This document shows, piece by piece, positions 1 to 64,000 of a stretch of DNA of 64,000 nucleotides. The stretch covers positions 1,054,001-1,118,000 of the forward strand of contig JAIQGG010000002.1 in NCBI GenBank assembly GCA_020072785.1, read 5' to 3'. This DNA is from Terriglobia bacterium. Lineage in GTDB: Bacteria > Acidobacteriota > Terriglobia > Acidiferrales > UBA7541. The translations under genes were made by a program, and so were the position numbers. Below the pieces are notes generated by a model, which saw only the letters and a program-made list of their open reading frames with translations, had not been told where the DNA came from and ran no database searches. How positions within the stretch are numbered: the stretch's first letter is position 1; the number at the start of each line of letters is the position of its first letter.

Positions 1-120
1 TGACCGCTAAGCGGTCAACAGGGTACCGGACGTTTGCCGGAAATTAAAGTATTTTGAAATCCCTGTCCGCTGTGACCGCAGCGCGGTCAGCGTCTTGCGT
101 GGCCGCAGAGCGGTCAACGC
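1..120. repeat. Cluster of TGACCGC/GCGGTCA palindromes
   Basis: Three copies of a short inverted repeat lie close together: TGACCGC-TAA-GCGGTCA at the very start, TGACCGC-AGC-GCGGTCA near 72-88, and a half-degenerate copy near 102-118. The same palindrome recurs at 20111, 32490 and 32517. No gene is visible in 1-211. The arms could form a hairpin or be a dimeric repressor or activator site; the sequence does not decide which. Confidence 0.6.
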
Positions 121-211
121 GCGAAGACAAAGCCCAAGCCTTGTAGGTTTTGTTTTGTGGTTCTGCGGGCGATAACCTCAGAGCGTGGCGCGGGCTGCGG
201 TGGCGGATTTT

Positions 212-571
212 TCAGCGGATGCGCAGTTCTTCCAGCCAATTTTCCAGGATAGTCTGGTCGTGGGCTTCGATCTCTGTGAAGACGATCCCCATGCGCGCAT
301 TGGGCCGCACGTTCGCCACCCGTCCCAGCGCGGAGAAGATAGCGCTGTTGTGCGCGATGCGGATGCGCACCTTGGTTCCCGCCTTCAGGGGCTTCGGCGT
401 GTTTACATGGCACCCGAAAAGGCTCAGGTTCCTGGTCTGCTCTATCCACTGGGCCTCCGTCAGCACATCGGTGATTTCGATGGCGGTGACGAAGGAATAG
501 CGGCGCGCGCGCGGCCTCTTGGCTTGCACCTGGGGCGTCTCCTCGGGGACATGGTGCTGCTGACGAGTCAC
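212..571 (-). CDS. PilZ domain protein
   Basis: This is a 119-residue protein made almost entirely of one PilZ domain, the family that binds cyclic di-GMP and passes the signal to motility, pilus or exopolysaccharide machinery. Both ligand motifs are visible: an RxxxR-type arginine cluster (RPRAR, about residue 17) and NxSxxG (NLSLFG, about residue 53). I chose the GTG at 571 because the open frame upstream has the odd composition of a shadow of the neighbouring gene. No strong Shine-Dalgarno sequence precedes it. The gene stands alone on the minus strand, 140 bases downstream of the pseudouridine synthase gene. The partner is not evident; the pil operon and HD-GYP gene in this window are possible links by inference. 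Confidence 0.8.
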   Translation of the reverse strand: MTRQQHHVPEETPQVQAKRPRARRYSFVTAIEITDVLTEAQWIEQTRNLSLFGCHVNTPKPLKAGTKVRIRIAHNSAIFSALGRVANVRPNARMGIVFTEIEAHDQTILENWLEELRIR

Positions 572-711
572 TGAACTTGCACTCAGTTTATAGGCCCCCG
601 GGGAACCCTGCCAGCGATTTGCCGCGCCTCTGCCCTCTACTAGTAAGCCGCAGCTATCTGAAAACACGGGTGGATAGCCGGTGCCGCTGGTTTTCGCGCC
701 GGGCCCTTCTT

Positions 712-1479
712 CTATTGCTTCATGGCTTGGTCGAGAGCCTGTTTTTCGTCGCCGCGCAGGGGGCGGAAGGCGCCCTTGGGCAGGTCGCCCAGAACCACCG
801 GCCCGATGGCCACGCGGATCAGCCGCAGCACTTCGATTTCCAGCTGTTCGAAGATCCGCCGGATCTGCCGGTTCTTGCCTTCGTCGAGCAGAATCTCCAG
901 CCAGGTGTTGCGCTCCCCGCCGCGCAGGACGCCGGCGCGCTTCACGCCAAGAAAATCGCCGTCGTCGGTGGCCACGCCGGTCTCCAGCGCCAGCAACAGC
1001 CGCGCATCCGCCACGCCTCGGATCTGCACGTGGTAGGTCTTGTCCAGATGGGTCTCCGGGGCCAGAACCCGCGCCGCCCACTCCGAATCATTGGTCAGCA
1101 GCAGAAGCCCCTCGCTGGCTTTGTCCAGACGCCCCACCGGAGACACCCACGGCAGATTCCCGCGCAGGCAGGCGTACACCGTGTCGCGGCCCTTCTCGTC
1201 GGAAGCCGTGGTCACGATGCCCCGCGGCTTGTTCAGCATCAGGTACAGCTTCTTCGCCGCGCTAACCGCCGCGCCATCCACTTCGATCCGGTCGCTTCCC
1301 AGCCGTACCGCCGTCTCCGGATCCTTGCGCAGCGCCCCATTCAGCCGCACCCGCCCCGCGCGGATCAGCTCCCCCGCCTGTGTCCGCGAGCAATATCCCA
1401 GCTTCGAAAGCGCGCGCGCCAGGCCGATTTTTCTGGAGCGGTCGCCGAACGTCGCGCGTTTATTGTGCGGAGGAGCCAC
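712..1479 (-). CDS. rRNA pseudouridine synthase, RsuA/RluB family
   Basis: This 255-residue enzyme isomerises a uridine to pseudouridine in ribosomal RNA. An S4-type RNA-binding segment occupies about residues 18-65 (LSKLGYCSRTQAGELI, then RVRLNG). The catalytic domain follows, with the aspartate motif PVGRLDKASEGLLLLTND and the family-typical KNRQIRRIFE near the C-terminus. Length and order match RsuA/RluB/RluE-type enzymes. The sequence does not decide between 16S and 23S substrates, so no symbol is given. The ATG at 1479 fits the usual short N-terminal extension before the S4 domain. Confidence 0.9.
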   Translation of the reverse strand: MAPPHNKRATFGDRSRKIGLARALSKLGYCSRTQAGELIRAGRVRLNGALRKDPETAVRLGSDRIEVDGAAVSAAKKLYLMLNKPRGIVTTASDEKGRDTVYACLRGNLPWVSPVGRLDKASEGLLLLTNDSEWAARVLAPETHLDKTYHVQIRGVADARLLLALETGVATDDGDFLGVKRAGVLRGGERNTWLEILLDEGKNRQIRRIFEQLEIEVLRLIRVAIGPVVLGDLPKGAFRPLRGDEKQALDQAMKQ

Positions 1480-1530
1480 GCCGGAATTATAAACACGCCC
1501 TATAGAGTGTGAGTTGTCTGGAGATTCCGT

Positions 1531-2334
1531 TCACATGGACCCGGCGTTGGCCCCGCCATCCACCAGGTGCGCAATCCCGGTCACGAAGGACGACGCGTCG
1601 CTCACCAGGTACAGCACCGCCTGCGCGATCTCCTCCGGCTTGCCGACTCTTCCGAGCGGCCGCCGCGACATTTCCGCCACAAACTCCTCGTCCGTCTGCC
1701 CCAGCTGCTGCGATTCCGCGCGCAGCATCGGCGTATCGATGTCCCCGGGACAGATGCAGTTCACGCGGATCCCTTCCGCCGCATGGTCGATGGCCATCGC
1801 CTTGGTCAGCAGCACCACTGCGCCCTTCGAAGCGCAATATCCCGCCGCCTTTCTCCCGCCGTTGAGCCCCCAGTCCGAGGCGATATGCACGATCGCGCCG
1901 CCGCCGCTCCGCGCCATCGCCGGCACCGCAAACTTGGAAAGCAGGAACGCCCCCTTGGCGTTGACCGCCATCATCGCGTCCCAGTCCTCTTCCGCCAGTT
2001 CCACCACTGAATAGCGCCGGATGATCCCCGCGCAAGTGGCCAGGATGTGCAAGCCCCCGCAGCGCTTGGTCGTCGCTTCCACCACCCGCCGGCAATCCGC
2101 CGCCTGCGACACGTCCGTCTTTTCAAACGTGGCGCGCCCGCCCGCGCCGGCGATCTCTTGCGCCACCGCCGCGCCCTGCCTTTCATTGCGGTCGGCGATC
2201 GTGACGTCCGCGCCTTCGCGCGCCAGCAGCAGGGCCGTGGCTCGCCCGATCCCGGACGCCGCCCCGCTGACGATAGCCGCTCTGCCTGCAAGTATTTTTC
2301 TGCCCGCCCCAAATTCGGCCCCGGGTGTAGGCAT
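1531..2334 (-). CDS. SDR family NAD(P)-dependent oxidoreductase
   Basis: A classical short-chain dehydrogenase of 267 residues. The glycine-rich nucleotide motif GAASGIGRA is near residue 22, ADR after strand 2 suggests NAD preference, and the catalytic set is intact (Ser in IASDWG, Tyr and Lys in YCASK). The C-terminus (LVDGGANAGSM) is typical. I took the ATG at 2334 because GGAGGG lies 4 bases upstream; the frame stays open beyond it but that part is not SDR-like. The substrate cannot be assigned. It follows the kdsC end by 257 bases of repeat-bearing DNA, so it is probably not part of the KDO operon. Confidence 0.85.
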   Translation of the reverse strand: MPTPGAEFGAGRKILAGRAAIVSGAASGIGRATALLLAREGADVTIADRNERQGAAVAQEIAGAGGRATFEKTDVSQAADCRRVVEATTKRCGGLHILATCAGIIRRYSVVELAEEDWDAMMAVNAKGAFLLSKFAVPAMARSGGGAIVHIASDWGLNGGRKAAGYCASKGAVVLLTKAMAIDHAAEGIRVNCICPGDIDTPMLRAESQQLGQTDEEFVAEMSRRPLGRVGKPEEIAQAVLYLVSDASSFVTGIAHLVDGGANAGSM

Positions 2335-2489
2335 GCGTCCCTCCGTGGTTGTGCTTCGTAGCGCCAGGCGGAATTTATCCCGGCAGAGTCGGGAGCCCGG
2401 CATCTCGTCTTCCATGGTCTGGCAGTTGGAAGGCCTGGACCGCAATGACGTTCGCCACTGTTTTTCGCAACCAGTCAAACGGCATTCTG

Positions 2490-2580
2490 CCATTCCGAGC
2501 GGAGCGGGCCGGCTTTTGCAGGCCCGCGAAGTCGAGGAACCGCTGGCCCTTCGCCCGCGTTGTTGGCGGGCGAAGAATCT
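2490..2580. repeat. Dispersed repeat with two hairpins (CATTCCGAGCG family)
   Basis: The segment begins CATTCCGAGCGGAGCG and ends GAAGAATCTC, and contains two inverted repeats: GGGCC...GGCCC (about 2505-2525) and a perfect 10-bp stem CTTCGCCCGC/GCGGGCGAAG (2549-2575, 7-base loop). A shorter relative (cattccgagcgaagcgagg) is at 33164-33182. It sits between convergently placed gene ends and may also help terminate the kds operon, but it has no T-run. Confidence 0.5.
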
Positions 2581-2591
2581 CGTTTCGCTTT

Positions 2592-3158
2592 TCAATAAGG
2601 CGCCGCGCGCGCCTTGTCGATCATGCCTTCCCATTTCCCCTGGGCCTTCAGAATCAATTCCACCGCCTCGCGAATGGCCCCTTCGCCGCCCCGCGCTTTC
2701 GTCACGAAATGCGCGATGCGTTTGACCTCCGCTGCGGCGTCGCCCACCGCCACCGCCAGCCCCACCCGCTTCAGCAGCGGAATATCCGGCAGGTCGTCGC
2801 CGACGTAGGCTACGGCGGCGTCCGTTACTCCGGCCTTCTGCAGGATCTCCTCGTAGCAGGCGATCTTGTGCGACTGCTTCTGGTAGACGAACTCCATGTT
2901 CATCTCCCGCGCGCGGCGCGTCACCGCGGCGCTTTCCCGGCCGGTGATCAGCCCGGTGCGCAGGCCGGCGGTCCGCGCCAGCGTTAGCCCCTGCCCGTCG
3001 TGGGGATCGAAGGCCTTGAGTTCCACCGCCGTCCCGTCCGGCCGCGAGAGCAGCCAGACCCCGCGCGCCAGCGTGCCGTCCACGTCCATCAGCAACACCT
3101 GAATCTGTTTAGCCCGCTTGGCCAGTTTCGCCGGAATCTTCTTCGCCGCACGCGCCAA
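2592..3158 (-). CDS. kdsC: 3-deoxy-D-manno-octulosonate 8-phosphate phosphatase
   Basis: A HAD-superfamily phosphatase of 188 residues that removes phosphate from KDO-8-P, the third step of KDO synthesis for lipopolysaccharide. It shows DVDGTL (nucleophile and acid/base aspartates, about residue 26), ITGRES, a lysine in the KIACYEE region, and YVGDDLPDIPLL with the metal aspartates; there is no large cap domain, as in the KdsC type. It follows kdsD by 45 bases on the same strand and is the last gene of the pyrG-kdsA-kdsD-kdsC run. The identification rests on both motifs and context. Confidence 0.93.
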   Translation of the reverse strand: MARAAKKIPAKLAKRAKQIQVLLMDVDGTLARGVWLLSRPDGTAVELKAFDPHDGQGLTLARTAGLRTGLITGRESAAVTRRAREMNMEFVYQKQSHKIACYEEILQKAGVTDAAVAYVGDDLPDIPLLKRVGLAVAVGDAAAEVKRIAHFVTKARGGEGAIREAVELILKAQGKWEGMIDKARAAPY

Positions 3159-3203
3159 AGTCTTCTCCTCTTCTCTCCGTGCCCTCTGGGTTATATCTCT
3201 TTT

Positions 3204-4163
3204 CTAAATCAGTTCCAGCGTCCACAGATCGTGCAGGTGCACCACCCCGAGCACCTTGTGCGTCTCGTCCACCACCACCACCGCCGTGATCTTGCGCTTC
3301 TCCATCACGTTCAACGCTTCGCCGGCCAGCGCCAGCGGCCCGATCGTCTGCGGGTTGCCGGTCATGCACGCTCCCGCGGTCATCTCCAGCACCGCGCCTT
3401 TCTGCGTGGCCATCAGCCGCCGCAGATCTCCGTCGGTCACTACCCCTGCGAGCCGCCCGTCCGCTTCCACTACCGTGGTCATGCCCAGGCCCTTCTTGCT
3501 CATCTCGTAGATGACGTCCGGCATGCGCGCATCCCGCGCCACGCGCGGCAGTTCCACCCCGCCGTGCATCAGGTGCTCCACCCGCAGCAGCTTCTTGCCC
3601 AGCCGGCCCCCGGGATGCAGCGCCGCGAAATCGTCGGGGCTGAACCCGCGCCGCTCCAAGAGCGACACAGCCAGCGCGTCCCCCACCGCCATCGCCACCG
3701 CGGTGCTCGCCGTTGGCGCCAGGTTCAGCGAGCAAGCTTCCTCGCGCACGCTGCAGTCCAGCACCGCGTCGCTCGCACCTGCCAGCGTCGAGCGCATGTT
3801 CCCGGTGAGCGTGACCAGCTTTATCTCCAGCCGCTTCAGCGTCTCCAGCAGCCCCACCAGCTCTTCGGTCTCCCCGCCGTAGGAGATCGCCAGCATCGCG
3901 TCGCCCCGCGCCAGCATTCCCAGGTCCCCGTGCATCGCTTCCGCCGGATGCAGGAACAGCGACGGCGTGCCCGTGCTGGAAAGCGTCGCGGAAATCTTCC
4001 GCCCGATCAGCCCGGACTTGCCCATGCCGCTGACCACGATGCGCCCGCGGCAGTTGAAGAACAGTTCCACGGCCTTCTCAAAGCTGGTGTCCAGCCGCCC
4101 CAGGACGTCCTGAATGGCTTGCGCTTCGATGCGCAGCACGCGCCGCGCGGTCTCCAGGCTCAT
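3204..4163 (-). CDS. kdsD: Arabinose-5-phosphate isomerase
   Basis: This 319-residue enzyme converts ribulose-5-phosphate to arabinose-5-phosphate, the first committed sugar of the KDO pathway. A sugar isomerase (SIS) domain fills about residues 35-185 ([46 protein letters not shown]) and two CBS domains follow (about residues 200-319, for example [10 protein letters not shown]). This order and length are standard for KdsD/KpsF. The ATG at 4163 overlaps the kdsA stop codon as ATGA, so the two are translationally coupled. Confidence 0.95.
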
Positions 4164-4999
4164 AGGACACCCCAGCGCCGCACCAGTGTGGAAAGTTCTT
4201 TGAGCCGCGCCAGCAGGGCAGGGAACAGCGCCAGCGGCAAGGCATTCGCTCCGTCGGAGAGCGCCTGCGCCGGATTGTCGTGCACTTCCAGGAACACCCC
4301 GTCCACCCCCGCGGCAACCCCCGCGCGCGCCAGCGGCTCGATGAACTCCGGCTGCCCCCCGCTTGCGTGGCCCAGCCCGCCGGGTATCTGCACCGAGTGC
4401 GTCACGTCAAACACCACCGGGTAGCCCAGTTTGCGCAGGATCGGGAACGTGCGCATATCCACCACCAGGTTCTGGTAGCCGAAGGAAGCCCCGCGCTCGG
4501 TCAGCATGATTTTCTGGTTGCCGGCCCCAGCGATTTTTTCCACCACGTTGCCCATCTCCCACGGCGAAAGAAACTGCGCCTTCTTCACGTTGACGATCCG
4601 CCCGGTTTTCGCGGCGGCCACCAGCAGGTCGGTCTGCCGCGCCAGAAACGCGGGAATTTGCAGGATGTCGCAGACTTCCGCGGCGGGCGCCGCATGAGCG
4701 CACTCGTGAATGTCCGTAAGGATGGGCAGGTGCAGCTCGCTCTTGATCTTGCCGAGGATGCGCAGGCCCTCCTGCAGCCCCGGCCCGCGATAGGACTTTC
4801 CCGACGAGCGGTTGGCCTTGTCGTAGGAAGCCTTGAAGATCAGCGGAACGCCGCACTCCCCGGCGATGCGCGCCAACTCCTCCGCCATCCGGCGGGTGTG
4901 CGCTTCGCTTTCGATCACGCACGGCCCGGCGATCAGAAACAGGGGATGGCCGCCGCCGAGGCGGAGCGAGCCAAGCGCGATCTCGTGCACGGGGGTCAT
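4160..4999 (-). CDS. kdsA: 3-deoxy-8-phosphooctulonate synthase
   Basis: KDO-8-phosphate synthase of 279 residues condenses phosphoenolpyruvate with arabinose-5-phosphate. Family signatures include [11 protein letters not shown] at the N-terminus, [28 protein letters not shown] and the C-terminal VFLEVHDNP. It ends in a 4-base overlap with kdsD and starts 60 bases downstream of the pyrG stop. It is cytoplasmic. Start and length match the family. Confidence 0.96.
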
Positions 5000-5059
5000 G
5001 GCCTCAAAGGCTACGCAGACAGCGCGGGTTTTGCAACGGGTACAAACGTTTTCGGCGGT

Positions 5060-6772
<1,713 letters not shown>

Positions 6773-7009
6773 CTAACCTCCGTGGGAGTGGCAGTACGCC
6801 GTATTATGGCCACAACTCCTCTGCCTGTCAAATGCGCTCTTTCCGTCCTCCATGCCCTGTGCCGCGGTGAATTCCTGCAACCTTTCGCTTGCCGCGGTGT
6901 TCCTAGTAACAGTGAGTGGTCTGCCAGTGTGCCGGCGCAGGGCCGGCGCGTTCCGGCGCAGTGCGGTCCGTCAAGACGCACGTCGCAGCCGCAAGGGCAG
7001 GGGGATGTC

Positions 7010-7483
7010 ATGAAAAGTTCCATCCGCAGAGCCGCATTCCTGTCGGGTATCTTGTTGTTTCTGGGCGGCACGGCCGGCGCGCAGCAACTGGCGCAGAGGC
7101 CGCAGGCCCCGCCGCGCGGCCTGGCCGGGAACGCCGCGCGGGAGACCGTGCTCGAAGGCCAGGTCTTGCGTTACACGGCGTCGGCTGCGACGCCGCCCAT
7201 GGGCGCCCACGTTGTTCTGCAGACGGCCGGCGGCGCGGTGGACGTGCCTCTCGGCGCGGCTTCCTATCTGGAGGCCAATCACTTTTCCCTGGCCAGCGGT
7301 GACGTAATCCGGATCGTCGGCGTGCAATCCCGCACGCGGCAGGGCAGCGTCTTTCTCGCGCGGTTGATCCAGAAGGGCGGGCAAGCGCTCGTGTTGCGGA
7401 CCGCCCTGGGCGCGCCGCTGGGGCTGGCCGGCGCCCGCGCCTTGGGCGTGCCGCAGACGCAGCAGCAGGCAGGTGCCCGATGA
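7010..7483 (+). CDS. Secreted protein of unknown function
   Basis: I do not recognise this 157-residue protein. It has a clear signal peptide (AAFLSGILLFLGG, then AGAQQ as a likely signal peptidase I site near residue 25). The mature part is rich in Ala, Gly and Val with beta-type runs (VLEGQVLRYTAS, HVVLQTAGGAVDVPLGAAS, DVIRIVGVQS), compatible with a small periplasmic beta-barrel or OB-like fold. AGGGGGA lies just before the ATG. It overlaps the next lipoprotein gene by ATGA, so the two are probably made together. It is divergent from pyrG. Confidence 0.75.
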   Translation: MKSSIRRAAFLSGILLFLGGTAGAQQLAQRPQAPPRGLAGNAARETVLEGQVLRYTASAATPPMGAHVVLQTAGGAVDVPLGAASYLEANHFSLASGDVIRIVGVQSRTRQGSVFLARLIQKGGQALVLRTALGAPLGLAGARALGVPQTQQQAGAR

Positions 7484-9018
7484 CTCCGTCGAGCAAGCAC
7501 CCGGTCTTCCTCGTGGCGCTCCTCGCCGCTCTCTTCGCCGCAGCCTGTAGCGGCGGAAGCGGCGGCACGATTTTCGTTCCCCCTCCGCCTGTCGGCAATT
7601 TCACAAACGCCAGCCTGAAGGGACAGTACGCTTTTTCCATGACCGGCCGCGAGTCGTGCGGCGGAGTGGGCAGCCTCTTCGCGCGCATCGGGAGCATCAC
7701 CGCGGATGGGAATGGCAATATCACCAGCGGCGTCGAGGACGTCAATGTCTGCACCGGGGTGCTGACCTTGTCTTTCACGGGCGGGAGCTATTCGATCCAT
7801 GCGGATGGCCGCGGCACTCTCAGCCTTACGAACAGCACGGGCGTCACCAACTACAGCATCGCGCTGGCTTCCCCCGCGCAGGGCTTCCTCATTCAAACCG
7901 ACAGTGCTGCGACGGCCAGCGGCGGGCTCCAGCTCCAGAATCCCGCGGCTTTTTCCGTCACGCAGATCGCCGGAGGCTACGTCTTTGATTTCTCCGGCAT
8001 CAGCAGCGCCCTGAATCCGGAATCCATCATCGGCCGCTTCACCGCCGATGGCGCGGGCGGCGTGCAAGACGGCTTGTATGACTCCAATGAAGCAGGCACG
8101 CTGTCCGGGCAGCAGGCCTTTCCCGCCGGAGCTTTTTACCAGATGGATCCCGCCAATGCGCAGTCCGGCCGCGGCACCGCAAACTTTGCCGGGCACAATT
8201 TCACCTTCTACATCGTGGATCGCACGCACGTGAAATGCCTGGGAACGGATTTTCCCGCGGCGTATGTGGGCGACGCCCTGGCGCAGCAGAATATGACCTT
8301 CAGCGCCGCGTCGCTGAACGGCAGCTATGCTTTCTTGATGGGTGGCTCGAGCACGACCGGGCCGCTGGCCACCGCCGGCCGTTTCACCGCGGACGGCGGC
8401 GGCAACCTGACCTCGACCGTTCTCGATGAGAACAACAATGGCCTGCTCACTTCTCTGCCGACTTCGGGAGGCACGGTCACCGGAAGCTATACGGTGGATG
8501 CCAACGGTTTCGGCGGCGGCACGGCCACGTGGACCGACTCCAACGCCGGAACTTTTTCCTTTATTTTTTATCTGCTTTCGCCGGCGCAGGCCGTCTTCCA
8601 GGAAACCGACACCCAGATCACTAGCGACGGCTCGCTCCTGGCGCAAACGCCCAGCCCGATCATCTCCGCCGTATTGGCGGGGAATTACGCCTTCGTCTGG
8701 AGCGGCGTGCGCAGCGACGAGGAGGACTTCACCGGGCAGTTGCAGCTGACCTCCGCCTCCGGCAGCAATGCCAGCGGCACCCTGGACGCCAATGAGTTCG
8801 CTACGGGGAAGCAGTTCTTCAATTTTCCCTTTGCCGGAACGCTGGCCCTCGGCTCCGACCCGGCCGGCAGGAACTCCTTCACGGTGACCACGAACGCGCC
8901 GCCCACCTCTCCGGCGACGTTCAACTTTGCGGCCTACGTTGTCGACGCCAATACCGTGTTCCTCGTCGGCGTGGATCCCGATCGCGTCCTCGTGGGCGCG
9001 AACGCGCGCCAGCCCTGA
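7480..9018 (+). CDS. Repeat-containing lipoprotein
   Basis: A 512-residue protein with a lipoprotein signal (LLAALFAAACSGG, lipid cysteine about residue 23). The rest consists of roughly four diverged beta-rich units of about 110-120 residues, each with a G-x-Y-x-F start, a GRFTADGxGG-type turn and a D-x-N-x-x-G segment (for example GRFTADGAGGVQDGLYDSNEAG-type stretches near residues 185-210 and again near 300-325). Such repeat lipoproteins are common in acidobacterial genomes and have no known function. It is coupled by ATGA to the preceding secreted protein. It is likely exposed in the outer membrane, which is an inference. Confidence 0.8.
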   Translation: MTPSSKHPVFLVALLAALFAAACSGGSGGTIFVPPPPVGNFTNASLKGQYAFSMTGRESCGGVGSLFARIGSITADGNGNITSGVEDVNVCTGVLTLSFTGGSYSIHADGRGTLSLTNSTGVTNYSIALASPAQGFLIQTDSAATASGGLQLQNPAAFSVTQIAGGYVFDFSGISSALNPESIIGRFTADGAGGVQDGLYDSNEAGTLSGQQAFPAGAFYQMDPANAQSGRGTANFAGHNFTFYIVDRTHVKCLGTDFPAAYVGDALAQQNMTFSAASLNGSYAFLMGGSSTTGPLATAGRFTADGGGNLTSTVLDENNNGLLTSLPTSGGTVTGSYTVDANGFGGGTATWTDSNAGTFSFIFYLLSPAQAVFQETDTQITSDGSLLAQTPSPIISAVLAGNYAFVWSGVRSDEEDFTGQLQLTSASGSNASGTLDANEFATGKQFFNFPFAGTLALGSDPAGRNSFTVTTNAPPTSPATFNFAAYVVDANTVFLVGVDPDRVLVGANARQP

Positions 9019-9054
9019 GCGCGGCGCGAGAGGGAATCGAACCGCCCGGGCTGG

Positions 9055-9816
9055 TCAGGCCGGACGGTTTTGGTTGGCGAGCAGCTTTTCCACCCGCTCC
9101 ACGTCTTCCGGCACGTCCACGCTCACCGAATCCGTGGGCACTTCCGCGACGCGGATCTTCCAGCCGTTCTCCATCCAGCGCAGCTGCTCCAGCTGCTCCA
9201 CTCTCTCCAGGTCGCCCTGCGGCAGGGTAGGAAACTCCAGCAGGGCCGCGCGCTGAAAAACGTACAGCCCGAGATGCTTCAGGTGCCGTGCGTGCACGCG
9301 GTGCTGTTCGTCGCGCACCCAGGGAATCGGCGCGCGCGAAAAGTAGAGCGCGTTCCCGTCGAAATCCAGCACCGTCTTTACCACGTTGGGGTCCATGATG
9401 TCGGCCGCCACTTTCACCGGCGTGGCCACCGTGGCGATGGCTGCGGCCGGCTCTTCCAGCAGCGCCGCCACCGCCGCGTCCACCGAGGCGGGATCCAGCA
9501 GCGGCTCGTCCCCCTGCACGTTCACGAAGAGATCGCCCTCCACGTGCGCCGCCACTTCCGCGATGCGCTCCGTCCCGGAGCGGTGATCCGCGCGGGTCAT
9601 GCGCGCCTCTCCGCCGAAATCTTCCACCGCCTTCCGGATGCGCTCGTCGTCGGTGGCCACAATCACCCGCGAAACCCGCTGCGCCAGCCGTGCCCGTTCC
9701 CACACCCGCTGGATCATTGGCTTGCCCGCCAGGGCCACCAGCGGCTTGCCCGGCAGGCGCATCGCCGCATACCGTGCCGGAATCACTGCCACTACCCGGG
9801 GACTATCCATAAGCAA
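9055..9816 (-). CDS. kdsB: 3-deoxy-manno-octulosonate cytidylyltransferase
   Basis: CMP-KDO synthetase (253 residues) activates KDO with CTP for lipid A glycosylation. It has VVAVIPARYAAMRLPGKPL at the N-terminus, VIVATDDERI, HRSGTERIAEV, NVQGDEPLL, YFSRAPIPW and LGLYVFQRAAL, all family marks. It is on the same strand as pyrG-kdsA-kdsD-kdsC but 2.3 kb upstream of pyrG, with two plus-strand genes between. An ATG two codons inside (9810) could equally be the start. Confidence 0.95.
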   Translation of the reverse strand: MLMDSPRVVAVIPARYAAMRLPGKPLVALAGKPMIQRVWERARLAQRVSRVIVATDDERIRKAVEDFGGEARMTRADHRSGTERIAEVAAHVEGDLFVNVQGDEPLLDPASVDAAVAALLEEPAAAIATVATPVKVAADIMDPNVVKTVLDFDGNALYFSRAPIPWVRDEQHRVHARHLKHLGLYVFQRAALLEFPTLPQGDLERVEQLEQLRWMENGWKIRVAEVPTDSVSVDVPEDVERVEKLLANQNRPA

Positions 9817-9890
9817 TGCCGCTCCGCTCGTCTCTTTCCCGCGCCAGCGCCGATGCTAACACACTCTCCAGTCCGCCTGCGGGGAGGGCC

Positions 9891-9918
9891 TTGCTTCCCA
9901 AGGGACGAATGGTAGAAT
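9891..9918 (+). promoter_or_regulatory. Putative sigma-70 promoter of the first vWFA gene
   Basis: TTGCTT (9891-9896) and TAGAAT (9913-9918) are separated by 16 bases. Transcription would begin near 9925, upstream of the chosen ATG at 9974. This argues against the longer in-frame start at 9923. Confidence 0.5.
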
Positions 9919-9973
9919 TAAGATGCAGCGCTGGTCCGCGCACTCGTCTCGGTGCGGAGACCATGGGGGAACC

Positions 9974-10969
9974 ATGAGACGTTGCGCGAGCCTGCTCCGC
10001 GTCACCTCGTTCTGGACGAGCCTCCTCCTGCTCGCCTGCCTCCCCCTACTTTCCGCGCAAGCCCAGCAGGATTCCGCGCCCGGCGACCTCAAGAAGGACA
10101 CTCCCGGCATTCCTCTCAAGCCGGGCCGGGCCCTCAAAGTCGAGGTGGACCTGGCGCTCGTCAACGTCACCGTTACCGATCCCTACAGCCGCCTGGTCAC
10201 CGGCCTGGAAGCGGAAAATTTCCGCGTCTTCGAAGACAACGTCGAGCAGGAGATCGTCCATTTCTCCTCCGAGGACGTGCCCATCTCCATCGGCGTGATC
10301 TTCGATCTGAGCGGCAGCATGGCCAACAAGGTCGCGAAGTCCCGCGAGGCGGCCATCCAGTTTTTCAAGACGGCCAACCCCCGGGACGAATTTTTCCTGG
10401 TCAGCTTCAACGAGCACGCCGAGCTCACCAGTGTCTTCACGAACAGCATCGAAGACTTGCAGACCCGCATGATGTTCACCGTCGCCAAGGGCCGCACCGC
10501 GCTTCTCGACGCCATCTATCTCGGACTGAGCGAGATGAGGGGTGCACATAACGCCAAACGGGCCTTGCTCATCATCTCCGACGGAGGTGATAATCATAGT
10601 AGGTACAACGAGAGCGATATCAAGCGCCTGGTGAGGGAATCCGATTGCCAGCTTTACGCCATCGGTGTCTACGACCCGCTCGGTTATCGCGGCCGGACCC
10701 CGGAAGAGCTGAACGGGCCCTCGCTACTCTCGGAAGTCACGGACATGACCGGAGGCCGCGTCTTTGTGGTCGAGAATCTGAATGAGCTTCCGGACATCGC
10801 CGCCAAGATCGGAATGGAGCTGCGCAACCAATATGTTCTGGGATATCGGCCGAGCAACAAAGTGCACGACGCGCGTTGGCGCAAGATCAAGGTCAAGCTG
10901 CGCGCCCTGCGCGGGCTTCCGCCTCTCAGCGTCTTCGCCAGGACGGGATACTACGCTCCCAGCCACTGA
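9974..10969 (+). CDS. Secreted vWFA-domain protein, acidobacterial type
   Basis: A 331-residue exported protein with a signal peptide (LLLLACLPLLSAQAQ, cleavage near residue 32) and a vWFA domain of the kind described as a VWFA-related acidobacterial domain. The N-terminal beta region (VDLALVNVTVTDPYSRLV, then ENFRVFEDNVEQEI) precedes a complete MIDAS site: DLSGS at residues 111-115, Thr in GRTALLDAI and Asp in IISDGGDN. It probably binds a protein partner through a divalent metal in the periplasm or at the surface. GGGGGA precedes the ATG at 9974. A paralogue follows 22 bases later. Confidence 0.85.
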   Translation: MRRCASLLRVTSFWTSLLLLACLPLLSAQAQQDSAPGDLKKDTPGIPLKPGRALKVEVDLALVNVTVTDPYSRLVTGLEAENFRVFEDNVEQEIVHFSSEDVPISIGVIFDLSGSMANKVAKSREAAIQFFKTANPRDEFFLVSFNEHAELTSVFTNSIEDLQTRMMFTVAKGRTALLDAIYLGLSEMRGAHNAKRALLIISDGGDNHSRYNESDIKRLVRESDCQLYAIGVYDPLGYRGRTPEELNGPSLLSEVTDMTGGRVFVVENLNELPDIAAKIGMELRNQYVLGYRPSNKVHDARWRKIKVKLRALRGLPPLSVFARTGYYAPSH

Positions 10970-10991
10970 GCGCTCCTTTTGCCGGAGCCGC

Positions 10992-12029
10992 TTGGCCCTT
11001 TTTCTTGCGCCGCTCTTCGCCCTGGTCTTCTCCGCTGCCGCGGCCAACGCGCAGCTCCCCGTTCCCCCGTCCGCGCCGCCTCCCCCGCCGGGGCAGGGCC
11101 CTGCCGCTCCCGCACCCGGGCAGAAGCAGGAGGGCTACAGCATCCGCCGCACCGTCAACCTCGTCGTGCTCCACACCACGGTGCTCGACGACCGCGGCCG
11201 CTTCGTGGACGGCCTCAAGGAAGAGAATTTCCGCGTCCTGGAGGACAAGGTCCAGCAGAAGCTTTCCGTCTTCAAGCGCGAGGATATCCCCGTCAGCATG
11301 GGCCTGGTCATCGACAATAGCGGCAGCATGCGCGACAAGCGCCCGCGCGTCAACGAAGCCGCCATCACCCTGGTGCAGACCAGCAACCCCCAGGACGAAG
11401 CCTTCGTCGTCAACTTCAACGACGATTTCTATCTCGACCTCGACAAGGACTTCACCAGCAGCATCCCCGACCTCAAGGAAGCCCTCGAGCGCATCAATTC
11501 CCGCGGCAGCACCGCCCTCTATGACGCCCTCATCGGCTCGCTCGACCACCTCAAGAAGGGCAGCAAGGACAAGAAGGTCCTCCTCGTCGTCACCGACGGC
11601 GAAGACAACGCCAGCCGCAACTCCCTGGAAAAAACCGTCCACGAAATCCAGCAGACGGACGTCGTCATCTACACCATCGGCCTGCTCAGCCAGGAGAGCA
11701 AGAAAACCGCCAAGCGCGCCCGCAAAGCCCTCAAGGAAATCGCCGAGGCTTCCGGCGGCCTGGCCTTCTTTCCGGAAAACGTCGCCGATGTCCACACTAT
11801 TTGCGAGGACGTGGCCCACGACATCCGTAACCAGTACACCTTGGCCTACTACCCCAGCAATACCAAGCGCGACGGCACTTTCCGCGCCGTACAGGTGGAA
11901 GTCATTCCCCCCCGCGGCCACGGCAAGCTCAGCGCGCGCACCCGCAATGGCTACTACGCCCCCGGCAGTGCCGCTTCCGGCGGCAGCGCCTCCTCCGGCA
12001 ACCCCGCTGCGGGCAGCTCCGGCAACTAG
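10992..12029 (+). CDS. Secreted vWFA-domain protein, acidobacterial type (paralogue)
   Basis: A 345-residue paralogue of the preceding gene with the same layout: signal peptide (ALFLAPLFALVFSAAAANA), Pro-rich linker, beta region (VNLVVLHTTVLDDRGRFV, ENFRVLEDKVQQKL) and vWFA domain with full MIDAS (DNSGS at 108-112, Thr in STALYDAL, VTDGEDN). The C-terminus is Gly/Ser/Ala-rich. There is no ATG or GTG between the upstream stop and the signal peptide. The TTG at 10992, with CGGAG about 5 bases before it, is the only sensible start. The tandem pair is probably one transcript from the promoter at 9891. Confidence 0.82.
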   Translation: MALFLAPLFALVFSAAAANAQLPVPPSAPPPPPGQGPAAPAPGQKQEGYSIRRTVNLVVLHTTVLDDRGRFVDGLKEENFRVLEDKVQQKLSVFKREDIPVSMGLVIDNSGSMRDKRPRVNEAAITLVQTSNPQDEAFVVNFNDDFYLDLDKDFTSSIPDLKEALERINSRGSTALYDALIGSLDHLKKGSKDKKVLLVVTDGEDNASRNSLEKTVHEIQQTDVVIYTIGLLSQESKKTAKRARKALKEIAEASGGLAFFPENVADVHTICEDVAHDIRNQYTLAYYPSNTKRDGTFRAVQVEVIPPRGHGKLSARTRNGYYAPGSAASGGSASSGNPAAGSSGN

Positions 12030-12084
12030 TGCTGTGTCCTGGAAATATCTTTCATTTTCTTTAGGGGGTCGGAGCGGCGCCTGT

Positions 12085-12100
12085 CCCGACTCCTGTCGGG
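12085..12100. repeat. Small hairpin CCCGAC-TCCT-GTCGGG
   Basis: A perfect 6-bp inverted repeat with a 4-base loop lies in the 156-base gap between the convergent vWFA and deoB genes. It has no downstream T-run. It may be an intergenic repeat or weak bidirectional terminator. Confidence 0.35.
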
Positions 12101-12185
12101 AGCCGCGACATAGCGACTGCGGGAAATGAGGGGGGCTTTAGCCCGGAGGCCAAGTGTTATTCAATATTAGATTCCTCTTGCCCGC

Positions 12186-13376
12186 TCACGCGCGCTTGCC
12201 GCTTCCCAGCTCCCCCAGAAAACTCATTCCGTGCGCGATCTTCCCCCCGAAATTTTCCGCCACGCTCTGTCCCATGTCCGCCAGCGTCGCCCGCGTTCCC
12301 AGCGCCACTCCGCCCGCCACCCCGGGCGAATAAGCCAGGATGGGCACATACTCCCGCGAATGGTCGGTGGTCTCCCAGCGCGGATCGGGGTCGCAGCCGT
12401 GGTCCGCGGTCAGCAGCAGCAGGTCCGAGCCGCGCAACTCCTGCAGAAATCCGCCCAGCCAGAGGTCGAACTCCTCGAGTGCGCGCGCGAAGCCTTCCAC
12501 GTCCTTGCGGTGCCCGTAGAGCATGTCGAAATCCACCAGGTTGCTGAAGACCAGCCCCGCCGGCCGTTCCCGCAGCGCCGCTCCCAGCTTTTCCATGCCG
12601 TCCGCGTTGCTCTTCGTCGTGACGTAGTCGTCCACTCCGCGCCCGTTATAGATGTCGTGGATCTTGCCCACCCCGAAGACCGGCACGCCCCGCTCCGCCA
12701 GCACGTCCAGCAGCATGGGCCGCGGCGGGTCCACCGCGTAGTCGTGCCGCCGCGCCGTGCGCGTGTACGCCCCGCTGGCCCCGGCAAAGGGCCGCGCGAT
12801 CACCCGTCCCACGCGATGCGGCCCGTCCAGCAGCTTCCGCGCGATCGCGCACATCCGGTACAGCTCGGCCACGGGGATCACCTCCTCGTGCGCCGCGATC
12901 TGAAAAACGCTGTCTCCCGACGTGTACACAATCGGAAAGCCCGTGCGCACGTGCTCATCCCCCAGCTCCTTGAGGATCTCCGTGCCCGAGGCCGGCTTGT
13001 TCCCAATCGTCTTCCGCCCGATCTGCCTCTCGAACTCTTCCATCACCTCTCGCGGGAAACCCTGCGGATAGACCGGAAACGCCTGCTCCAGCCACACGCC
13101 AGCCATCTCCCACTGCCCGGTAGTCGTGTCTTTTCCCGGCGAATGCGTGGCTCCCTTGCCGAAGGCCGCCGTCGGCTTGCTTGCCGGCGCCAGGTGCGCC
13201 AACGGCGCAATATTTCCCAGGCCCATGCGCAGCAAATGCGGCAGCGCCAGCGGCCGCGATTCGGCGATGTGCCCGAGCGTGCTGCGGCCGGTATCCCCGT
13301 ATTCCGCGGCGTCCGGCAGCGGCCCGATCCCCACGCTGTCCAGCACGATCCAGAAGATGCGCTCGAATTTCGCCAT
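12186..13376 (-). CDS. deoB: Phosphopentomutase
   Basis: Phosphopentomutase (396 residues) interconverts ribose-1- and ribose-5-phosphate, or the deoxy forms, in nucleoside salvage. Alkaline-phosphatase-superfamily metal motifs are visible: IVLDSVGIGPLPDA at the N-terminus, GKDTTTGQWEM around the phosphorylated threonine, LVDFDMLYGHRKD, LLLTADHGCDPD and TDHSREYVP. Length is standard. The ATG at 13376 gives the expected N-terminus; an ATG nine codons upstream (13403) has a slightly better GAGG and cannot be excluded. It is convergent with the vWFA pair. Confidence 0.94.
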   Translation of the reverse strand: MAKFERIFWIVLDSVGIGPLPDAAEYGDTGRSTLGHIAESRPLALPHLLRMGLGNIAPLAHLAPASKPTAAFGKGATHSPGKDTTTGQWEMAGVWLEQAFPVYPQGFPREVMEEFERQIGRKTIGNKPASGTEILKELGDEHVRTGFPIVYTSGDSVFQIAAHEEVIPVAELYRMCAIARKLLDGPHRVGRVIARPFAGASGAYTRTARRHDYAVDPPRPMLLDVLAERGVPVFGVGKIHDIYNGRGVDDYVTTKSNADGMEKLGAALRERPAGLVFSNLVDFDMLYGHRKDVEGFARALEEFDLWLGGFLQELRGSDLLLLTADHGCDPDPRWETTDHSREYVPILAYSPGVAGGVALGTRATLADMGQSVAENFGGKIAHGMSFLGELGSGKRA

Positions 13377-13515
13377 GGCCTTTTGCTCTGCTCCCGCCCC
13401 CATCCGGCCTCAAATTCACTTTAGCACACCGCCATTCTCCGCGGTCCCGGCGCCTCGCCCGCGCCTTTCCGGAACGCGCGCGCCGCCCCCTGCAGTGTGT
13501 TAGCGTAGTAGAGCG

Positions 13516-14136
13516 ATGTTGAGTCTCGTGCTTATCTTCGCCGTCGTCTTCCTCCTGAATGTGGTCCCTGCCTTTGCGCCCCCCACCTGGATGGCCATGT
13601 CCTACATCGGGATCAAATACCCCGCCATCAACCCTCTTGCGGTCGCTCTGGTGGGTGCCGCCGCAGCGACTTTCGGCCGCCTTGTGTTGGCCATGATGTC
13701 CCGTTTGCTCATCCGCCAAAGGCTGCTCAGCGCTGCCACCCGCGAAAACGTCGACTCCATTCGCTTGGCTATCGAAGGCCGCAAGCACGTCACCCTGGGC
13801 CTCTTCCTCTTCTATGCCTTCAGCCCCATGCCCACCAACAATCTCTTCATCGGCTACGGCCTCACCCGCTTCGGCTGGCGCTTCATCGCCGTACCCTTCT
13901 TCTGCGGCCGCTTGGTTAGCTATGCCTTCTGGAACGCCACCGCCGCCAGTGCCGCGCGCAAGCTCAACGTGGATGCCTACGTCACTGGCTCCTACTTTGG
14001 CGCATATTTCGTCGTCTCCCAGATACTGCTCCTCTTTCTGGTCTATGCCTTCACGCGCATTGACTGGCGCCTGCTGGCCATGGAGAAAAAATTCCGCTGG
14101 CGCCCGCGCCAGAATGCCTCGCCCGGCCAGCCCTGA
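13516..14136 (+). CDS. Small polytopic membrane protein, VTT/DedA-like
   Basis: This 206-residue protein has about four to five hydrophobic segments (for example LVLIFAVVFLLNVVPAF and SQILLLFLVYAF), a conserved-looking TRFGWRF and a short basic C-terminal tail. The layout (N-terminal hairpin, FSPMPTNNLFIGYG re-entrant-like segment, F-x-GR motif in VPFFCGRLVSYAFW) resembles VTT/DedA-type proteins, but the match is by eye only. It is plus-strand, divergent from deoB, 140 bases away. Function unknown. Confidence 0.65.
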   Translation: MLSLVLIFAVVFLLNVVPAFAPPTWMAMSYIGIKYPAINPLAVALVGAAAATFGRLVLAMMSRLLIRQRLLSAATRENVDSIRLAIEGRKHVTLGLFLFYAFSPMPTNNLFIGYGLTRFGWRFIAVPFFCGRLVSYAFWNATAASAARKLNVDAYVTGSYFGAYFVVSQILLLFLVYAFTRIDWRLLAMEKKFRWRPRQNASPGQP

Positions 14137-14191
14137 AGGGGGAACATTTTCCACCCGGGCTGCGTATCTCTTGAACAAAAGGGGGTGTGCC

Positions 14192-15127
14192 ATGGGACAA
14201 AGTGATGGTTTGCAGCGCCGGTCCATCGGCGGCGCCATTGTCCTGATCGCCTTGGGCCTGCTGTTTTTGTTCTTCAACCTGCGCCCGGAAGCCGATCCCT
14301 GGCCTGTGGTTTCGCAGTACTGGCCCTTGCTCCTGGTCTTCCTCGGCCTGGGCAAGCTGTGGGACTACCTCTGGCTGCGCCAACATCCCGACGCTGTGGC
14401 CGGCCCGCGCATTTCCGGCGCCTCCGTGGCCCTGATCCTGCTCCTCATCCTCTTTGCCGCGGCCGTTGTCCGCGGCAAGTACACCGGCGCGCTCGCGCAT
14501 GACGTGCATGACGTGAAGGCCCTCGAGCGCCAGGGCGCGCAATCGCTCCGCGCCGATATCGAGATGCCCGCGGGCCAGCTGCGCTTGAGCGGTGGCTCCA
14601 GCCGCCTCCTCGACGCCGATTTCCGCTACTCCGCAAACCAGGGCGCCCCGCACGTCGGCTACAACGTCTCCAGCGGCGCCGGCGAGCTGCGCATCCGCCA
14701 ACACGGCGAGAGCGTCCACTTCGGGCGCACCGAAAATGACTGGGATCTCCGCTTCAGTAACGATGTTCCGCTCGACCTTCGCCTGCAATTGGGCGCCGGC
14801 AGCGGCGACCTGCGACTTCGCGACGTTCCCCTCACCCGCCTCAGCGTGGACATGGGCGCCGGGGAATTGCGCGCCGACCTGTCCGGCGCGCGCAAGAGCG
14901 ATCTGCAGGCCGAGATTCACGGTGGCGTCGGCACAGCCACCATCCGGCTCCCCAGGAACGTCGGCGTCATCGTCCACGCTTCCGGCGGCCTCGGCTCCAT
15001 CGACGCCCACGGCTTGAAAAACGACGGCGGCGCCTACGTCAACGACGCCTACGGCAAATCCCCCGTCACCCTCAAACTCACCGTCGAAGGCGGCATTGGG
15101 CAGATCGACCTCGAGCTCGAGCCCTAA
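14192..15127 (+). CDS. LiaF-like membrane protein with toastrack domain
   Basis: A 311-residue protein with two membrane hairpins at the N-terminus (IGGAIVLIALGLLFLFFNL; YWPLLLVFLGLGKLWDYLWL; VALILLLILFAAAVV) and a soluble C-terminal half of short repeated beta turns with Gly-Ala-Gly-Glu/Asp (GAGELRI, GAGSGDLRL, GAGELRADL, GGVGTATI, GGIGQIDLEL). This matches the DUF5668 plus toastrack plan of LiaF/LiaI-type envelope-stress proteins. The ATG at 14192 follows AAAAGGGGG. It ends 50 bases before the uvrA promoter. No sensor kinase lies nearby. Confidence 0.72.
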   Translation: MGQSDGLQRRSIGGAIVLIALGLLFLFFNLRPEADPWPVVSQYWPLLLVFLGLGKLWDYLWLRQHPDAVAGPRISGASVALILLLILFAAAVVRGKYTGALAHDVHDVKALERQGAQSLRADIEMPAGQLRLSGGSSRLLDADFRYSANQGAPHVGYNVSSGAGELRIRQHGESVHFGRTENDWDLRFSNDVPLDLRLQLGAGSGDLRLRDVPLTRLSVDMGAGELRADLSGARKSDLQAEIHGGVGTATIRLPRNVGVIVHASGGLGSIDAHGLKNDGGAYVNDAYGKSPVTLKLTVEGGIGQIDLELEP

Positions 15128-15176
15128 TCCGCCTTCCTCTCAGGAGCGCACTGTCCAGCCGCCGATCAGCAGGCAT

Positions 15177-15205
15177 TTGCCCGCTTTCGTGCGCAGCCGT
15201 ATAAT
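15177..15205 (+). promoter_or_regulatory. Sigma-70-type promoter of uvrA
   Basis: TTGCCC (15177-15182) and a perfect TATAAT (15200-15205) are separated by 17 bases. Transcription would start near 15212. No LexA-like operator is obvious around it. Confidence 0.65.
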
Positions 15206-15251
15206 TGTGAGTTTAGACAGCGCGCGCGATGCTCTCTGTCTGGACACCCCT

Positions 15252-18185
15252 TTGGCCACACACGAACTCACGCCCGTTTCGGCCGAACAGGAAGCCATCC
15301 GCATCCGCGGCGCCCGCGTCCATAATCTCAAGAACGTCAGCGTGGACATTCCCCACAACGCCATCACCGTGGTCACCGGCGTATCCGGCTCCGGCAAGTC
15401 CAGCCTGGCCTTTGACACCGTCTACGCCGAAGGCCAGCGCCGCTACGTCGAATCCCTCTCCGCCTACGCCCGCCAGTTTCTCGAGCGCATGGAAAAGCCC
15501 GATGTGGACGAAATCTCCGGCATCGCCCCGGCCGTCGCCATCCGCCAGAAGACCACCACCCGCAATCCCCGCTCCACCGTGGCCACCGCCACGGAAATTT
15601 ACGACTACCTGCGCCTCCTCTACGCCCGCTGCGGCACCACCTTCTGCACCAAATGCGGCGTGCAGGTCCGCCGCGACGCCCCCGAGGACATCGCCAACCG
15701 CGTCCTCGCTCTCACTCCCGGCCGCCGCTTCTACGTTCTCTACCCGCTGCGCTTCGCCGCCCCGCCCAGCGGCCGCATCTCCGCGAAAAAGCGCGCTGCC
15801 GCAGCCCGGGAAGCCGAGCGCCAGGCCCTCCTCGACTTGCAGAAGCGCGGCTTCAACCGCCTCTACCAGGACGGCCGCGTCCACGAGTTCGCCACCCCGG
15901 AGACTCTCCTCGACGTCAACTTCTCCCGGCCGGTCTTCGCCCTGGTCGACCGCCTCGCCGTCAATCCCGAATCCCGCTCCCGGCTCGTCGACTCCATCGA
16001 GATCTGCTACCGCGAAGGCCACGGCGAAGCCATCCTCGAATTTCTTCCCGACCCCGCGGGCCATCCCGCCGAGCGCCTGCTCTTCAACGAGCGCTTCGAG
16101 TGCAAATCCTGCGGCATCGTCTATCAGGTGCCCGAGCCGCGCCTCTTCTCCTTCAACAATCCCTACGGCGCCTGCCCCCGCTGCCAGGGCTTCGGCAACA
16201 CCGTTGATTTCGACCTCAACCTGGTCGTCCCCGATCCCGGCAAATCCATCGACGACGGCGCCGTCGAGCCCTGGACCAAGCCCCGCTACCGCGCCCTCCT
16301 CGCCGACGCCAAACGCTGGCTCCGCGCCCGCGGCATCCCCACCTACCTGCCCTGGCGCCAGCTCTCCGCCGAACAGCGCCGCCTGGTCCTCGAAGGCGAT
16401 CCCAAAAACGATTTCCCCGGCGTGAAAGGCCTCTTCGAGCTCCTCGAGCGCAAGAAATACAAGCTTCACGTGCGCGTCTTCCTTAGCCGCTACCGCGGCT
16501 ACGCCACCTGCCTGGAATGCGGCGGCACCCGTCTGCGCCCCGAGGCCCGCGCCGTCCGCGTCGCCGGCAAGTCCATCACCGAGGTCTGCAAGCTCACCGT
16601 AAAGGAAGCCCGCGCCTTCTTCGCCGCCCTGGCCCTCAGCGCGGAGCAGGCCAAAATCGCCGCGCGCATTCTCGAGGAGATCCGCACCCGCCTGCAGTTC
16701 CTCGACGAAGTCGGCCTCGAGTACCTCAACCTCGACCGCCTCACCTCCACCCTCTCCGGCGGCGAATCGCAGCGCATCCAGCTCGCCACTTCCCTCGGTT
16801 CGCATCTCGTCGGCGCGCTTTACGTTCTCGACGAGCCCTCCATCGGCCTGCACCCCCGCGACACCCGGCGCCTCATCGACATCCTCAAATCGCTGCGCGA
16901 TCTCGGCAATACCGTCCTCCTCGTCGAGCACGATCCCGACACCATCCGCTCCGCCGACTGCATCCTCGATCTCGGCCCCGGCGCCGGCGAACTCGGCGGC
17001 CGCCTGCTCTTCGCCGGCGATTACCCCGCGCTCCTGCAGGACCCCCAATCGCTCACCGGGCGCTACCTCAGCGGTGAGCTGCGCATCTCCGTACCCGTCA
17101 ACCGCCACAAGCCCGGCGGAAAATTCCTGCGCCTCTTTGGCGCCCGTCTCCACAACCTGCGCAACGTCGATCTCGCCTTGCCCCTGCAGACCCTCACCGT
17201 CGTCACTGGTGTCTCCGGTTCCGGCAAGTCCACCCTCGTGCACGACGTTCTCTACAAGGCCCTGCAGGCTAAGCGCACCGGCGGCAGCAACAAGGAATTC
17301 TGCGAGCGCATCGAAGGCGACCAGCACCTTCAGGACCTGGTCATCGTGGACCAGTCGCCCATCGGCCGCACCCCGCGCTCCAATCCGGCCACCTACCTCA
17401 AGGCCTTCGACGCCATCCGTGAGGTCTTCGCCGAAACTCCCGATGCCAAGCGCCGCGCCTACTCCGCAGGCCATTTCTCCTTCAACGTCCCCGGCGGCCG
17501 CTGCGAAACCTGCCAGGGCGACGGCACCGTCACCGTCGAGATGCAGTTTCTCGCGGACGTCGAGCTCGTCTGCGAGGACTGCCGCGGCACCCGCTTCAAG
17601 AGCGGCGTCCTCGAGGTCCGTTATCACGGCCGGAACATCCACGAAGTTCTGGAGATGACCGTCCGCGAGGCCCTGGCCTTCTTCGGCAACGTCCCCCGCG
17701 TCATCTCCAAGCTCAAAATCCTCCACGAAATCGGCCTCGGCTACCTCCGCCTCGGACAGTCCGCTACCACCCTTTCCGGCGGTGAAGCTCAGCGCCTGAA
17801 GCTCGCCGCGCACCTCGCTCGCACCGAAAACCAGGGCATCCTCTATATCCTCGATGAACCCACTACCGGCCTGCACTTCGACGACATCCAGAAACTCCTC
17901 GCCGCTTTTCGCAAGCTCCTCGAAAGCGGCGCCTCCCTCCTCGTCATCGAGCACAACCTCGACGTCATCAAGTGCGCCGACTGGCTTGTCGACCTCGGCC
18001 CCGAGGGCGGTGATCTGGGTGGCCGCATTATTGCCACCGGAACCCCGGAGCAGGTTGCGCGCAACGCCCAGTCGCACACCGGCCGCTACCTCGCCCGGGT
18101 CTTGCAGGCCAGCGCTCAGGCAAAGCGCCCGTCCAACGGCGCATCCAATCCCGGAGACAAAGCCGGCAACGGCGCCGGAAAATAA
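15252..18185 (+). CDS. uvrA: Excinuclease ABC subunit A
   Basis: UvrA (977 residues) is the damage-recognition ATPase of nucleotide excision repair. Two ABC modules are complete: Walker [13 protein letters not shown] and [12 protein letters not shown], signatures [12 protein letters not shown] and [12 protein letters not shown], Walker [14 protein letters not shown] and [13 protein letters not shown]. Zinc-binding CxxC pairs occur at CKSCG...CPRCQ, CLECGG and CETCQ...CEDC. The start is uncertain. A GTG at 15207 is in frame but lies upstream of the predicted transcription start, so I prefer the TTG at 15252. Neither has a Shine-Dalgarno sequence. The stop overlaps the next ATG as TAATG. Confidence 0.95.
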
Positions 18186-19498
18186 TGAACGCCGCACGCC
18201 TCCTCCGCGTCTCGCTTCTCGCGCTCCTGTCCGGCGCGGCAAGCGCGCACGCCCAGACCCCCGCGCCGCGCAAGCCTCGCCCGGCTGCCACCCAGAAACT
18301 CCGCAACCCCCTGAACGATCTCCTCGATGAGGCGCAGCGCGCCATCGAACGCCAGGACTTCCCGGCCGCGCTGGCTCCGCTGCAGAACGTCGTCGCCCAG
18401 CAGCCTGACTTTGCCTACGGCCATTTTCAGCTCGCCTACGTTTTCACCGCCCTCCAGCGCTGGGACGACGCCCGCGCGGAATACCAGCGCGCCGCCGCGC
18501 TCGACCCCAAACTCGCCGAAGCCCACCTCAATCTCGGCCTGCTCCTCCTGGACCGCGACCCCGCCGCCGCTGTCGTTCCACTCCGCAAAGCCGTCGAACT
18601 GCTTCCCGCGCAGAGCCGCCCGCGCTTTCTGCTGGGCCTGGCCCTGGAGCGCACCAACGATCTGTCCGGCGCGCGGGAAGCACTGGAAGGCGCCGCTAAA
18701 CTCGACCCGCGCGATTTCGAAACCCATCTGGCCCTCGCCCGCGTCCTTCTCCGCGCCAATCAATTCGCGCCTGCCGAAGCAAACTTCCGCGAAGCCCTGG
18801 CCCTCCAGCCGGACTCCGCTCCGGCGCGCCTGGGCCTCGCCCAGGCGCTCGACGCCCAGCAGAAGCCGGAGGCCGTCGAGGCCTACCGCGGCTATCTCCA
18901 GCTTCAGCCCGCCGACCGCGCGGCCCGCGCCCGCGTCTTGCGCTTTCTTTTCGAACAGAAGGAATATGACGCCGCGCTGGCGGAGCTCGACCGCATGGAC
19001 GCCGCGCAGCCCCCGGACGTCCTCCTTCTGCGCCTCCGCGCCGACATCCTGATCGCGCAATCCCGCTGGGACGATGCCATCGCCACCCTGCAGCGCGCCA
19101 TCGCTCTCGCTCCCGAGCAGCGCGACCTCCGCGCCGGCCTCGGCCGCCTCTATCTCCAAAAGCGCGATTTTCCCTCCGCCGAGCGCGAACTCCTGGCCGT
19201 CCTGCGCGCGGATGCCAGCGACTTGACGGCGTGGAAGGACCTGAGCTCCGCCTATTATCTCCAGGGCGACTGCCCCGCGGCCCTGACGGCCCTCGACGAA
19301 CTCGCCCGCCGCCAGGATTTGAACTCCGGTGCTTGGTTTGTCCGCGCCACCTGCTACGATAAACTCCGGAAGATGCCCCAGGCGATCGAGGCCTATCAGA
19401 AATTTCTGAGCCTCGACAAGGGGCAGAACTCCAATCAGGACTGGCAGGCGCAGCAGCGCATCGCTGTCTTGCGCCACATGCTCGAGAACAAGCGCTGA
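18185..19498 (+). CDS. Exported TPR-repeat protein
   Basis: A 437-residue protein with a signal peptide (LLALLSGAASAHAQ) and about ten tetratricopeptide repeats (for example YGHFQLAYVFTALQRWDDA, AEAHLNLGLLLLDRD). It is likely a periplasmic scaffold for protein contacts. It starts inside the uvrA stop codon and is 4 bases from the next gene, so it is part of the uvrA transcript. A role in repair is not implied by the sequence; the signal peptide argues against it. Confidence 0.85.
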   Translation: MNAARLLRVSLLALLSGAASAHAQTPAPRKPRPAATQKLRNPLNDLLDEAQRAIERQDFPAALAPLQNVVAQQPDFAYGHFQLAYVFTALQRWDDARAEYQRAAALDPKLAEAHLNLGLLLLDRDPAAAVVPLRKAVELLPAQSRPRFLLGLALERTNDLSGAREALEGAAKLDPRDFETHLALARVLLRANQFAPAEANFREALALQPDSAPARLGLAQALDAQQKPEAVEAYRGYLQLQPADRAARARVLRFLFEQKEYDAALAELDRMDAAQPPDVLLLRLRADILIAQSRWDDAIATLQRAIALAPEQRDLRAGLGRLYLQKRDFPSAERELLAVLRADASDLTAWKDLSSAYYLQGDCPAALTALDELARRQDLNSGAWFVRATCYDKLRKMPQAIEAYQKFLSLDKGQNSNQDWQAQQRIAVLRHMLENKR

Positions 19499-19502
19499 CT
19501 CC

Positions 19503-20021
19503 ATGACCTCGCGACGCGCATTTGCGGCCGTTGTTTTTGCTTGGCTGGCACTGGCTGGCGGCGCCGGCGCCGCGCAGCAAGCCGCTCCCGCGGCCAAGAT
19601 CGCGGAGCTGCAAGCCCGCTTTGACCGCGAGACCCATTCCGGGCGTAAAGCCAAGCTCTTGCAAAAGCTCGGCGACGCCCAGTTTGCCGAATCCCGCCGT
19701 GCCGGCAATGCCGGGGATTACCAGACCGTCGGCCTGCTCCTGGAAAAGTATCGCGATAACGTGCGCGCGGCCCTCGCCGCCGTGCGCCGCCAGCATCCCC
19801 AGGCGGAGAAGAATCCCGGCGAATACAAGAGGATGGAAGTGCACGTGCGCAGAGGCCTGCGCGAGCTGGACGAGACGCTCCTGGTAGCGCCCCCGCCATA
19901 CCGGCCGCCCCTGCACATCGTGCGCAATGATTTGCAGGAGATCGAGGAGGAATTGCTGCGCCTGCTGTTTCCGCGGCGGCCGGGCGAGCAGCCCGTCCCC
20001 CAGAAACCTCCCGCGCCGTGA
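19503..20021 (+). CDS. Secreted helical protein of unknown function
   Basis: I do not recognise this 172-residue protein. It has a signal peptide (AAVVFAWLALAGGAGAAQQ), then a charged, mostly helical mature part (KIAELQARFDRETHSGRKAKLLQKLGDAQ-type stretch near residues 30-60), ending in a Pro-rich tail. The pattern resembles small acidobacterial secreted proteins that pair with the following gene. It is 4 bases after the TPR gene and 7 before the next. Confidence 0.7.
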   Translation: MTSRRAFAAVVFAWLALAGGAGAAQQAAPAAKIAELQARFDRETHSGRKAKLLQKLGDAQFAESRRAGNAGDYQTVGLLLEKYRDNVRAALAAVRRQHPQAEKNPGEYKRMEVHVRRGLRELDETLLVAPPPYRPPLHIVRNDLQEIEEELLRLLFPRRPGEQPVPQKPPAP

Positions 20022-20028
20022 GGCTGCC

Positions 20029-20580
20029 ATGATCCCTATGCGAAGCTTGGCTCTCTCTGTTTTTCTGGGAATCCTCTTTCCCCTGCTGGGCGCTGCCGCG
20101 CCCCGGCAGGTTGACCGCTTTGCGGTCACACAAATCAAGGACTATCTCTCCGCCATGGAAGCCGACAAGATTCGCGACGCCGAGACCCCCAACGAGCGCA
20201 TCAAGCTCTTTCTCTCCTTCGCCGAGGACCGCCTGAAGAAATTCCAGTACGAGCTCGCCCACCCTTCGCCCTACCGCCATCCGGAAATCCTCAACACCCT
20301 GATGAATTCCTATGTCAGTTGCGTGGACGACGCCGCCGACCTCATCCAGCTTGGCAAGGAGAAGCAGCAGAACATCCGGCAGGGAATTGACCTGATGATC
20401 GCGCGCTCCAAGGAGTTCCTGGCCACTCTCGAGCAGTTGGCCGCCAGCGGCGCCGAGCGCGACCTCTACAAGGACAATCTCGACGACGCCATCGAAGGCA
20501 CCCACGACGCCCTGAGCGACGCCGAAAAGGCCAAGAAAGAAATTGCGCCCCCCCCCGTGCGCCGCAGGAACCGGCCGTGA
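20029..20580 (+). CDS. Secreted helical protein of unknown function
   Basis: A 183-residue exported protein (signal peptide ALSVFLGILFPLLGAAA) with a helical, charged mature region (DYLSAMEADKIRD, RIKLFLSFAEDRLKKFQYEL) and a Pro/Arg-rich end. I chose the ATG at 20029 because it gives the signal peptide and follows the previous stop by 7 bases. Codons 28-33 fall exactly on a TTGACCGCTTTGCGGTCA palindrome (20111-20128) that is identical to one in an intergenic region at 32490. Its stop overlaps the next start as ATGA. Confidence 0.72.
   Translation: MIPMRSLALSVFLGILFPLLGAAAPRQVDRFAVTQIKDYLSAMEADKIRDAETPNERIKLFLSFAEDRLKKFQYELAHPSPYRHPEILNTLMNSYVSCVDDAADLIQLGKEKQQNIRQGIDLMIARSKEFLATLEQLAASGAERDLYKDNLDDAIEGTHDALSDAEKAKKEIAPPPVRRRNRP
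20111..20128. repeat. TTGACCGCTTTGCGGTCA palindrome inside a CDS
   Basis: An 18-base copy identical to that at 32490-32507, in frame as V-D-R-F-A-V within the preceding gene, just after the signal peptide region. It is one of the TGACCGC/GCGGTCA family. Confidence 0.7.
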
Positions 20581-21287
20581 AACAGCGCCAGCGCTCGCAG
20601 CTTATCCCTGGCGGCGATGCCCTCTGCCTGCGCCTCTACACCCGCCTCGGCTGTGACGGCCGCCCCCCGCGCTTCCGCATCGAGTTCTATCCCTACTCCA
20701 GTCTGGTCCTCACCATTCGCCGCCGCGAGGATACCGTCCTCGTCCGCTTCTCTGATCTCCTGGCCCGCGCCCCCCGCGCGGTCCTGGAAGGCGCCGCGGC
20801 GCTCCTGCTCGCCCGTCTCTACCGCAAGAAGCCCTCCGCTTCCCTCATCGCCCCGTATCTCGACTACGCCCGCTCCGGCCGCACCCGCGACCGCATGCAC
20901 CGCATGCGCCGCCGGCGCGTCGTGCCCCGCGCCGCCCATCCCCGCGGCCTGGTCTTCGACCTCGATGCCATGTTCGAGCGCCTGAACCGCGAATATTTTT
21001 CCGCCGCCCTCGCCCGCCCCCATCTCGGCTGGAGCACCCGCTCCTGGCGCCGCCAGTTCGGCTGCTACGACCCCGGCCCCAACCAGATCCTCCTCAATCG
21101 CCGCCTCGACCGCCCCGGCGTTCCCCCATGCGCCGTCGAGTACGTCCTCTACCACGAAATGCTCCACGTGAAGCATCCCACCCGCCGCGCCGGTTGCAGC
21201 CTCGTCTCCCACTCCCCCGCCTTCCGCGCCGAAGAAAAACTCTTCCCCGCCTATGTCCGCGCCCGCCGCTACCTCGACCGCCTCTAG
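20577..21287 (+). CDS. SprT-like zinc metalloprotease
   Basis: A 236-residue cytoplasmic protein with a zinc-protease signature HEMLH (about residue 186) followed by a third likely ligand histidine in SHSPAF. The upstream segment LDAMFERLNREYFSAAL is the usual lead-in of SprT/YgjP-type domains. The first 110 residues are basic (RMHRMRRRRVV) and may bind nucleic acid. SprT relatives include proteases that remove DNA-protein crosslinks. Location at the end of the uvrA run is therefore suggestive, but function is not shown. It is translationally coupled (ATGA) to the preceding gene. Confidence 0.75.
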   Translation: MKQRQRSQLIPGGDALCLRLYTRLGCDGRPPRFRIEFYPYSSLVLTIRRREDTVLVRFSDLLARAPRAVLEGAAALLLARLYRKKPSASLIAPYLDYARSGRTRDRMHRMRRRRVVPRAAHPRGLVFDLDAMFERLNREYFSAALARPHLGWSTRSWRRQFGCYDPGPNQILLNRRLDRPGVPPCAVEYVLYHEMLHVKHPTRRAGCSLVSHSPAFRAEEKLFPAYVRARRYLDRL

Positions 21288-21450
21288 CCCGCCTTTTTCA
21301 AGAGAGTCACCTTGTAGGAGCGAAGCTTGCCTCGCCCCGGCCAGGCCCCGGACAGCCGTCGGGACTCCGCCCGCTGCAGCACGAGCAACCCCCTGTCCCG
21401 GGTGCCACTCCGAGAGTGCGCTCTTCGCTGCCTCGCTCCGCGCAGGAAGT

Positions 21451-21466
21451 TGTGATACGGGTCACA
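21451..21466 (+). promoter_or_regulatory. CRP/FNR-type operator upstream of the MscS gene
   Basis: TGTGATACGGGTCACA is a perfect TGTGA-N6-TCACA palindrome. A GATAAA hexamer at 21488-21493 would place transcription near 21500, putting the operator centre close to -41.5, the class II activator position. The regulated gene would be the MscS-like channel starting at 21576. Confidence 0.6.
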
Positions 21467-21575
21467 GTATTTACTTCTGTTTCTTGAGATAAAGCGGCGG
21501 AGCGGGAGACGTGCTCCTTGTATGTGGGGAAGTTGCTTCTGTCCTGTAGGGATTTGCTGAAGCTGCGAGACCTCC

Positions 21576-23450
21576 ATGAAAACTTTGCATCGGACGATCC
21601 CCATTGTTTTGCTGTCGCTCGTGGCCCTGGCGATGGTGGGAATCGTATTGGTCAGATACTGGGTCACCGGCCCGAAGCAGCAGAATACGGCCGATGCTAC
21701 GCTGAACGGCCGGCCGGGTCTTGTGGACGAACAACCCCTGGTGACGGCGCAAAGGCTGGCGGCGCTTGCCGTGACCTCGGAAGAAATGGACTTCGCGCAT
21801 GAGGCCGTGCGAGTGGCTGATCATGAAGTGGATCTGACCTTCACCTCCGCACTTCGTAATCTGACTTTGCATCCTCCTTCCCTGACCCCGGCAGCCCGTG
21901 CGATCTTGACGCGCGTAGAGGAAATCCAGGACCGCGTGAAAGCGGAGCAGGCTGACATTGCCCGTCTGCAGCAGCTTCTGCCCAAGGCGGAAGGAGACCG
22001 CAGGGAAGCTCTCGAACAGGAGCTTCAACTCGAACAAGCAGTCTTGGAGGTCGACCAGGAGGACCTCGGTGCTAACCGGCAGGAACTTATCCGCGCCGGA
22101 GGTGATCCGCGGAGCATCATTCAACGGTTGCTGGAACAGCACGAGGCGTGGCGCCAGCGTCTGGAGGGCAGTGCCGCCGGTGGGCTGGTTCCTGGAGACT
22201 CGCGGGTAAAAACCGTAGAACCCGAATCTCGAAGCGTCATCGCGCAATTCCGCGTTTGGCGGCAACTGTCGGCAAAACAACGGGAGCTGGCGCGGGCAAA
22301 GGAAGAAGTGAAGCGCCGCTCGGCGGAGCTGGCCGGGAAACATCAAGCGTTCGAACGAGCGGCGGCAGGGGATAGCGCGCCGGATACCAGCCAGCCGGCA
22401 CCCGGCACTCCGCAAGTGAGTGACGCTGCAACAAGCAAGCAGTCGAACTCAGCGGAGATTTTTTCCATCTTGAAGCGCGTTGCGGAGGAACAGAAAAACC
22501 TGGCGGAGCTGGACAAACGGATTCAGGATCTCCAGCAACTCGATATCATTTATGGGAACTGGAGTGGCTTGGTCAAGGCACAGGAGCGCGTCTATGTGAC
22601 CGGACTGCTCGAGTCGGCACTCTGGATACTCGCCGCCCTTCTTCTGGTGTTTTTAGCGGACCCCTTGCTGCGGGCCATACTTTCCCGGGTCGCTCCAGAA
22701 AATAAACGCCTGCTGACCATCCGCACCGTGGCGCGTTTCGCCACGCAGGCCATCGGAATCGCCTTGATTTTGCTGGTCCTCTTCGGGCCGCCAAATCAGT
22801 TGGCGACGGTCGTCGCTCTTGCCGGTGCGGGTCTAACCGTGGCTCTCAAGGATTTCATTATTGGCTTCTTCGGTTGGTTTGCACTCATGGGACGCAATGG
22901 CATCCGGCCGGGTGACTGGGTGGAAATTAGCGGCATTGGCGGCGAAGTGCTGGAGGTCGGCCTGCTCCACACGGTCCTCTTGGAGACCGGAAATTGGTCT
23001 GACGCGGGCCACCCCACGGGCCGCAAGGTGAACTTCTCAAACAGCTTTGCCATCGAAGGCCATTACTTTAACTTTTCAACCTCCGGGCAGTGGCTTTGGG
23101 ACGAAATTCAGGTACCCATCCCTCCAGGTACTGATCCCTATCCCATTGCCGAAGCGATTCAGAAAAGCGTCGCCGCGGAGACACTGGCCAATATGCAGCT
23201 GGCCGAGCAGGAATGGCAGCGCGTCGTGCCTGCCCCTGCCGGACGCTCTTTTTCGGCATCGCCGTCAATCAGCGTGCGGCCCACAAACCTTGGCGTGAAT
23301 GTGATTGTCCGTTATATCACGCGCGCTCAGGAACGGCATGAAGTTCGATCGCGCCTCTATCACGAAATCGTGGAACTCCTCCGCAGCAAGCAAATTCCGC
23401 AAACCCAGCCTCAGAGCGAGGCTTCGACCTCCTTCCCGGTTGCTCGCTGA
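21576..23450 (+). CDS. MscS-family mechanosensitive channel
   Basis: A 624-residue inner-membrane protein. An N-terminal anchor (IPIVLLSLVALAMVGIVLV) is followed by a long periplasmic coiled-coil region (about residues 60-330). Membrane helices follow at about 345-365 (ALWILAALLLVFLADPLL) and 385-405, then the pore helix (VVALAGAGLTVALKDFIIGFFGWFALM; about 408-435), then the beta domain (GIRPGDWVEISGIGGEVLEVGLLHTVLLE). It is larger than basic MscS and closer to extended forms. It protects against osmotic downshift by family knowledge. A CRP-type operator lies 110 bases upstream. The gene stands alone. Confidence 0.88.
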   Translation: MKTLHRTIPIVLLSLVALAMVGIVLVRYWVTGPKQQNTADATLNGRPGLVDEQPLVTAQRLAALAVTSEEMDFAHEAVRVADHEVDLTFTSALRNLTLHPPSLTPAARAILTRVEEIQDRVKAEQADIARLQQLLPKAEGDRREALEQELQLEQAVLEVDQEDLGANRQELIRAGGDPRSIIQRLLEQHEAWRQRLEGSAAGGLVPGDSRVKTVEPESRSVIAQFRVWRQLSAKQRELARAKEEVKRRSAELAGKHQAFERAAAGDSAPDTSQPAPGTPQVSDAATSKQSNSAEIFSILKRVAEEQKNLAELDKRIQDLQQLDIIYGNWSGLVKAQERVYVTGLLESALWILAALLLVFLADPLLRAILSRVAPENKRLLTIRTVARFATQAIGIALILLVLFGPPNQLATVVALAGAGLTVALKDFIIGFFGWFALMGRNGIRPGDWVEISGIGGEVLEVGLLHTVLLETGNWSDAGHPTGRKVNFSNSFAIEGHYFNFSTSGQWLWDEIQVPIPPGTDPYPIAEAIQKSVAAETLANMQLAEQEWQRVVPAPAGRSFSASPSISVRPTNLGVNVIVRYITRAQERHEVRSRLYHEIVELLRSKQIPQTQPQSEASTSFPVAR

Positions 23451-23624
23451 CCAAATGTGACCTCCTGCCGCAAGCGGTTTGTTCCGCCCTTCGCCCGCAT
23501 CTTCTCTATTTTTAGGGGGAACTCGACTTCTTCATCCGCCACAGCCGTGTTCACCGGCTGCCTCGGCATGGTGCGATCGGCAACGATTACCCGTCCCGCG
23601 CGTTGCGTTCAGCAGAGCGAACCG

Positions 23625-24161
23625 TTACTTGCTGCGCGCAAACTCGACAAAATCGCGGCCCATGTAGAGCCGGTACGCGCCCGCCGATGGCGCGCTCACA
23701 ACCTGGAGAGGCACCGGCCGCTTCATCTCTGCATCTTTGGAGGAAGCAACCTGAAACAGGTCGTGCGCACCGAGATCCATCACCACAAACTTGCCATCTT
23801 TCGGGAAACCAAAGCCGTAGGCACCAGCCGGCAGCTTCTGTCCGCCGATTTCCAGCGCAACCTCGCTGATCAGATACCCCTGCCATTTCTCGCGAATTCC
23901 GCTGGAATAGCCGGAGGCGTCGACCGCCCCCGCCAGAGTGTAGGCGTCATCGCTAAAACGGATTCCCCCGGTATTGCGCAGCTGGACGGACGTGACCTGC
24001 CCATGGAAGAAGATTTTCTCGGGGAAAAGTTTTGCGCCAATGTCGTTTGCCTTGAGGATGGCATCACTCGCCGCAGGAGAGGCGCCGGCAAATGGAATCT
24101 GCAGCAGCAAAGTAAGAAGAAGCAGCAAGGCAAGTCCGGCCAAAAGCTTCACGCGTGTCAT
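23625..24161 (-). CDS. Secreted protein of unknown function
   Basis: A 178-residue exported protein: signal peptide (LLAGLALLLLLTLLLQIPFAGA), then a beta-rich domain (SVQLRNTGGIRFSDDAYTLAG, GYLISEVALEIGGQKLPAGAYGFGF, GKFVVMDLGAHDLFQV). Small acidobacterial secreted proteins of this look are frequent and uncharacterised. The ATG at 24161 is preceded by AAGGGAGAT at good distance; 27 more codons are open upstream but not signal-like. It stands alone, convergent with the MscS gene. Confidence 0.75.
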   Translation of the reverse strand: MTRVKLLAGLALLLLLTLLLQIPFAGASPAASDAILKANDIGAKLFPEKIFFHGQVTSVQLRNTGGIRFSDDAYTLAGAVDASGYSSGIREKWQGYLISEVALEIGGQKLPAGAYGFGFPKDGKFVVMDLGAHDLFQVASSKDAEMKRPVPLQVVSAPSAGAYRLYMGRDFVEFARSK

Positions 24162-24421
24162 TCGATGATCTCCCTTCGATTGGAATCCGATTTCAATTAC
24201 ATCCATGCTTCTGATGCAGCATTCCTTACCAGGGATGTCCATTTCGGCCTCCCGGCAGCCGTAAGTTTACACCCGTTTGTTTCCCGTCGGGCACTTCCAG
24301 CACAGGAAAGAAATGCAGCCAGCGCTATCCGGTTCGCTCAAACACCTGTAACCTTCGGGCTATTCAGGCGTATTCTCAGCCCAGCGGTTCGAGGCTGCGA
24401 ATTTCGTTCGGAGATCATCCC

Positions 24422-25003
24422 TTGCTTTCCGACTGGACATTCACTCCGTTCTACGCCGTGATCTTCTGCTGGTTCGCTTTCGCCGCCGTATTCCTGTTCC
24501 GCAAACGCCCGCCCGCCCCGCAGGAAAGCATTCGCGAGCGGCGCGCCCTCGGGCCCATCGCCCTCCAGGCCATCGCCTACGCCGCAGTCGGGGCGGCGCA
24601 CCGCCACCCCGCATCGCCTCTTTTCACTCCCGCCTGGACTCCCGTCCTCGGTATTCTTGCCGTTCTGTTGGCAGCGTCTTCTGTCAGCCTGGTTCTGGTC
24701 AGTGTGCGCACGCTCGGGCGGCAATGGGCCATCGCGGCGCGCCTCATCGAAGGCCATGCACTCATCACCGCGGGCCCCTACCGTTTCGTTCGCAATCCCA
24801 TCTATACGGGCATGTTCGGCATGCTCCTTGCCACGGGTCTCGTGGTAAGCCACGGGCTCGGTTTGCTCCTGGGAATCGTTCTCTTTCTCGCCGGAACGAT
24901 CTGGCGAGTGCGTTTGGAAGAGCAGTTGTTGCGCGCGCAGTTCGGCGCCGAATTCGCGCGGTATCGCGCCAAAGTGCCGGCCCTCATTCCCGGCGTGTGG
25001 TAA
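24422..25003 (+). CDS. Isoprenylcysteine methyltransferase (ICMT)-like membrane protein
   Basis: A 193-residue membrane protein with about five hydrophobic helices and the ICMT/PEMT-type signature in its second half: GPYRFVRNPIYTGMFGMLLATG (residues about 119-140) and a C-terminal LEEQLLRAQFGAEFARYRAKV. Bacterial members methylate unknown lipids or small molecules using S-adenosylmethionine. The start is a TTG at 24422; no ATG or GTG fits before the first helix. It is followed 56 bases later by the enoyl-CoA hydratase gene. Confidence 0.82.
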   Translation: MLSDWTFTPFYAVIFCWFAFAAVFLFRKRPPAPQESIRERRALGPIALQAIAYAAVGAAHRHPASPLFTPAWTPVLGILAVLLAASSVSLVLVSVRTLGRQWAIAARLIEGHALITAGPYRFVRNPIYTGMFGMLLATGLVVSHGLGLLLGIVLFLAGTIWRVRLEEQLLRAQFGAEFARYRAKVPALIPGVW

Positions 25004-25024
25004 TTCCCGGCTGCGCCCGGCGAG

Positions 25025-25051
25025 TTGACAGGCCCGTATTCCTTCTATACC
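25025..25051 (+). promoter_or_regulatory. Possible promoter of the enoyl-CoA hydratase gene
   Basis: TTGACA (25025-25030) and TATACC (25046-25051) are 15 bases apart, shorter than optimal. Transcription would start next to the ATG at 25060, so the message would be almost leaderless. Confidence 0.3.
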
Positions 25052-25059
25052 GTGCCCGC

Positions 25060-25818
25060 ATGTCATCCAAGAAACCGCTCGCCTTGGCGCGCACCACGGC
25101 CCCAATCGGCGTGCGGATCGAACGCGCCGCCGATGTCCTCACCTTCACCCTGGACAATTCCGCGCGCGGCAATGAGGTCACTGGTCCGATGTTCGACGCC
25201 ATGCTGGCCGAGCTGGGCTCCGAAGCCGCTCGCCCCACCGCCCGGGTTCTGCGCATTCGCGCGCGCGGCAATGTCTTCTGCACCGGGCGCGAGCGCGCCG
25301 GCCGCGACGCCGCGGCCATCCGGCACGAAGTAACGCGTCTCATCGGCCTCAAGCGCGCTCTCCGTGCCTCCCCCTTGATCAGCGTCGCGGAGGTCCAGGG
25401 GGATGCCCTCGGTTTCGGCTTCGGCCTGGCCATCGTTTGTGACTTCGTTCTTGTCGCGCAGCACGCGGCCCTGGGTTTTCCCGAGATGCGCAACGGGCTC
25501 GCCCCGGCCGCCATCATGGCCTACCTCGGCGAGTACGCCCTGCCGCGCTTCGCCTTTCCCCTGGTCCTCTTCGGCGATCCCATCACCCCGCAACACGCGC
25601 TGCAAATCGGCCTCATCTCGCAAGTCTGCCCGGCCAAACGTCTCGCCCTAAACGCTGACGCTCTCGTCCGGCGCATCCTGCGCCTCGACCCCGCTGCCAC
25701 CCGCCGCTGCAAGGAATTCTTCCAGATCGCCCAGCAGCACTCTTTCGACGAGAATTGCCGCCTCGCCGTGGAAGCCCTGACCCTGGGCAGCATGGCCCTG
25801 CTTGCGAGGCAAGACTGA
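25060..25818 (+). CDS. Enoyl-CoA hydratase/isomerase family protein
   Basis: A 252-residue crotonase-fold protein. The CoA/oxyanion region is visible as VFCTGRER and VAEVQGDALGFGFGLAIVCDFVLVA, followed by GFPEMRNGLAPAA. The usual glutamate of the GGGxEL segment is Gly here, while the PE glutamate is kept, so it may not be a true hydratase. Substrate unknown. The MFS gene follows directly. Confidence 0.8.
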   Translation: MSSKKPLALARTTAPIGVRIERAADVLTFTLDNSARGNEVTGPMFDAMLAELGSEAARPTARVLRIRARGNVFCTGRERAGRDAAAIRHEVTRLIGLKRALRASPLISVAEVQGDALGFGFGLAIVCDFVLVAQHAALGFPEMRNGLAPAAIMAYLGEYALPRFAFPLVLFGDPITPQHALQIGLISQVCPAKRLALNADALVRRILRLDPAATRRCKEFFQIAQQHSFDENCRLAVEALTLGSMALLARQD

Positions 25819-25819
25819 A

Positions 25820-27202
25820 TTGGCTCTGCAGGCCAATGCCGCCGCGCGCCTCGACCGCCTCCCGCCTTCTTCGTTTCATCGCCGCATCCTGGCGTTGATC
25901 GGCATCGGCATGTTCTTCGATGGTTTTGACGTCTACGTTGCCGCAACCGTTCTTGGCGCCACCCTCAAAAGCGGTTTCTCCACCATCCAGCAGAGCGCCC
26001 AGTTCGTCTCCGTGACCTTTCTCGGCATGATGCTGGGGTCCTTTCTGACCGGTTTCCTCGGAGACCGCTACGGCCGCCGCTTCACCTATCAAGCCAATCT
26101 CGCCATCTTCGGTCTCGCCTCCCTCGCTTCCGCTTTTGTCCCCTCCATGCACGTGCTGATCCTGCTTCGCGGCATCATGGGTCTGGGGCTTGGCGCCGAA
26201 ATCGTCGTTGGCTTTTCAACGCTGACGGAGTTTGTCCCCCCGCAAGCCCGCGGCAGATGGCTGGGCGCCCTCTCCGTCACCGTCGTATCCAGCTTGCCCA
26301 TCTCCGCGCTCGTCGCCACGCTGCTCATCCCGCGCTTCGGCTGGCGCGTCATGTTTGTTATCGGTGGCTTGGGTGCTCTCGTGGTTTGGTATTTGCGCAA
26401 GTCACTTCCGGAGTCGCCCCGTTGGCTCGAATCGGTCGGTAAAACCGAAGAAGCGGAGGCCATCCTGCAAGCGATCGAGCGCGAAGTCTCGTTCCAGCGC
26501 GGCCCGCTTCCTCCGCCGGTGCAAGTCGTTTCCGCTCCCCCATCGCGGAGCCTCGCTTCGCTGTTTAGCCCCGTGCTCTTCACTCGCATGGTCGTGGGAG
26601 CCGTTACCCTCATCGTCGCCAACACCTTGATCTATGGATTTGTCACCTGGCTGCCCACGTTCTTCGTCCAGGAAGGCCGCAGCATCGCCACTTCCTTCGG
26701 CTATTCCCTGATCATGTCCATTGGCGCGCCTGTCGGGTCGTCCATTGGCGCGTTTACGGCGGATTCCTGGGGGCGCAGGCCAACCATCATCGGCGCGTCC
26801 CTGCTCACCATCCTGCTCGGCGGTATCTATCCTTTCATCCAGGATCCTGTCCTGCTGCTTCTCGTCGGCTTCTTGTTGATGATCCCCATCTATGTGCTGG
26901 TCACGCTGCTCTTCGCCATTTATATTCCCGAACTCTTCCCCACCGAAGTTCGCCTGCGCGCCACCGGGATTTGCAATACGTTCGGGCGCGGCTCGACCAT
27001 CGTCACGCCCTTCCTCGTCGTCGCCTTGCTCCGCTCCCACGGCGTCGGCGGAGTCCTCAGCCTGATGATCGGCCTTCTGATCGTGCAGATTGTGGTTGTT
27101 CTCTTCTTTGGCATCGAGCCCAGGAAGCGCCGCCTCGAAGAGATCGGCCCCGAATTGCCTGGCGGCGAAAAGGTCTTGCGTCCGCAAAAGGAGTTGGCGT
27201 AA
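25820..27202 (+). CDS. MFS transporter, organic-acid/aromatic-acid type
   Basis: A 460-residue transporter with 12 predicted membrane helices. Typical major facilitator motifs are GDRYGRRFTY (loop 2-3), RGIMGLGLGAEIVVGFSTLTEFVPPQARG (helix 4 and 4-5 loop), and in the second half DSWGRRPTII and PELFPTEVRLRATGICNTFGR. This pattern is closest to NiaP/aromatic-acid and sugar-porter-like symporters. The TTG at 25820 follows the hydratase stop by one base with AGGCAAG before it; an upstream TTG at 25802 is also possible. Co-transcription suggests uptake of an acid degraded via CoA esters, which is an inference. Confidence 0.85.
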   Translation: MALQANAAARLDRLPPSSFHRRILALIGIGMFFDGFDVYVAATVLGATLKSGFSTIQQSAQFVSVTFLGMMLGSFLTGFLGDRYGRRFTYQANLAIFGLASLASAFVPSMHVLILLRGIMGLGLGAEIVVGFSTLTEFVPPQARGRWLGALSVTVVSSLPISALVATLLIPRFGWRVMFVIGGLGALVVWYLRKSLPESPRWLESVGKTEEAEAILQAIEREVSFQRGPLPPPVQVVSAPPSRSLASLFSPVLFTRMVVGAVTLIVANTLIYGFVTWLPTFFVQEGRSIATSFGYSLIMSIGAPVGSSIGAFTADSWGRRPTIIGASLLTILLGGIYPFIQDPVLLLLVGFLLMIPIYVLVTLLFAIYIPELFPTEVRLRATGICNTFGRGSTIVTPFLVVALLRSHGVGGVLSLMIGLLIVQIVVVLFFGIEPRKRRLEEIGPELPGGEKVLRPQKELA

Positions 27203-27371
27203 TCACCGCCGCGCTGCGGGGCGTGGTCCAGGAAGAAACGAGGCGTCTTGATCGCTGGCTTCCTCTGCGCCGCGGCAATCGGCCGGGGGCAGCTCTCGGG
27301 AAAGCTGTTCGTGGGATTTCTCGGGCATCCGCATGAGCGCCGGTTCCCAGCGTGTCGTAGAATAGGCGTCC

Positions 27372-28103
27372 TTGTTGACTCTGCCTGAACTCGGCCGTCT
27401 GCGCGTCGTCCTGGTGGCCACGCGCAACCCTCTTAACATCGGCGCCGCAGCCCGCGCCATGAGCAACTTCGGCTTCCTTCGTCTGCGCGTGGTCAACCCC
27501 TACGAAGTCGCCTTTCGCGAAGCCCGTTCCGCCGTCGGCGCCTCCGCGCTGCTCGCCGCCGCCGAAGAGTTCAAAACCGTGGCCGAAGCCGTCGCCGATT
27601 GCTCCCTCGTCGTGGGCGCCACCGCGGTCACCCGCCGCGAATTGCAGCACTCCCTTCGCCGCCTGGAAGACGGCGCGCGCCTCATTCGCAAGCAACTCGC
27701 CTCCAGCCGCGTCGCTCTTTTGTTCGGTTCGGAGAAAGTGGGCCTCAGGAACGAAGACCTCAGCCACTGCCACTGGCTGCTGCGCATCCCGGCGCGCGAG
27801 GAGCATCCCTCGATGAACCTGGGCCAGGCGGTCGCCCTCTGTCTGTACGAACTCGTGCGCCATTCCGGCGCCGCGCGCCAGCCCGAGAAAGAGAAGCTCG
27901 CCACTGCCGGCGAGCTCGAGCGCATCACCGCTCTGCTCCTCGACGCTCTGCGCTCCAGCGGCTATTTGCCCCCGCGCCCCGTGCCTTCCGCCGAGGAGAA
28001 AGTGCGCCGCCTCGTCCGCCGCCTCCATCTGCCCGCACGCGACGCCGGCCTCTGGCTGGGCATGCTCCGCCAGATCGTCTGGAAGACCCGTTCCGGAAAA
28101 TAA
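27372..28103 (+). CDS. trmJ: tRNA/rRNA methyltransferase, TrmJ-type SpoU family
   Basis: A 243-residue SPOUT methyltransferase, probably forming 2'-O-methylribose at tRNA position 32. Family motifs: ATRNPLNIGAAARAMSNFGF (motif 1), LLFGSEKVGLRNEDL (motif 2) and LRIPAREEHPSMNLGQAVALCLYEL (motif 3, knot). The C-terminal helical extension is as in TrmJ. It starts at TTG (27372 or 27375), with a TAGAAT box at 27358-27363. It is a housekeeping gene standing between the MFS gene and a convergent small gene. Confidence 0.88.
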   Translation: MLTLPELGRLRVVLVATRNPLNIGAAARAMSNFGFLRLRVVNPYEVAFREARSAVGASALLAAAEEFKTVAEAVADCSLVVGATAVTRRELQHSLRRLEDGARLIRKQLASSRVALLFGSEKVGLRNEDLSHCHWLLRIPAREEHPSMNLGQAVALCLYELVRHSGAARQPEKEKLATAGELERITALLLDALRSSGYLPPRPVPSAEEKVRRLVRRLHLPARDAGLWLGMLRQIVWKTRSGK

Positions 28104-28131
28104 CCGGTTCGCAACAGCCCTTCCCGCCCGT

Positions 28132-28329
28132 TCAGCGCAGGGTTTTTCTCAGGCGTGTGCCGGCCTTCTTCAGGTCGTATGCCAGATTCTCGACCCGCTT
28201 CGACAGCTGCGTCAGTTCCTCTCTGGCCACCTCTGCTGCCTTGGCCACTTTGTGGGCTGCGTGATTGGCTCGCCCCGCTGCGGTCCCGATTTTCACTGCC
28301 GCTGTTTGTAGTCGCGTTTTCCGTAGCAT
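28132..28329 (-). CDS. Small helical, Ala/Lys-rich protein
   Basis: A 65-residue basic protein predicted to be one long amphipathic helix (AAGRANHAAHKVAKAAEVAREE-type stretch, then LSKRVENLAYDLKKAGTRLRK). It has no signal peptide or membrane segment. A very good ribosome site, AAGGAGAA, sits 6 bases before the ATG, stronger than for most genes here, so it is likely expressed well. A CRP/FNR-type operator lies 131 bases upstream. Function unknown; it could be a stress, nucleoid-associated or phasin-like protein. Confidence 0.65.
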   Translation of the reverse strand: MLRKTRLQTAAVKIGTAAGRANHAAHKVAKAAEVAREELTQLSKRVENLAYDLKKAGTRLRKTLR

Positions 28330-28459
28330 GCTTCGTTCTCCTTGTTAGGACCCTTCCGGCCTCCTTGTGGATTGTTTGGCGATCGTTTCTTGGCGAAAAC
28401 GGCCGGTATGAGCGGGAAGGGAACCCCTAACAGTGGAACTCTTTTGCCCTCCCGGATTC

Positions 28460-28475
28460 AGTGATACGCATCACA
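28460..28475 (-). promoter_or_regulatory. CRP/FNR-type operator upstream of the small helical protein
   Basis: AGTGATACGCATCACA, read on the minus strand TGTGATGCGTATCACT, matches TGTGA-N6-TCACA in 9 of 10 palindrome positions. The only downstream start within reach is the small gene at 28329; the HD-GYP gene ends, rather than begins, at 28532. Confidence 0.5.
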
Positions 28476-28531
28476 GAGTCCGGTGAACGAAGAGCAAGGG
28501 GGATGCTTTCCCCCGGGAAGGCGGACTTCTT

Positions 28532-29494
28532 CTAGGCCAGCACTTCCGGAACTTCCATCTGCTGGTTGCGGAAGGCTGCGTCAAAGGCCTTGAGGACGGC
28601 AGGATCGAAGTCTTTGCCCGATCCTTGCAGCAGGATATCGCGGGCCTCGTAAGGCGACATTCCTTTGCGGTACGGCCGGTCACTGATCAGCGAATCATAA
28701 ACATCGGCGACACTGATAATCCGCGCCTCCAGGGGGATGTCCTCGCCCTGCGTCGCGTGGTAGCCTGTGCCGTCAAACTTGTCGTGGTGCGCAAGGATGA
28801 TCGGTAAGATTCGCCGCAGCGAACTGCCCACCGGGCTGAGGAAGGCGACTCCTTTCTCCACATGGGTCTTGATTTCTATCATTTCATCGTCGGTCAGCCG
28901 CGCCGCTTTGTAGAGCACTTCGCGGCTGGTTTCCAGCTTCCCGATGTCGTGCAGGAGCGCGGCCGCGCGCACGTCCTCCACCCGGTCCCCGGAAAAGCCC
29001 ATGTTCTGGGCAATCTGGGTGGCGTAGACGGACACGCGGAACGAGTGATTCTGCGTGTATTTGTCGTTGGAGATAAACTGGTTGAGAATTTGCAAAACGC
29101 CGTAGTACGTATCTCGAACTTCCCGCAGTGCCCGTTCTTCCTTTTCGTGCAGTGTTCCCGCCGCATACGCGGTGATCAGGAGGAAACTGCCCCAGATCGT
29201 GAGATCCGACAAAGCCATGAGGTGGCCCAGTTCGGCGTGCAGATTGCTGCTCAGCGTCGCAGGGTTGAGAACATCTATCCAGCAAACGATCAGGATGGAG
29301 GCAATGGCCGTTTGCACGGCCCGCCGCCGCCCAAAATAGTAGGCGGCAAAAAGCGTTGGCAGACAGTAAAAAGTCAGAATCAACCGCTGGCCCGCGACGA
29401 AGCGGTTCACGATCCCTGCAAATGCAATAATGCTGAAAATCAGCAGCAGCTCTTTGTTGGTCTCCGCGGCTCTGTCAATCCATTTCTTGCCCAT
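28532..29494 (-). CDS. Membrane HD-GYP-type phosphodiesterase domain protein
   Basis: A 320-residue protein with about three to four N-terminal membrane helices (LLLIFSIIAFAGIVNRFV, LTFYCLPTLFAAYYF, TAIASILIVCWIDVL) and a C-terminal HD-GYP domain. HDIGK is near residue 180, then HHDKFDGTGY and DVYDSLISDRPYRK. In the canonical motif the glycine-tyrosine pair is followed by proline; here it is GYH. HD-GYP proteins usually hydrolyse c-di-GMP or cGAMP, but this variant may have altered activity. I chose ATG 29494; the upstream open codons are not family-like. Confidence 0.85.
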   Translation of the reverse strand: MGKKWIDRAAETNKELLLIFSIIAFAGIVNRFVAGQRLILTFYCLPTLFAAYYFGRRRAVQTAIASILIVCWIDVLNPATLSSNLHAELGHLMALSDLTIWGSFLLITAYAAGTLHEKEERALREVRDTYYGVLQILNQFISNDKYTQNHSFRVSVYATQIAQNMGFSGDRVEDVRAAALLHDIGKLETSREVLYKAARLTDDEMIEIKTHVEKGVAFLSPVGSSLRRILPIILAHHDKFDGTGYHATQGEDIPLEARIISVADVYDSLISDRPYRKGMSPYEARDILLQGSGKDFDPAVLKAFDAAFRNQQMEVPEVLA

Positions 29495-29722
29495 GGCGTA
29501 GTTCTCCAAGCCGAAAGGTCGAGGAGGGGAAGGGTCCAAATGACAGTGTGAACCCGCAAAGGAACGCGCGAAAGTGCAATCAAGATTGTGTGACCGAAGC
29601 GCCAACAAACCGCGCGCCTATTTCCACGCTACTTCCGTGATTACCGCTGGCGAAGCAATCCTCCTGACCGCGGCATGCGGCTATTCCGCAGAGTGTGATC
29701 GCAGGCGCGTGAATTGTCCGGG

Positions 29723-30208
29723 CTACTCCGCTTTCCCGCGCTTCTTCTCCAGCTCACTCTGGAGTTTCCCGATCCGTTTGCGCACCTTCGCGGCGTCTTC
29801 CGCGTGCGGAAATACTTCCAGATACCGCGTGAACGACCGCACCGCCTCCCGCTTCAGCCCCTTCTTCTGCTGCGCCTCGCCCAGTAGCAGGTAGGGCAGG
29901 GCATAATTGGGCCGCGACTCGATGGCGTCCCGGAAGCGGTCCATGGCCGCGTCCACGTCCCCCTTGCGCATGTAATATCGCCCCACCTCAATGTCCTTTT
30001 CCGCGCGCAGCGGATCGAACTTCGGCTGCTCCGGCGCCGCTGGCCGCGCCGGCAGGGGCGCAGCCTTCGGTCGCGTTTCGCCCTCTTCCAGGGGCCTCTT
30101 CGACGACGATTCCTGCGGCTCCTGCGCCATGCCCCGCGCGCCCGGCGCGCCCAATGCCCCCACTGCGGCCAGCGTCAGCACCCAGCGCCCTGCAAACCCC
30201 TTCTTCAT
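29723..30208 (-). CDS. Exported TPR protein
   Basis: A 161-residue protein with a signal peptide (LTLAAVGALGAPGARG, possible cleavage near residue 28), a Pro-rich linker and a pair of TPR-type helices (EVGRYYMRKGDVDAAMDRFRDAI; ALPYLLLGEAQQKKGLKREAVRSFTRYLEVFP). It resembles the N-terminal repeats of BamD/YfiO-type proteins but has no lipobox cysteine. It is divergent from uvrC, 90 bases away. A role in outer-membrane assembly is possible, not shown. Confidence 0.75.
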   Translation of the reverse strand: MKKGFAGRWVLTLAAVGALGAPGARGMAQEPQESSSKRPLEEGETRPKAAPLPARPAAPEQPKFDPLRAEKDIEVGRYYMRKGDVDAAMDRFRDAIESRPNYALPYLLLGEAQQKKGLKREAVRSFTRYLEVFPHAEDAAKVRKRIGKLQSELEKKRGKAE

Positions 30209-30298
30209 TCGGCTCCCTCCCTTCTATCCGATTCGCTCTAGTATGATGGAAGATGTCCGGCCCGCGCAGCTTTCTCCGCGCCTTCCGGTCCACTTTCC

Positions 30299-32140
30299 AT
30301 GGATCCACAGCAAAAAGCCGCCAGTCTCCCCGAAAGCCCGGGCGTCTACCTCTTCAAGGACGCCGCGGGAACCGTCCTCTATGTCGGGAAGGCCCTCTCT
30401 CTCCGCAACCGCGTCCGCTCCTATTTCCTCGAATCCCGCTGGACCGACGCCAAGACCGGCTCGCTCGTCCGCGAAATTGCCGACCTCGAAACCATCGTCG
30501 TCGGCAACGAGCGCGAAGCCCTGGCCCTCGAGCACAATCTCATCAAGCAGTACCGCCCCAAGTTCAACGTCCTTCTTCGCGATGACAAGACCTATCCCTA
30601 CCTCAAATTCACCGCCGCCGAAAAATATCCCCGCGTCTATTTCACCCGTCGCATCATAAAAGACGGCTCGCTCTATTTCGGCCCCTATTTCCCGTCCAGC
30701 CTCGCCCGGCGCATCCTCCACTTCATCCACAAACGCTTCCAGGTCCCCTCCTGCACCGTGGACCTCACCCGCCCTCACCCGCGCCCCTGTCTGCAGCACT
30801 ATATCCAGCGCTGCCTCGGCCCCTGCGTCCCCGGCCTCACCAGCGACGAGCGCTACTCCGAAGCCGCCCGCGACACCCGCATGTTCCTCGAAGGCCGCCG
30901 CCACGACCTCATCAAAAGTCTCGAAGCGCGCATGGCCGCCGCCTCCCGCGAAGAGCGCTTCGAGCAGGCCGCCGCCTATCGGGATCTTCTCCGCACCCTC
31001 GAGGACATCGAAGAGCGTCAGCGCATCGCCGCCGCGCAGGGCGACGATACCGACGTTCTCGCCTGCTACGCCGAGCCGCCCCTTGTCGCCGCCAATCTCT
31101 TCCACCTGCGCGGCGGCCGCGTCGTGGACCGCCGCGAATTCTACTGGGAGGATCTCGCCGAGTTCGACCCCCGCGAGTTCGTCCCCGCGCTCCTCAAGCA
31201 GCTTTACCTCGAAGCCGAATATCTTCCCCGCGCCATCCACGTCCCCGCCGATTTCGAGGACCGCGCGCTCCTCGAGGAGACCCTCTCCGAGCGCGCCGGC
31301 CACAAAGTGGAAATCCTCGCGCCGCAACGCGGTCCCAAGCGCGCCTTCCTCGACCTGGTGGAAACTAACGCCCAGCACTCCTTCACGCAGCGCTTCCGCG
31401 TGCTCAAACCCACTTCCCGCGCCATTGCCGAAGCCCTGCAGAGCGCTCTCGATCTTCCCGAGCCGCCCCAGCGCATCGAGAGCTTCGACGTCTCGCACAT
31501 TCAGGGCACCGACACCGTGGCTTCCATGGTCGTCTGGGAAAACGGCCGCATGAAAAAATCCGGCTATCGCAAGTTCATCATCCGCGGCGTCCCCGGCCCG
31601 GACGGCGCGCCCGTCCTCAACGACGATTTCGCCAGCATGCGCGAAGCCGTCTCCCGCCGCTATCGCCGCCTCCAGGAAGAGAAACAGCCGCTCCCCGGCC
31701 TGGTGCTGATCGATGGTGGTATCGGCCAGCTCCACGCCGCCGTGCAGGCCCTCGAATCCCTGCAGATCATCAACCAGCCCCTGGTCAGCATCGCCAAGAA
31801 AGAAGAAATCCTCTACGTCTACGGCCGGGAGCACGAGCCCATCGTCCTCGATCGGCACTCTCCCGTTCTGCACCTCGTCCAGCAAATTCGCGACGAAACC
31901 CACCGCTTCGCCGTGGCTTTCCACCGCCAGCGCCGCGGCCAGCGCCAGACCCACAGTGCCCTCGGCGAAATACCAGGCGTCGGCCCGCGCACCGCGCAGA
32001 AACTCCTTCGCGAATTTGGCAGCGTCGCCAACCTGCGCCGCGCCGGCCTGGACGCCTTGAGCCGCGTGCTGCCACGCAAGCGCGCCGAAAAAATCCTGCA
32101 GCATCTGCAGGAGAGCCAGAACCACTCTGTTGTGGAATAG
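30299..32140 (+). CDS. uvrC: Excinuclease ABC subunit C
   Basis: UvrC (613 residues) makes both incisions in nucleotide excision repair. It has an N-terminal GIY-YIG nuclease (PGVYLFKD...VLYVGKALSLRNRV), a Cys-rich segment (RPCLQHYIQRCLGPC), a UVR helix-turn segment (about residues 200-240), the C-terminal RNase H-like nuclease (ESFDVSHIQGTDTVASMVVW; LVLIDGGIGQL) and a helix-hairpin-helix (EIPGVGPRTAQKLL). Length is normal. Unlike uvrA it is monocistronic, 15 kb away on the same strand. Confidence 0.95.
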   Translation: MDPQQKAASLPESPGVYLFKDAAGTVLYVGKALSLRNRVRSYFLESRWTDAKTGSLVREIADLETIVVGNEREALALEHNLIKQYRPKFNVLLRDDKTYPYLKFTAAEKYPRVYFTRRIIKDGSLYFGPYFPSSLARRILHFIHKRFQVPSCTVDLTRPHPRPCLQHYIQRCLGPCVPGLTSDERYSEAARDTRMFLEGRRHDLIKSLEARMAAASREERFEQAAAYRDLLRTLEDIEERQRIAAAQGDDTDVLACYAEPPLVAANLFHLRGGRVVDRREFYWEDLAEFDPREFVPALLKQLYLEAEYLPRAIHVPADFEDRALLEETLSERAGHKVEILAPQRGPKRAFLDLVETNAQHSFTQRFRVLKPTSRAIAEALQSALDLPEPPQRIESFDVSHIQGTDTVASMVVWENGRMKKSGYRKFIIRGVPGPDGAPVLNDDFASMREAVSRRYRRLQEEKQPLPGLVLIDGGIGQLHAAVQALESLQIINQPLVSIAKKEEILYVYGREHEPIVLDRHSPVLHLVQQIRDETHRFAVAFHRQRRGQRQTHSALGEIPGVGPRTAQKLLREFGSVANLRRAGLDALSRVLPRKRAEKILQHLQESQNHSVVE

Positions 32141-32198
32141 CGGTTAGCGCGTCTTGCGCCACCCAGACCCCTGTGCTAGCTTGCACATGGAGGCTCTT

Positions 32199-32489
32199 AT
32201 GGCAGACAACGTAGGCTCCAAAGTCAGTTATTTTCTCGTCGGGCTTGGCGTCGGCGCTCTCGTCGGCGTTCTGTTTGCCCCCAAGTCGGGTGAAGAAACC
32301 CGCGAATATCTCGCCAAGCGCGCCGATGATGGCCGCGACTACGCGCAGCGCAAGGCCCGCGAATTGCGCGAGCGCGCCGACGATCTCCTTGAGCGCGGCA
32401 AGGAAGTGGCGTCCCGGCAGAAGGATTCGCTGAGCGCGGCGGTGGAAGCCGGGCGCGAGGCTTACCAGCGCGAAAAGTCCAAGTCGTAG
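32199..32489 (+). CDS. YtxH domain protein
   Basis: A 96-residue protein with one N-terminal membrane helix (VSYFLVGLGVGALVGVLFAPKSGEE) and a charged helical tail (RELRERADDLLERGKEV), the standard plan of YtxH/GvpP-type small envelope stress proteins. The ATG at 32199 has GGAGG 6 bases before it. It is followed after its TAG by a TTGACCGC palindrome pair, then by a second membrane-anchored coiled-coil gene, a pairing seen elsewhere for YtxH and DUF948 proteins. Confidence 0.82.
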   Translation: MADNVGSKVSYFLVGLGVGALVGVLFAPKSGEETREYLAKRADDGRDYAQRKARELRERADDLLERGKEVASRQKDSLSAAVEAGREAYQREKSKS

Positions 32490-32534
32490 TTGACCGCTTT
32501 GCGGTCACGCTGACAGTTGACCGTTTCGCGGTCC
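32490..32534. repeat. Two tandem TTGACCG...CGGTC palindromes
   Basis: TTGACCGCTTTGCGGTCA (32490-32507) and TTGACCGTTTCGCGGTCC (32517-32534) are spaced 27 bases start to start. The first begins on the base after the YtxH stop codon and lies between the YtxH and DUF948-like genes. There is no T-run, so a simple terminator is unlikely. Confidence 0.65.
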
Positions 32535-32607
32535 TAGTGACAGTCGTTCGGGATCGAGCAGCTCAGCGGAATAGGGCCCGCCGTGCAGCGGGGCCTGTGG
32601 GGTGCGT

Positions 32608-33120
32608 ATGCAAACCTGGCTAGCCGTGTTCGTGGTGGCGATGTCGGTTGCCGTTATTCTTCAGACGGTTATCCTGGCCGCCCTCTATTTTCAGCTTAAG
32701 CGCCGCCTGGAGCAGACCCAGCGCATCCTCACCGATCTGCAGACGCGCATCGGGCCCATCCTCACCCGCGTGCAGATCCTGCTGGAAGATACCCAGCCGC
32801 GCATTTCCGATCTGGTGGCCGACGCCGCGCACTTCGTCTATCTCGCGCGCACCCAGGCGCAGAAGGTGGACCGCATCTTCACGGAAACCGCCGACCACCT
32901 GCGCGGCCAGCTCAACCACTTTGACCGCATTCTCACCGGCACCCTGGAAACCCTCGAGGATGCCGGCTCGCAGTTCCGCCGCAGCTTCCTCGGCCCCATG
33001 CAGAAGGTTTCCGCGGTGGTGCAGGGCGTCAAGGTCGGCCTGGATTTCTTCCGTTCGCGCCGCCGCGGCGACTCGCCCCCCGAAGCCCCGGAACCCCAGG
33101 AAGACGAACTCTTCATCTGA
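32608..33120 (+). CDS. Membrane-anchored coiled-coil protein, DUF948-like
   Basis: A 170-residue protein with one N-terminal transmembrane helix (LAVFVVAMSVAVILQTVILAALYF), then long amphipathic helices with regularly spaced leucines (RLEQTQRILTDLQTRIGPIL), ending with an acidic tail. The plan matches DUF948-type proteins found beside YtxH. Start ATG 32608; a GTG two codons earlier is possible. Probably part of the inner-membrane stress or envelope response, by association only. Confidence 0.7.
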   Translation: MQTWLAVFVVAMSVAVILQTVILAALYFQLKRRLEQTQRILTDLQTRIGPILTRVQILLEDTQPRISDLVADAAHFVYLARTQAQKVDRIFTETADHLRGQLNHFDRILTGTLETLEDAGSQFRRSFLGPMQKVSAVVQGVKVGLDFFRSRRRGDSPPEAPEPQEDELFI

Positions 33121-33163
33121 CCCGCCGGCGGCTGTCCGGCAGTTTGTAAAAAAACGAACACGT

Positions 33164-33190
33164 CATTCCGAGCGAAGCGAGGAATCTCTC
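33164..33190. repeat. Copy of the CATTCCGAGCG dispersed repeat
   Basis: cattccgagcgaagcgagg followed by AATCTCTC closely matches the ends of the repeat at 2490-2580. Here the internal hairpins are missing. It lies between two convergent genes. Confidence 0.45.
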
Positions 33191-33203
33191 TTCGTTCAGC
33201 TGA

Positions 33204-34373
33204 CTAGTCCTGCCGCGCGATCCACCCGCCGCCCAGCACTACTTCGCCCGCGTAGAAAACCGCCGCCTGCCCCGGGGTGATCGCCCGCTGCGGCGCATCG
33301 AAGGTGACCCGCGCGCCGGCCGCCCCCAGCGGCTCCACGGTCGCCGGCGCGGCTTCGTGCTTGTGGCGGATCTTCACTTCCGCGCGCAGCGGCTGCTCCG
33401 GCGCTGCGCCGGCAATCCAGTTCACGCCCTCTACGGCGCACACCGTCTCGCGCAGCGCCGCGTCCTCGCCCACGATCACCCGGTTGGCTGCGGTGTCCAG
33501 CGCAATCACGTATAACGCCTCGCCCGTGGCGATGCCCAGCCCCTTGCGCTGTCCCACCGTGAACTGATGCAGCCCGCTGTGCCGTCCCAGAACTTCGCCG
33601 CCCTGCGTGCGTATCTCGCCTTCTTCGGCGGCCAGCGGAGCGCCGCGCTCCCGTGAATACGCCTCGATGAACTGCGCGTAATTCCCGTTGGGCACGAAGC
33701 ACAGCTCCATGCTCTCCGCCTTTTCGGCCACGGGCAGCGCCGCGCACCGCGCCAGCTCGCGCACCTCTTCCTTCGTCAGCTCGCCGAGAGGGAACTCGCT
33801 GCGGCAGAGCTGCTCCTGCGTCAATCCAAAGAGAAAATACGACTGGTCCTTGCTTTCATCCTTCGCGCGCAGCAGCTCGAACCGCCCCGTCTTGCGATTC
33901 TCCCGCACCCGCACGTAGTGCCCGGTGGCCAGGCGCTCCGCACCCACCTGCCGCGCCATGCGCAGCAGCGGCGCGAACTTCACGTCGGTGTTGCACCTGG
34001 CGCAGGCGATCGGCGTGCGCCCCGCGAGATAGTCCGCCACGAACGGCCGCACCACGCGCTCCTCGAACTGCTCCTCGAAATTCACCACGTAGTGCGGAAA
34101 CCCCAGATGCTGCGCCACGCGCTTCGCGTCATACACGTCGTCCAGCGAGCAGCAGCGCCCCGCCGCCGGTCCTGCTACTTCGGGGCCTTGCAGTTCCGGC
34201 AGCCGCCGCTGGTTCCACAGCTGCATTGTCAGCCCCACCACCGCCCGCCCCTGCCCGCACAGCAGGGCCGCCACCGTCGAGCTGTCCACACCCCCGCTCA
34301 TGGCCAGCGCGACCATGCCGCGCGCCCCTGCGGCCCGCCCGGTCGCATCTCCGTTTTGTGTGAACGTCTTCAT
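33204..34373 (-). CDS. mnmA: tRNA-specific 2-thiouridylase
   Basis: MnmA (389 residues) thiolates uridine 34 of Lys, Glu and Gln tRNAs. It shows the ATP pyrophosphatase loop [12 protein letters not shown], the catalytic cysteines in ACARCN and ELCFVP, and the motifs [16 protein letters not shown] and GQRKGLGI. It lies 60 bases downstream of the cysteine desulfurase gene on the same strand; the desulfurase supplies its sulfur. An insert-like segment ([18 protein letters not shown]) lies after the first domain strand; such CCS motifs are seen in some families. Confidence 0.94.
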
Positions 34374-34433
34374 CTCGTATTCCGTTTCCGTTCCTCCGGC
34401 CCCATCGGAAAACCGCGCGGCTGCCGCCCCGCG

Positions 34434-35639
34434 CTACAGGGCTTGCCCGGATTTGCCATACCGTGGCGACAACTCCCGCAACTGCGCCACCGCCGCGGGT
34501 ACCACTTCAAGCGCGAAATCGACCTCCGCCTCGGTCGTGTGCCGCCCCAGGCTGAAGCGCAAACTCGCCCGCGCCTCTTCGGCCGGCAAACCGATCGCCG
34601 TGAGCACATGCGACGGCTCCAGCGCCCCGGAAGAGCACGCCGCCCCCGTCGAGCACGCCAGCCCCTTCAGGTCCAGCGCAATCACCAGCGCCTCGCCCTC
34701 CACCCCGGGGAATAGGATGTTCGTGGTATTCGGAGTGCGTGCCGCGCCGCCTCCATTCACCCGCGCCTGCGGCACCCGCTCCAGTAGCCCGCGCTCCAGC
34801 CGGTCGCGCAGCGCGCCCACCCGCCGCGCGTCTTCCGCCAGCGCCGCGCGCGCCATCTCCGCCGCTTTGCCCAGCCCCACGATCCCCGGCACGTTTTCCG
34901 TCCCCGGCCGGAAGCCGTGCTGGTGCCGCCCGCCGTAAAGCAGCTGCCGCAGCCGCGTCCCCCGCCGGATGTACAGCGCGCCCACGCCCTTCGGCGCATA
35001 GAATTTGTGCCCCGAAAGCGAGAGCAGGTCCACGCCCAGCCGCTCCACGTCCACCGGAATCTTGCCCGCGCTCTGCACCGCATCCGTATGGAAGTACACA
35101 TCCCCCCCGGCTGCGATCTTGCCAATCTCTTCGAGCGGCTGAATGGTGCCCAGTTCATTGTTGGCGTGCATTACCGTGATCAGCGCCGTCTCCGGCCGCA
35201 ACGCCCGGCGCACCGCCGGGGGGTCCACGCGCCCCGCGCCATCCACGGCCAGATAGGTTACCGCCACGCCCTGCTTTTCCAGCGCCTGGCAGGTGTTCAG
35301 GACCGCTTCGTGCTCGATGGCGGTCGTCACGATGTGGGGAGAAAAATCAGCGAGAGAAGCAGAGGACGAACGCATCGCCAGAAGCGGCTGTGCCATCCCA
35401 AAAATCGCGTGATTGTCCGACTCTGTCCCCCCGCTGGTAAAGACGATCTCCTGCGGGCGCGCGCCGATCAGCGCCGCCACCGCTTCCCGCGCCGACTCCA
35501 CCGCCGCCCGGGCCTTCTGCCCAAAGCTGTGGATGGATGCGGCATTCCCGTACTCCGCGGAGAAGTAGGGCAGCATCGCCTCGAGCACCCCCGGCTCGAC
35601 CGGGGTGGTGGCGTTGTAATCCATGTAAACCCGCTTCAT
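34434..35639 (-). CDS. Cysteine desulfurase, NifS/IscS family
   Basis: A 401-residue PLP enzyme that releases sulfur from cysteine. It has YMDYNATTPV at the start, SGGTESDNHAI, the His in EHEAV, HANNELGTIQP, the PLP lysine in LSLSGHKFYAPKG and the active cysteine loop CSTGAACSSG. Start ATG 35639 gives the canonical MKRVYMDYNATT; the longer upstream frame is AT-rich intergenic DNA. Its likely recipients are MnmA (next gene) and Fe-S assembly. IscS and NifS are not separable here, so no symbol is given. Confidence 0.93.
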   Translation of the reverse strand: MKRVYMDYNATTPVEPGVLEAMLPYFSAEYGNAASIHSFGQKARAAVESAREAVAALIGARPQEIVFTSGGTESDNHAIFGMAQPLLAMRSSSASLADFSPHIVTTAIEHEAVLNTCQALEKQGVAVTYLAVDGAGRVDPPAVRRALRPETALITVMHANNELGTIQPLEEIGKIAAGGDVYFHTDAVQSAGKIPVDVERLGVDLLSLSGHKFYAPKGVGALYIRRGTRLRQLLYGGRHQHGFRPGTENVPGIVGLGKAAEMARAALAEDARRVGALRDRLERGLLERVPQARVNGGGAARTPNTTNILFPGVEGEALVIALDLKGLACSTGAACSSGALEPSHVLTAIGLPAEEARASLRFSLGRHTTEAEVDFALEVVPAAVAQLRELSPRYGKSGQAL

Positions 35640-36180
35640 GGCTGTGCTTTTAGGATAGCAGGAGCGGGAGGGAAGTGGCGAGGGAGGAGTGGCAGAGGAG
35701 GAGTTAGTTAACGATATGACCCCCACCCCCTCGGGTTTTTTGTAACTGCAGATTCTAAATAGTTTTAAGTCCTTTGTTTTGGAACTGCAGATGATAAAGG
35801 GGTTAGGGGCGCATTTTGTGGAAGTGCAGAATGCAAAGGGGTTGCGCGGGTGAGAAGGGGGAAGGAGGGCATCATTCGCATACTTAGGTCCGGGCGGGAT
35901 TCGCAGACATGCCGGATGCGGGGTGGCGGAGTGTCGCGCAGGTTGAGCGGGAATGTTTGCCGCAAACACGACAAATGATAGCAGTGGAGTTACTATAAGT
36001 CAATAGATAACTAAATGGTTTTCGAATGGGCTGTGCCAGGCGTTCGAAAACCAGCACCCTGCCAAACATCTTGGAATATCTTGCCGCCGTTCGTCCGTGC
36101 TACAGTCTCCAGTTCCGGGCGCCCCCCGTTATGCGGAATTGAGGATCGACCGCTGCGCGGCCGGATGTGGAGAGGATGAC
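35640..36180. other. AT-richer 541-base gap with degenerate tandem motif
   Basis: No gene is supported. Between about 35745 and 35850 a motif of the form AACTGCAGATxxTAAA or AAGTGCAGAATGCAAAG, followed by GGGGTT, occurs three times in degenerate tandem (around 35745, 35785 and 35825). The remainder is unusually AT-rich for the window (about 35980-36060) and holds an inverted-looking TTCGAA pair (cgaatgg...ttcgaaaac). A GACCGCTGCGCGGCC palindrome relative lies at 36149-36163 just before ubiD. No promoter stands out. Confidence 0.45.
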
Positions 36181-37638
36181 GTGGCCTATCGCGATTTGCG
36201 GGAGTTCGTCCACAAGCTGGAGAAGGCAGGAGAGCTGAAGCGCATCACCGTGGAGGTGGACCCGGTCCTGGAGATCACCGAGGTCACTGACCGCGTGACG
36301 CGGGCCAACGGCCCGGCGCTGCTTTTCGAGAAGCCCAAAGGCTCGCGCTATCCCGTGCTGATCAATGCCTTCGGCAGCTTGCGGCGGATGGAGCTGGCTT
36401 TCGAGGTGGAGAAGCTGGATGAGATTGCGGCGCGTATCCGCGGCTTTCTGGATATGCAGTCGCCGCAGGGACTCTTTGACAAGCTTAAGATGCTGCCGAA
36501 GCTGGCCGAGCTGGGGTCCTTCTTCCCGAAGACAGTGAAGTCCGGGCCGTGCAAGGAAGTAATCAAGCACGGCAAGGACGTCAATCTCAACGAATTCCCG
36601 ATCCTGAAGTGCTGGCCGCAGGATGGCGGGCGCTTTATCACCTTTCCGCTGGTATTCACCAAGAATCCGGAAAACGGCAAGCGCAACGTGGGCATGTACC
36701 GCATGCAGGTATATGACGAGCGCACCACGGGCATGCACTGGCAGACACAGAAGCACGGCGCCGAGCATTTCCGCCGGGCGCAGGCCAAGGATCCCCAGGG
36801 ACGCATTCCCGTAGCGGTGGCCATCGGCTCGGACCCCTCCACGGCGCTGGCGGGCATGCTGCCGATTCCGCCGGATATGGATGAAATGATGTTCGCGGGC
36901 TTTCTGCGGCGCGAGCCGGTGGAGATGGTAGCCTGCGAAACCTGCGACCTGGAAGTGCCAGCCAACTCGGAGATCGTCCTGGAAGGCTACGTCAGCTTGA
37001 ACGAGATGCGCGTGGAAGGGCCCTTTGGCGACCATACCGGATTTTATTCACTGGAAGGGGATTACCCGGTCTTCCACGTGGAGTGCATCACCCACCGCAT
37101 AGACCCCGTCTACCTGACTACCATCGTGGGCCCGCCGCCGCAAGAGGACTACTGGATGGGCTACGCCGTGGAGCGCATCTTCCTGCCGGTAATGAAGATG
37201 CAGTACCCGGAGATCGTGGACGTGGCCATGCCCGCCGAAGGCATCTTCCACAACCTGATGATCGTGGCCATCCGCAAATCCTACCCGGGGCACGCGCGCA
37301 AGATCATGAACGCCATCTGGTCGCTGGGCCAAGCGATGTTCACCAAGGTGATTGTGGTGGTGGACCACGACGTGAACGTGCACGACGCCCGGGAGGTCAC
37401 CTGGAAAGCCCTGTGCGCGCTGGATCCCGAGCGCGATGTGCAGTTTGTGCTGGGTCCCGTGGATACGCTGGACCACGCGGCGCGGATGCAGGACTACGGC
37501 TCGAAGATGGGCATTGATGCCACGCGCAAGTGGGCGGCGGAAGGATTCGCGCGGCCGTGGCCGGACGAAATCCGCATGGACGAAGCGACGAAGGCGCGGA
37601 TCCGGGCACTTTGGATGTCGTTTGGTTTCAAAGGATAA
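36181..37638 (+). CDS. ubiD: UbiD family decarboxylase
   Basis: A 485-residue decarboxylase of the UbiD type, which uses prenylated FMN; family members act in ubiquinone or menaquinone synthesis or on aromatic acids. Marks include AYRDLREFVHKLEKAGELKRI, TDRV, RYPVLINAFGS, a long central fold with LEGYVSLNEMRVEGPFGDHTGFYS, and HNLMIVAIRKSYPGHARK. The GTG at 36181 has AGAGGATG before it and yields the normal N-terminus; the 28 codons upstream are not conserved-looking. No UbiX partner is in the window. Role in quinone synthesis is likely but not proven. Confidence 0.88.
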   Translation: MAYRDLREFVHKLEKAGELKRITVEVDPVLEITEVTDRVTRANGPALLFEKPKGSRYPVLINAFGSLRRMELAFEVEKLDEIAARIRGFLDMQSPQGLFDKLKMLPKLAELGSFFPKTVKSGPCKEVIKHGKDVNLNEFPILKCWPQDGGRFITFPLVFTKNPENGKRNVGMYRMQVYDERTTGMHWQTQKHGAEHFRRAQAKDPQGRIPVAVAIGSDPSTALAGMLPIPPDMDEMMFAGFLRREPVEMVACETCDLEVPANSEIVLEGYVSLNEMRVEGPFGDHTGFYSLEGDYPVFHVECITHRIDPVYLTTIVGPPPQEDYWMGYAVERIFLPVMKMQYPEIVDVAMPAEGIFHNLMIVAIRKSYPGHARKIMNAIWSLGQAMFTKVIVVVDHDVNVHDAREVTWKALCALDPERDVQFVLGPVDTLDHAARMQDYGSKMGIDATRKWAAEGFARPWPDEIRMDEATKARIRALWMSFGFKG

Positions 37639-37741
37639 CCGTCCCTGCGGGCAGGTAGGGGGTCTATGGAAAAATACAACCTGTAGTGGTACTAGGTCCC
37701 TCATGACCCAATATCTGTGAATTGCTTGCGGCAATCCCCCC

Positions 37742-37793
37742 ACAACTACCTGCAATTACCCCTATTCTTAGGACAACTACGGCAATCATTCCC
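37742..37793 (+). promoter_or_regulatory. Direct repeats ACAACTAC-NN-CAAT upstream of the pil promoter
   Basis: ACAACTACCTGCAATTACCCC (37742-37762) and ACAACTACGGCAATCATTCCC (37773-37793) are a direct repeat with 31-base spacing, about three helical turns. A further GGCAATCCCC-like half is at about 37730. The second copy ends exactly at the -35 box, the usual place for an activator. Confidence 0.5.
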
Positions 37794-37823
37794 TTGACGC
37801 CCGCTATTGGCGAATGTCATAAG
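37794..37823 (+). promoter_or_regulatory. Promoter of the HTH-pilMNOPQ operon
   Basis: TTGACG (37794-37799) and CATAAG (37818-37823) with an 18-base spacer. Transcription would begin near 37830, so an untranslated leader of about 100 bases precedes the first gene. Confidence 0.5.
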
Positions 37824-37936
37824 GGGTGCACGGCAAATGCCCGCGGGGGCCACAAAGCAGGAGCGGGTGCGCCGGAAGGCCGACAAAGTAAAGAGTACGG
37901 GCGAAGCAGTGCTGAACGCCTGGGGTGGCGTTTCCC
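37824..37936 (+). ncRNA. Candidate structured leader, weakly GEMM (c-di-GMP-I)-like
   Basis: The leader contains GCACGGCAAA (37829-37837), then a GCCC-GCGG-GGGC hairpin (37839-37850), then CACAAAGC (37851-37858). This order, with an intervening hairpin, recalls the conserved GGCAAA and GCAAAGC blocks of c-di-GMP-I aptamers. A GCC-GGAA-GGC GNRA-capped hairpin follows at 37871-37880. At the end AACGCC-TGGGGT-GGCGTT (37915-37932) can form a 6-bp stem next to the start codons. Several expected conserved bases differ, so the assignment is tentative; it may be another or no riboswitch. Confidence 0.3.
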
Positions 37937-38134
37937 GTGAATGAGTCGCGCGAAGTGATGAACGTCCGGCAGGCGTCGCAGTATCTGGGGATCTCACCGG
38001 ATACTCTGTACCGTTACATCACCGAGGGCGAAATCCCCGCGTTCAAGCTTGGAAATCGTTGGAAACTCAGGAAGACGATCCTGGACCGCTGGATGGAACG
38101 CAAGATGAGCCAGGTACACGCCCGGCGCCATTAG
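37937..38134 (+). CDS. Excisionase-type helix-turn-helix protein
   Basis: A 65-residue protein consisting of a single MerR/excisionase-type DNA-binding domain: MNVRQASQYLGISPDTLYRYI, then GEIPAFKLGNRWKLRKTILDRWMERK. It is 34 bases upstream of pilM and most likely in its transcript. Starts at GTG 37925, GTG 37937 or ATG 37958 are all in frame; the first falls inside a hairpin, so I use 37937. Such small proteins before pilM may autoregulate the pilus genes, but no target is visible. Confidence 0.8.
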   Translation: MNESREVMNVRQASQYLGISPDTLYRYITEGEIPAFKLGNRWKLRKTILDRWMERKMSQVHARRH

Positions 38135-38168
38135 CCTGGCGCGGGCGATCGGGGAGAGAGGCCGCACT

Positions 38169-39221
38169 ATGTTGTTCGGCATCGGAAAAGGGAGCAAGCA
38201 GCTGGTGGGACTGGACATCGGGTCCAATTCCATCAAAGCCGTGGAATTGAAATCCACGAAAGCCGGCTATGAGCTGGTGAGTTTCGGCATCGAGGCCCTG
38301 GCGCAGGATACGGTGGTGGACGGGGCGATCATGGACGCCCCGCAGGTAGCCAATGCCATCAGCAAGATTTTTGAAGCCCAGAAGATCAAGACCAAGAGCG
38401 TGGCCACGTCAGTGTCGGGGCACTCGGTGATCGTGAAGAGGGTGCCGCTGCCGCTGATGAGCGAAGAAGAGCTGTACGACCGGATCCCGGCGGAAGCCAG
38501 CCAGCACATCCCCTTCGACATTGCGGACGTGAACCTGAGTTACCAGCTGCTGGAAACGATGGATTCGCAGATGGACGTGCTGCTGGTGGCGGTGAAAAAA
38601 GACAAGATTCTGAATCACACGAACGTGCTGGCGCAGGCGGGCAAAGCGCCGGTGGTGGTGGACATTGACGCGTTCGCGCTGCAGAACTGCTTTGAAGTGA
38701 ACTACGACCCGGAGCCCGGGCAGACGGTAGCGCTGCTGAACATCGGGGCCAGCGTGATGAACATCAACATCGTGCGCGGGGGCATCCCGCTGTTCACGCG
38801 CGACGTTTCCGTGGGCGGGAACCAGTACACCGACGCGCTGCAGAAAGAACTGGACCTGAGCTTCGAGGATGCCGAACGGCTGAAGAAAGGCGAGCAGATC
38901 GCCAGCGTTTCGGACGAACAAAAACAGCAGATTCTGCGCAGCGTTTCGGACATCCTGACGCTGGAAATCCAGAAAACCTTCGACTTTTTCCGGGCCACGG
39001 CCAGCGGGGAAAATATCCAGCGCATCTATGTGGCGGGCGGAACGGCGCGCGTGCCGGGTCTGGTGGACCTGCTGCGGGAAGAGTTCGCCATGCCGGTCGA
39101 GGAACTGAATCCCTTCCGCAAGGTGCTGGTGAATCCGGCCAAACACGCGGATGAACAAATTCGGGAGCTGTCCCCGCGGCTGGCGATAGCCGTGGGACTC
39201 GCGCTGAGGAGCTTTGACTAG
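38169..39221 (+). CDS. pilM: Type IV pilus assembly protein PilM
   Basis: PilM (350 residues) is an actin-like ATP-binding protein that forms the cytoplasmic part of the type IV pilus alignment complex and binds the N-terminus of PilN. It has VGLDIGSNSIKAVEL at the start, SGHSVIVKRVPLP, ALLNIGASVMNINIVRGG and YVAGGTARVPGL, the FtsA-like nucleotide pocket. It is preceded by GGAGAGAGG and followed 2 bases later by pilN. Confidence 0.95.
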   Translation: MLFGIGKGSKQLVGLDIGSNSIKAVELKSTKAGYELVSFGIEALAQDTVVDGAIMDAPQVANAISKIFEAQKIKTKSVATSVSGHSVIVKRVPLPLMSEEELYDRIPAEASQHIPFDIADVNLSYQLLETMDSQMDVLLVAVKKDKILNHTNVLAQAGKAPVVVDIDAFALQNCFEVNYDPEPGQTVALLNIGASVMNINIVRGGIPLFTRDVSVGGNQYTDALQKELDLSFEDAERLKKGEQIASVSDEQKQQILRSVSDILTLEIQKTFDFFRATASGENIQRIYVAGGTARVPGLVDLLREEFAMPVEELNPFRKVLVNPAKHADEQIRELSPRLAIAVGLALRSFD

Positions 39222-39223
39222 CC

Positions 39224-39868
39224 ATGATTCGCATAAATCTTCTCGGTCAAGCCCGTCCCAAGGCCGCGCGGAAGGCGGTGCCGCTGGGCGCCGCGCTACC
39301 GACGGCGCTGATCGGCGCCGGCGTGGTGTTCGGACTTCTGGTATTGAGCTTCTACTACATGACGCTGCAGAAGGACCTGAAGCAGGAACAGGAACGCATC
39401 AAGCAGTTGCAGGCGCAGAAGACGGAACTGGAGCAGGTCAAGCAGCAAGTGGAATCGTTCGAGAGACAGAAGCAGATCCTGCAGCAGCGGGTGTCGATTA
39501 TCGAGCAATTGCAGCGGGACCGCACGGGCGGTCAGGATTTGCTGGACATGATCGCGAATACGGTGTCGCGCACGGAAAATCTGTGGCTGACTTCGATGAC
39601 GCGGAAGGGGAACACGCTGGCGATCGAGGGCGCGGCGGCATCGATCAGTTCGGTGGCGAACTTCATCACGCAGATGAAGCGCTCGGGGTACTTCCAGAAG
39701 ATCGAGATCAAGGAATCGCACCAGGACGAAAGGAATGTGACCGTGCAGACGTTCACCTTCCAGATTTCGGCGGAAATCGCGCCGCCGCAGCAGGGGCAGG
39801 CGGCCAAGCCGGCCAGCGCCGGGGCGCAGCCGATGGGGAAACCCGCGGCTCCGGCTAAGAAAGGGTAG
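39224..39868 (+). CDS. pilN: Type IV pilus assembly protein PilN
   Basis: PilN (214 residues) begins MIRINLLG, the conserved cytoplasmic peptide that docks on PilM. A single membrane helix (ALPTALIGAGVVFGLLVLSFYY), a coiled coil (about residues 50-90) and a ferredoxin-like periplasmic domain (LWLTSMTRKGNTLAIEGAA) follow. An Ala/Gly/Gln-rich tail ends it. Inner membrane protein partnering PilO. Confidence 0.92.
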   Translation: MIRINLLGQARPKAARKAVPLGAALPTALIGAGVVFGLLVLSFYYMTLQKDLKQEQERIKQLQAQKTELEQVKQQVESFERQKQILQQRVSIIEQLQRDRTGGQDLLDMIANTVSRTENLWLTSMTRKGNTLAIEGAAASISSVANFITQMKRSGYFQKIEIKESHQDERNVTVQTFTFQISAEIAPPQQGQAAKPASAGAQPMGKPAAPAKKG

Positions 39869-39879
39869 GGGGAACCGTC

Positions 39880-40527
39880 ATGCCGAATCCGTTCCGAGAC
39901 ATGTCGGTCTTCATGCAGGTTCTGGTGGCAGTGGCCATCGCGGTAGTGCTGGTGGTACTGGGGTTGTATCTCCCGTTCTCGCCGGTGCAGGGGACGCGGG
40001 ACGCGGTGGACAAGGCGGTCCAGGAGAAGACGCGGCTCAATCAGGAAGTGCAGCAGTTGCAGGTGTACCGGCAGAGGTACGGGGAATTGCGGCAGCAGAT
40101 GGATGCGCTCTCCAAGCAGCTGGAGACGCTGAAGACGATCGTTCCGGAAGAGAAGGAAGTGGATGAGTTTATCCGCCTGATGCAAGGCGCAGCGGGGGCT
40201 TCGAACGTGCAGGTGCGCCGGTTGACGACGCTGCCGCTGGTGGCCAAGGAGTATCACTACGAGGCGCCGTTCGATATTCAGGTGGACGGCCCGTATTTCA
40301 ATATCCTGGACTTTTTCAGCCGGCTTAGCCATCTGTCGCGGATCATCAACGTCAGTGATCTGAACTTTCATGAAACGGAAAGCGGCGGGACTCAAAAGTA
40401 TCCGCTGCGGCCGGGCACGACGGTCACGGGAACCTTTACAGCGACAACGTTTTTTACGAAACCGGCGGAAACGGCTGCCTCTGCGCAGACAGGCAAGGCA
40501 GCGGCTAAGCCGGCAGGGAGACCCTAA
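39880..40527 (+). CDS. pilO: Type IV pilus assembly protein PilO
   Basis: PilO (215 residues) has one N-terminal membrane helix (QVLVAVAIAVVLVVLGLYLPF), a coiled coil (about residues 40-85) and a periplasmic domain (FIRLMQGAAGASNVQVRRL, EAPFDIQVDGPYFNILDFFSRLSHLSRIINV). This is the standard PilO plan, a heterodimer with PilN. GGGGGA lies before the ATG, 12 bases after the pilN stop. Confidence 0.92.
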   Translation: MPNPFRDMSVFMQVLVAVAIAVVLVVLGLYLPFSPVQGTRDAVDKAVQEKTRLNQEVQQLQVYRQRYGELRQQMDALSKQLETLKTIVPEEKEVDEFIRLMQGAAGASNVQVRRLTTLPLVAKEYHYEAPFDIQVDGPYFNILDFFSRLSHLSRIINVSDLNFHETESGGTQKYPLRPGTTVTGTFTATTFFTKPAETAASAQTGKAAAKPAGRP

Positions 40528-40544
40528 GCGGGGTTGAGCGAACT

Positions 40545-41333
40545 ATGCGTTCTGCACATGCACTCGTACTAGGGATATTGTTAGCACTGGCCGCACCCAG
40601 CGTGCGCGCGCAGGGCACCGCGTCCGGGCAAAAGCCGGACACCTCGAAGGCGACCGCGAAGCCTGCGGCGAAGAGCGCACCGGCGGGGAAGGCCGCGGCG
40701 CCAGCCATCAAGGCGGCGGCGAAGCCAGCTGCAAAAGCCGCGCCGAAGACAGCGACAAGGTCCGCGGCCCAGGCGGGCAAGCCGGCGGCGGGCGCGTCCA
40801 AGACGGCGAGCCAGGCACCAAAAGCGGCAAGGCGCGCGGCGAAGCCGGCAGCAAAACCGGCGGCGAAAGCGGCTCCGGCCCAGGTCCAGAAGAAGGCCGA
40901 ATCTGTGGTGAAGAAAACGGCCAAGGCGGGCAAGAAAGTTGCGGTCGAAAAGAGAGCTGCGGCCCCCGGTACTGCGCCAGGATTTGCGGAAGAGAAGGTG
41001 GTTCGGCGGGACCCGTTTGAATCCCTGATCGGCCGGCAGAAGTCGCAGGCCGATGCCAGCAAGAGTCTGCCGCCGGGCAAAGCAGGGCTGCTGGTAAACA
41101 CCCTGAAGCTTGATGGGATCGTACGCGCACCGAATGGAATGATTGCCGTGGTATCCAACCCGCAGCAGCGGACGTACTTTCTGCGCGAAGGTGATCAGCT
41201 CTATGACGGGCGTGTGGAAAAGATCTTGATGGATAGCGTGTCATTCCACGAAGTGGGGAGAGACGCCTTCGGAAAACCCGTGGAGCGTCAGGTCAATAAG
41301 AGACTGTACCCCAGTCCAGGAGAACAGCAATGA
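40545..41333 (+). CDS. pilP: Type IV pilus protein PilP with long Ala/Lys/Pro linker
   Basis: PilP (262 residues) links the inner-membrane PilNO complex with the secretin PilQ. It has a signal peptide (LGILLALAAPSVRAQ), a strikingly low-complexity linker of about 120 residues (repeats of AAKPAAK, AAPK and similar), and a C-terminal HR domain (RDPFESLIGR, GLLVNTLKLDGIVRAPNGMIAVVSN, TYFLREGDQLYDGRVEKI). There is no lipobox; the usual PilP lipid anchor is replaced by a signal peptidase I type signal. The linker is much longer than typical and is basic. Its stop overlaps the pilQ start as ATGA. Confidence 0.88.
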   Translation: MRSAHALVLGILLALAAPSVRAQGTASGQKPDTSKATAKPAAKSAPAGKAAAPAIKAAAKPAAKAAPKTATRSAAQAGKPAAGASKTASQAPKAARRAAKPAAKPAAKAAPAQVQKKAESVVKKTAKAGKKVAVEKRAAAPGTAPGFAEEKVVRRDPFESLIGRQKSQADASKSLPPGKAGLLVNTLKLDGIVRAPNGMIAVVSNPQQRTYFLREGDQLYDGRVEKILMDSVSFHEVGRDAFGKPVERQVNKRLYPSPGEQQ

Positions 41334-43270
41334 AGACGACTTGGCCGGCCATTCGGTGCGGCTGCCTGCTATTGGCAACCACGGCGTTGCTGATGAGTTC
41401 TGTGGCGGCGCAGGCCCAGAAGCCCGCCGGCGCTGCGCAGGGGAGCGCGGCGGCCGCGGTGATCTCAAGCGTGGCGGTCACGCAGACGGCGGAAAGGGCG
41501 AGCGTGCGGGTCGAAGGCGAAGGCCTGCTCGAAGCCCGTGCGACACGCATGGAGAATCCGCCGCGGCTGGTGCTGGATTTCAGCGACACGCGGCTGGCCG
41601 TACACCGGACGGACGTTCCGGGAGTGTCGGCCCCGGTCCGTGGGGTGCGTCTGGGGCAATACAAGCGGGACGTGGCCCGGGTGGTTATCGATTTGAGCGT
41701 CGCGACGCCCTATCAGATTACCCATGACGGGTCGGCCCTGGTGATTTCCTTTCAGGACATTTCGCCAGCGCCCGCGGACAATGCGGTCAATTTGACGACG
41801 ACAGCAGCGGCGGTGCAGCCTGCACTGCGGCGCAGCAGCTTCCAGTTTGTGCCACCGGCACCTCGCTCGAGGGCGGCTGCGCGCACGATGCAGGTGGCCG
41901 CGCCGAAATTCCGGCTGCCACGGGAACTGACGCAACCCGCGCAGGTGCTGGCATCGTGGAGCGGGAAAACGGCTCTTCCGGAGCGGCCGGCACAAACGAC
42001 CGGAGCCGCGGTGGCCGCCTCGCGCTACACGGGCGAACCGATCTCGGTGAACCTGAAGGATGTGGATCTGAAGGACTTCTTCCGGCTGATTCACGAAATC
42101 AGCGGGCTGAATGTGATTCTGGATCCCGGGGTAAAGGGATCGCTGACGATCGTACTGGATGAAGTGCCGTGGGACCAGGCGCTAGACCTGGTGCTACAGA
42201 ATAATAGTTTGGACAAGCAGATTACCGGCAATGTGCTGCGCATCGCGACGCGGGACGCTTTGAAGAGAGAAGCGGAGGTCTCGCGCGACCTGCAGAAGGC
42301 GCAGCAGGAAGCCGTGGAGCCGGTGACGGTGACGCGGGTGCTGAGCTATGCGAAGGCCGAAAAGCTGACGGGGACGTTGAAGAAATTCCTCAGCCCGCGC
42401 GGCGATATCCTGGCCGATGAGCGCTCCAACCAGCTGATCATTCGCGACATCCCGTCGACGATTCCGGTGATCGACAATCTGATCCGCCAGCTGGACCGGA
42501 AGTCGCAGCAGGTGGAAATTGAGGCGCGGGTAGTTTCCGCTTCGCGCTCGTTTGCGCAGGACATCGGCGTGCAGCTGGGCTTTGCGGGGACGACGACGAG
42601 CGGCCGGACGCTGTTCGGCGGAAACCAGGCCGTCGGTGTCAGTTCGATCACGAGCAGTCCGATCCCACCGCCGCTGGTGTCCACCGGGGGCGGGATGCCC
42701 TTCAACGTGAACCTGGGAGCTGTGGGTCCGACGAGCGGGATGTTCTTCGGGCACCGTTCTCCGAACTTCGCCGTGGACTTTTTCATCAGCGCGGCAGAAG
42801 CCAAGGGCGTGGGCAAACTGCTCTCGAAGCCCAAGATCATTACGCAGAACAACGAAAAAGCGGTCATCAAACAAGGCACGAAGATCCCCATTCAGACCAC
42901 CATCAATAACACGGTTTCGATTCAGTACATTGACGCGGTGCTGAAGCTGGAAGTGACGCCGCTGGTTACGGCCGAAGGCACGGTGTTCATGGACGTGGTC
43001 GTGGAAAATACGCAGATTGACGCGGGGATTCCGCGTGTGCAGGGCACGCCGGCGTTGAATACGCAGTCGGCGGAGACCAAAGTGCTCGTGGCGGACGGGG
43101 GCACGGTGGTTATCGGCGGAATCATCATCACGCAGCAGCGCACGGACATCACGCAGGTGCCGCTGGTGGGAAGCCTGCCGGTCATCGGGCACCTTTTCAA
43201 GCGCACCAACGTCGTGGTGCAGTCGCAGGAACTGCTTTTCTTCCTGACGCCGCGGATTATCCCCGGGTAG
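41330..43270 (+). CDS. pilQ: Type IV pilus secretin PilQ
   Basis: PilQ (646 residues) forms the outer-membrane pore for the pilus. Signal peptide (LLLATTALLMSSVAAQAQ), an AMIN domain (about residues 45-145; ASVRVEGEGLLEARATRMENPPRLVLDF), a secretin N0/STN domain (about 235-300; ISVNLKDVDLKDFFRLIHEISGLNVILDP), an N1 domain, and the secretin domain (about 385-645) with VEIEARVVSASRSFAQDIG and VPLVGSLPVIGHLFKRT. It ends with FFLTPRIIPG. Translation is coupled to pilP. Confidence 0.95.
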   Translation: MKTTWPAIRCGCLLLATTALLMSSVAAQAQKPAGAAQGSAAAAVISSVAVTQTAERASVRVEGEGLLEARATRMENPPRLVLDFSDTRLAVHRTDVPGVSAPVRGVRLGQYKRDVARVVIDLSVATPYQITHDGSALVISFQDISPAPADNAVNLTTTAAAVQPALRRSSFQFVPPAPRSRAAARTMQVAAPKFRLPRELTQPAQVLASWSGKTALPERPAQTTGAAVAASRYTGEPISVNLKDVDLKDFFRLIHEISGLNVILDPGVKGSLTIVLDEVPWDQALDLVLQNNSLDKQITGNVLRIATRDALKREAEVSRDLQKAQQEAVEPVTVTRVLSYAKAEKLTGTLKKFLSPRGDILADERSNQLIIRDIPSTIPVIDNLIRQLDRKSQQVEIEARVVSASRSFAQDIGVQLGFAGTTTSGRTLFGGNQAVGVSSITSSPIPPPLVSTGGGMPFNVNLGAVGPTSGMFFGHRSPNFAVDFFISAAEAKGVGKLLSKPKIITQNNEKAVIKQGTKIPIQTTINNTVSIQYIDAVLKLEVTPLVTAEGTVFMDVVVENTQIDAGIPRVQGTPALNTQSAETKVLVADGGTVVIGGIIITQQRTDITQVPLVGSLPVIGHLFKRTNVVVQSQELLFFLTPRIIPG

Positions 43271-43299
43271 TTCGGCGGGTTTCCAACTGAGGGCATAAG

Positions 43300-43321
43300 G
43301 GAGGAGACTTCGGTCTCCTCC
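43300..43321 (+). terminator. UUCG-capped hairpin after pilQ
   Basis: GGAGGAGAC-TTCG-GTCTCCTCC is a perfect 9-bp stem with a UUCG tetraloop, followed by a weak run GTTGTGTTT. It ends 9 bases before the ATG of the aminopeptidase gene and probably terminates the pil operon partly, or insulates the next gene. Confidence 0.6.
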
Positions 43322-43330
43322 GTTGTGTTT

Positions 43331-44413
43331 ATGAACGAACCTTTTTCAAATAGACAACGCGCACTGCGCACCCGGCTGGCCGCTGCCGGGGTGGACGCGC
43401 TGGTCGTGCCCCAGGCAGCCAACTGGTATTACTTGACGGGGTTTACGGGGGAAGCAGGGGCGCTGGTGATCTCCCGGAAGGGCACGGCGCTAATCACGGA
43501 TGGGCGATTTACGACCCAGGCCCGCGAGGAGACACGCGGTGTGCGCGTCGTCCAACAGAAAGGGTCGTTGTACGAATCCGTGGGGCAATGGCTGCGAGGG
43601 AGCAGGGATAAGCGAATCGGATACGACCCGGGAGCGCTGAGCGTAGAGCAATTCCGGGGACTGCGCCGGGCGGCCGGCAAGGCGCGAACCTGGCTGGGAC
43701 GCAGGGGCCTCGTAGAGGGCCTCCGGGCGTGCAAAGAGGCCGGTGAGCTGGCGCGTATGCGCCAGGCGGCCTTGCTTGCGGGGAAAGTTCTGGAGGGTGT
43801 TCTGGGGCTGCTGAAGCCCGGTGTGCGCGAACTGGAGATCGCGGGGGAAATCGAATATCAGATGCGGCGGGAGGGCGCTTCGGGAGCGGCTTTTGAAAGC
43901 ATTGTGGCTTTTGGGGAACGCACGGCCCTGCCGCATGCCCGGCCGAGCCCCCGGAAGCTGGGGAAAAATGAATTGGTGGTCCTGGACCTGGGTGCTATAC
44001 TCGCCCACTATTGCAGCGACATAACCCGCACCGTGTACGTGGGACGGGCGCCCAAGCGGATTCGGGGCTGGTACCAAGGGGTTCTGGAAGCCCAGCAAGC
44101 AGCCATAGCCACGGCGCAAGCCGGGGTGGAATGCGGGGAGGTGGATGCCGCCGCCAGGCGGGTGCTGGCCGGGTACGGGCTGGACCGCCGGTTCGTGCAT
44201 AGTACGGGCCATGGACTAGGCCTGGAGGTGCATGAGGAACCCCGGGTAGCGCGGGGTCAGAAGCAGCGGCTGGCGCCGGGGAATGTGGTAACCATCGAAC
44301 CTGGGGTATACGTCGCTGGTGTGGGGGGGATTCGCATCGAAGACGACGTGGCCGTACATCTGCAATCAACAGAAGTGCTGACCCGCATTCCGCGGGATCT
44401 CATCGAGCTCTAA
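43331..44413 (+). CDS. M24 family Xaa-Pro aminopeptidase
   Basis: A 360-residue metallopeptidase that cleaves N-terminal residues from X-Pro peptides. A creatinase-like N-terminal domain ([15 protein letters not shown]) precedes the pita-bread fold with all metal ligands: [17 protein letters not shown] (two Asp), [14 protein letters not shown] (His), TIEPGVYV (Glu) and IRIEDDV (Glu). I used the ATG at 43331; a GTG at 43325 is in frame. It is followed 7 bases later by accB, as is usual in many genomes. Confidence 0.92.
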
Positions 44414-44420
44414 AACAGGC

Positions 44421-44900
44421 ATGAAACCGAAAAAGGCGAAGAAAGCAGCAGGCGGTGCGTCGTTTGCCGCGCCGGAAATCCAGCAGATTGAACAGCTCCT
44501 CGATTTCATGAGCGAGCACAACCTGGAGGAGTTCGAGTACTCGCGGGGCGACTTGCGCATCCGGTTGCGGAAGCCGTCGGCGGGGGCCACTCTGGTACCA
44601 ATGCGGGCTTCCGTGCCGGAGATCATCGTGGCGGGGGAGCCGAGTCCCGGACAGGCGCCGGGAGCAGCGGCGGAGGTGCGGGCCACCGAAGACCTGCACC
44701 TGGTGAAATCTCCCATCGTGGGGACGTTCTATTCCGCTCCGAGCCCCGGCGCGAACGCCTTCGTCAAGGTCGGGTCGTCCGTAGAGGCGGGACAAACGCT
44801 GTGCATCGTGGAAGCCATGAAGCTGATGAATGAAATCGAATCGGACGCCAGCGGGGAAGTGATGCGCATCTTCGTGGAAAGTCCCAGCCGGAAGAAGTAG
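44421..44900 (+). CDS. accB: Biotin carboxyl carrier protein of acetyl-CoA carboxylase, short C-terminus
   Basis: A 159-residue carrier protein. The N-terminal helix region ([33 protein letters not shown]) is the normal AccB head. A flexible linker precedes the biotinyl domain, with biotin lysine K134 in EAMKLMNEI. The chain then stops 25 residues after the lysine; about 34 are usual (E. coli has 34), so the last beta-strand is missing. The end reads VESPSRKK where VENGQPVE-like sequence is expected. In the +1 frame SQPEE appears, which suggests a frameshift. Confidence 0.88.
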
Positions 44901-44913
44901 CCCGCGCCTGACC

Positions 44914-46263
44914 ATGTTCCGGAAAATCCTCGTCGCCAACCGCGGAGAAATCGCCCTGCGGGTAATCTGTGCCTGCAAAGAGCTGGGAATATCCACGGTC
45001 GCGGTGTATTCCGAGGCGGACCGCAACGCGCTGCACGTGCGCTTCGCCGACGAAGCGGTGTGCATCGGGCCGGCGCGGAGCAGCGAAAGCTACCTGAACA
45101 TCCCGCACGTGATCAGCGCCGCGGAAATCACCAACGTGGACGCCATCCATCCGGGTTACGGCTTTCTTTCCGAAAACGCCAATTTTGCGAAGGTGTGCGA
45201 AGCTTCGGAGATCACGTTCATCGGCCCGCGGCCGGAAATCCTGGAGCTGATGGGGGAAAAGGACCGCGCGCGGCGGGAGATGAAGGCGGCGGGAGTGGCG
45301 ACGGTGCCGGGCAGCGAAGGAGTGATCGAAGGCGAGGCGCAACTGGCGGGAGAGGCGGCGAAGATCGGCTATCCGCTGATCCTGAAGGCCACGGCGGGGG
45401 GCGGCGGGCGGGGGATGCGCGTCGTGCGCAAGCAGGAAGAGCTGCTGGCGGCCTACCAGACGGCGCGCAGCGAAGCGCAGCAGGCCTTTGGCACGCCGGA
45501 CGTCTACGCGGAACGGTTCATCGAGAAGCCGCGGCACATCGAATTTCAGGTGCTGGGGGACCAGCACGGGAAAGTGATCCATCTGGGCGAGCGGGAATGC
45601 AGCATCCAGCGGCGGCACCAGAAGCTGGTGGAGGAGTCGCCCTCGCCGGCGATCACCGCGAAGCGGCGGGAAGAGCTGGGGGGCCAGGTGGTGCGCGCGC
45701 TGGAAAAGATCGGCTACACCAACGCCGGGACCGTGGAATTTCTGATGGATGAGGATGGGTCGTTCTATTTCATCGAGATGAATACGCGCATCCAGGTGGA
45801 GCACCCGGTCACCGAGCGGGTCACCGGGGTGGACCTGATCAAGGCGCAAATCCGCATCGCCGCGGGGGAGACGCTGGAGGCGGCGGTGGGAAAAGTGAGC
45901 TTCGTGGGGCACGCCATCGAATGCCGCATCAACGCGGAGGATCCGGAGACGTTTGTGCCGTGCGCGGGGCGGATCACGGCGTACCAGCCGCCCGGGGGCA
46001 CGGGCGTACGCGTGGATTCAGCGGCCTATGCGGGGGCCTACATTCCGCCGTACTACGACTCGCTGATCGCCAAGCTGATCACGCACGGGCGGGACCGCGC
46101 GGAAGCGATTGCGCGGATGCGCCGGGCGCTGGAGATGTTCGTGATCGAGGGCATCAAGACCTCCATCCCGCTGCAGCGGCGGATCCTGGCCGATCCGGAG
46201 TTCGTGGCGGGGCGTCTGGACACGCACTTCATCGAACGGATGCTGGGCTCCGGAGGGAAATAG
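44914..46263 (+). CDS. accC: Acetyl-CoA carboxylase, biotin carboxylase subunit
   Basis: Biotin carboxylase (449 residues) carboxylates AccB-bound biotin with ATP and bicarbonate. It begins [18 protein letters not shown] and has [14 protein letters not shown], an ATP-grasp glycine loop ([14 protein letters not shown]), RDCSIQRR-type [43 protein letters not shown] and [13 protein letters not shown]. All expected catalytic residues appear present. It starts 13 bases after accB and is followed 6 bases later by thiE. Confidence 0.96.
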
Positions 46264-46269
46264 GCGCGC

Positions 46270-46896
46270 ATGCGGCTTGTGCTCCCCCGGCTGTATGTGA
46301 TATTGGACGCAGCGCAGCTCTCTTCCGGAGAAACAGACAGCGCTCAAATGCTCATCGAGTCCGGCGTGCGCCTGATCCAATACCGCAGTAAGAATGTTTC
46401 CGCGCGCGAACAGATGCGCGATTCCGCCCGGCTTGCCAAACTCTTTCTTCCCCAGGGGGTGATGTTTTTTGTGAATGACCGGCCGGATGTGGCCGTGCTG
46501 GCGGGAGCGTCCGGGGTGCACGTGGGGCAGGAGGACCTGGGCGTGGAGGATGCGCGGCGGATTGTGGGCCGGGAGAAGTGGATCGGGGTGTCCACGCACA
46601 ACGCCGACCAGGTGCGGCGCGCCGCGGAGAGTTCCGCGGACTACATCGCGGTGGGGCCGATTTACGCGACGACCACCAAGGAAAACCCCGATCCGGTGGT
46701 GGGGACGAAGTTGATCCGGGAGGCGCGAGCGCTGACGGAGAAGCCGCTGGTGGCGATTGGCGGGATCACCCTGGAGCGCGCGCGGGAAGTGCTGGCGGCG
46801 GGGGCGGACTCGCTGGTGGTGATCGGGGACATCTGGCGCGCGGCCGATCCGCGGGCGCGCATCCGGCAATACCAGGAACTGCTGGCCGCGATCTGA
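46270..46896 (+). CDS. thiE: Thiamine-phosphate synthase
   Basis: ThiE (208 residues) joins the pyrimidine and thiazole phosphates in thiamine synthesis. The TIM-barrel motifs QYRSKN, FFVNDRPDVAVLAGASGVHVGQED, GVSTHN, DYIAVGPIYATTTKEN and AIGGITLERAREVLAAGADSLVVIGDI are present. It lies immediately downstream of accC in the same orientation; no other thiamine gene and no TPP aptamer is visible near it. Confidence 0.94.
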   Translation: MRLVLPRLYVILDAAQLSSGETDSAQMLIESGVRLIQYRSKNVSAREQMRDSARLAKLFLPQGVMFFVNDRPDVAVLAGASGVHVGQEDLGVEDARRIVGREKWIGVSTHNADQVRRAAESSADYIAVGPIYATTTKENPDPVVGTKLIREARALTEKPLVAIGGITLERAREVLAAGADSLVVIGDIWRAADPRARIRQYQELLAAI

Positions 46897-46922
46897 GCGG
46901 GGCGGCGGCGTGAGGTAAAGGA

Positions 46923-48470
46923 ATGACAGATACCGGGCAAACAATCAGTCCAGCAGTGGCCGGGGAAGAGCACGGATTTGTCCGGGCGATCGGGTTGTTC
47001 GACGGCACGATGATCGTCGTGGGGTCGATGATCGGGTCGGGGATCTTCATCGTGGCTGCGGATATTTCGCGGCAGACGGGGTCGGCCGGGGGGCTGCTCT
47101 TCACCTGGATTTTTACGGGGCTGCTGACGGTAGCCGCGGCGTTGTCGTACGGGGAGCTGGCGGCGCTGTATCCGCATGCCGGGGGACAGTACGTGTACCT
47201 GCGCGAGGCGTATTCGCCGTTGTGGGGCTTTCTGTACGGGTGGACGCTGTTTCTGGTGATCCAGACGGGGACGATCGCGGCGGTAGCCATCGGATTCGCG
47301 CGCTATCTGGGGGTGCTGTTTCCGGGGATCTCGGCGGAGACGTGGATCGTGACGCCGGTGGTGATCTCTTCGAAATATGCGGTGAGCCTGTCGGTGCAGC
47401 AGCTGGTGGCCGTGCTGATGATCGTCTTCCTGACGTTTCTGAATACGCTGGGGGTGCGGCTGGGGAAGCTGATCCAGAATATTTTTACGAGCGCGAAGAC
47501 GCTGTCGCTGGTGGGGCTGATCCTGCTCGGGGTGTTCGTGGGGCGCAACGCCGGGGCGATCGCGGAGAATTTCGCGCATCTGTGGGCGGTGCACGGGGCG
47601 CAGCCGATCGAGCCGGGTGCGAATTTTCTGCGCGGGCTGGTGCCGGTGGTAGCGGCGGGCAGCGGGGCGTTCGGGCTGTTCGTGGCGTTCGCGGTGGCGC
47701 AGGTGGGTTCGCTGTTTTCCGCCGATGCCTGGAACAACATCGGGTTCACGGCGGGGGAAGTGAAGAATCCGAAGCGCGACGTGGCGCTGTCGATGGCCTT
47801 CGGCACGCTGATCGTGATCACGCTGTACGTGCTGGCCAATCTTGCCTACCTGCTGGCGCTGCCCATCACGCAGATTCAGAGCGCGCCGGACGACCGGGTG
47901 GCCACGGCGGCGCTGAACGCGATCTTCGGGCCGGCGGGCGCGGCGATCATGGCGGTGGCCATCATCATCTCGACCTTCGGCTGCAATAACGGGCTGATCC
48001 TGGCGGGAGCGAGGGTGTATTACGCGATGGCCAAGGATGGCCTGTTCTTCCGCGCGACGGGGAAGCTGAATGCCAAGCGGGTGCCGGGGAATGCGCTGCT
48101 CTTTCAGGGCCTGTGGATTGCGGTGCTGATCCTGCTGCGCACGCGGCACGTAAACGGGGCCGGCGCGGTGACTTATGGCAACCTATACAGCGACCTGCTG
48201 GACTATGTGGTGTTCGCGGTGCTGCTGTTCTACGTGCTGACGATTGCGGGGATCTTCGTGCTGCGGCGGAAACGGCCGGAGGCGGAGCGGCCGTACCGGG
48301 CATTTGGGTATCCGGCGGTGCCGTTGTTGTATATAGTGGCGGCCGCGGCCATTATGTTCGTCCTGCTGCTGTACCGGACGCAGACGGCGTGGCCGGGGCT
48401 GGTGATCGTGCTGTTGGGAGTACCGGTGTACCTGTTGTGGTCGCGGCGAGGAGCAGGGCGGGCGGCTTGA
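46923..48470 (+). CDS. APC superfamily amino acid permease
   Basis: A 515-residue inner-membrane transporter with about 12-13 helices. The APC signature is at the start (IGLFDGTMIVVGSMIGSGIFIVAADISRQTG). Other marks are YGELAALYPHAGGQYVYLREAYSPLWGFLYGW and FTAGEVKNPKRDVALSMAFGT. Substrate is not assignable. AGGTAAAGGA precedes the ATG. Another permease follows 82 bases later. Confidence 0.9.
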   Translation: MTDTGQTISPAVAGEEHGFVRAIGLFDGTMIVVGSMIGSGIFIVAADISRQTGSAGGLLFTWIFTGLLTVAAALSYGELAALYPHAGGQYVYLREAYSPLWGFLYGWTLFLVIQTGTIAAVAIGFARYLGVLFPGISAETWIVTPVVISSKYAVSLSVQQLVAVLMIVFLTFLNTLGVRLGKLIQNIFTSAKTLSLVGLILLGVFVGRNAGAIAENFAHLWAVHGAQPIEPGANFLRGLVPVVAAGSGAFGLFVAFAVAQVGSLFSADAWNNIGFTAGEVKNPKRDVALSMAFGTLIVITLYVLANLAYLLALPITQIQSAPDDRVATAALNAIFGPAGAAIMAVAIIISTFGCNNGLILAGARVYYAMAKDGLFFRATGKLNAKRVPGNALLFQGLWIAVLILLRTRHVNGAGAVTYGNLYSDLLDYVVFAVLLFYVLTIAGIFVLRRKRPEAERPYRAFGYPAVPLLYIVAAAAIMFVLLLYRTQTAWPGLVIVLLGVPVYLLWSRRGAGRAA

Positions 48471-48552
48471 GCAGCAAAAAGAGTTTGAAACCGCGCAGCA
48501 GCGGTGGAGAAGCGCAAAATCTCAGAGAGAAGCGGTAGAGAGGGGGAGACGG

Positions 48553-50121
<1,569 letters not shown>

Positions 50122-50519
50122 GGCAGTGGGCTGGCCGGTTGCGGGGAAAGTAGCGTCTGTCGTTCTGAGCTCATCCGATGAGGATGCGCGAAGAATTGCA
50201 ACCTCCTGGGTTGCCGAGAGTAACCGCTGAGATCCTTTCCGACCGGGTCGGAATCTTCGATCGGCCCCGATGAAAAGCATCGGGGCCGGAGGATGAGACC
50301 TTTAAGTGAGTTTTTCGGCAGCCTGTTAGATTCGAGAGAATGGCATCGGTGGAAGGCCGGTTGACCGGTAACCAGGATTCATCCACTCGGTCCCGGCAAA
50401 GGGCTCCGGGACTCCTGCCGAAATGACAGAACAGCTGGGCGCGGGTTTGGGTTTGTCTGCGGTTTTGCTTCTGCTGGCTTCCTCTCTTCGGGTAAAGTAA
50501 GACTTCGCGCGGTTTTTCC
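50122..50519. repeat. Repeat-bearing intergenic region with strong hairpin
   Basis: No gene is supported. The segment contains TCCGACC-G-GGTCGGA (50239-50253) and a long perfect inverted repeat: 11-bp stem CGGCCCCGATG (50262-50272) / CATCGGGGCCG (50278-50288) around AAAAG. It begins with GTCGTTCTGAG and GATGCGCGAAGAATT, features reminiscent of the other dispersed repeats. Neither hairpin has a T-run. The last 40 bases hold the phosphatase gene's upstream region, without a clear promoter. Confidence 0.5.
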
Positions 50520-52511
50520 ATGAAAACGGCTTGGACAGGTCTGCGGCGGTACGGGCGGCGGGTGTCGCGGCTGGACGCGGTGGCGCTCGTCTGCGCAATG
50601 GCCGGCGCGATTCTGCTGCTGGCCGGGCGATTCGTGCGTCCCGGCGGACCGGCGGGTTTCTTCAAGTTTCTGGCGCTGCTCGCGGCGTGCTATCTGCTGG
50701 TGCGGCTGATCGGGTGGTGGCGCGGGCGGCTGTTGTGGAGCCTGCGCAACCGGCTGGTGGTGGCCTACCTGTTCATCGCGGTGGTACCGGTGTTGCTGCT
50801 GCTGATGCTGGCGGTGCTGGCGGGGCAGATTCTCTATTCCCAGCTCGGAGCGTATCTGCTCTATGAGGACGTACAGGGGCGTGTGGCGCTGCTGGCGGAT
50901 GGCGCGGAGAACGTGGCGGCGGCGGATGCCGCGCTGCCGGCCTCGATTCCGGATGCGCTGCGCGCAGGGGTGCTGGAGGGGCAGGCGCGCGTGCGGGGCG
51001 GGCGGGAGCTGCCGGGGCTGGAAATTAATTTACATGGGGATGCGGGATTGCTGCGGCGTCTCGGGGGAGCGGGTGCGCGGACGTTCGCGGGAATCGTGCA
51101 GTCGGGAAACCAGATCCGGCTGGTGGCCCTGAGGCAGGCGGCATCGGCGCGCGGGACGCAGGTTGTGGAATTGAGCGTGGCGGTGACGCCGGAGCTTCTG
51201 GAGAGCGTGGCGCCGGACCTGGGGCCGATCCAGGTGACGGTGGCGCAGCGGGTGAAGGGCGCCGGGGCGCGGGACGCGGTGCGCATCGGGGAGGCGGAGT
51301 ACCGGGCGGTGGGTCGGATCGTGACGCGGCGGCGGACGCTGCAGAAAGCGGGGTTTGCGATCGATCCGGATGTCGAAGGGTTTTCGAAGCTGGACGCGAC
51401 GTATCTGGAAAACGGGGAAGGAGTGGAGCGCGGACATCCGGTGTTTGCGTTTTTCACGGCGCGGCCGTCGCAGCTCAACCGGCGGATTTTTTCCTCGCTG
51501 GGGGATTTGAGCCGCGGAAAGGTGATGTACTTCCAGATCGTGGCGGTGGCGTTTCTGCTGATCGAGCTGGCGGCGCTGATCACGGGGATCGTGCTGACGC
51601 GGGCGATCACCAGCACGGTGGCGGATCTCTACCGGGCCACGCAGCACGTGCAGGCGGGGGACCTGACGCACCGGGTGCGCATCGCGCGGCGCGACCAGCT
51701 GGGGGTGCTGGGGGAATCGTTCAACCAGATGACGGGCTCCATCAGCAGCCTGATCGAGGAGCAGCGGCAGAGGCAGCGGCTGGAAAACGAAATTTCGATT
51801 GCGCGGGAAGTGCAGGCGCAACTGTTTCCGCAGAAGCTGCCGGAGGTGCCAGGGGTGGAGCTGGGTGCCATCTGCCGCGCGGCGCGGGTGGTGAGCGGGG
51901 ACTACTACGATTTCATCCAGCTCAGCCCGACGCATCTGCTCTTTGCGGTGGCGGACATTTCGGGGAAGGGAATCTCGGCGGCGCTGCTGATGGCCAGCCT
52001 GCAGGCGGCGCTGCGCAGCCAGGTGCTGGTGCCGGGGAGCGAGCGGTTGAGCACGGCGGAGCTGGTTTCGCGGCTGAACCGGCACCTGGTGCGGAATACG
52101 GCGGACGACCGCTTCGCGACGTTGTTTCTGGCGGTGTATGACTGCGCGACGCACACGCTGCGCTATACGAATGCCGGGCATCTGCCGCCGCTGTGTCTTG
52201 CAAACGGGGCAGCGAAGCGCCTGGGCGCCGGGGGGATGGTGCTGGGGGTTCTGGAGGAGTACGAATACGAGGAGGGCTCGCTGGTGGTGGCGCCCGGGAC
52301 GTTGCTGATCGGCTACAGCGACGGACTGGTGGAACCGGAAAACGTGTATGGCGAGCAGTTCGGGACTCGCAGGCTGGAGGAGGCGGCGCAGCGCAGGCAT
52401 GGGGCGCCGGTGCACGACGTCGCGGAAGCGCTGATGAGCGCGGCGGACGAGTGGGCGGGGACTCCGGAGCAGGCCGACGACATGACGGTGGTGGTGGCGC
52501 GGCTGGGGTGA
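50520..52511 (+). CDS. RsbU/SpoIIE-type PP2C phosphatase with HAMP domain
   Basis: A 663-residue membrane sensor phosphatase. Three N-terminal helices (about 20-40, 45-65, 80-105) precede a periplasmic region (about 110-330). A fourth helix (IVAVAFLLIELAALITGIVLTRAITS) leads to a HAMP domain and a coiled coil (about 395-430). The C-terminal SpoIIE-type phosphatase has metal aspartates in SGDYYDFI, FAVADISGKGISAALLM, GYSDGLVEPEN and QADDMTVVV. Such proteins dephosphorylate anti-anti-sigma factors; no partner-switch gene is nearby. Confidence 0.92.
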   Translation: MKTAWTGLRRYGRRVSRLDAVALVCAMAGAILLLAGRFVRPGGPAGFFKFLALLAACYLLVRLIGWWRGRLLWSLRNRLVVAYLFIAVVPVLLLLMLAVLAGQILYSQLGAYLLYEDVQGRVALLADGAENVAAADAALPASIPDALRAGVLEGQARVRGGRELPGLEINLHGDAGLLRRLGGAGARTFAGIVQSGNQIRLVALRQAASARGTQVVELSVAVTPELLESVAPDLGPIQVTVAQRVKGAGARDAVRIGEAEYRAVGRIVTRRRTLQKAGFAIDPDVEGFSKLDATYLENGEGVERGHPVFAFFTARPSQLNRRIFSSLGDLSRGKVMYFQIVAVAFLLIELAALITGIVLTRAITSTVADLYRATQHVQAGDLTHRVRIARRDQLGVLGESFNQMTGSISSLIEEQRQRQRLENEISIAREVQAQLFPQKLPEVPGVELGAICRAARVVSGDYYDFIQLSPTHLLFAVADISGKGISAALLMASLQAALRSQVLVPGSERLSTAELVSRLNRHLVRNTADDRFATLFLAVYDCATHTLRYTNAGHLPPLCLANGAAKRLGAGGMVLGVLEEYEYEEGSLVVAPGTLLIGYSDGLVEPENVYGEQFGTRRLEEAAQRRHGAPVHDVAEALMSAADEWAGTPEQADDMTVVVARLG

Positions 52512-52611
52512 GGCGCGAGGTGCTGCGCCGTGCAGGCGCCAGGCGGGTAGTGCGGGAAGCAAGGCTGGGCTATACTTTCGGCATTCGAGGGCGGCCTTCA
52601 GGGCGGGGAAC

Positions 52612-53355
52612 ATGGGACTGCAAAATCGGGTGGCGCTGATCACGGGGGGGAGCCGCGGCATCGGGCGCGGCATTGCGCTGCGGCTGGGGCAGGAAGGCGC
52701 ACGCGTGGCGATCGCCTACCGCTCGAACAAGGCCGCGGCGCAGCAGACGCTGCGGCAACTGCAGTCGATGGGCGTGGACTGCGTAGCGGTAGAGACGGAC
52801 ATCACCGTGGCGGCGCGCGCCGAGCAGTTGGTGCAGACGGTGGCGGAGCGCTTCGGGCGGCTGGACGTGCTGGTGAACAACGTGGGGGATTTCCGCTGGG
52901 GGCTGCTGGGGGAGTCGTCGGTGGAGGAGTGGCAGGGAGTTTTTTCCTCGAACGTGATGAGCGTGCTGTTCATGAGCCGCGCGGCGCTGCCGCAGATGCG
53001 GCGGGGCCGCTGGGGAAGGATCATCAACCTGGGAGCGGTGGGAGCGGAGCGGGCGTTCGGGCAGGCCAAGATTTCGGCGTACGCCTCGGCGAAGGCGGCG
53101 GTAGTGGCGATGTCGCGGTCGCTGGCGCTGGAAGAGGCCAAGAACGGAATCACCGTGAACGTGGTGAACCCCTCGAATATTGATGAGAAGGAATTGACGC
53201 TCAGCGAAGCGCGGCGCATCCGCGACGCGCGGTTTCCGATCGGGCGGCCGCCGACGGGAGAAGACGTGGCGGCGGCGGTGGCTTTCTTCGCCTCCGAGGA
53301 GGCCGAGTACGTCACCGGGCAGATTATCAACGTGAGCGGCGGCTGGATGCTGTGA
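52612..53355 (+). CDS. SDR family protein lacking the catalytic serine
   Basis: A 247-residue FabG-like short-chain dehydrogenase. It has the nucleotide motif GGSRGIGRGIALRL, NNVG after strand 4, YASAK with the catalytic Tyr and Lys, the usual Asn (SSNVMS) and a C-terminus of GQIINVSGGWML. Where most SDRs read N-I-S-S-V, this one reads NLGAVG, so the catalytic Ser is Ala. It may have changed function or activity. It is 63 bases upstream of nnr, on the same strand. The substrate is unknown. Confidence 0.85.
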   Translation: MGLQNRVALITGGSRGIGRGIALRLGQEGARVAIAYRSNKAAAQQTLRQLQSMGVDCVAVETDITVAARAEQLVQTVAERFGRLDVLVNNVGDFRWGLLGESSVEEWQGVFSSNVMSVLFMSRAALPQMRRGRWGRIINLGAVGAERAFGQAKISAYASAKAAVVAMSRSLALEEAKNGITVNVVNPSNIDEKELTLSEARRIRDARFPIGRPPTGEDVAAAVAFFASEEAEYVTGQIINVSGGWML

Positions 53356-53417
53356 GGCGCGCCGGCGCCCGGACCCGCTTCCGCAGTTGGCAAGCAGCTT
53401 CGTAGTGTGAACCATCC

Positions 53418-55028
53418 ATGAAAGCACTGACCGCCGCCGAAATGCGCGAGGTGGATCGCCTGACCAGCGAGCGCTTCAGCGTTCCCAGCCTGCAATTGAT
53501 GGAAGCCGCCGGCGAACACGTGGCCGAGGCCGTGCTGCGCGAGTTTGCGCCGGGGCTGCCGGCGCGCGTGTGCGTGCTGTGCGGGAAGGGCAACAACGGG
53601 GGCGACGGGCTGGTGGCGGCGCGGCAACTGAAAGGCGCGCGGTGCGATCCGCGCGTGTATCTCTTCGGCCGGGCGGAGGAACTGCGCGGGGACGCGGCGG
53701 AAAATCTGCGGCGCTGGCGGGAAACGGGCGGCGCGCTGACGGTGGTGGACGATGGCGCGTCGTGGGAAGCGGTCTGGGCGGAAGTCGCCGGGGCCGATGT
53801 GATTGTGGATGCGCTGCTGGGCACGGGGCTGCGCGGAGCGGCGGAAGGGCCGCTAGCGCAGGCGATCGAAGACGTGAACCGGCTGTCGGGGAATGCCACG
53901 GCGGCCACGCCGCGGCTGATCGTGGCGCTGGACACGCCGTCGGGTCTGCCGGCGGATGGCGGTGCCGCGGGCGGGCCGGTGTTGCGCGCGCATCTGACCG
54001 TGACCTTCACGGCGCCGAAGATCGGGCAGCTGGTTTCGCGGGATGCGGGGGCCTGCGGAGCGCTGCGGGTGTGCGCGATCGGGACGCCAGCGGCGCTGGT
54101 GGAGCAGACCGGGCAGGGGCGGATCCGCTGGTGCGAGGCGCAGGAGTTCGCGGGACTGCCGCTGGTGCGCGCGGCGGAGGCGCACAAGGGCTCGTACGGG
54201 CATGTGCTGCTGGTATGCGGATCGCAGGGGAAGAGCGGAGCCGCGATTCTGGCGGGGCGCGGAGCGCTGCGCGCGGGTGCGGGACTGGTGACAGTGGCGA
54301 CGCCGGAGGTGGTGCAGGGCGTGGTGGCCGCGGGGCAGCCGGAGTACATGACCGAGGGGCTGCGCGCAACCGAAACGGGAATGGCGTCGCTGGCCAGTCT
54401 GGAATACGGGAGGTTTGCGCAGATTCTGGAAGGGAAGAGCGTGCTGGCGCTGGGGCCGGGGCTGGGCACGCATGCGGAAACGCAGGAGCTGATCCGGGTG
54501 GTGGTGCGCGATACGGAGTTGCCGGTCATCCTCGATGCCGATGCGTTGAATGCGTTTGCCGGGCGTGGCGGGGAACTGCGCGGGCGCACTGGGCGGCCGG
54601 TTGCGCTAACGCCGCATCCCGGGGAGATGGCGCGGCTGCTGGGGAGCACGAGCGCGGCGGTGCAGGGCGAGCGATTGCCGGCGGCACAGGAAGCGGCGCG
54701 GCGTTGGAACGCCTGCGTGGTGCTGAAGGGGTTTCATACGCTGATTGCGGGGCCCGAGGGCAGCGTCTACGTGAACACGAGCGGAAATGCGGGGCTGGCC
54801 AAGGGCGGGACAGGGGACGTGCTGACGGGAATTCTGGCGGGGCTGACGGCGCAGTTCGGGACGGAAGATTGGGCGCGGGTACTGGCGCTAGGCGTGTATT
54901 TGCACGGGCTGGCGGCGGAGCGGGCCACGGGGGATGGGGATGCCTCGGGGCTGCTGGCGGGCGAGGTGGCCGAGGCGCTGCCGGCGGTGCGGCTGGGACT
55001 CCTGCGGGAGCTGCAGCAGCGTGGCTGA
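53418..55028 (+). CDS. nnr: Bifunctional NAD(P)H-hydrate epimerase/dehydratase
   Basis: A 536-residue fusion enzyme that repairs hydrated NAD(P)H. The N-terminal YjeF_N epimerase domain (about 1-210) has GKGNNGGDGLVAARQL and DALLGTGLRG. The C-terminal ADP-dependent dehydratase (about 230-530) has ALTPHPGEMARLLG and NTSGNAGLAKGGTGDVLTGILAGL with the ATP/ADP-binding GGTGD. Its end overlaps the start of tsaE by 8 bases, the common nnr-tsaE arrangement. Confidence 0.95.
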   Translation: MKALTAAEMREVDRLTSERFSVPSLQLMEAAGEHVAEAVLREFAPGLPARVCVLCGKGNNGGDGLVAARQLKGARCDPRVYLFGRAEELRGDAAENLRRWRETGGALTVVDDGASWEAVWAEVAGADVIVDALLGTGLRGAAEGPLAQAIEDVNRLSGNATAATPRLIVALDTPSGLPADGGAAGGPVLRAHLTVTFTAPKIGQLVSRDAGACGALRVCAIGTPAALVEQTGQGRIRWCEAQEFAGLPLVRAAEAHKGSYGHVLLVCGSQGKSGAAILAGRGALRAGAGLVTVATPEVVQGVVAAGQPEYMTEGLRATETGMASLASLEYGRFAQILEGKSVLALGPGLGTHAETQELIRVVVRDTELPVILDADALNAFAGRGGELRGRTGRPVALTPHPGEMARLLGSTSAAVQGERLPAAQEAARRWNACVVLKGFHTLIAGPEGSVYVNTSGNAGLAKGGTGDVLTGILAGLTAQFGTEDWARVLALGVYLHGLAAERATGDGDASGLLAGEVAEALPAVRLGLLRELQQRG

Positions 55029-55455
55029 AGAGTTCATCACCCATTCGGCAGAAGAAACGACGCGGTGGGGCCGGGAATTCGCGGCGCGGCTGAAGGCGCC
55101 GGTGCTGGTGCTGTTGTTCGGGGAACTGGGCAGCGGCAAGACCACGCTGACGAAGGGAATCGTGAGCGGGCTGGGAGCGGCGGCGGAGGAGGAAGTGACC
55201 AGCCCGACGTTCACGCTGGTGCACGTCTACGGGCGGAAGGCAAAGGTCTATCACGCGGACCTGTACCGCATCGAGAGCCAGGCGGACTTCGAAACGCTGG
55301 GGCTGGAAGAGCTCTTTGCCGCGCCGGCGGTGGTCATCCTGGAATGGCCGGAGCGCTTTGCGCTGAGAACGGAGTGGCCGCAGGTGCGGCTGCGGCTGGA
55401 ACACCTGGGCGGGGATGCCCGGCGCATCACGGTGTTGTCCTGGGAAGAGGAGTGA
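55021..55455 (+). CDS. tsaE: tRNA threonylcarbamoyladenosine biosynthesis protein TsaE
   Basis: TsaE (144 residues) is the small ATPase that with TsaB and TsaD forms t6A37 in tRNAs. It has the Walker A LLFGELGSGKTTLTKGI (about residue 32), VTSPTFTLVHVY, HADLYRIE and VVILEWPERF. The GTG at 55021 gives the normal N-terminus and places it inside the nnr stop region (8-base overlap). tsaB and tsaD are not in the window. Confidence 0.95.
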   Translation: MAEEFITHSAEETTRWGREFAARLKAPVLVLLFGELGSGKTTLTKGIVSGLGAAAEEEVTSPTFTLVHVYGRKAKVYHADLYRIESQADFETLGLEELFAAPAVVILEWPERFALRTEWPQVRLRLEHLGGDARRITVLSWEEE

Positions 55456-55562
55456 AACAGGGGCGGGGTCCCCGTTGCCTACCGCGAACCGTCCTGGAGC
55501 AGGGTTGTTGCCCCAATTTGCCGCAGTTGTTACCGTAAAAGCAGCCGCTTCAGGCGGACACC

Positions 55563-58046
55563 ATGGCGACTGAACTGTTCTCGTCCGGCCATTCGGAACC
55601 GGTGCGGGTCGAACTAAAAAGCTACCACGAGACGATCCCCCTGGGATCGATTGCCATAGGTGTGGACAACATCCACCACGATGTGTTCCTGAGCCCGAAG
55701 TTCGTGCAAGCCTCCCGCGACTATCTCTACGACCTACTGCGCCAGAGCACGGCGGCGACGTACTTTCCGGGGATGGAGCTGCGCACGGTAAAGGCGCTGG
55801 ACACCTCGGCGTACCGCAAGCTGCTGACGGAGCTGCTGCAGAACGCGCTGACGCTGGCGAAACATCAGAAAAACATCGAGGTCGATTACCTGTTTCGGCT
55901 GGCGGTGCTGAAATTCCTGACGCAGGAGCTGAGTAACCAGTTCGGGAATCTGATCCTGGAAGGGAAGGAGCGCATCCGGCACCGCGGGGAGTATTTCGAA
56001 CGCAGCCATGAGGCGCACGTCATCAAGGCGCGGCTCTCCGAGCTGCAGGCGGCGAAGCGCGATGTGCTGCGGGGGATCGGGCAGCAGATTCAACAACTGC
56101 TCGCAGACGTCGAGGAGAACATCCTGGCGAAGGCGCGGCGGGCGTTGTTCGGGGACGAGTTTGCGGCGATCTACGAGATGCTGAAGAACCGCATCCTTTT
56201 TCTGGAGGGCGGGAAGGACGAAATATTTTTTCTGGAGCACTACGTGCTGCTGGGGAATTACGTGCGCGATCCGGACCGCTTCGAGGCCATGGATGCGCTG
56301 TTCCAGGAATTCATGAAGGAAACGGGATTGGAGATCACGCATGACCCGGCGTATGCGGAGGCCAGACAGGCGCACACGGCGCTGCTGGAGGCGGCGCAGC
56401 ACCTGGGCGGAGAGATCGCCCAGCTGGAAGAGCAGCGGGACACGCTGCAGAAGAAGCTGGAACGCGGGGACGGGCTGCTTTCGCGGTTCATGAGCAGTTC
56501 GGAACCGTCGGACATACGGGCTTCGCTGAACGACGTGGAGAAGCGGCTGAGCCATCAGACGGGGAAGCTCGATGAGCTGGGGCCGCAGATCGAAGCCGCC
56601 AAGCAGAAACTGGATTTCTTTCACAAGGAATACGCCGGGCGGATCGGCGACTACCTGAACGAGCCGGAGAACGCGCGGAGGATGTTCGACGCGGCGGAGG
56701 CGAAGGAAGGGGAGGCGCAGCAGCGGACGCGGCAGCTGAACCGGCTGATCGAGAGGCTGGAGCAGCGGGAAGTGCTGCTGCATATCCTGGCCAGTTATGC
56801 GATCCGGCCGATCCGGCACGAATACTGCCCGCCGGTGCACTTGCAGCAACTGCGCAAGGCGCTGGTGTCGAAGGAGGAGCTGCAGCGCGTGGAGCAGGTG
56901 CTGAAGCAGGTGCCGGCGCGGAAATTGTCGCTGAAGCCGCTGGAGGAGCTGGCGCGGCGGATCCGCAGGTATTCGCGGGAGGAGACGCAGCCGCTGGTGC
57001 TGAAGTTTGCCGTGGATTTTCTGCGCTTGCGGCGGGATCTGCGGGACGCCGAGCATCTGACGGCGTGCATGGAGCGCATCAGCCTGATCACGACGGAGCA
57101 GGTGCGCGAGCTCTCGCGGCTGAACAACCGGCTGTATGAGTGCGTGTTGCCGGAAGAGGCGCCGCCGAAGGACGACCGGGTCATCTCGCACGTGATCATC
57201 AAGACGGACGTGCGCGGATCGACCAAGATGACGCAGGACCTGCTGAGCCGGGGCTTGAATCCGGCTTCGCATTTCAGCATGCACCTGCACGAGCCGGTAA
57301 AGAAGATCATCGACCGGTATGGCGCGAAAAAGGTGTTCATCGAGGGCGACGCCATTATCCTGGCCATCTTCGAAACCGAGAGCAACCAGGCCTACCAGCG
57401 GGCGGTAGCCAAGGCGTGCGTGCTGGCGCGGCAGATCATCAACGTGTGCGGGAGCTATAACGGGCGCGCGGTTTCCGGCGATCTGCCAGCGCTGGAGCTG
57501 GGAGTGGGGATCGCATTTCAGGAGGACGCGCCAACGTACTGGACCGACGGAGACTCGCGGATCATGATTTCCAAGGCGCTGAATCTTTCCGACCGGTTGT
57601 CGGGATGCGCGAAGCTGGCGCGGCGGCTGCTGGGAGCACAGAAGTCACATTTCTCGCTGTACCAGTTTTTGTCGGTGGTCGAGGGCGCTTCGGCGGAAGA
57701 AACCGACGAGTTCCTGGTGCGCTACAACCTGAACGGGATCGAGCTGAACGAGGTGGGGTTCACGAAATTGTCGGAAGAGATCGCGCTGGAAATGATCGAG
57801 ACCAAACTGGACATGCCCTGGGGCCGGGACAACGTGACGCTGTACTATGGCGAAGTGCCCATGGGGGAGACCATCGAGCTGCTGGTGCTGCGCAAGGGCT
57901 TTGCGCGGGAACTGCTGCCGGACGGGCGGATTGGCAAGCCCACGACGCACACCTACTATGAGGTGTGCAACACGCCGGCGCTGTACGATCTGGTGGCGGC
58001 GCTGAGCCGGGCGCAGGCCGCAGTGATCGGGCCACCCCGCCGGTAA
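55563..58046 (+). CDS. Large coiled-coil protein with class III cyclase-like C-terminal domain
   Basis: An 827-residue cytoplasmic protein, no signal peptide. About residues 1-530 are mostly helical, with long coiled coils near 130-220, 265-320 and 345-400. The C-terminal third resembles a class III nucleotide cyclase. Metal aspartates are D549 (KTDVRGSTKMT) and D596 (EGDAII); the transition-state pair is N674 and R678 (ALNLSDRL). The base-reading pair is atypical: F592 and K671, where adenylyl cyclases have Lys and Asp/Thr. A further 150 residues of unknown fold follow. It could be an atypical cyclase or a degenerate regulatory domain. The stop is 17 bases before a tRNA-Sec gene. Confidence 0.7.
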   Translation: MATELFSSGHSEPVRVELKSYHETIPLGSIAIGVDNIHHDVFLSPKFVQASRDYLYDLLRQSTAATYFPGMELRTVKALDTSAYRKLLTELLQNALTLAKHQKNIEVDYLFRLAVLKFLTQELSNQFGNLILEGKERIRHRGEYFERSHEAHVIKARLSELQAAKRDVLRGIGQQIQQLLADVEENILAKARRALFGDEFAAIYEMLKNRILFLEGGKDEIFFLEHYVLLGNYVRDPDRFEAMDALFQEFMKETGLEITHDPAYAEARQAHTALLEAAQHLGGEIAQLEEQRDTLQKKLERGDGLLSRFMSSSEPSDIRASLNDVEKRLSHQTGKLDELGPQIEAAKQKLDFFHKEYAGRIGDYLNEPENARRMFDAAEAKEGEAQQRTRQLNRLIERLEQREVLLHILASYAIRPIRHEYCPPVHLQQLRKALVSKEELQRVEQVLKQVPARKLSLKPLEELARRIRRYSREETQPLVLKFAVDFLRLRRDLRDAEHLTACMERISLITTEQVRELSRLNNRLYECVLPEEAPPKDDRVISHVIIKTDVRGSTKMTQDLLSRGLNPASHFSMHLHEPVKKIIDRYGAKKVFIEGDAIILAIFETESNQAYQRAVAKACVLARQIINVCGSYNGRAVSGDLPALELGVGIAFQEDAPTYWTDGDSRIMISKALNLSDRLSGCAKLARRLLGAQKSHFSLYQFLSVVEGASAEETDEFLVRYNLNGIELNEVGFTKLSEEIALEMIETKLDMPWGRDNVTLYYGEVPMGETIELLVLRKGFARELLPDGRIGKPTTHTYYEVCNTPALYDLVAALSRAQAAVIGPPRR

Positions 58047-58051
58047 TCCCG

Positions 58052-58057
58052 TATACT
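58052..58057 (+). promoter_or_regulatory. TATACT -10 box of the first tRNA-Sec gene
   Basis: TATACT ends 7 bases before the first base of the tRNA, so transcription would start at or next to G1. The box is conserved in the second copy (61701-61706). No clear -35 is visible; that region is the end of the cyclase coding sequence. Confidence 0.5.
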
Positions 58058-58063
58058 CGCAAT

Positions 58064-58162
58064 GGAGGCGAAAGGAGCCCGGTGGATCTCCGGGCCTTCA
58101 AAGCCTGCGATGCGGTCCTTCGCGGCCCGCCTGGTGGGTTCGACTCCCATACGCTTCCGCCA
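58064..58162 (+). tRNA. selC: tRNA-Sec (anticodon TCA), copy 1
   Basis: A 99-base selenocysteine tRNA with encoded CCA. The anticodon loop is CTTCAAA with TCA at 58098-58100. The acceptor stem GGAGGCG pairs with CGCTTCC with one G-T. The D arm, T arm (GTGGG/CCCAT around TTCGACT) and the long variable arm (about TGCGGTCC-TTCG-CGGCCCGC with one mismatch) fit the bacterial tRNA-Sec plan. The eighth acceptor pair is A-A in both copies. No selA, selB or selD is in the window. Confidence 0.92.
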
Positions 58163-58498
58163 TGGAATTGCGCCACGCGCTTTAGGCGAGGGATGTGACT
58201 AGATTCCCACTTATCCGTTTTTTAGGTTAACCCCCAGGGAGACGTTCTCTTTCTTCGGCTACGTCTCTTCAGAGAAGATGTTGCCCGCGTGAGTCTCCAG
58301 GCGAAGTTGCGGGTTTTCCGAAATAGCAGGAAATATAAGGACGTTTAGGACGCCCCGTAAGACATTGCTCTCAATTCTTCCAGGGCGTAACAGTCCATTT
58401 GAGGGCGGGGTCCTGCCACCGTCAGTCCATTCTTCTTGGTCCGGCGAAGACTACTCAAGCAAGACTGCCACATTCGTTTTGACGCAATCGGAAGGACG
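58163..58498. other. 336-base gap after the first tRNA-Sec gene
   Basis: No gene is supported. A T6 run at 58220-58225 follows the tRNA but has no clear stem before it. Short minus-strand open frames here (up to 75 codons) have no recognisable domain and no ribosome site. I see no integrase or transposase remnant that can be named. Confidence 0.4.
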
Positions 58499-61369
58499 CT
58501 AATTGGGCAACAGGCCGTAGACATCAAGCTCCCCCGGTGTGCTCGAGGTTCCGCTCCCCGTGTCGTTACCACGAGTCCCGATGTAGACCTTGCCGTTGGC
58601 GACGGTGGGGACTGTGAATTTTACGGCAAAGCCTGCGGTGTTTCCTGTTCCCTGCGTGCTATTCCACAACTCGGTGGCGAGATTGGTCGCATCATAGGCA
58701 TGAAGAACCGCGGGGCCGCAACCCGGTGACTGGGGCGTGCAGTATTGACTGTCATTGAGAGCCCAGGCGATCCCATTAGTGGAGCCGCTCGAGGAAACAG
58801 CCGGCGTTGTGCCGGGGAATCCATAACTGCTTGAGGATTGCGATGAGGCGGTAGTTGTAAATAGGCCTGTGGAGGGGTTGAAGGGGAAGGCTTTGAGGTG
58901 TCCGCCAACTCCCCCGATATACAACGTATTGTTCCAGAAAGCAGCCGTCGCAAATATGGAGTTGCTAATGCCGAAACGTTGCCGCGCGTTGCTATCCCCA
59001 AAGTGACCCATATTGTCTCGATTCAGAAGGTACAGAAAGCCATCCTTGCCGCCTCCAATGACCAGGTGCGCGACCGGTCCGGAAGTCTGATCGACAAGTA
59101 TCGCCGCTCCTCCGGATCCGAAATCGAGATCGTTTGAGTTGTCCGTGTTCTGATCCGAAGGGGTAAACCAGTCCGCGACGCTGAAACTGCTGGTCAGTTT
59201 TATGAAGGAATCGCCGTAGTCGTTATTCGGGGACGTCGTGCTGTTCGCGTCGAAGTTGCCATTTCCAGTAATAAAATACAAATTGTTGCTGGAATCCGCG
59301 GCGGGCGCGCCGCCTCCCATCCAGATCCCGCCGAAGCCAACATTGGGCGTGGCGTTGAAGACGCTTACTTGCGCCAGTGTGGTTGCGTTGTAGCCCATCA
59401 TCCAACCGTAGTACACCGATTTATCTTCATGCGAGGCCCAGGCAACATAAACAGTCCCATTGGTGAGCACCAAGCCTGGCCGCTGATTTTGGTTTCTGGG
59501 GTCAAACGTCACAGTCGTGCCGCCGGTATTCGTGCCCGGGTAGGTGGCGGAAATATTTACAGGTCCCGCAAGCTTCTCTGCACCCGAAGTTAAGTTGATC
59601 GCATGCAGCCGCTGGAAGAAGGTAAGGCTCGAGGCGATAACGGATTTGCAGACAACGTAAAGCGTATCTGTGTTGGGGTCGATGACGGGCGTGCCGGTAA
59701 TCCCCACTTCAGGTGTAATGTCGCCGAAACCCGACCCGACAAGATTCCCCGTCGAACCCGAGGGCACTGAAGTCTCGCCGGCGGCGCCACCATGGGCTGA
59801 ATCGATGAGACTCACATGCCACAGCGTTAGGCAGGGACTTGCGTCCGCGTCGAATGCGTACAAACTCCCGTGCTGTGTGGCTACGATGATCACGTTGTGC
59901 TTTTGGCCTCCAATCATCAGATTCGAGACCCAGAGAGGCTGCGCATAGATCGCCCCATCCGCCGCACAGGAGAAAAGCTTCCCGAAGGTGGAGGTGTTCA
60001 CCGTGGCGGTGGTAAGAGCGTATTCCTGGGTGTTGGTCCCGTCGCGGGAAAGATTGTTGTGATAGGTAGAGACGCCGGCAAGGTCGGTGACAGCAACGGT
60101 GGCCGATGCACTTTTCGTAACGTCGCTCACGCTGGTCGCAGTAACGGAGTATATGCCAGCCGTGGAAGGAGCCGTGAAAGTGACGGCAACTCCGGAGGCG
60201 CTCGATGTCGCAGAGAGAGAGCCGCCTGTGATGTTCCACGTGACACCTTGGTTGAGGCCGTCATTCGAAACCGTGGCAGTAAATGCCAGGCTCTGTGTAA
60301 TGGTCAGAGCGCCACGTTTCGGTGTAACGGAGACAACGATATTGCCGGTTGCGGCCAGGATGGTGATGGTGGCGGAGGCTGTGCGTGTTGTGTCGGCCAC
60401 GGAAGTGGCGGTCAGTGTGAGCGTCGCCGGAGAGGGCGCAGTTGCGGGGGCTGTGTAGGTGATGGCTACCCCGGATGCCGAGGAAGAGGCCGATAGCGTC
60501 CCGCAGGCAGTACCGCTACAGCCGGAGCCAGACAGCGTCCAGGTAACTCCCTTGTTCTGGGCATCGTTGGTGACGGTGGCGGTGAAGTTCTGCGGCTGCC
60601 CGGTCTGCACGCTGGCGGTCGTCGGCCCTACACTCACTGCAACGGGTGCGGTCACCGTGATCGTGGCCATAGAACTCCTGGTGTTGTCCGCCACCGAAGT
60701 CGCGGTCAGCGTTACCGTCGCGGGACTGGGCACCGCCGCAGGTGCGTTGTAGGTCACCGCGGTGCTGGTGATATTGGAGAGTGTCCCGCAAGTGGAGCCC
60801 GTGCAGCCGGAGCCGGAGAGCGTCCAGGTGACGCCTTTGTTCTGCGTGTCATTCTGCAGCGTAGCGCTGAAGCCTTGGGTTCCGATGCCGGCCTGCACGC
60901 TGGCGGTCGCCGGTGCCACACTCAGCGCAACGGGTGCGGTCACCGTGATCGTGGCCATAGAACTCCTGGTGTTGTCCGCCACCGAGGTCGCGGTCAGCGT
61001 TACCGTCGCGGGACTGGGCACCGCCGCGGGTGCGTTGTAGGTCACCGCGGTGCTGGTGACATTGGAGAGTGTCCCGCAAGTGGAGCCCGTGCAGCCGGAG
61101 CCGGAGAGCGTCCAGGTGACGCCTTTGTTCTGCGTGTCATTCTGCAGCGTAGCGCTGAAGCCTTGGGTTCCGATGCCGGCCTGCACGCTCACTGCTGTGG
61201 GCGATACGGAAACATTCACCAATTGCGGCTGCAGAGTCGCGGTCGGACCACCCGCGCACCCGGAGAGCGCGCAAGACAGAATTAACCCCAGGAATGCTGG
61301 ACCAGGCAAGCGACTCTTGGCTTGAGCTCCACGGGAACTCATCAAAAGATTTTTCTCCCAAGTTCGCAT
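58499..61369 (-). CDS. Lipoprotein with Ig-like repeats and beta-propeller-like domain
   Basis: A 956-residue putative outer-membrane lipoprotein: lipobox in LILSCALSGCAGG (Cys near residue 38), then four Ig-like/BACON-type repeats of about 96 residues (about 50-420; TATSVADNTRSSMATITV and similar). A C-terminal region (about 440-956) has repeated beta-propeller or PQQ-like blades (HNVIIVATQHGSLYAFDAD, GTPVIDPNTDTLYVVCK, LVIGGGKDGFLYLLNRDN). Repeats one and two are nearly identical. The start could also be the ATG at 61342. It lies alone, antisense to the flanking tRNA-Sec genes. Adhesion or extracellular binding is likely by family; not shown. Confidence 0.8.
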   Translation of the reverse strand: MRTWEKNLLMSSRGAQAKSRLPGPAFLGLILSCALSGCAGGPTATLQPQLVNVSVSPTAVSVQAGIGTQGFSATLQNDTQNKGVTWTLSGSGCTGSTCGTLSNVTSTAVTYNAPAAVPSPATVTLTATSVADNTRSSMATITVTAPVALSVAPATASVQAGIGTQGFSATLQNDTQNKGVTWTLSGSGCTGSTCGTLSNITSTAVTYNAPAAVPSPATVTLTATSVADNTRSSMATITVTAPVAVSVGPTTASVQTGQPQNFTATVTNDAQNKGVTWTLSGSGCSGTACGTLSASSSASGVAITYTAPATAPSPATLTLTATSVADTTRTASATITILAATGNIVVSVTPKRGALTITQSLAFTATVSNDGLNQGVTWNITGGSLSATSSASGVAVTFTAPSTAGIYSVTATSVSDVTKSASATVAVTDLAGVSTYHNNLSRDGTNTQEYALTTATVNTSTFGKLFSCAADGAIYAQPLWVSNLMIGGQKHNVIIVATQHGSLYAFDADASPCLTLWHVSLIDSAHGGAAGETSVPSGSTGNLVGSGFGDITPEVGITGTPVIDPNTDTLYVVCKSVIASSLTFFQRLHAINLTSGAEKLAGPVNISATYPGTNTGGTTVTFDPRNQNQRPGLVLTNGTVYVAWASHEDKSVYYGWMMGYNATTLAQVSVFNATPNVGFGGIWMGGGAPAADSSNNLYFITGNGNFDANSTTSPNNDYGDSFIKLTSSFSVADWFTPSDQNTDNSNDLDFGSGGAAILVDQTSGPVAHLVIGGGKDGFLYLLNRDNMGHFGDSNARQRFGISNSIFATAAFWNNTLYIGGVGGHLKAFPFNPSTGLFTTTASSQSSSSYGFPGTTPAVSSSGSTNGIAWALNDSQYCTPQSPGCGPAVLHAYDATNLATELWNSTQGTGNTAGFAVKFTVPTVANGKVYIGTRGNDTGSGTSSTPGELDVYGLLPN
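60761..61190 (-). repeat. Two 288-base tandem repeats within the lipoprotein gene
   Basis: A 96-codon unit is repeated with a period of exactly 288 bases (for example ggtgctggtg at 60761 and 61049). The two copies are near-identical at DNA level, whereas the next units are clearly diverged. This points to recent duplication or gene conversion. Confidence 0.75.
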
Positions 61370-61512
61370 AGGGGGGCAATTTAACAGATTGATGCGGCAA
61401 AGTCTTCATTGGCCAGCTGTTGGCTCGAACCTTTCTAAAACATCATCCGGCAGCCGATACTTCTAATCAGTGACCAAACAGTTCGAAAAGATCCTGCAGT
61501 GAGGATCGCGCT

Positions 61513-61695
61513 ATGGAGAGCGATTTCAGGAAATACGAGACAGTGGAGAATGCGGCGTATGCAACCTCTCAGAAAGTCGTTCGGAGTGGGGCTGGCTGTG
61601 TTGCCATGGTCCTGTCGATCGCATCCTGCAAGGAGGCGCGCGGAAACACCCCCCTGCCGGCGCAGGCCGCAGTGATCGAGCCTCCACGCCGCTAA
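61513..61695 (+). pseudogene. Fragment ending in a duplicated cyclase-gene tail
   Basis: A 60-codon open frame whose last 12 residues (AQAAVIEPPRR) match the end of the cyclase-like protein (AQAAVIGPPRR), with stop and downstream sequence. The first 48 codons have no counterpart there. It is most simply a remnant created by the 151-base duplication, not a gene; a small novel protein cannot be fully excluded. Confidence 0.5.
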
Positions 61696-61700
61696 TCCCG

Positions 61701-61706
61701 TATACT
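61701..61706 (+). promoter_or_regulatory. TATACT -10 box of the second tRNA-Sec gene
   Basis: Same box and same 7-base distance to the tRNA as in copy 1. Conservation of this hexamer while neighbouring bases have changed supports its being a promoter element. Confidence 0.5.
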
Positions 61707-61712
61707 CCCTAT

Positions 61713-61811
61713 GGAGGCGAAAGGGGTCCGGTGACTCTCCCGGCCTTCAAAGCCGGCGATTCGGTCCTTCGCGGCCCGAATGGTGGGTTCGACTCCCACA
61801 CGTCTCCGCCA
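61713..61811 (+). tRNA. selC: tRNA-Sec (anticodon TCA), copy 2
   Basis: A second 99-base tRNA-Sec with TCA at 61747-61749 and encoded CCA. The anticodon stem CCGGC/GCCGG is fully paired (copy 1 has a G-T), the T stem GTGGG/CCCAC is perfect, and the acceptor keeps one G-T and the A-A pair. In the variable arm, TTCGG...CCGAA replaces TGCGG...CCCGC, so both sides changed together and pairing is kept. This suggests it is still under selection. Confidence 0.9.
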
Positions 61812-62139
61812 AAGTAGAAATCGGCTGGTTGTCGCAAATCACTTGGGCCGTGTGACGATGGTCACATACAGTCTGTTAATACTTCAGGACAATGCACTTC
61901 TTTTACTAGGCGAGGTGTGGACGCACAAGGTTCGGAAGGCTGGTTCCCATGCCCGCGAAGCATCCCGGCTCGTTAGAGACCGGAGCCAGCGTGCGCCCGA
62001 TCGCCAGTCTGGCCGGGCCGCAGCACTTTTCTGAAGCCGTATTCGAGGACAAACGCATCCCGCGAGATGGTTTTGCCGCCAGGGAGAGCGCAGGCGCGGT
62101 GATCTACCGGCGGACAGTAAGCGCAAAGAGAGGTGCAAG
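61812..62139. other. 328-base gap before the CoA ligase gene
   Basis: Holds the CRP/FNR-type operator at 61851 and possible -10 hexamers (TAATAC at 61877, TTTACT at 61902). A 66-codon frame at 61949-62149 runs into the ligase start and has no recognisable domain, so I do not call it a gene. Confidence 0.4.
61851..61866 (+). promoter_or_regulatory. CRP/FNR-type operator upstream of the CoA ligase
   Basis: TGTGACGATGGTCACA is a perfect TGTGA-N6-TCACA palindrome, 40 bases after the second tRNA-Sec and 274 bases before the ligase start. A TTTACT hexamer at 61902-61907 would put the operator centre near -55. It is the third site of this type in the window. Confidence 0.55.
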
Positions 62140-63738
62140 GTGGCAGTGACCGTGGAAGTCAGCGCCGAGGGTATCCCGCGGCTGCGCTTTCCCGAGCCGT
62201 TCAATGCCGCCGAGCACTTCGTGGACCGTCATCTTGCGGAAGGACGCGGCAATAAAATTGCGGTGCGCACACTCGACCGGGAAGTGAGCTACAGCGAGCT
62301 GGTGGAGAGCGTCAACCGCTTCGGCAACACCCTTGCGGACCTGGGGATGAAGCGCGGGGAGCGGGTCCTGATGGTGGTCAATGATTGTCCCGAATTCTTT
62401 TTCCTTTTCTGGGGCGCCCTGAAGATCGGCGTGATTCCCGTGCCGCTGAACGCGTTACTCCGAGCCAACGAATTTGCGTTCATCATCCGGGATTCGCAGT
62501 GCGCCGGTCTGGTGTACTCGTCCGAGTTCGCGGAGGAGGTGGAAGCCGCCCTGGAAGCCTCTTCGTGGCGGCCCCGCGTCGTGCTGCGCCTGAAGGGTAG
62601 CGCGGACGCGCTGACGGAGCGGGCACGGAACGCTTCGCCGGAGCTCCAGGCAGTTCCCACAAGCGCCGACGACGATGGTTACTGGCTCTATTCCTCGGGT
62701 ACCACCGGACGGCCGAAAGGGGTGGTCCACACCCACGGGGACCTCGCCGTCTGCAGTCAGTTGTACACCGTGGGAGTGCTCGGCGCCGAAGAGAGCGATG
62801 TCTTTTTTTGCGTGCCGCGGCTGTTCTTTTCGTATGGCCTGGGGGCGGCCATGTGCGCTCCCTTGTGGGTCGGCGGCACGACCATCCTCGACGAGCGGCG
62901 GCAGACGCCGGAGACGGTGATGGAGGTGTTTCGGCGCTACTCGCCCACGCTGTTCGCCGCCGTGCCCACGTTCTTCGCCAGGATTCTGGCTGCCAAGGTG
63001 CTGACAAGGGCTGCCGTTCCGCGGCTGCGCCGGTGCATGTCCGCTGCCGAGCCACTGCCCCCTGAATTGCATCGCCTGTGGCTGGAAGTGACCGGGGTAC
63101 CGATCATGGAGGGCATCGGCTCGACCGAGGTGGGGCACATTTACATCTCCAACCGCTGCGACGATATCCGGCCGGGCACGTCCGGCAAGCCGGTCCCCGG
63201 CTACCAGGTTCGCATCGTGGACGATGCCGGGAACGATGTCGGCGAAGAGATGCCCGGGCGCCTGCTGGTCAAGGCCCAGTCGGTGACGCGGCGCTACTGG
63301 AACGAACCGGAGAGGACAGCCAAGGCCATCGTGAACGGCTGGTTTGATACCGGGGACACCTTCCGCCGGGACAAGGAAGGCTACTATGTCTTCTGCGGAC
63401 GGGGCGACGATATGCTCAAGATCAGCGGCAGGTGGATCTCGCCGTTCGAAATCGAATCCGCCCTTGTGGAGCATCCCAAGGTGCTCGAAGCGGCGGTGGT
63501 CGGCCGGACCGACGAAAACGGCCTGATGAAGACCGAGGCCTGGGTAGTGCTGAAAGACCCCGCGCAGGCTTGCGAGCTGACCGCCCAGGAGGTCCGGGTG
63601 TTCTGCAAGGGCAAGCTTTCCCCTTACAAGTCTCCCGCATGGATTCATTTCGTGGAGCATTTGCCGAAGACGGCAACCGGAAAGATCCAGCGGTATAAGC
63701 TGCGCGCCACCCAGCAAGAAGAGGTGGGACACGCGTGA
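62140..63738 (+). CDS. Benzoate-CoA ligase-like AMP-forming CoA ligase
   Basis: A 532-residue adenylate-forming ligase that activates a carboxylic acid as its CoA thioester. Motifs: the AMP-binding loop YSSGTTGRPKGVVHTHG (about residue 183), EGIGSTEVGHIYIS, YRFDTGD-type WFDTGDTFR, RGDDMLKISGRWISP and the C-terminal lysine loop KTATGKIQR. The pattern is closest to benzoate/4-hydroxybenzoate-CoA ligases. The GTG at 62140 follows AGAGAGG. Its stop overlaps the next start (GTGA), so it is coupled to an enoyl-CoA hydratase gene. Confidence 0.85.
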   Translation: MAVTVEVSAEGIPRLRFPEPFNAAEHFVDRHLAEGRGNKIAVRTLDREVSYSELVESVNRFGNTLADLGMKRGERVLMVVNDCPEFFFLFWGALKIGVIPVPLNALLRANEFAFIIRDSQCAGLVYSSEFAEEVEAALEASSWRPRVVLRLKGSADALTERARNASPELQAVPTSADDDGYWLYSSGTTGRPKGVVHTHGDLAVCSQLYTVGVLGAEESDVFFCVPRLFFSYGLGAAMCAPLWVGGTTILDERRQTPETVMEVFRRYSPTLFAAVPTFFARILAAKVLTRAAVPRLRRCMSAAEPLPPELHRLWLEVTGVPIMEGIGSTEVGHIYISNRCDDIRPGTSGKPVPGYQVRIVDDAGNDVGEEMPGRLLVKAQSVTRRYWNEPERTAKAIVNGWFDTGDTFRRDKEGYYVFCGRGDDMLKISGRWISPFEIESALVEHPKVLEAAVVGRTDENGLMKTEAWVVLKDPAQACELTAQEVRVFCKGKLSPYKSPAWIHFVEHLPKTATGKIQRYKLRATQQEEVGHA

Positions 63739-64000
63739 GCAGGAAGCTGGGAGAGATGCTTTCGGTGGAACGGATTGGCCGGGTCGCGGTGGCCACGCTC
63801 TGCCGTCCTCCCGTCAACGCGCTCAGTGACGAGTTACTCGCGCGCCTCGAAGTCGTGCTCGAGCAGGTAGCCGGCGACGACGCCATCTCGGTCCTGCACA
63901 TCCGCAGCGACCAGAAAGCGTTCTGCGCCGGCGCCGACCTCGCCCTGATGCACGCCTGTTTTGCCACTCCCGAGGGGCCGGATGCCATGCTGGAAGTGGT
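63735..64000 (+). CDS. Enoyl-CoA hydratase/isomerase family protein (partial)
   Basis: An open frame that begins GTG at 63735 (overlapping the ligase stop) and runs off the window end. The 88 visible codons read as a crotonase-fold N-terminus: a VERIGRVAVATLCRPPVNAL start and SDQKAFCAGADLALM with the oxyanion-hole segment. Coupled with the CoA ligase, it suggests a beta-oxidation-type or aromatic-acid pathway. Confidence 0.82.
   Translation, partial: MSRKLGEMLSVERIGRVAVATLCRPPVNALSDELLARLEVVLEQVAGDDAISVLHIRSDQKAFCAGADLALMHACFATPEGPDAMLEV

Follow-up and report, generated by a model that had tools for sequence, protein, structure and literature searches.

The selC islands of enterobacteria are well known, and two further kinds of element are pertinent to the locus described here: CIMEs, which are integrase-less elements bounded by att sites, and SLP1, in which a long att identity block spans the whole tRNA gene. 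In the islands mapped by Islander one end is the restored tRNA gene and the other a displaced piece of it, from the 3' end in 3,760 cases and from the 5' end in 159, and attachment repeats at tRNA genes are usually partial fragments (PMC4383910). Mycobacteriophages can bring a complete tRNA gene of the targeted isotype; the host gene is disrupted and the phage copy compensates (PMC10865867). Second tRNA-Sec genes are themselves on record. Secmarker reported eight bacterial genomes, mostly of Clostridia, with two tRNA-Sec genes that have G73 and show compensatory changes, examples being Desulfitobacterium, Desulfosporosinus and four Clostridiales with adjacent copies in the same operon; many such second copies were regarded as bona fide (PMC5330540).

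The window (the whole stretch of 64,000 nt that we analysed) comes from G000, the genome of a soil bacterium whose genus is one of uncultured Acidobacteriota. Within the window ARAGORN detects two tRNA genes and no others; both are tRNA-SeC(tca) genes with the anticodon UCA on the + strand: W1 at 58064-58162 and W2 at 61713-61811. The Rfam covariance model RF01852, whose gathering score is 47, agrees, with 60.9 bits for W1, 66.2 bits for W2 and all 91 model positions covered, so that neither copy is rejected. Both copies have the discriminator G73, the encoded CCA, the UCA anticodon and a long variable arm. Each gene forms the end of a direct repeat (58010-58162 and 61659-61811, both +) that is gapless as first described, although it measures 153 nt rather than 151; the two repeats are 88% identical, differ at 18 sites and are spaced 3,649 apart. 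A repeat comprises the final 37 nt of an 827-aa ORF with its stop codon (the tail being a relict in the right copy), a TATACT box and the entire tRNA gene, and its right edge is exactly the encoded CCA. A chance origin of the repeat is excluded, and that W1 and W2 are two structurally sound selC genes is a firm part of our finding. An earlier note on this DNA had claimed two complete tRNA-Sec genes 3,649 apart on the same strand, about 12% diverged, with the whole tRNA and its upstream box doubled, and all of this holds. Its remark that genomes usually carry one selC stands, two in a bacterium being rare, although published precedents exist (PMC5330540).

Like the Secmarker pairs, W1 and W2 are non-identical, have G73 and show compensatory changes, and those pairs were judged likely functional by the same reasoning; the Secmarker list contains no Acidobacteriota, however, and W1 and W2 instead bracket a foreign-looking interval (PMC5330540). 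With islands at tRNA genes the locus shares insertion at the tRNA gene, direct repeats, a restored tRNA and recombinases in relatives (PMC4383910). Direct repeats overlap the tRNA at both ends, as in a typical island, but they are longer and reach into the upstream gene. Unlike the Islander islands, the repeat is the whole tRNA gene plus 54 bp upstream, and the interval holds one large gene and no integrase. Since no integrase gene lies inside the interval, we do not file the locus as a proven genomic island, though it may still work like one. The cargo between attachment-like repeats without an integrase may be likened to CIMEs, and the block that spans the tRNA to SLP1. In the tRNA-dependent lysogeny of mycobacteriophages the tRNA is likewise complete and isotype-matched, but the host's copy is broken there, whereas both window copies are intact (PMC10865867). 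What is new, as far as the substitution pattern indicates, is a pair with both copies intact, of which the extra one bears signs of selection for its shape.

Whether relatives have a single selC at this locus and lack the interval, a question raised by the earlier note, is answered by G007, the closest sampled relative. There the upstream gene, one selC and the gene for an AMP-binding ligase follow in direct succession and the interval is absent, as it should be at the site of an island in a close relative. In the window the corresponding left and right anchors of the site are the 827-aa upstream gene (55563..58046, +), whose last codons are duplicated, and the ligase gene (62140..63738, +), which in G007 stands directly 3' of the single selC. 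Amino-acid identity to G007 is 92.5% for the upstream gene and 89.9% for the ligase, the nucleotide alignment gives 93.4% for the left flank through the end of W1 and 87.9% from W2 onward, and synteny between the two genomes is unbroken for more than 17 kb rightward of the site. Taking out 58010-61658 from the window yields the G007 arrangement. The empty site indicates that 3.65 kb were inserted, loss in G007 being less likely, a polarity that rests mainly on one close relative; it is also the sign of insertion whose lack had been named beforehand as telling against the idea.

The sole large gene between the two selC copies is the cargo gene, 956 aa, at 58499..61369 on the - strand, which bears out the description of one reversed lipoprotein gene. 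It has an N-terminus with a lipobox-like LSGC motif and tandem Ig/Fn3-like repeats, two 288-nt units of which are 97% identical. The GC content is 59% in the cargo gene and 52% and 53% in the non-coding stretches to its left (58163..58498) and right (61370..61658), against 62-64% in the neighbours of the interval, and third-position GC is 0.69 in the cargo gene versus 0.85 and 0.81 for the genes on either side. A motif search of the interval and the extended region recognised no integrase, recombinase or mobility gene. For the C-terminal half of the cargo, relatives were found in 31 of the 36 genomes of the genus (G000 counted), the best of them 65-69% identical, with none at threshold in G007, G009, G003, G021 and G035 and no sequence relative in the PDB. 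The short flanks fetched with these relatives contain no tRNA gene, so that no general link between tRNA and cargo was found. The upstream gene, labelled cyclase-like in the earlier note, matched no Pfam family at 0.001, and this label is therefore not confirmed; one SMC-related NCBIfam match fell below cutoff. Its synteny is kept across most of the genus, and among the named contigs that carry it are those of Candidatus Acidiferrum typicum and of gp2 Acidobacteria MAGs. The foregoing also bears on the idea that two selC genes came first and that recombination between the repeats then removed the interval from G007. A pair of 153-bp direct repeats is able to delete what lies between them, and relatives of the cargo are widespread in the genus, but the composition of the interval is unlike that of its neighbours, the G007 selC is W2-like throughout with no W1/W2 mosaic, and no other sampled family member has two copies (the artefact in G032, below, aside); we consider such a loss improbable.

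Strong tRNA-Sec matches occur in 31 of the 36 genomes of the genus, and at least one tRNA-Sec in 68 of the 89 genomes of the family; at both levels two copies are seen only in G000 and G032. The two selC of G032 lie 259 bp apart, and we rejected them as a natural pair: an exact 199-bp repeat across a 60-N gap is very probably an assembly overlap. Of 399 genomes sampled from the class, eight gave two matches at threshold. For G205, G362 and G387 the second tRNA-Sec is on another contig; G036, G044 and G314 were rejected as double-selC cases because the second match is another tRNA. Most assemblies are fragmented, so the number of tandem copies counted in other genomes is a minimum. A possible objection is that the double selC of the window is itself an artefact of assembly, like the family's only other two-copy case. 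We find this extremely improbable, given the 18 differing sites, the lack of any gap, a contig of 1.6 Mb and two flanks that are both syntenic with G007.

In four genomes of the genus (G008, G010, G030 and G032) tyrosine recombinases adjoin selC immediately on its 3' side, and in two other family members (G043 and G044) immediately on its 5' side, PF00589 being confirmed in five of these six and the one in G010 recognised by motif alone. In G008 a truncated 5' selC fragment with a TATACT box follows the upstream gene, 0.8 kb before the complete selC, and marks an older insertion; in G044 a 43-nt 5' selC fragment stands 3.6 kb before the complete gene. With recombinases beside it in six relatives, selC is a hotspot for insertion among these bacteria, in agreement with the earlier appeal to selC as an integration site.

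W2 differs from the G007 selC at 2 of 99 positions (98% identical), and in a tree of 40 selC the two are grouped with a support of 84. W1 has 12 tRNA substitutions relative to W2 and differs from both W2 and G007 at 12 positions; there is no tRNA site at which G007 agrees with W1 against W2. The terminal branch of W1 is the longest among the 40 (0.22 versus a median of 0.024), and its placement is poorly supported, the tRNA tree being too short to place it. The near-identity and the grouping identify W2 as the orthologue of the G007 gene, and W1 as the additional or fast-changing copy. That W2 is, judged by sequence, the native gene is another firm part of our finding, as are the empty site in G007 and the constraint on W1.

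The ancestry of W1 gives a mixed signal. Seven states are common to W1 and W2 and absent from G007, one in the upstream-gene tail, four in the promoter spacer and two in the variable arm (CC at tRNA positions 63-64), which points to copying within the lineage or gene conversion and fits ill with a distant donor. At tRNA positions 91-92, by contrast, W1 agrees with the consensus of the genus, and a different state is common to W2 and G007. Thus the upstream part of the block seems to have been copied within the lineage, and the tRNA portion of W1 seems older than that. A crossover within the tRNA, which would have left native/foreign chimeras, was rejected, W2 being equal to G007 in both halves except at 63-64.

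Such copying within the lineage could mean that the 153-bp block was duplicated locally in tandem, that an unrelated insertion of the lipoprotein gene followed, and that W1 was freed to change by having W2 as a backup, with compensated changes building up in its stems. Five of the seven shared states are in the tail and spacer, the tails of both repeats are of the G000/G007 type, unlike those of other genus members, and the closest sampled tRNA to W1 is W2, at 88%, all as expected from this course of events. However, it requires two independent events at one point; the 12 changes in the W1 tRNA are private to it, whereas W2 has none except 63-64, shared with W1; and free drift should reach the loops too, where W1 has no change. 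We hold this explanation, the main rival of the one we favour below, to be possible, though doubtful. The earlier suggestion of an old tandem duplication or an unusual cargo module survives in part: the cargo gene is indeed absent from G007, but a simple tandem duplication as worded is insufficient, since it leaves unexplained the foreign-looking interval and the one-sided divergence of W1.

The 12 substitutions of W1 relative to W2 all fall at paired positions, which make up 64 of the 99, and the anticodon, loops, discriminator G, CCA and TATACT box are intact. Nine pairs are altered, of which seven still pair and two (14-23 and 48-68) are broken; three (15-22, 29-43 and 49-67) have changed on both sides and are compensated. 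We compared this pattern with 200,000 random sets of 12 substitutions for each model, with transition biases from 1 to 8, assuming independent, site-uniform substitutions and a structure derived from the W2/G007 sequences. The joint outcome (all changes in stems and as many pairs kept) had a frequency of 0 to 1.1e-4 (0 of the 200,000 sets when rates were equal), and at least three compensated pairs arose at a frequency below 1e-3. The number of pairs kept is not extreme alone (0.03 to 0.20), so it is stem confinement and the compensations that carry the result. ARAGORN recognises 415 of 2000 random mutants with 12 substitutions. The stem-only, compensated pattern, with P about 1e-4 or less, makes W1 look like a constrained tRNA-Sec rather than a decaying relic, and indicates that it has been under selection for its fold; the test does not fix the period or the host of that selection. 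That W1 is a pseudogene in decay and W2 the sole working gene would agree with the lower score of W1 and its two extra mismatches, but the confinement to stems, the three compensated pairs and the intact anticodon, loops and ends speak against it, and we think it unlikely.

The genome has a pathway for tRNA-Sec to serve. The presence of selA, selB and selD elsewhere in it had been proposed as a check, and all three were found: selA at 556 bits, selB at 356 bits, and a selD with one in-frame TGA (context ...MVKAAG-UGA-AAKLSPGT), which we take to be where the active-site residue usually lies. The genome also contains a formate-dehydrogenase-like frame with one TGA. By its gene content, then, the genome is predicted to use selenocysteine; the W1/W2 locus is far from selA and selB.

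On balance we favour, with modest confidence, an insertion at the selC hotspot that added 3,649 bp with the cargo and a second block and left a complete selC at either end. The ancestral order would have been cyclase-like gene, one selC and AMP-ligase, and recombination would have added the foreign-looking interval with its lipoprotein-type gene together with a second block that comprises selC with its promoter box and the cyclase tail. As nothing is missing from the block, the end of the cyclase-like gene remains normal and neither selC has lost its TATACT box. Since the W1 sequence has been constrained to the tRNA-Sec fold, the simplest view of function is that tRNA-Sec is made from both genes; we infer that both are expressed, and their tRNAs would be charged via SerRS, SelA and SelD and delivered by SelB. 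With a hotspot in relatives, the most economical reading of the module is a small insertion with its integrase gone and the whole tRNA plus box at both ends, and we infer that it is what remains, minus the integrase, of a site-specific element whose attachment block was unusually long. Since the interval has no recognised integrase or mobility gene, the element mechanism draws on context, and a repeat made of the entire tRNA gene and 54 bp upstream counts against it. A search of viral contigs with one pattern found no viral source.

These results extend the use of selC as a hotspot to uncultured Acidobacteriota and describe an insertion that duplicates, in place of the usual partial fragment, the entire tRNA and its promoter box. 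Because tRNA-Sec is normally a single gene, W1 and W2, 12% apart with the fold kept, offer a ready test of what the Sec machinery tolerates. It is conceivable, if rather unlikely, that small elements in these Acidobacteriota carry a complete promoter-selC block along, with the result that insertion at selC spares Sec decoding and the second copy may specialise. If so, the host would be left with a second, independently evolving tRNA-Sec, for example one specialised in expression or in affinity for SelB.

Finally, the right non-coding stretch of the interval holds most of a 60-codon ORF on the + strand (61514-61696) whose end shares the reading frame of the duplicated upstream-gene tail, an agreement that may be accidental.

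A trace of insertion at this locus in a relative lies in the congener G008 (locus L047), where a truncated 5' selC remnant of about 29-38 nt, with its TATACT box, sits about 70 nt beyond the end of the match to the upstream gene; a complete selC follows 0.8 kb past the fragment, together with a tyrosine recombinase. This arrangement is the scar of an older insertion, at the same site as in the window. In two genomes of the family, G044 (L078) and G043 (L077; selC-site feature 5333-6517), a tyrosine recombinase ends just upstream of selC and reads toward it. G044 also carries a 43-nt 5' selC fragment 3.6 kb upstream of selC (selC-site features at L078 3265-3307 and 6888-6982), resembling the rarer kind of island, in which it is the 5' portion of the tRNA that is displaced.

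An apparent tandem selC in another congener, G032 (L039 6468-6825), was rejected: the two sides of a 60-N scaffold gap overlap exactly over 199 bp, so that the double selC most likely arose in assembly. In G032 the contigs branch exactly at the CCA end of the tRNA.

The upstream gene itself (window 55563-58046, 827 aa) is conserved and adjoins selC in most of the genus; a Pfam search at a cut-off of 0.001 gave no match. Within the lipoprotein gene, two 288-nt units (window 60600-61175) are 97% identical, the mark of an Ig-like repeat that expanded recently. A 60-codon ORF (window 61514-61696) has a lipobox-like segment, and its reading frame carries on into the duplicated tail of the cyclase-like gene; the fetched loci yielded no relative.

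The closest sampled relative, G007, has two selD genes (contigs C56 and C45), each with an in-frame TGA, one sharing its contig with a formate dehydrogenase alpha gene that also has an in-frame TGA; in the genome of the window, no full-length match was found to the formate dehydrogenase model matched in G007. A second tRNA-Sec, unlike the first and located on a different contig, is present in three further genomes of the class (tRNA-Sec loci: L086 and L089 in G205, L090 in G362, L092 in G387), and in G205 an antisense tRNA-Gln lies just upstream of both copies.

Follow-up and report, generated by a model that had tools for sequence, protein, structure and literature searches.

A divergent family of putative class III nucleotidyl cyclases with an exchanged base pocket, encoded near tRNA-Sec genes in acidobacteria

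The window analyzed here, a stretch of 64,000 nucleotides from a Terriglobia bacterium with a genome of 3.73 Mb, contains an open reading frame for a protein of 827 amino acids, and this locus raises the question of whether its product is a nucleotidyl cyclase and, if so, which base it would recognize and what it would signal. The initial annotation proposed a large helical protein with a noncanonical class III cyclase domain, and we re-derived its coordinates and residue numbering (Table 1). Conventional sequence searches give little guidance. Nothing passed the cut-off when the protein was searched against Pfam, NCBIfam, and PDB sequences, and the adenylyl/guanylyl cyclase model PF00211 matched none of 19 family members at an E value of 0.1. 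The top sequence-profile match to a solved cyclase, obtained with HMMER, was non-significant (E 0.27), and a search of PDB sequences with the full family profile returned coiled-coil matches.

Table 1. Features of the cyclase locus, in window coordinates
Feature	Coordinates	Strand	Evidence
Whole gene, divergent class III cyclase family protein, 827 aa	55563..58046	+	Open frame; homologues in 40/61 relatives
Helical N-terminal region, residues 1-530, no known family	55563..57152	+	AlphaFold2 secondary structure; no family above cut-off
Long helical hairpin (coiled coil), residues 262-365	56346..56657	+	AlphaFold2 helices 262-302 and 315-365
Predicted class III nucleotidyl cyclase domain with insertions, residues 536-808	57168..57986	+	Foldseek, VIA-align, hhalign
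K547 (pocket, D1-2) and D549 (first metal Asp)	57201..57209	+	25/25 rows
F592 and E594 (pocket), D596 (second metal Asp)	57336..57350	+	25/25 rows
I667, second base-recognition position (N674 minus 7)	57561..57563	+	25/25 rows; register from hhalign
N674 and R678, transition-state pair	57582..57596	+	25/25 rows
tRNA-Sec gene, first copy, starts 17 bases past the stop codon of the cyclase gene	58064..58162	+	ARAGORN; Rfam 60.9 bits
tRNA-Sec gene, second copy	61713..61811	+	ARAGORN; Rfam 66.2 bits

The evidence for a cyclase domain comes from structure models and from a profile comparison that is independent of them. AlphaFold2 modeled the full-length protein with a mean pLDDT of 64 and a pTM of 0.41, and residues 533-827 with values of 68 and 0.73; model confidence is modest and is lowest around the loop that carries N674 and R678. 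With either of the two models, all 50 Foldseek matches listed were class III cyclases, the best E value being 1.3e-5 with one model and 1.1e-7 with the other, and the best VIA-align match reached a Z score of 12.3 over 176 residues (rmsd 3.9); one VIA-align match was an unrelated helical one. In addition, a single hhalign comparison between a profile of 25 family rows (the window protein plus 24 homologues chosen for diversity, of which L084 is incomplete) and 19 ordinary class III cyclases gave a probability of 90.7% and an E value of 1.3e-6, and it aligned both aspartates as well as the Asn/Arg pair. Thus, the two models and the profile-profile comparison agree on the domain that had been proposed, and by its predicted fold and catalytic residues, the protein is a member of the class III cyclase superfamily.

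The same matches bear on the architecture of the protein. Those to class III structures cover positions 1-276 of the 533-827 model, or approximately residues 533-808 of the protein, and since the matched range runs this far, the C-terminal part belongs to the cyclase fold. What had been described as a 150-residue C-terminal addition therefore lies mostly inside that fold, and a separate C-terminal domain was rejected. The description of the first 530 or so residues as helical and coiled-coil was confirmed, as they are predicted to be mostly helical and to include a long helical hairpin; this region is presumably a sensor or dimerization part. The hairpin corresponds to a gap in all five homologues from family f11 (rows L085-L089 of the family alignment), and it would thus be dispensable for whatever function the family shares. 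Directly before the cyclase domain, AlphaFold2 places a helix at residues 511-527, and in other class III enzymes, signaling helices likewise precede the catalytic domain.

The homologues also allowed us to assess the catalytic residues. D549, D596, N674, and R678 do occur in the order typical of class III enzymes, as first reported, and all four are kept in 25 of 25 rows, as are C619, C682, C802, and R777. The residues expected to surround the base are equally constant, with K547, F592, E594, and I667 found in every row at two positions before the first aspartate (D1-2), four and two before the second (D2-4 and D2-2), and seven before the asparagine (N-7), respectively. At these positions, the ordinary cyclases have F (19/19), K (19/19), I, L, or M (14, 3, and 2), and T, D, or S (17, 1, and 1); this set consists of the 19 of 30 acidobacterial loci that passed a motif filter (first Asp motif plus N.A.R), which predetermines D1, N, R, and partly the F at D1-2 but leaves the K at D2-4 and the T at N-7 free. 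Relative to ordinary cyclases, Lys and Phe are exchanged between D1-2 and D2-4.

Of the two base-recognition residues named initially, only F592 could be retained, as hhalign aligns it with the canonical Lys position; a weaker, non-significant HMMER alignment opens a one-residue gap at F592 and would offer V591 as an alternative. K671 was rejected in favor of I667, given that it lies at N-3 while the canonical Asp/Thr lies at N-7, and that it is also variable (K in 13 rows, R in 6, and P, G, A, D, S, and E once each). In guanylyl cyclases, the base-recognition residues are Glu and Cys, and neither these nor the adenylyl-type Lys and Asp/Thr are present in the family, in which F592 and I667 occupy the corresponding positions in 25 of 25 rows. 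A noncanonical pocket is thus supported by the alignments, more strongly than first claimed given the four invariant changed positions, and, as far as aligned residues can indicate, it sets the protein apart from the ordinary adenylyl and guanylyl cyclases.

With the base-specifying residues of known cyclases missing and a large helical partner region present, one could suspect a regulatory pseudo-cyclase, that is, a class III dimer that binds a nucleotide without cyclizing it, as the initial annotation had allowed. However, a dead enzyme would not need both metal aspartates and the Asn/Arg pair, and their presence in 25 of 25 rows makes an active enzyme likelier, so we consider a pseudo-cyclase unlikely. 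Judging from this conservation, the enzyme is most likely active, and our preferred reading, which we regard as probable, is that of an active, divergent class III nucleotidyl cyclase, in which fold, residue conservation, distribution, and gene neighborhood are computed, and catalysis, dimer formation, and regulation are what we infer. In such an enzyme, two protomers would form a head-to-tail pair. One of them would bind two metal ions through D549 and D596, and its partner would use N674 and R678 to stabilize the transition state in which a nucleoside triphosphate is cyclized to a 3′,5′-cyclic monophosphate and pyrophosphate is released. The base would be read by the pocket with exchanged K547 and F592, to which E594 and I667 are added. 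Given that this pocket is rebuilt, the substrate cannot be read from the known rules: ATP might be bound in some other way, or another base might be used, and an unexpected cyclic nucleotide is a possible product. The long helical N-terminus would probably control dimerization in response to some signal.

Comparison with known systems helps to delimit what is different here. Class III adenylyl and guanylyl cyclases such as CyaC (1wc0) and Cya2 (2w01) have in common with this family the fold, the two metal aspartates, and the Asn/Arg residues. In contrast, the CyaC/Cya2-type pocket reads F/K/(I, L, or M)/T where this family has K547/F592/E594/I667, and the family further differs from them in its domain insertions, in a helical N-terminus that belongs to no known family, and in escaping detection by PF00211. 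The PycC enzymes of Pycsar systems, pyrimidine cyclases that make cCMP or cUMP, are also instructive, since according to excerpts of PMC11224242, their base is set at D1-2, D2-4, and D2-2, the same offsets as those of K547, F592, and E594. For instance, EaPycC binds metal through D102 and D146 and owes its specificity to F100, R142, and Q144, and AnPycC has F60 and K104 with D62 and D106, and also F109 (excerpts of PMC11224242). The PycC residues at these offsets differ from those of the family described here, and although the fold comparison also retrieved EaPycC (8jsf; Z 10.9), this match is no closer than those to other class III enzymes. Moreover, no PycTM- or PycTIR-like effector adjoins the gene, whose neighbors are TsaE and tRNA-Sec, and the protein has no PADLOC Pycsar match. 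In Ma1120 from Mycobacterium avium, swaps at K101 and D157 shifted the base preference, according to excerpts of PMC4215837, and this enzyme keeps K and D at the base positions, whereas the family has F and I.

A narrower form of the active-cyclase reading is that of an ordinary adenylyl cyclase whose pocket residues have traded places, in which K547 would contact adenine, F592 would act as the usual Phe, and cAMP would be made for CRP-type proteins. The presence of Lys and Phe at exchanged positions, each of them invariant, would fit such a swap, as would a genome with five cNMP_binding matches and no PF00211 match. Nevertheless, a simple swap leaves E594 and I667 unexplained, and 28 of the 40 relatives that carry the gene (see below) also have ordinary class III cyclases. 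The regulatory side does not help either. Instead of the three CRP-type sites that had been taken to make a cyclic-nucleotide circuit plausible, the window has two exact TGTGA-N6-TCACA sites (21451 and 61851) and two with one mismatch (28460 and 58194), and with up to two mismatches, 13 sites were found where 12.7 were expected, so there is no enrichment. A cyclic-nucleotide circuit that includes the cyclase gene is possible, but these sites lend it no support, and we hold the adenylyl cyclase proposal to be tentative and somewhat improbable.

The gene looks to be vertically kept in one class, with a patchy distribution within it. We found homologues in 40 of 61 relatives, mostly acidobacterial assemblies and some of them Candidatus Acidiferrum, and in 6 of 297 genomes from across the phylum, the genome of the window included; a profile search of the same 297 genomes gave 8, two of them weak. 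No match was found in the plasmid records searched, and none of 50 stretches from viral contigs could be confirmed as a homologue. Replacement of ordinary class III cyclases by the family was considered and rejected because both kinds coexist in the 28 carriers mentioned above, the other 12 having no PF00211 match. Apparent internal TGA codons in the homologues of two genomes (G039 and G043) were read as terminal stops, the frames being full length up to there, and the homologue in G030 is split into two pieces. Of the two weak matches, L101 (G279) covers profile positions 529-673 with an E value of 2.9e-4 in a 918-aa frame from outside the class and may be a distant relative or an ordinary cyclase, and the other, in G107, has an E value of 5.1e-4. 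One contig titled Betaproteobacteria (L057) encodes a homologue with 69% identity in the acidobacterial gene order, and the record is thus probably mislabeled.

A signal to which such a cyclase might answer is suggested by its neighbors. In 35 of the 40 carriers, tRNA-Sec is encoded no more than 2 kb downstream of the cyclase gene, and in 30 of them no more than 500 bases; among the remainder, it lies 16.6 kb away in one and on another contig in four. This linkage spans four families (f1-f4), and tRNA-Sec is present in all 45 carrier genomes of the relative and phylum sets combined, taking as present a match above 57 bits or, where bits were unlisted, an E value below 1e-12. The converse fails, as many genomes in the wider phylum have tRNA-Sec without the cyclase gene. 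In f11, the cyclase gene is not near tRNA-Sec, and yet tRNA-Sec occurs in five of five carriers compared with 2 of 26 non-carriers (Fisher 1.2e-4), or 3 of 26 (Fisher 3.3e-4) if the ambiguous match in G197 (E 4.1e-11) is counted; weaker matches were taken as other long-arm tRNAs, and as the genomes are not independent, this association is a lead and not proof.

A second element of the neighborhood is a gene for a ResA/TlpA-like redoxin with a CPxC motif, the frame of which closes with Gly-TGA, a short tail (for example GSKN or SSKN), and a stop codon. The Gly-TGA and tail were present in 7 of 7 loci examined and in all 14 loci that a pattern search retrieved, and 29 distinct sequences, partly overlapping these counts, passed the filter for the pattern (redoxin loci: L122, L078, L080, L082, L085-L088, and L108-L121). 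Predicted RNA folds contain short hairpins after the TGA that are candidate bacterial SECIS elements, and the protein looks like a selenoprotein with selenocysteine near its C-terminus. No NCBIfam model matched it over the cut-off, and its motif does not appear in the selenoprotein table of PMC13188914, in parts 1 and 2 of 3. The redoxin gene is less than 0.6 kb from the cyclase gene in four f3 genomes, 1.3 kb away in f4, and 0.4 to 6.6 kb away in the five f11 genomes, while in the genome of the window, it is approximately 10 kb away, with its TGA near window coordinate 68,470 (L122), outside the window. In most f1 genomes, the two genes are on different contigs. The redoxin also occurs without the cyclase (G058), which counts against a functional selenium link.

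As a pattern of gene neighborhood and co-occurrence, the selenium link is real; as a function, drawn from genomics only, it is unproven. The neighborhood could be functionally meaningless and reflect shared descent of a stable gene order. Upstream of the cyclase gene are genes for a SpoIIE-type phosphatase, an SDR protein, an NnrE/D-type protein, and TsaE, and the order NnrE/D, TsaE, cyclase, often with SDR and phosphatase, is also kept in most near relatives, one genus supplies most of the carriers, and tRNA-Sec lies elsewhere in f11, all of which would be expected from descent. However, L082, with 34% identity and the TsaE order lost, still has tRNA-Sec adjoining the cyclase gene, and the unlinked f11 carriers combine the tRNA-Sec excess with a redoxin kept nearby. 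To us, the arguments for and against shared descent are evenly balanced.

The neighbors have also led us to consider a class III-like enzyme that catalyzes a different phosphoryl transfer, one connected with selenium or tRNA metabolism instead of signaling. Related palm-type folds hold other chemistries, and the absence of an adjoining receptor gene, together with the proximity of tRNA-Sec and TsaE, speaks for such an enzyme and counts against our preferred explanation. Nevertheless, the Asn/Arg pair that characterizes cyclases is kept in every row and, apart from the unrelated helical one, the structure matches listed are all class III cyclases, so we regard another chemistry as highly improbable. 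Returning to the active cyclase, the tRNA-Sec and predicted selenocysteine-containing redoxin would suggest that its signal concerns the redox or selenium state. In the fullest version, this would be a new class III branch whose pocket, with Lys and Phe exchanged, yields an unusual cyclic nucleotide, and which reports on redox or selenium state in concert with this redoxin in selenocysteine-using acidobacteria; this is a speculative proposal that we think quite unlikely to hold as a whole.

The pocket-to-base rules for class III cyclases come from few enzymes, and a family in which four pocket positions have changed together and become fixed while the catalytic set is kept offers a clean test of them. 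Furthermore, given that Pfam is blind to the domain, genome surveys overlook cyclases of this kind. A selenium link, were it functional, would tie cyclic-nucleotide signaling to the use of selenocysteine; among the matches listed in literature searches on class III cyclases with selenocysteine and tRNA, and on Acidobacteria with cAMP, there was no report of this protein or of such a tie.

Finally, the window holds two copies of tRNA-Sec, and the 3.5-kb stretch between them contains one FN3-type ORF (58499-61369, minus strand). In the near relative L031, tRNA-Sec is single and the 3.5-kb stretch is missing, which suggests that the stretch was inserted and the tRNA region duplicated along with it, and in an alignment, the second copy is closer than the first to the single copy of L031. 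The first copy is followed by the one-mismatch CRP-type site at 58194, and the exact site at 61851-61866 lies between the second copy and an AMP-ligase ORF at 62140, a site that L031 keeps likewise.
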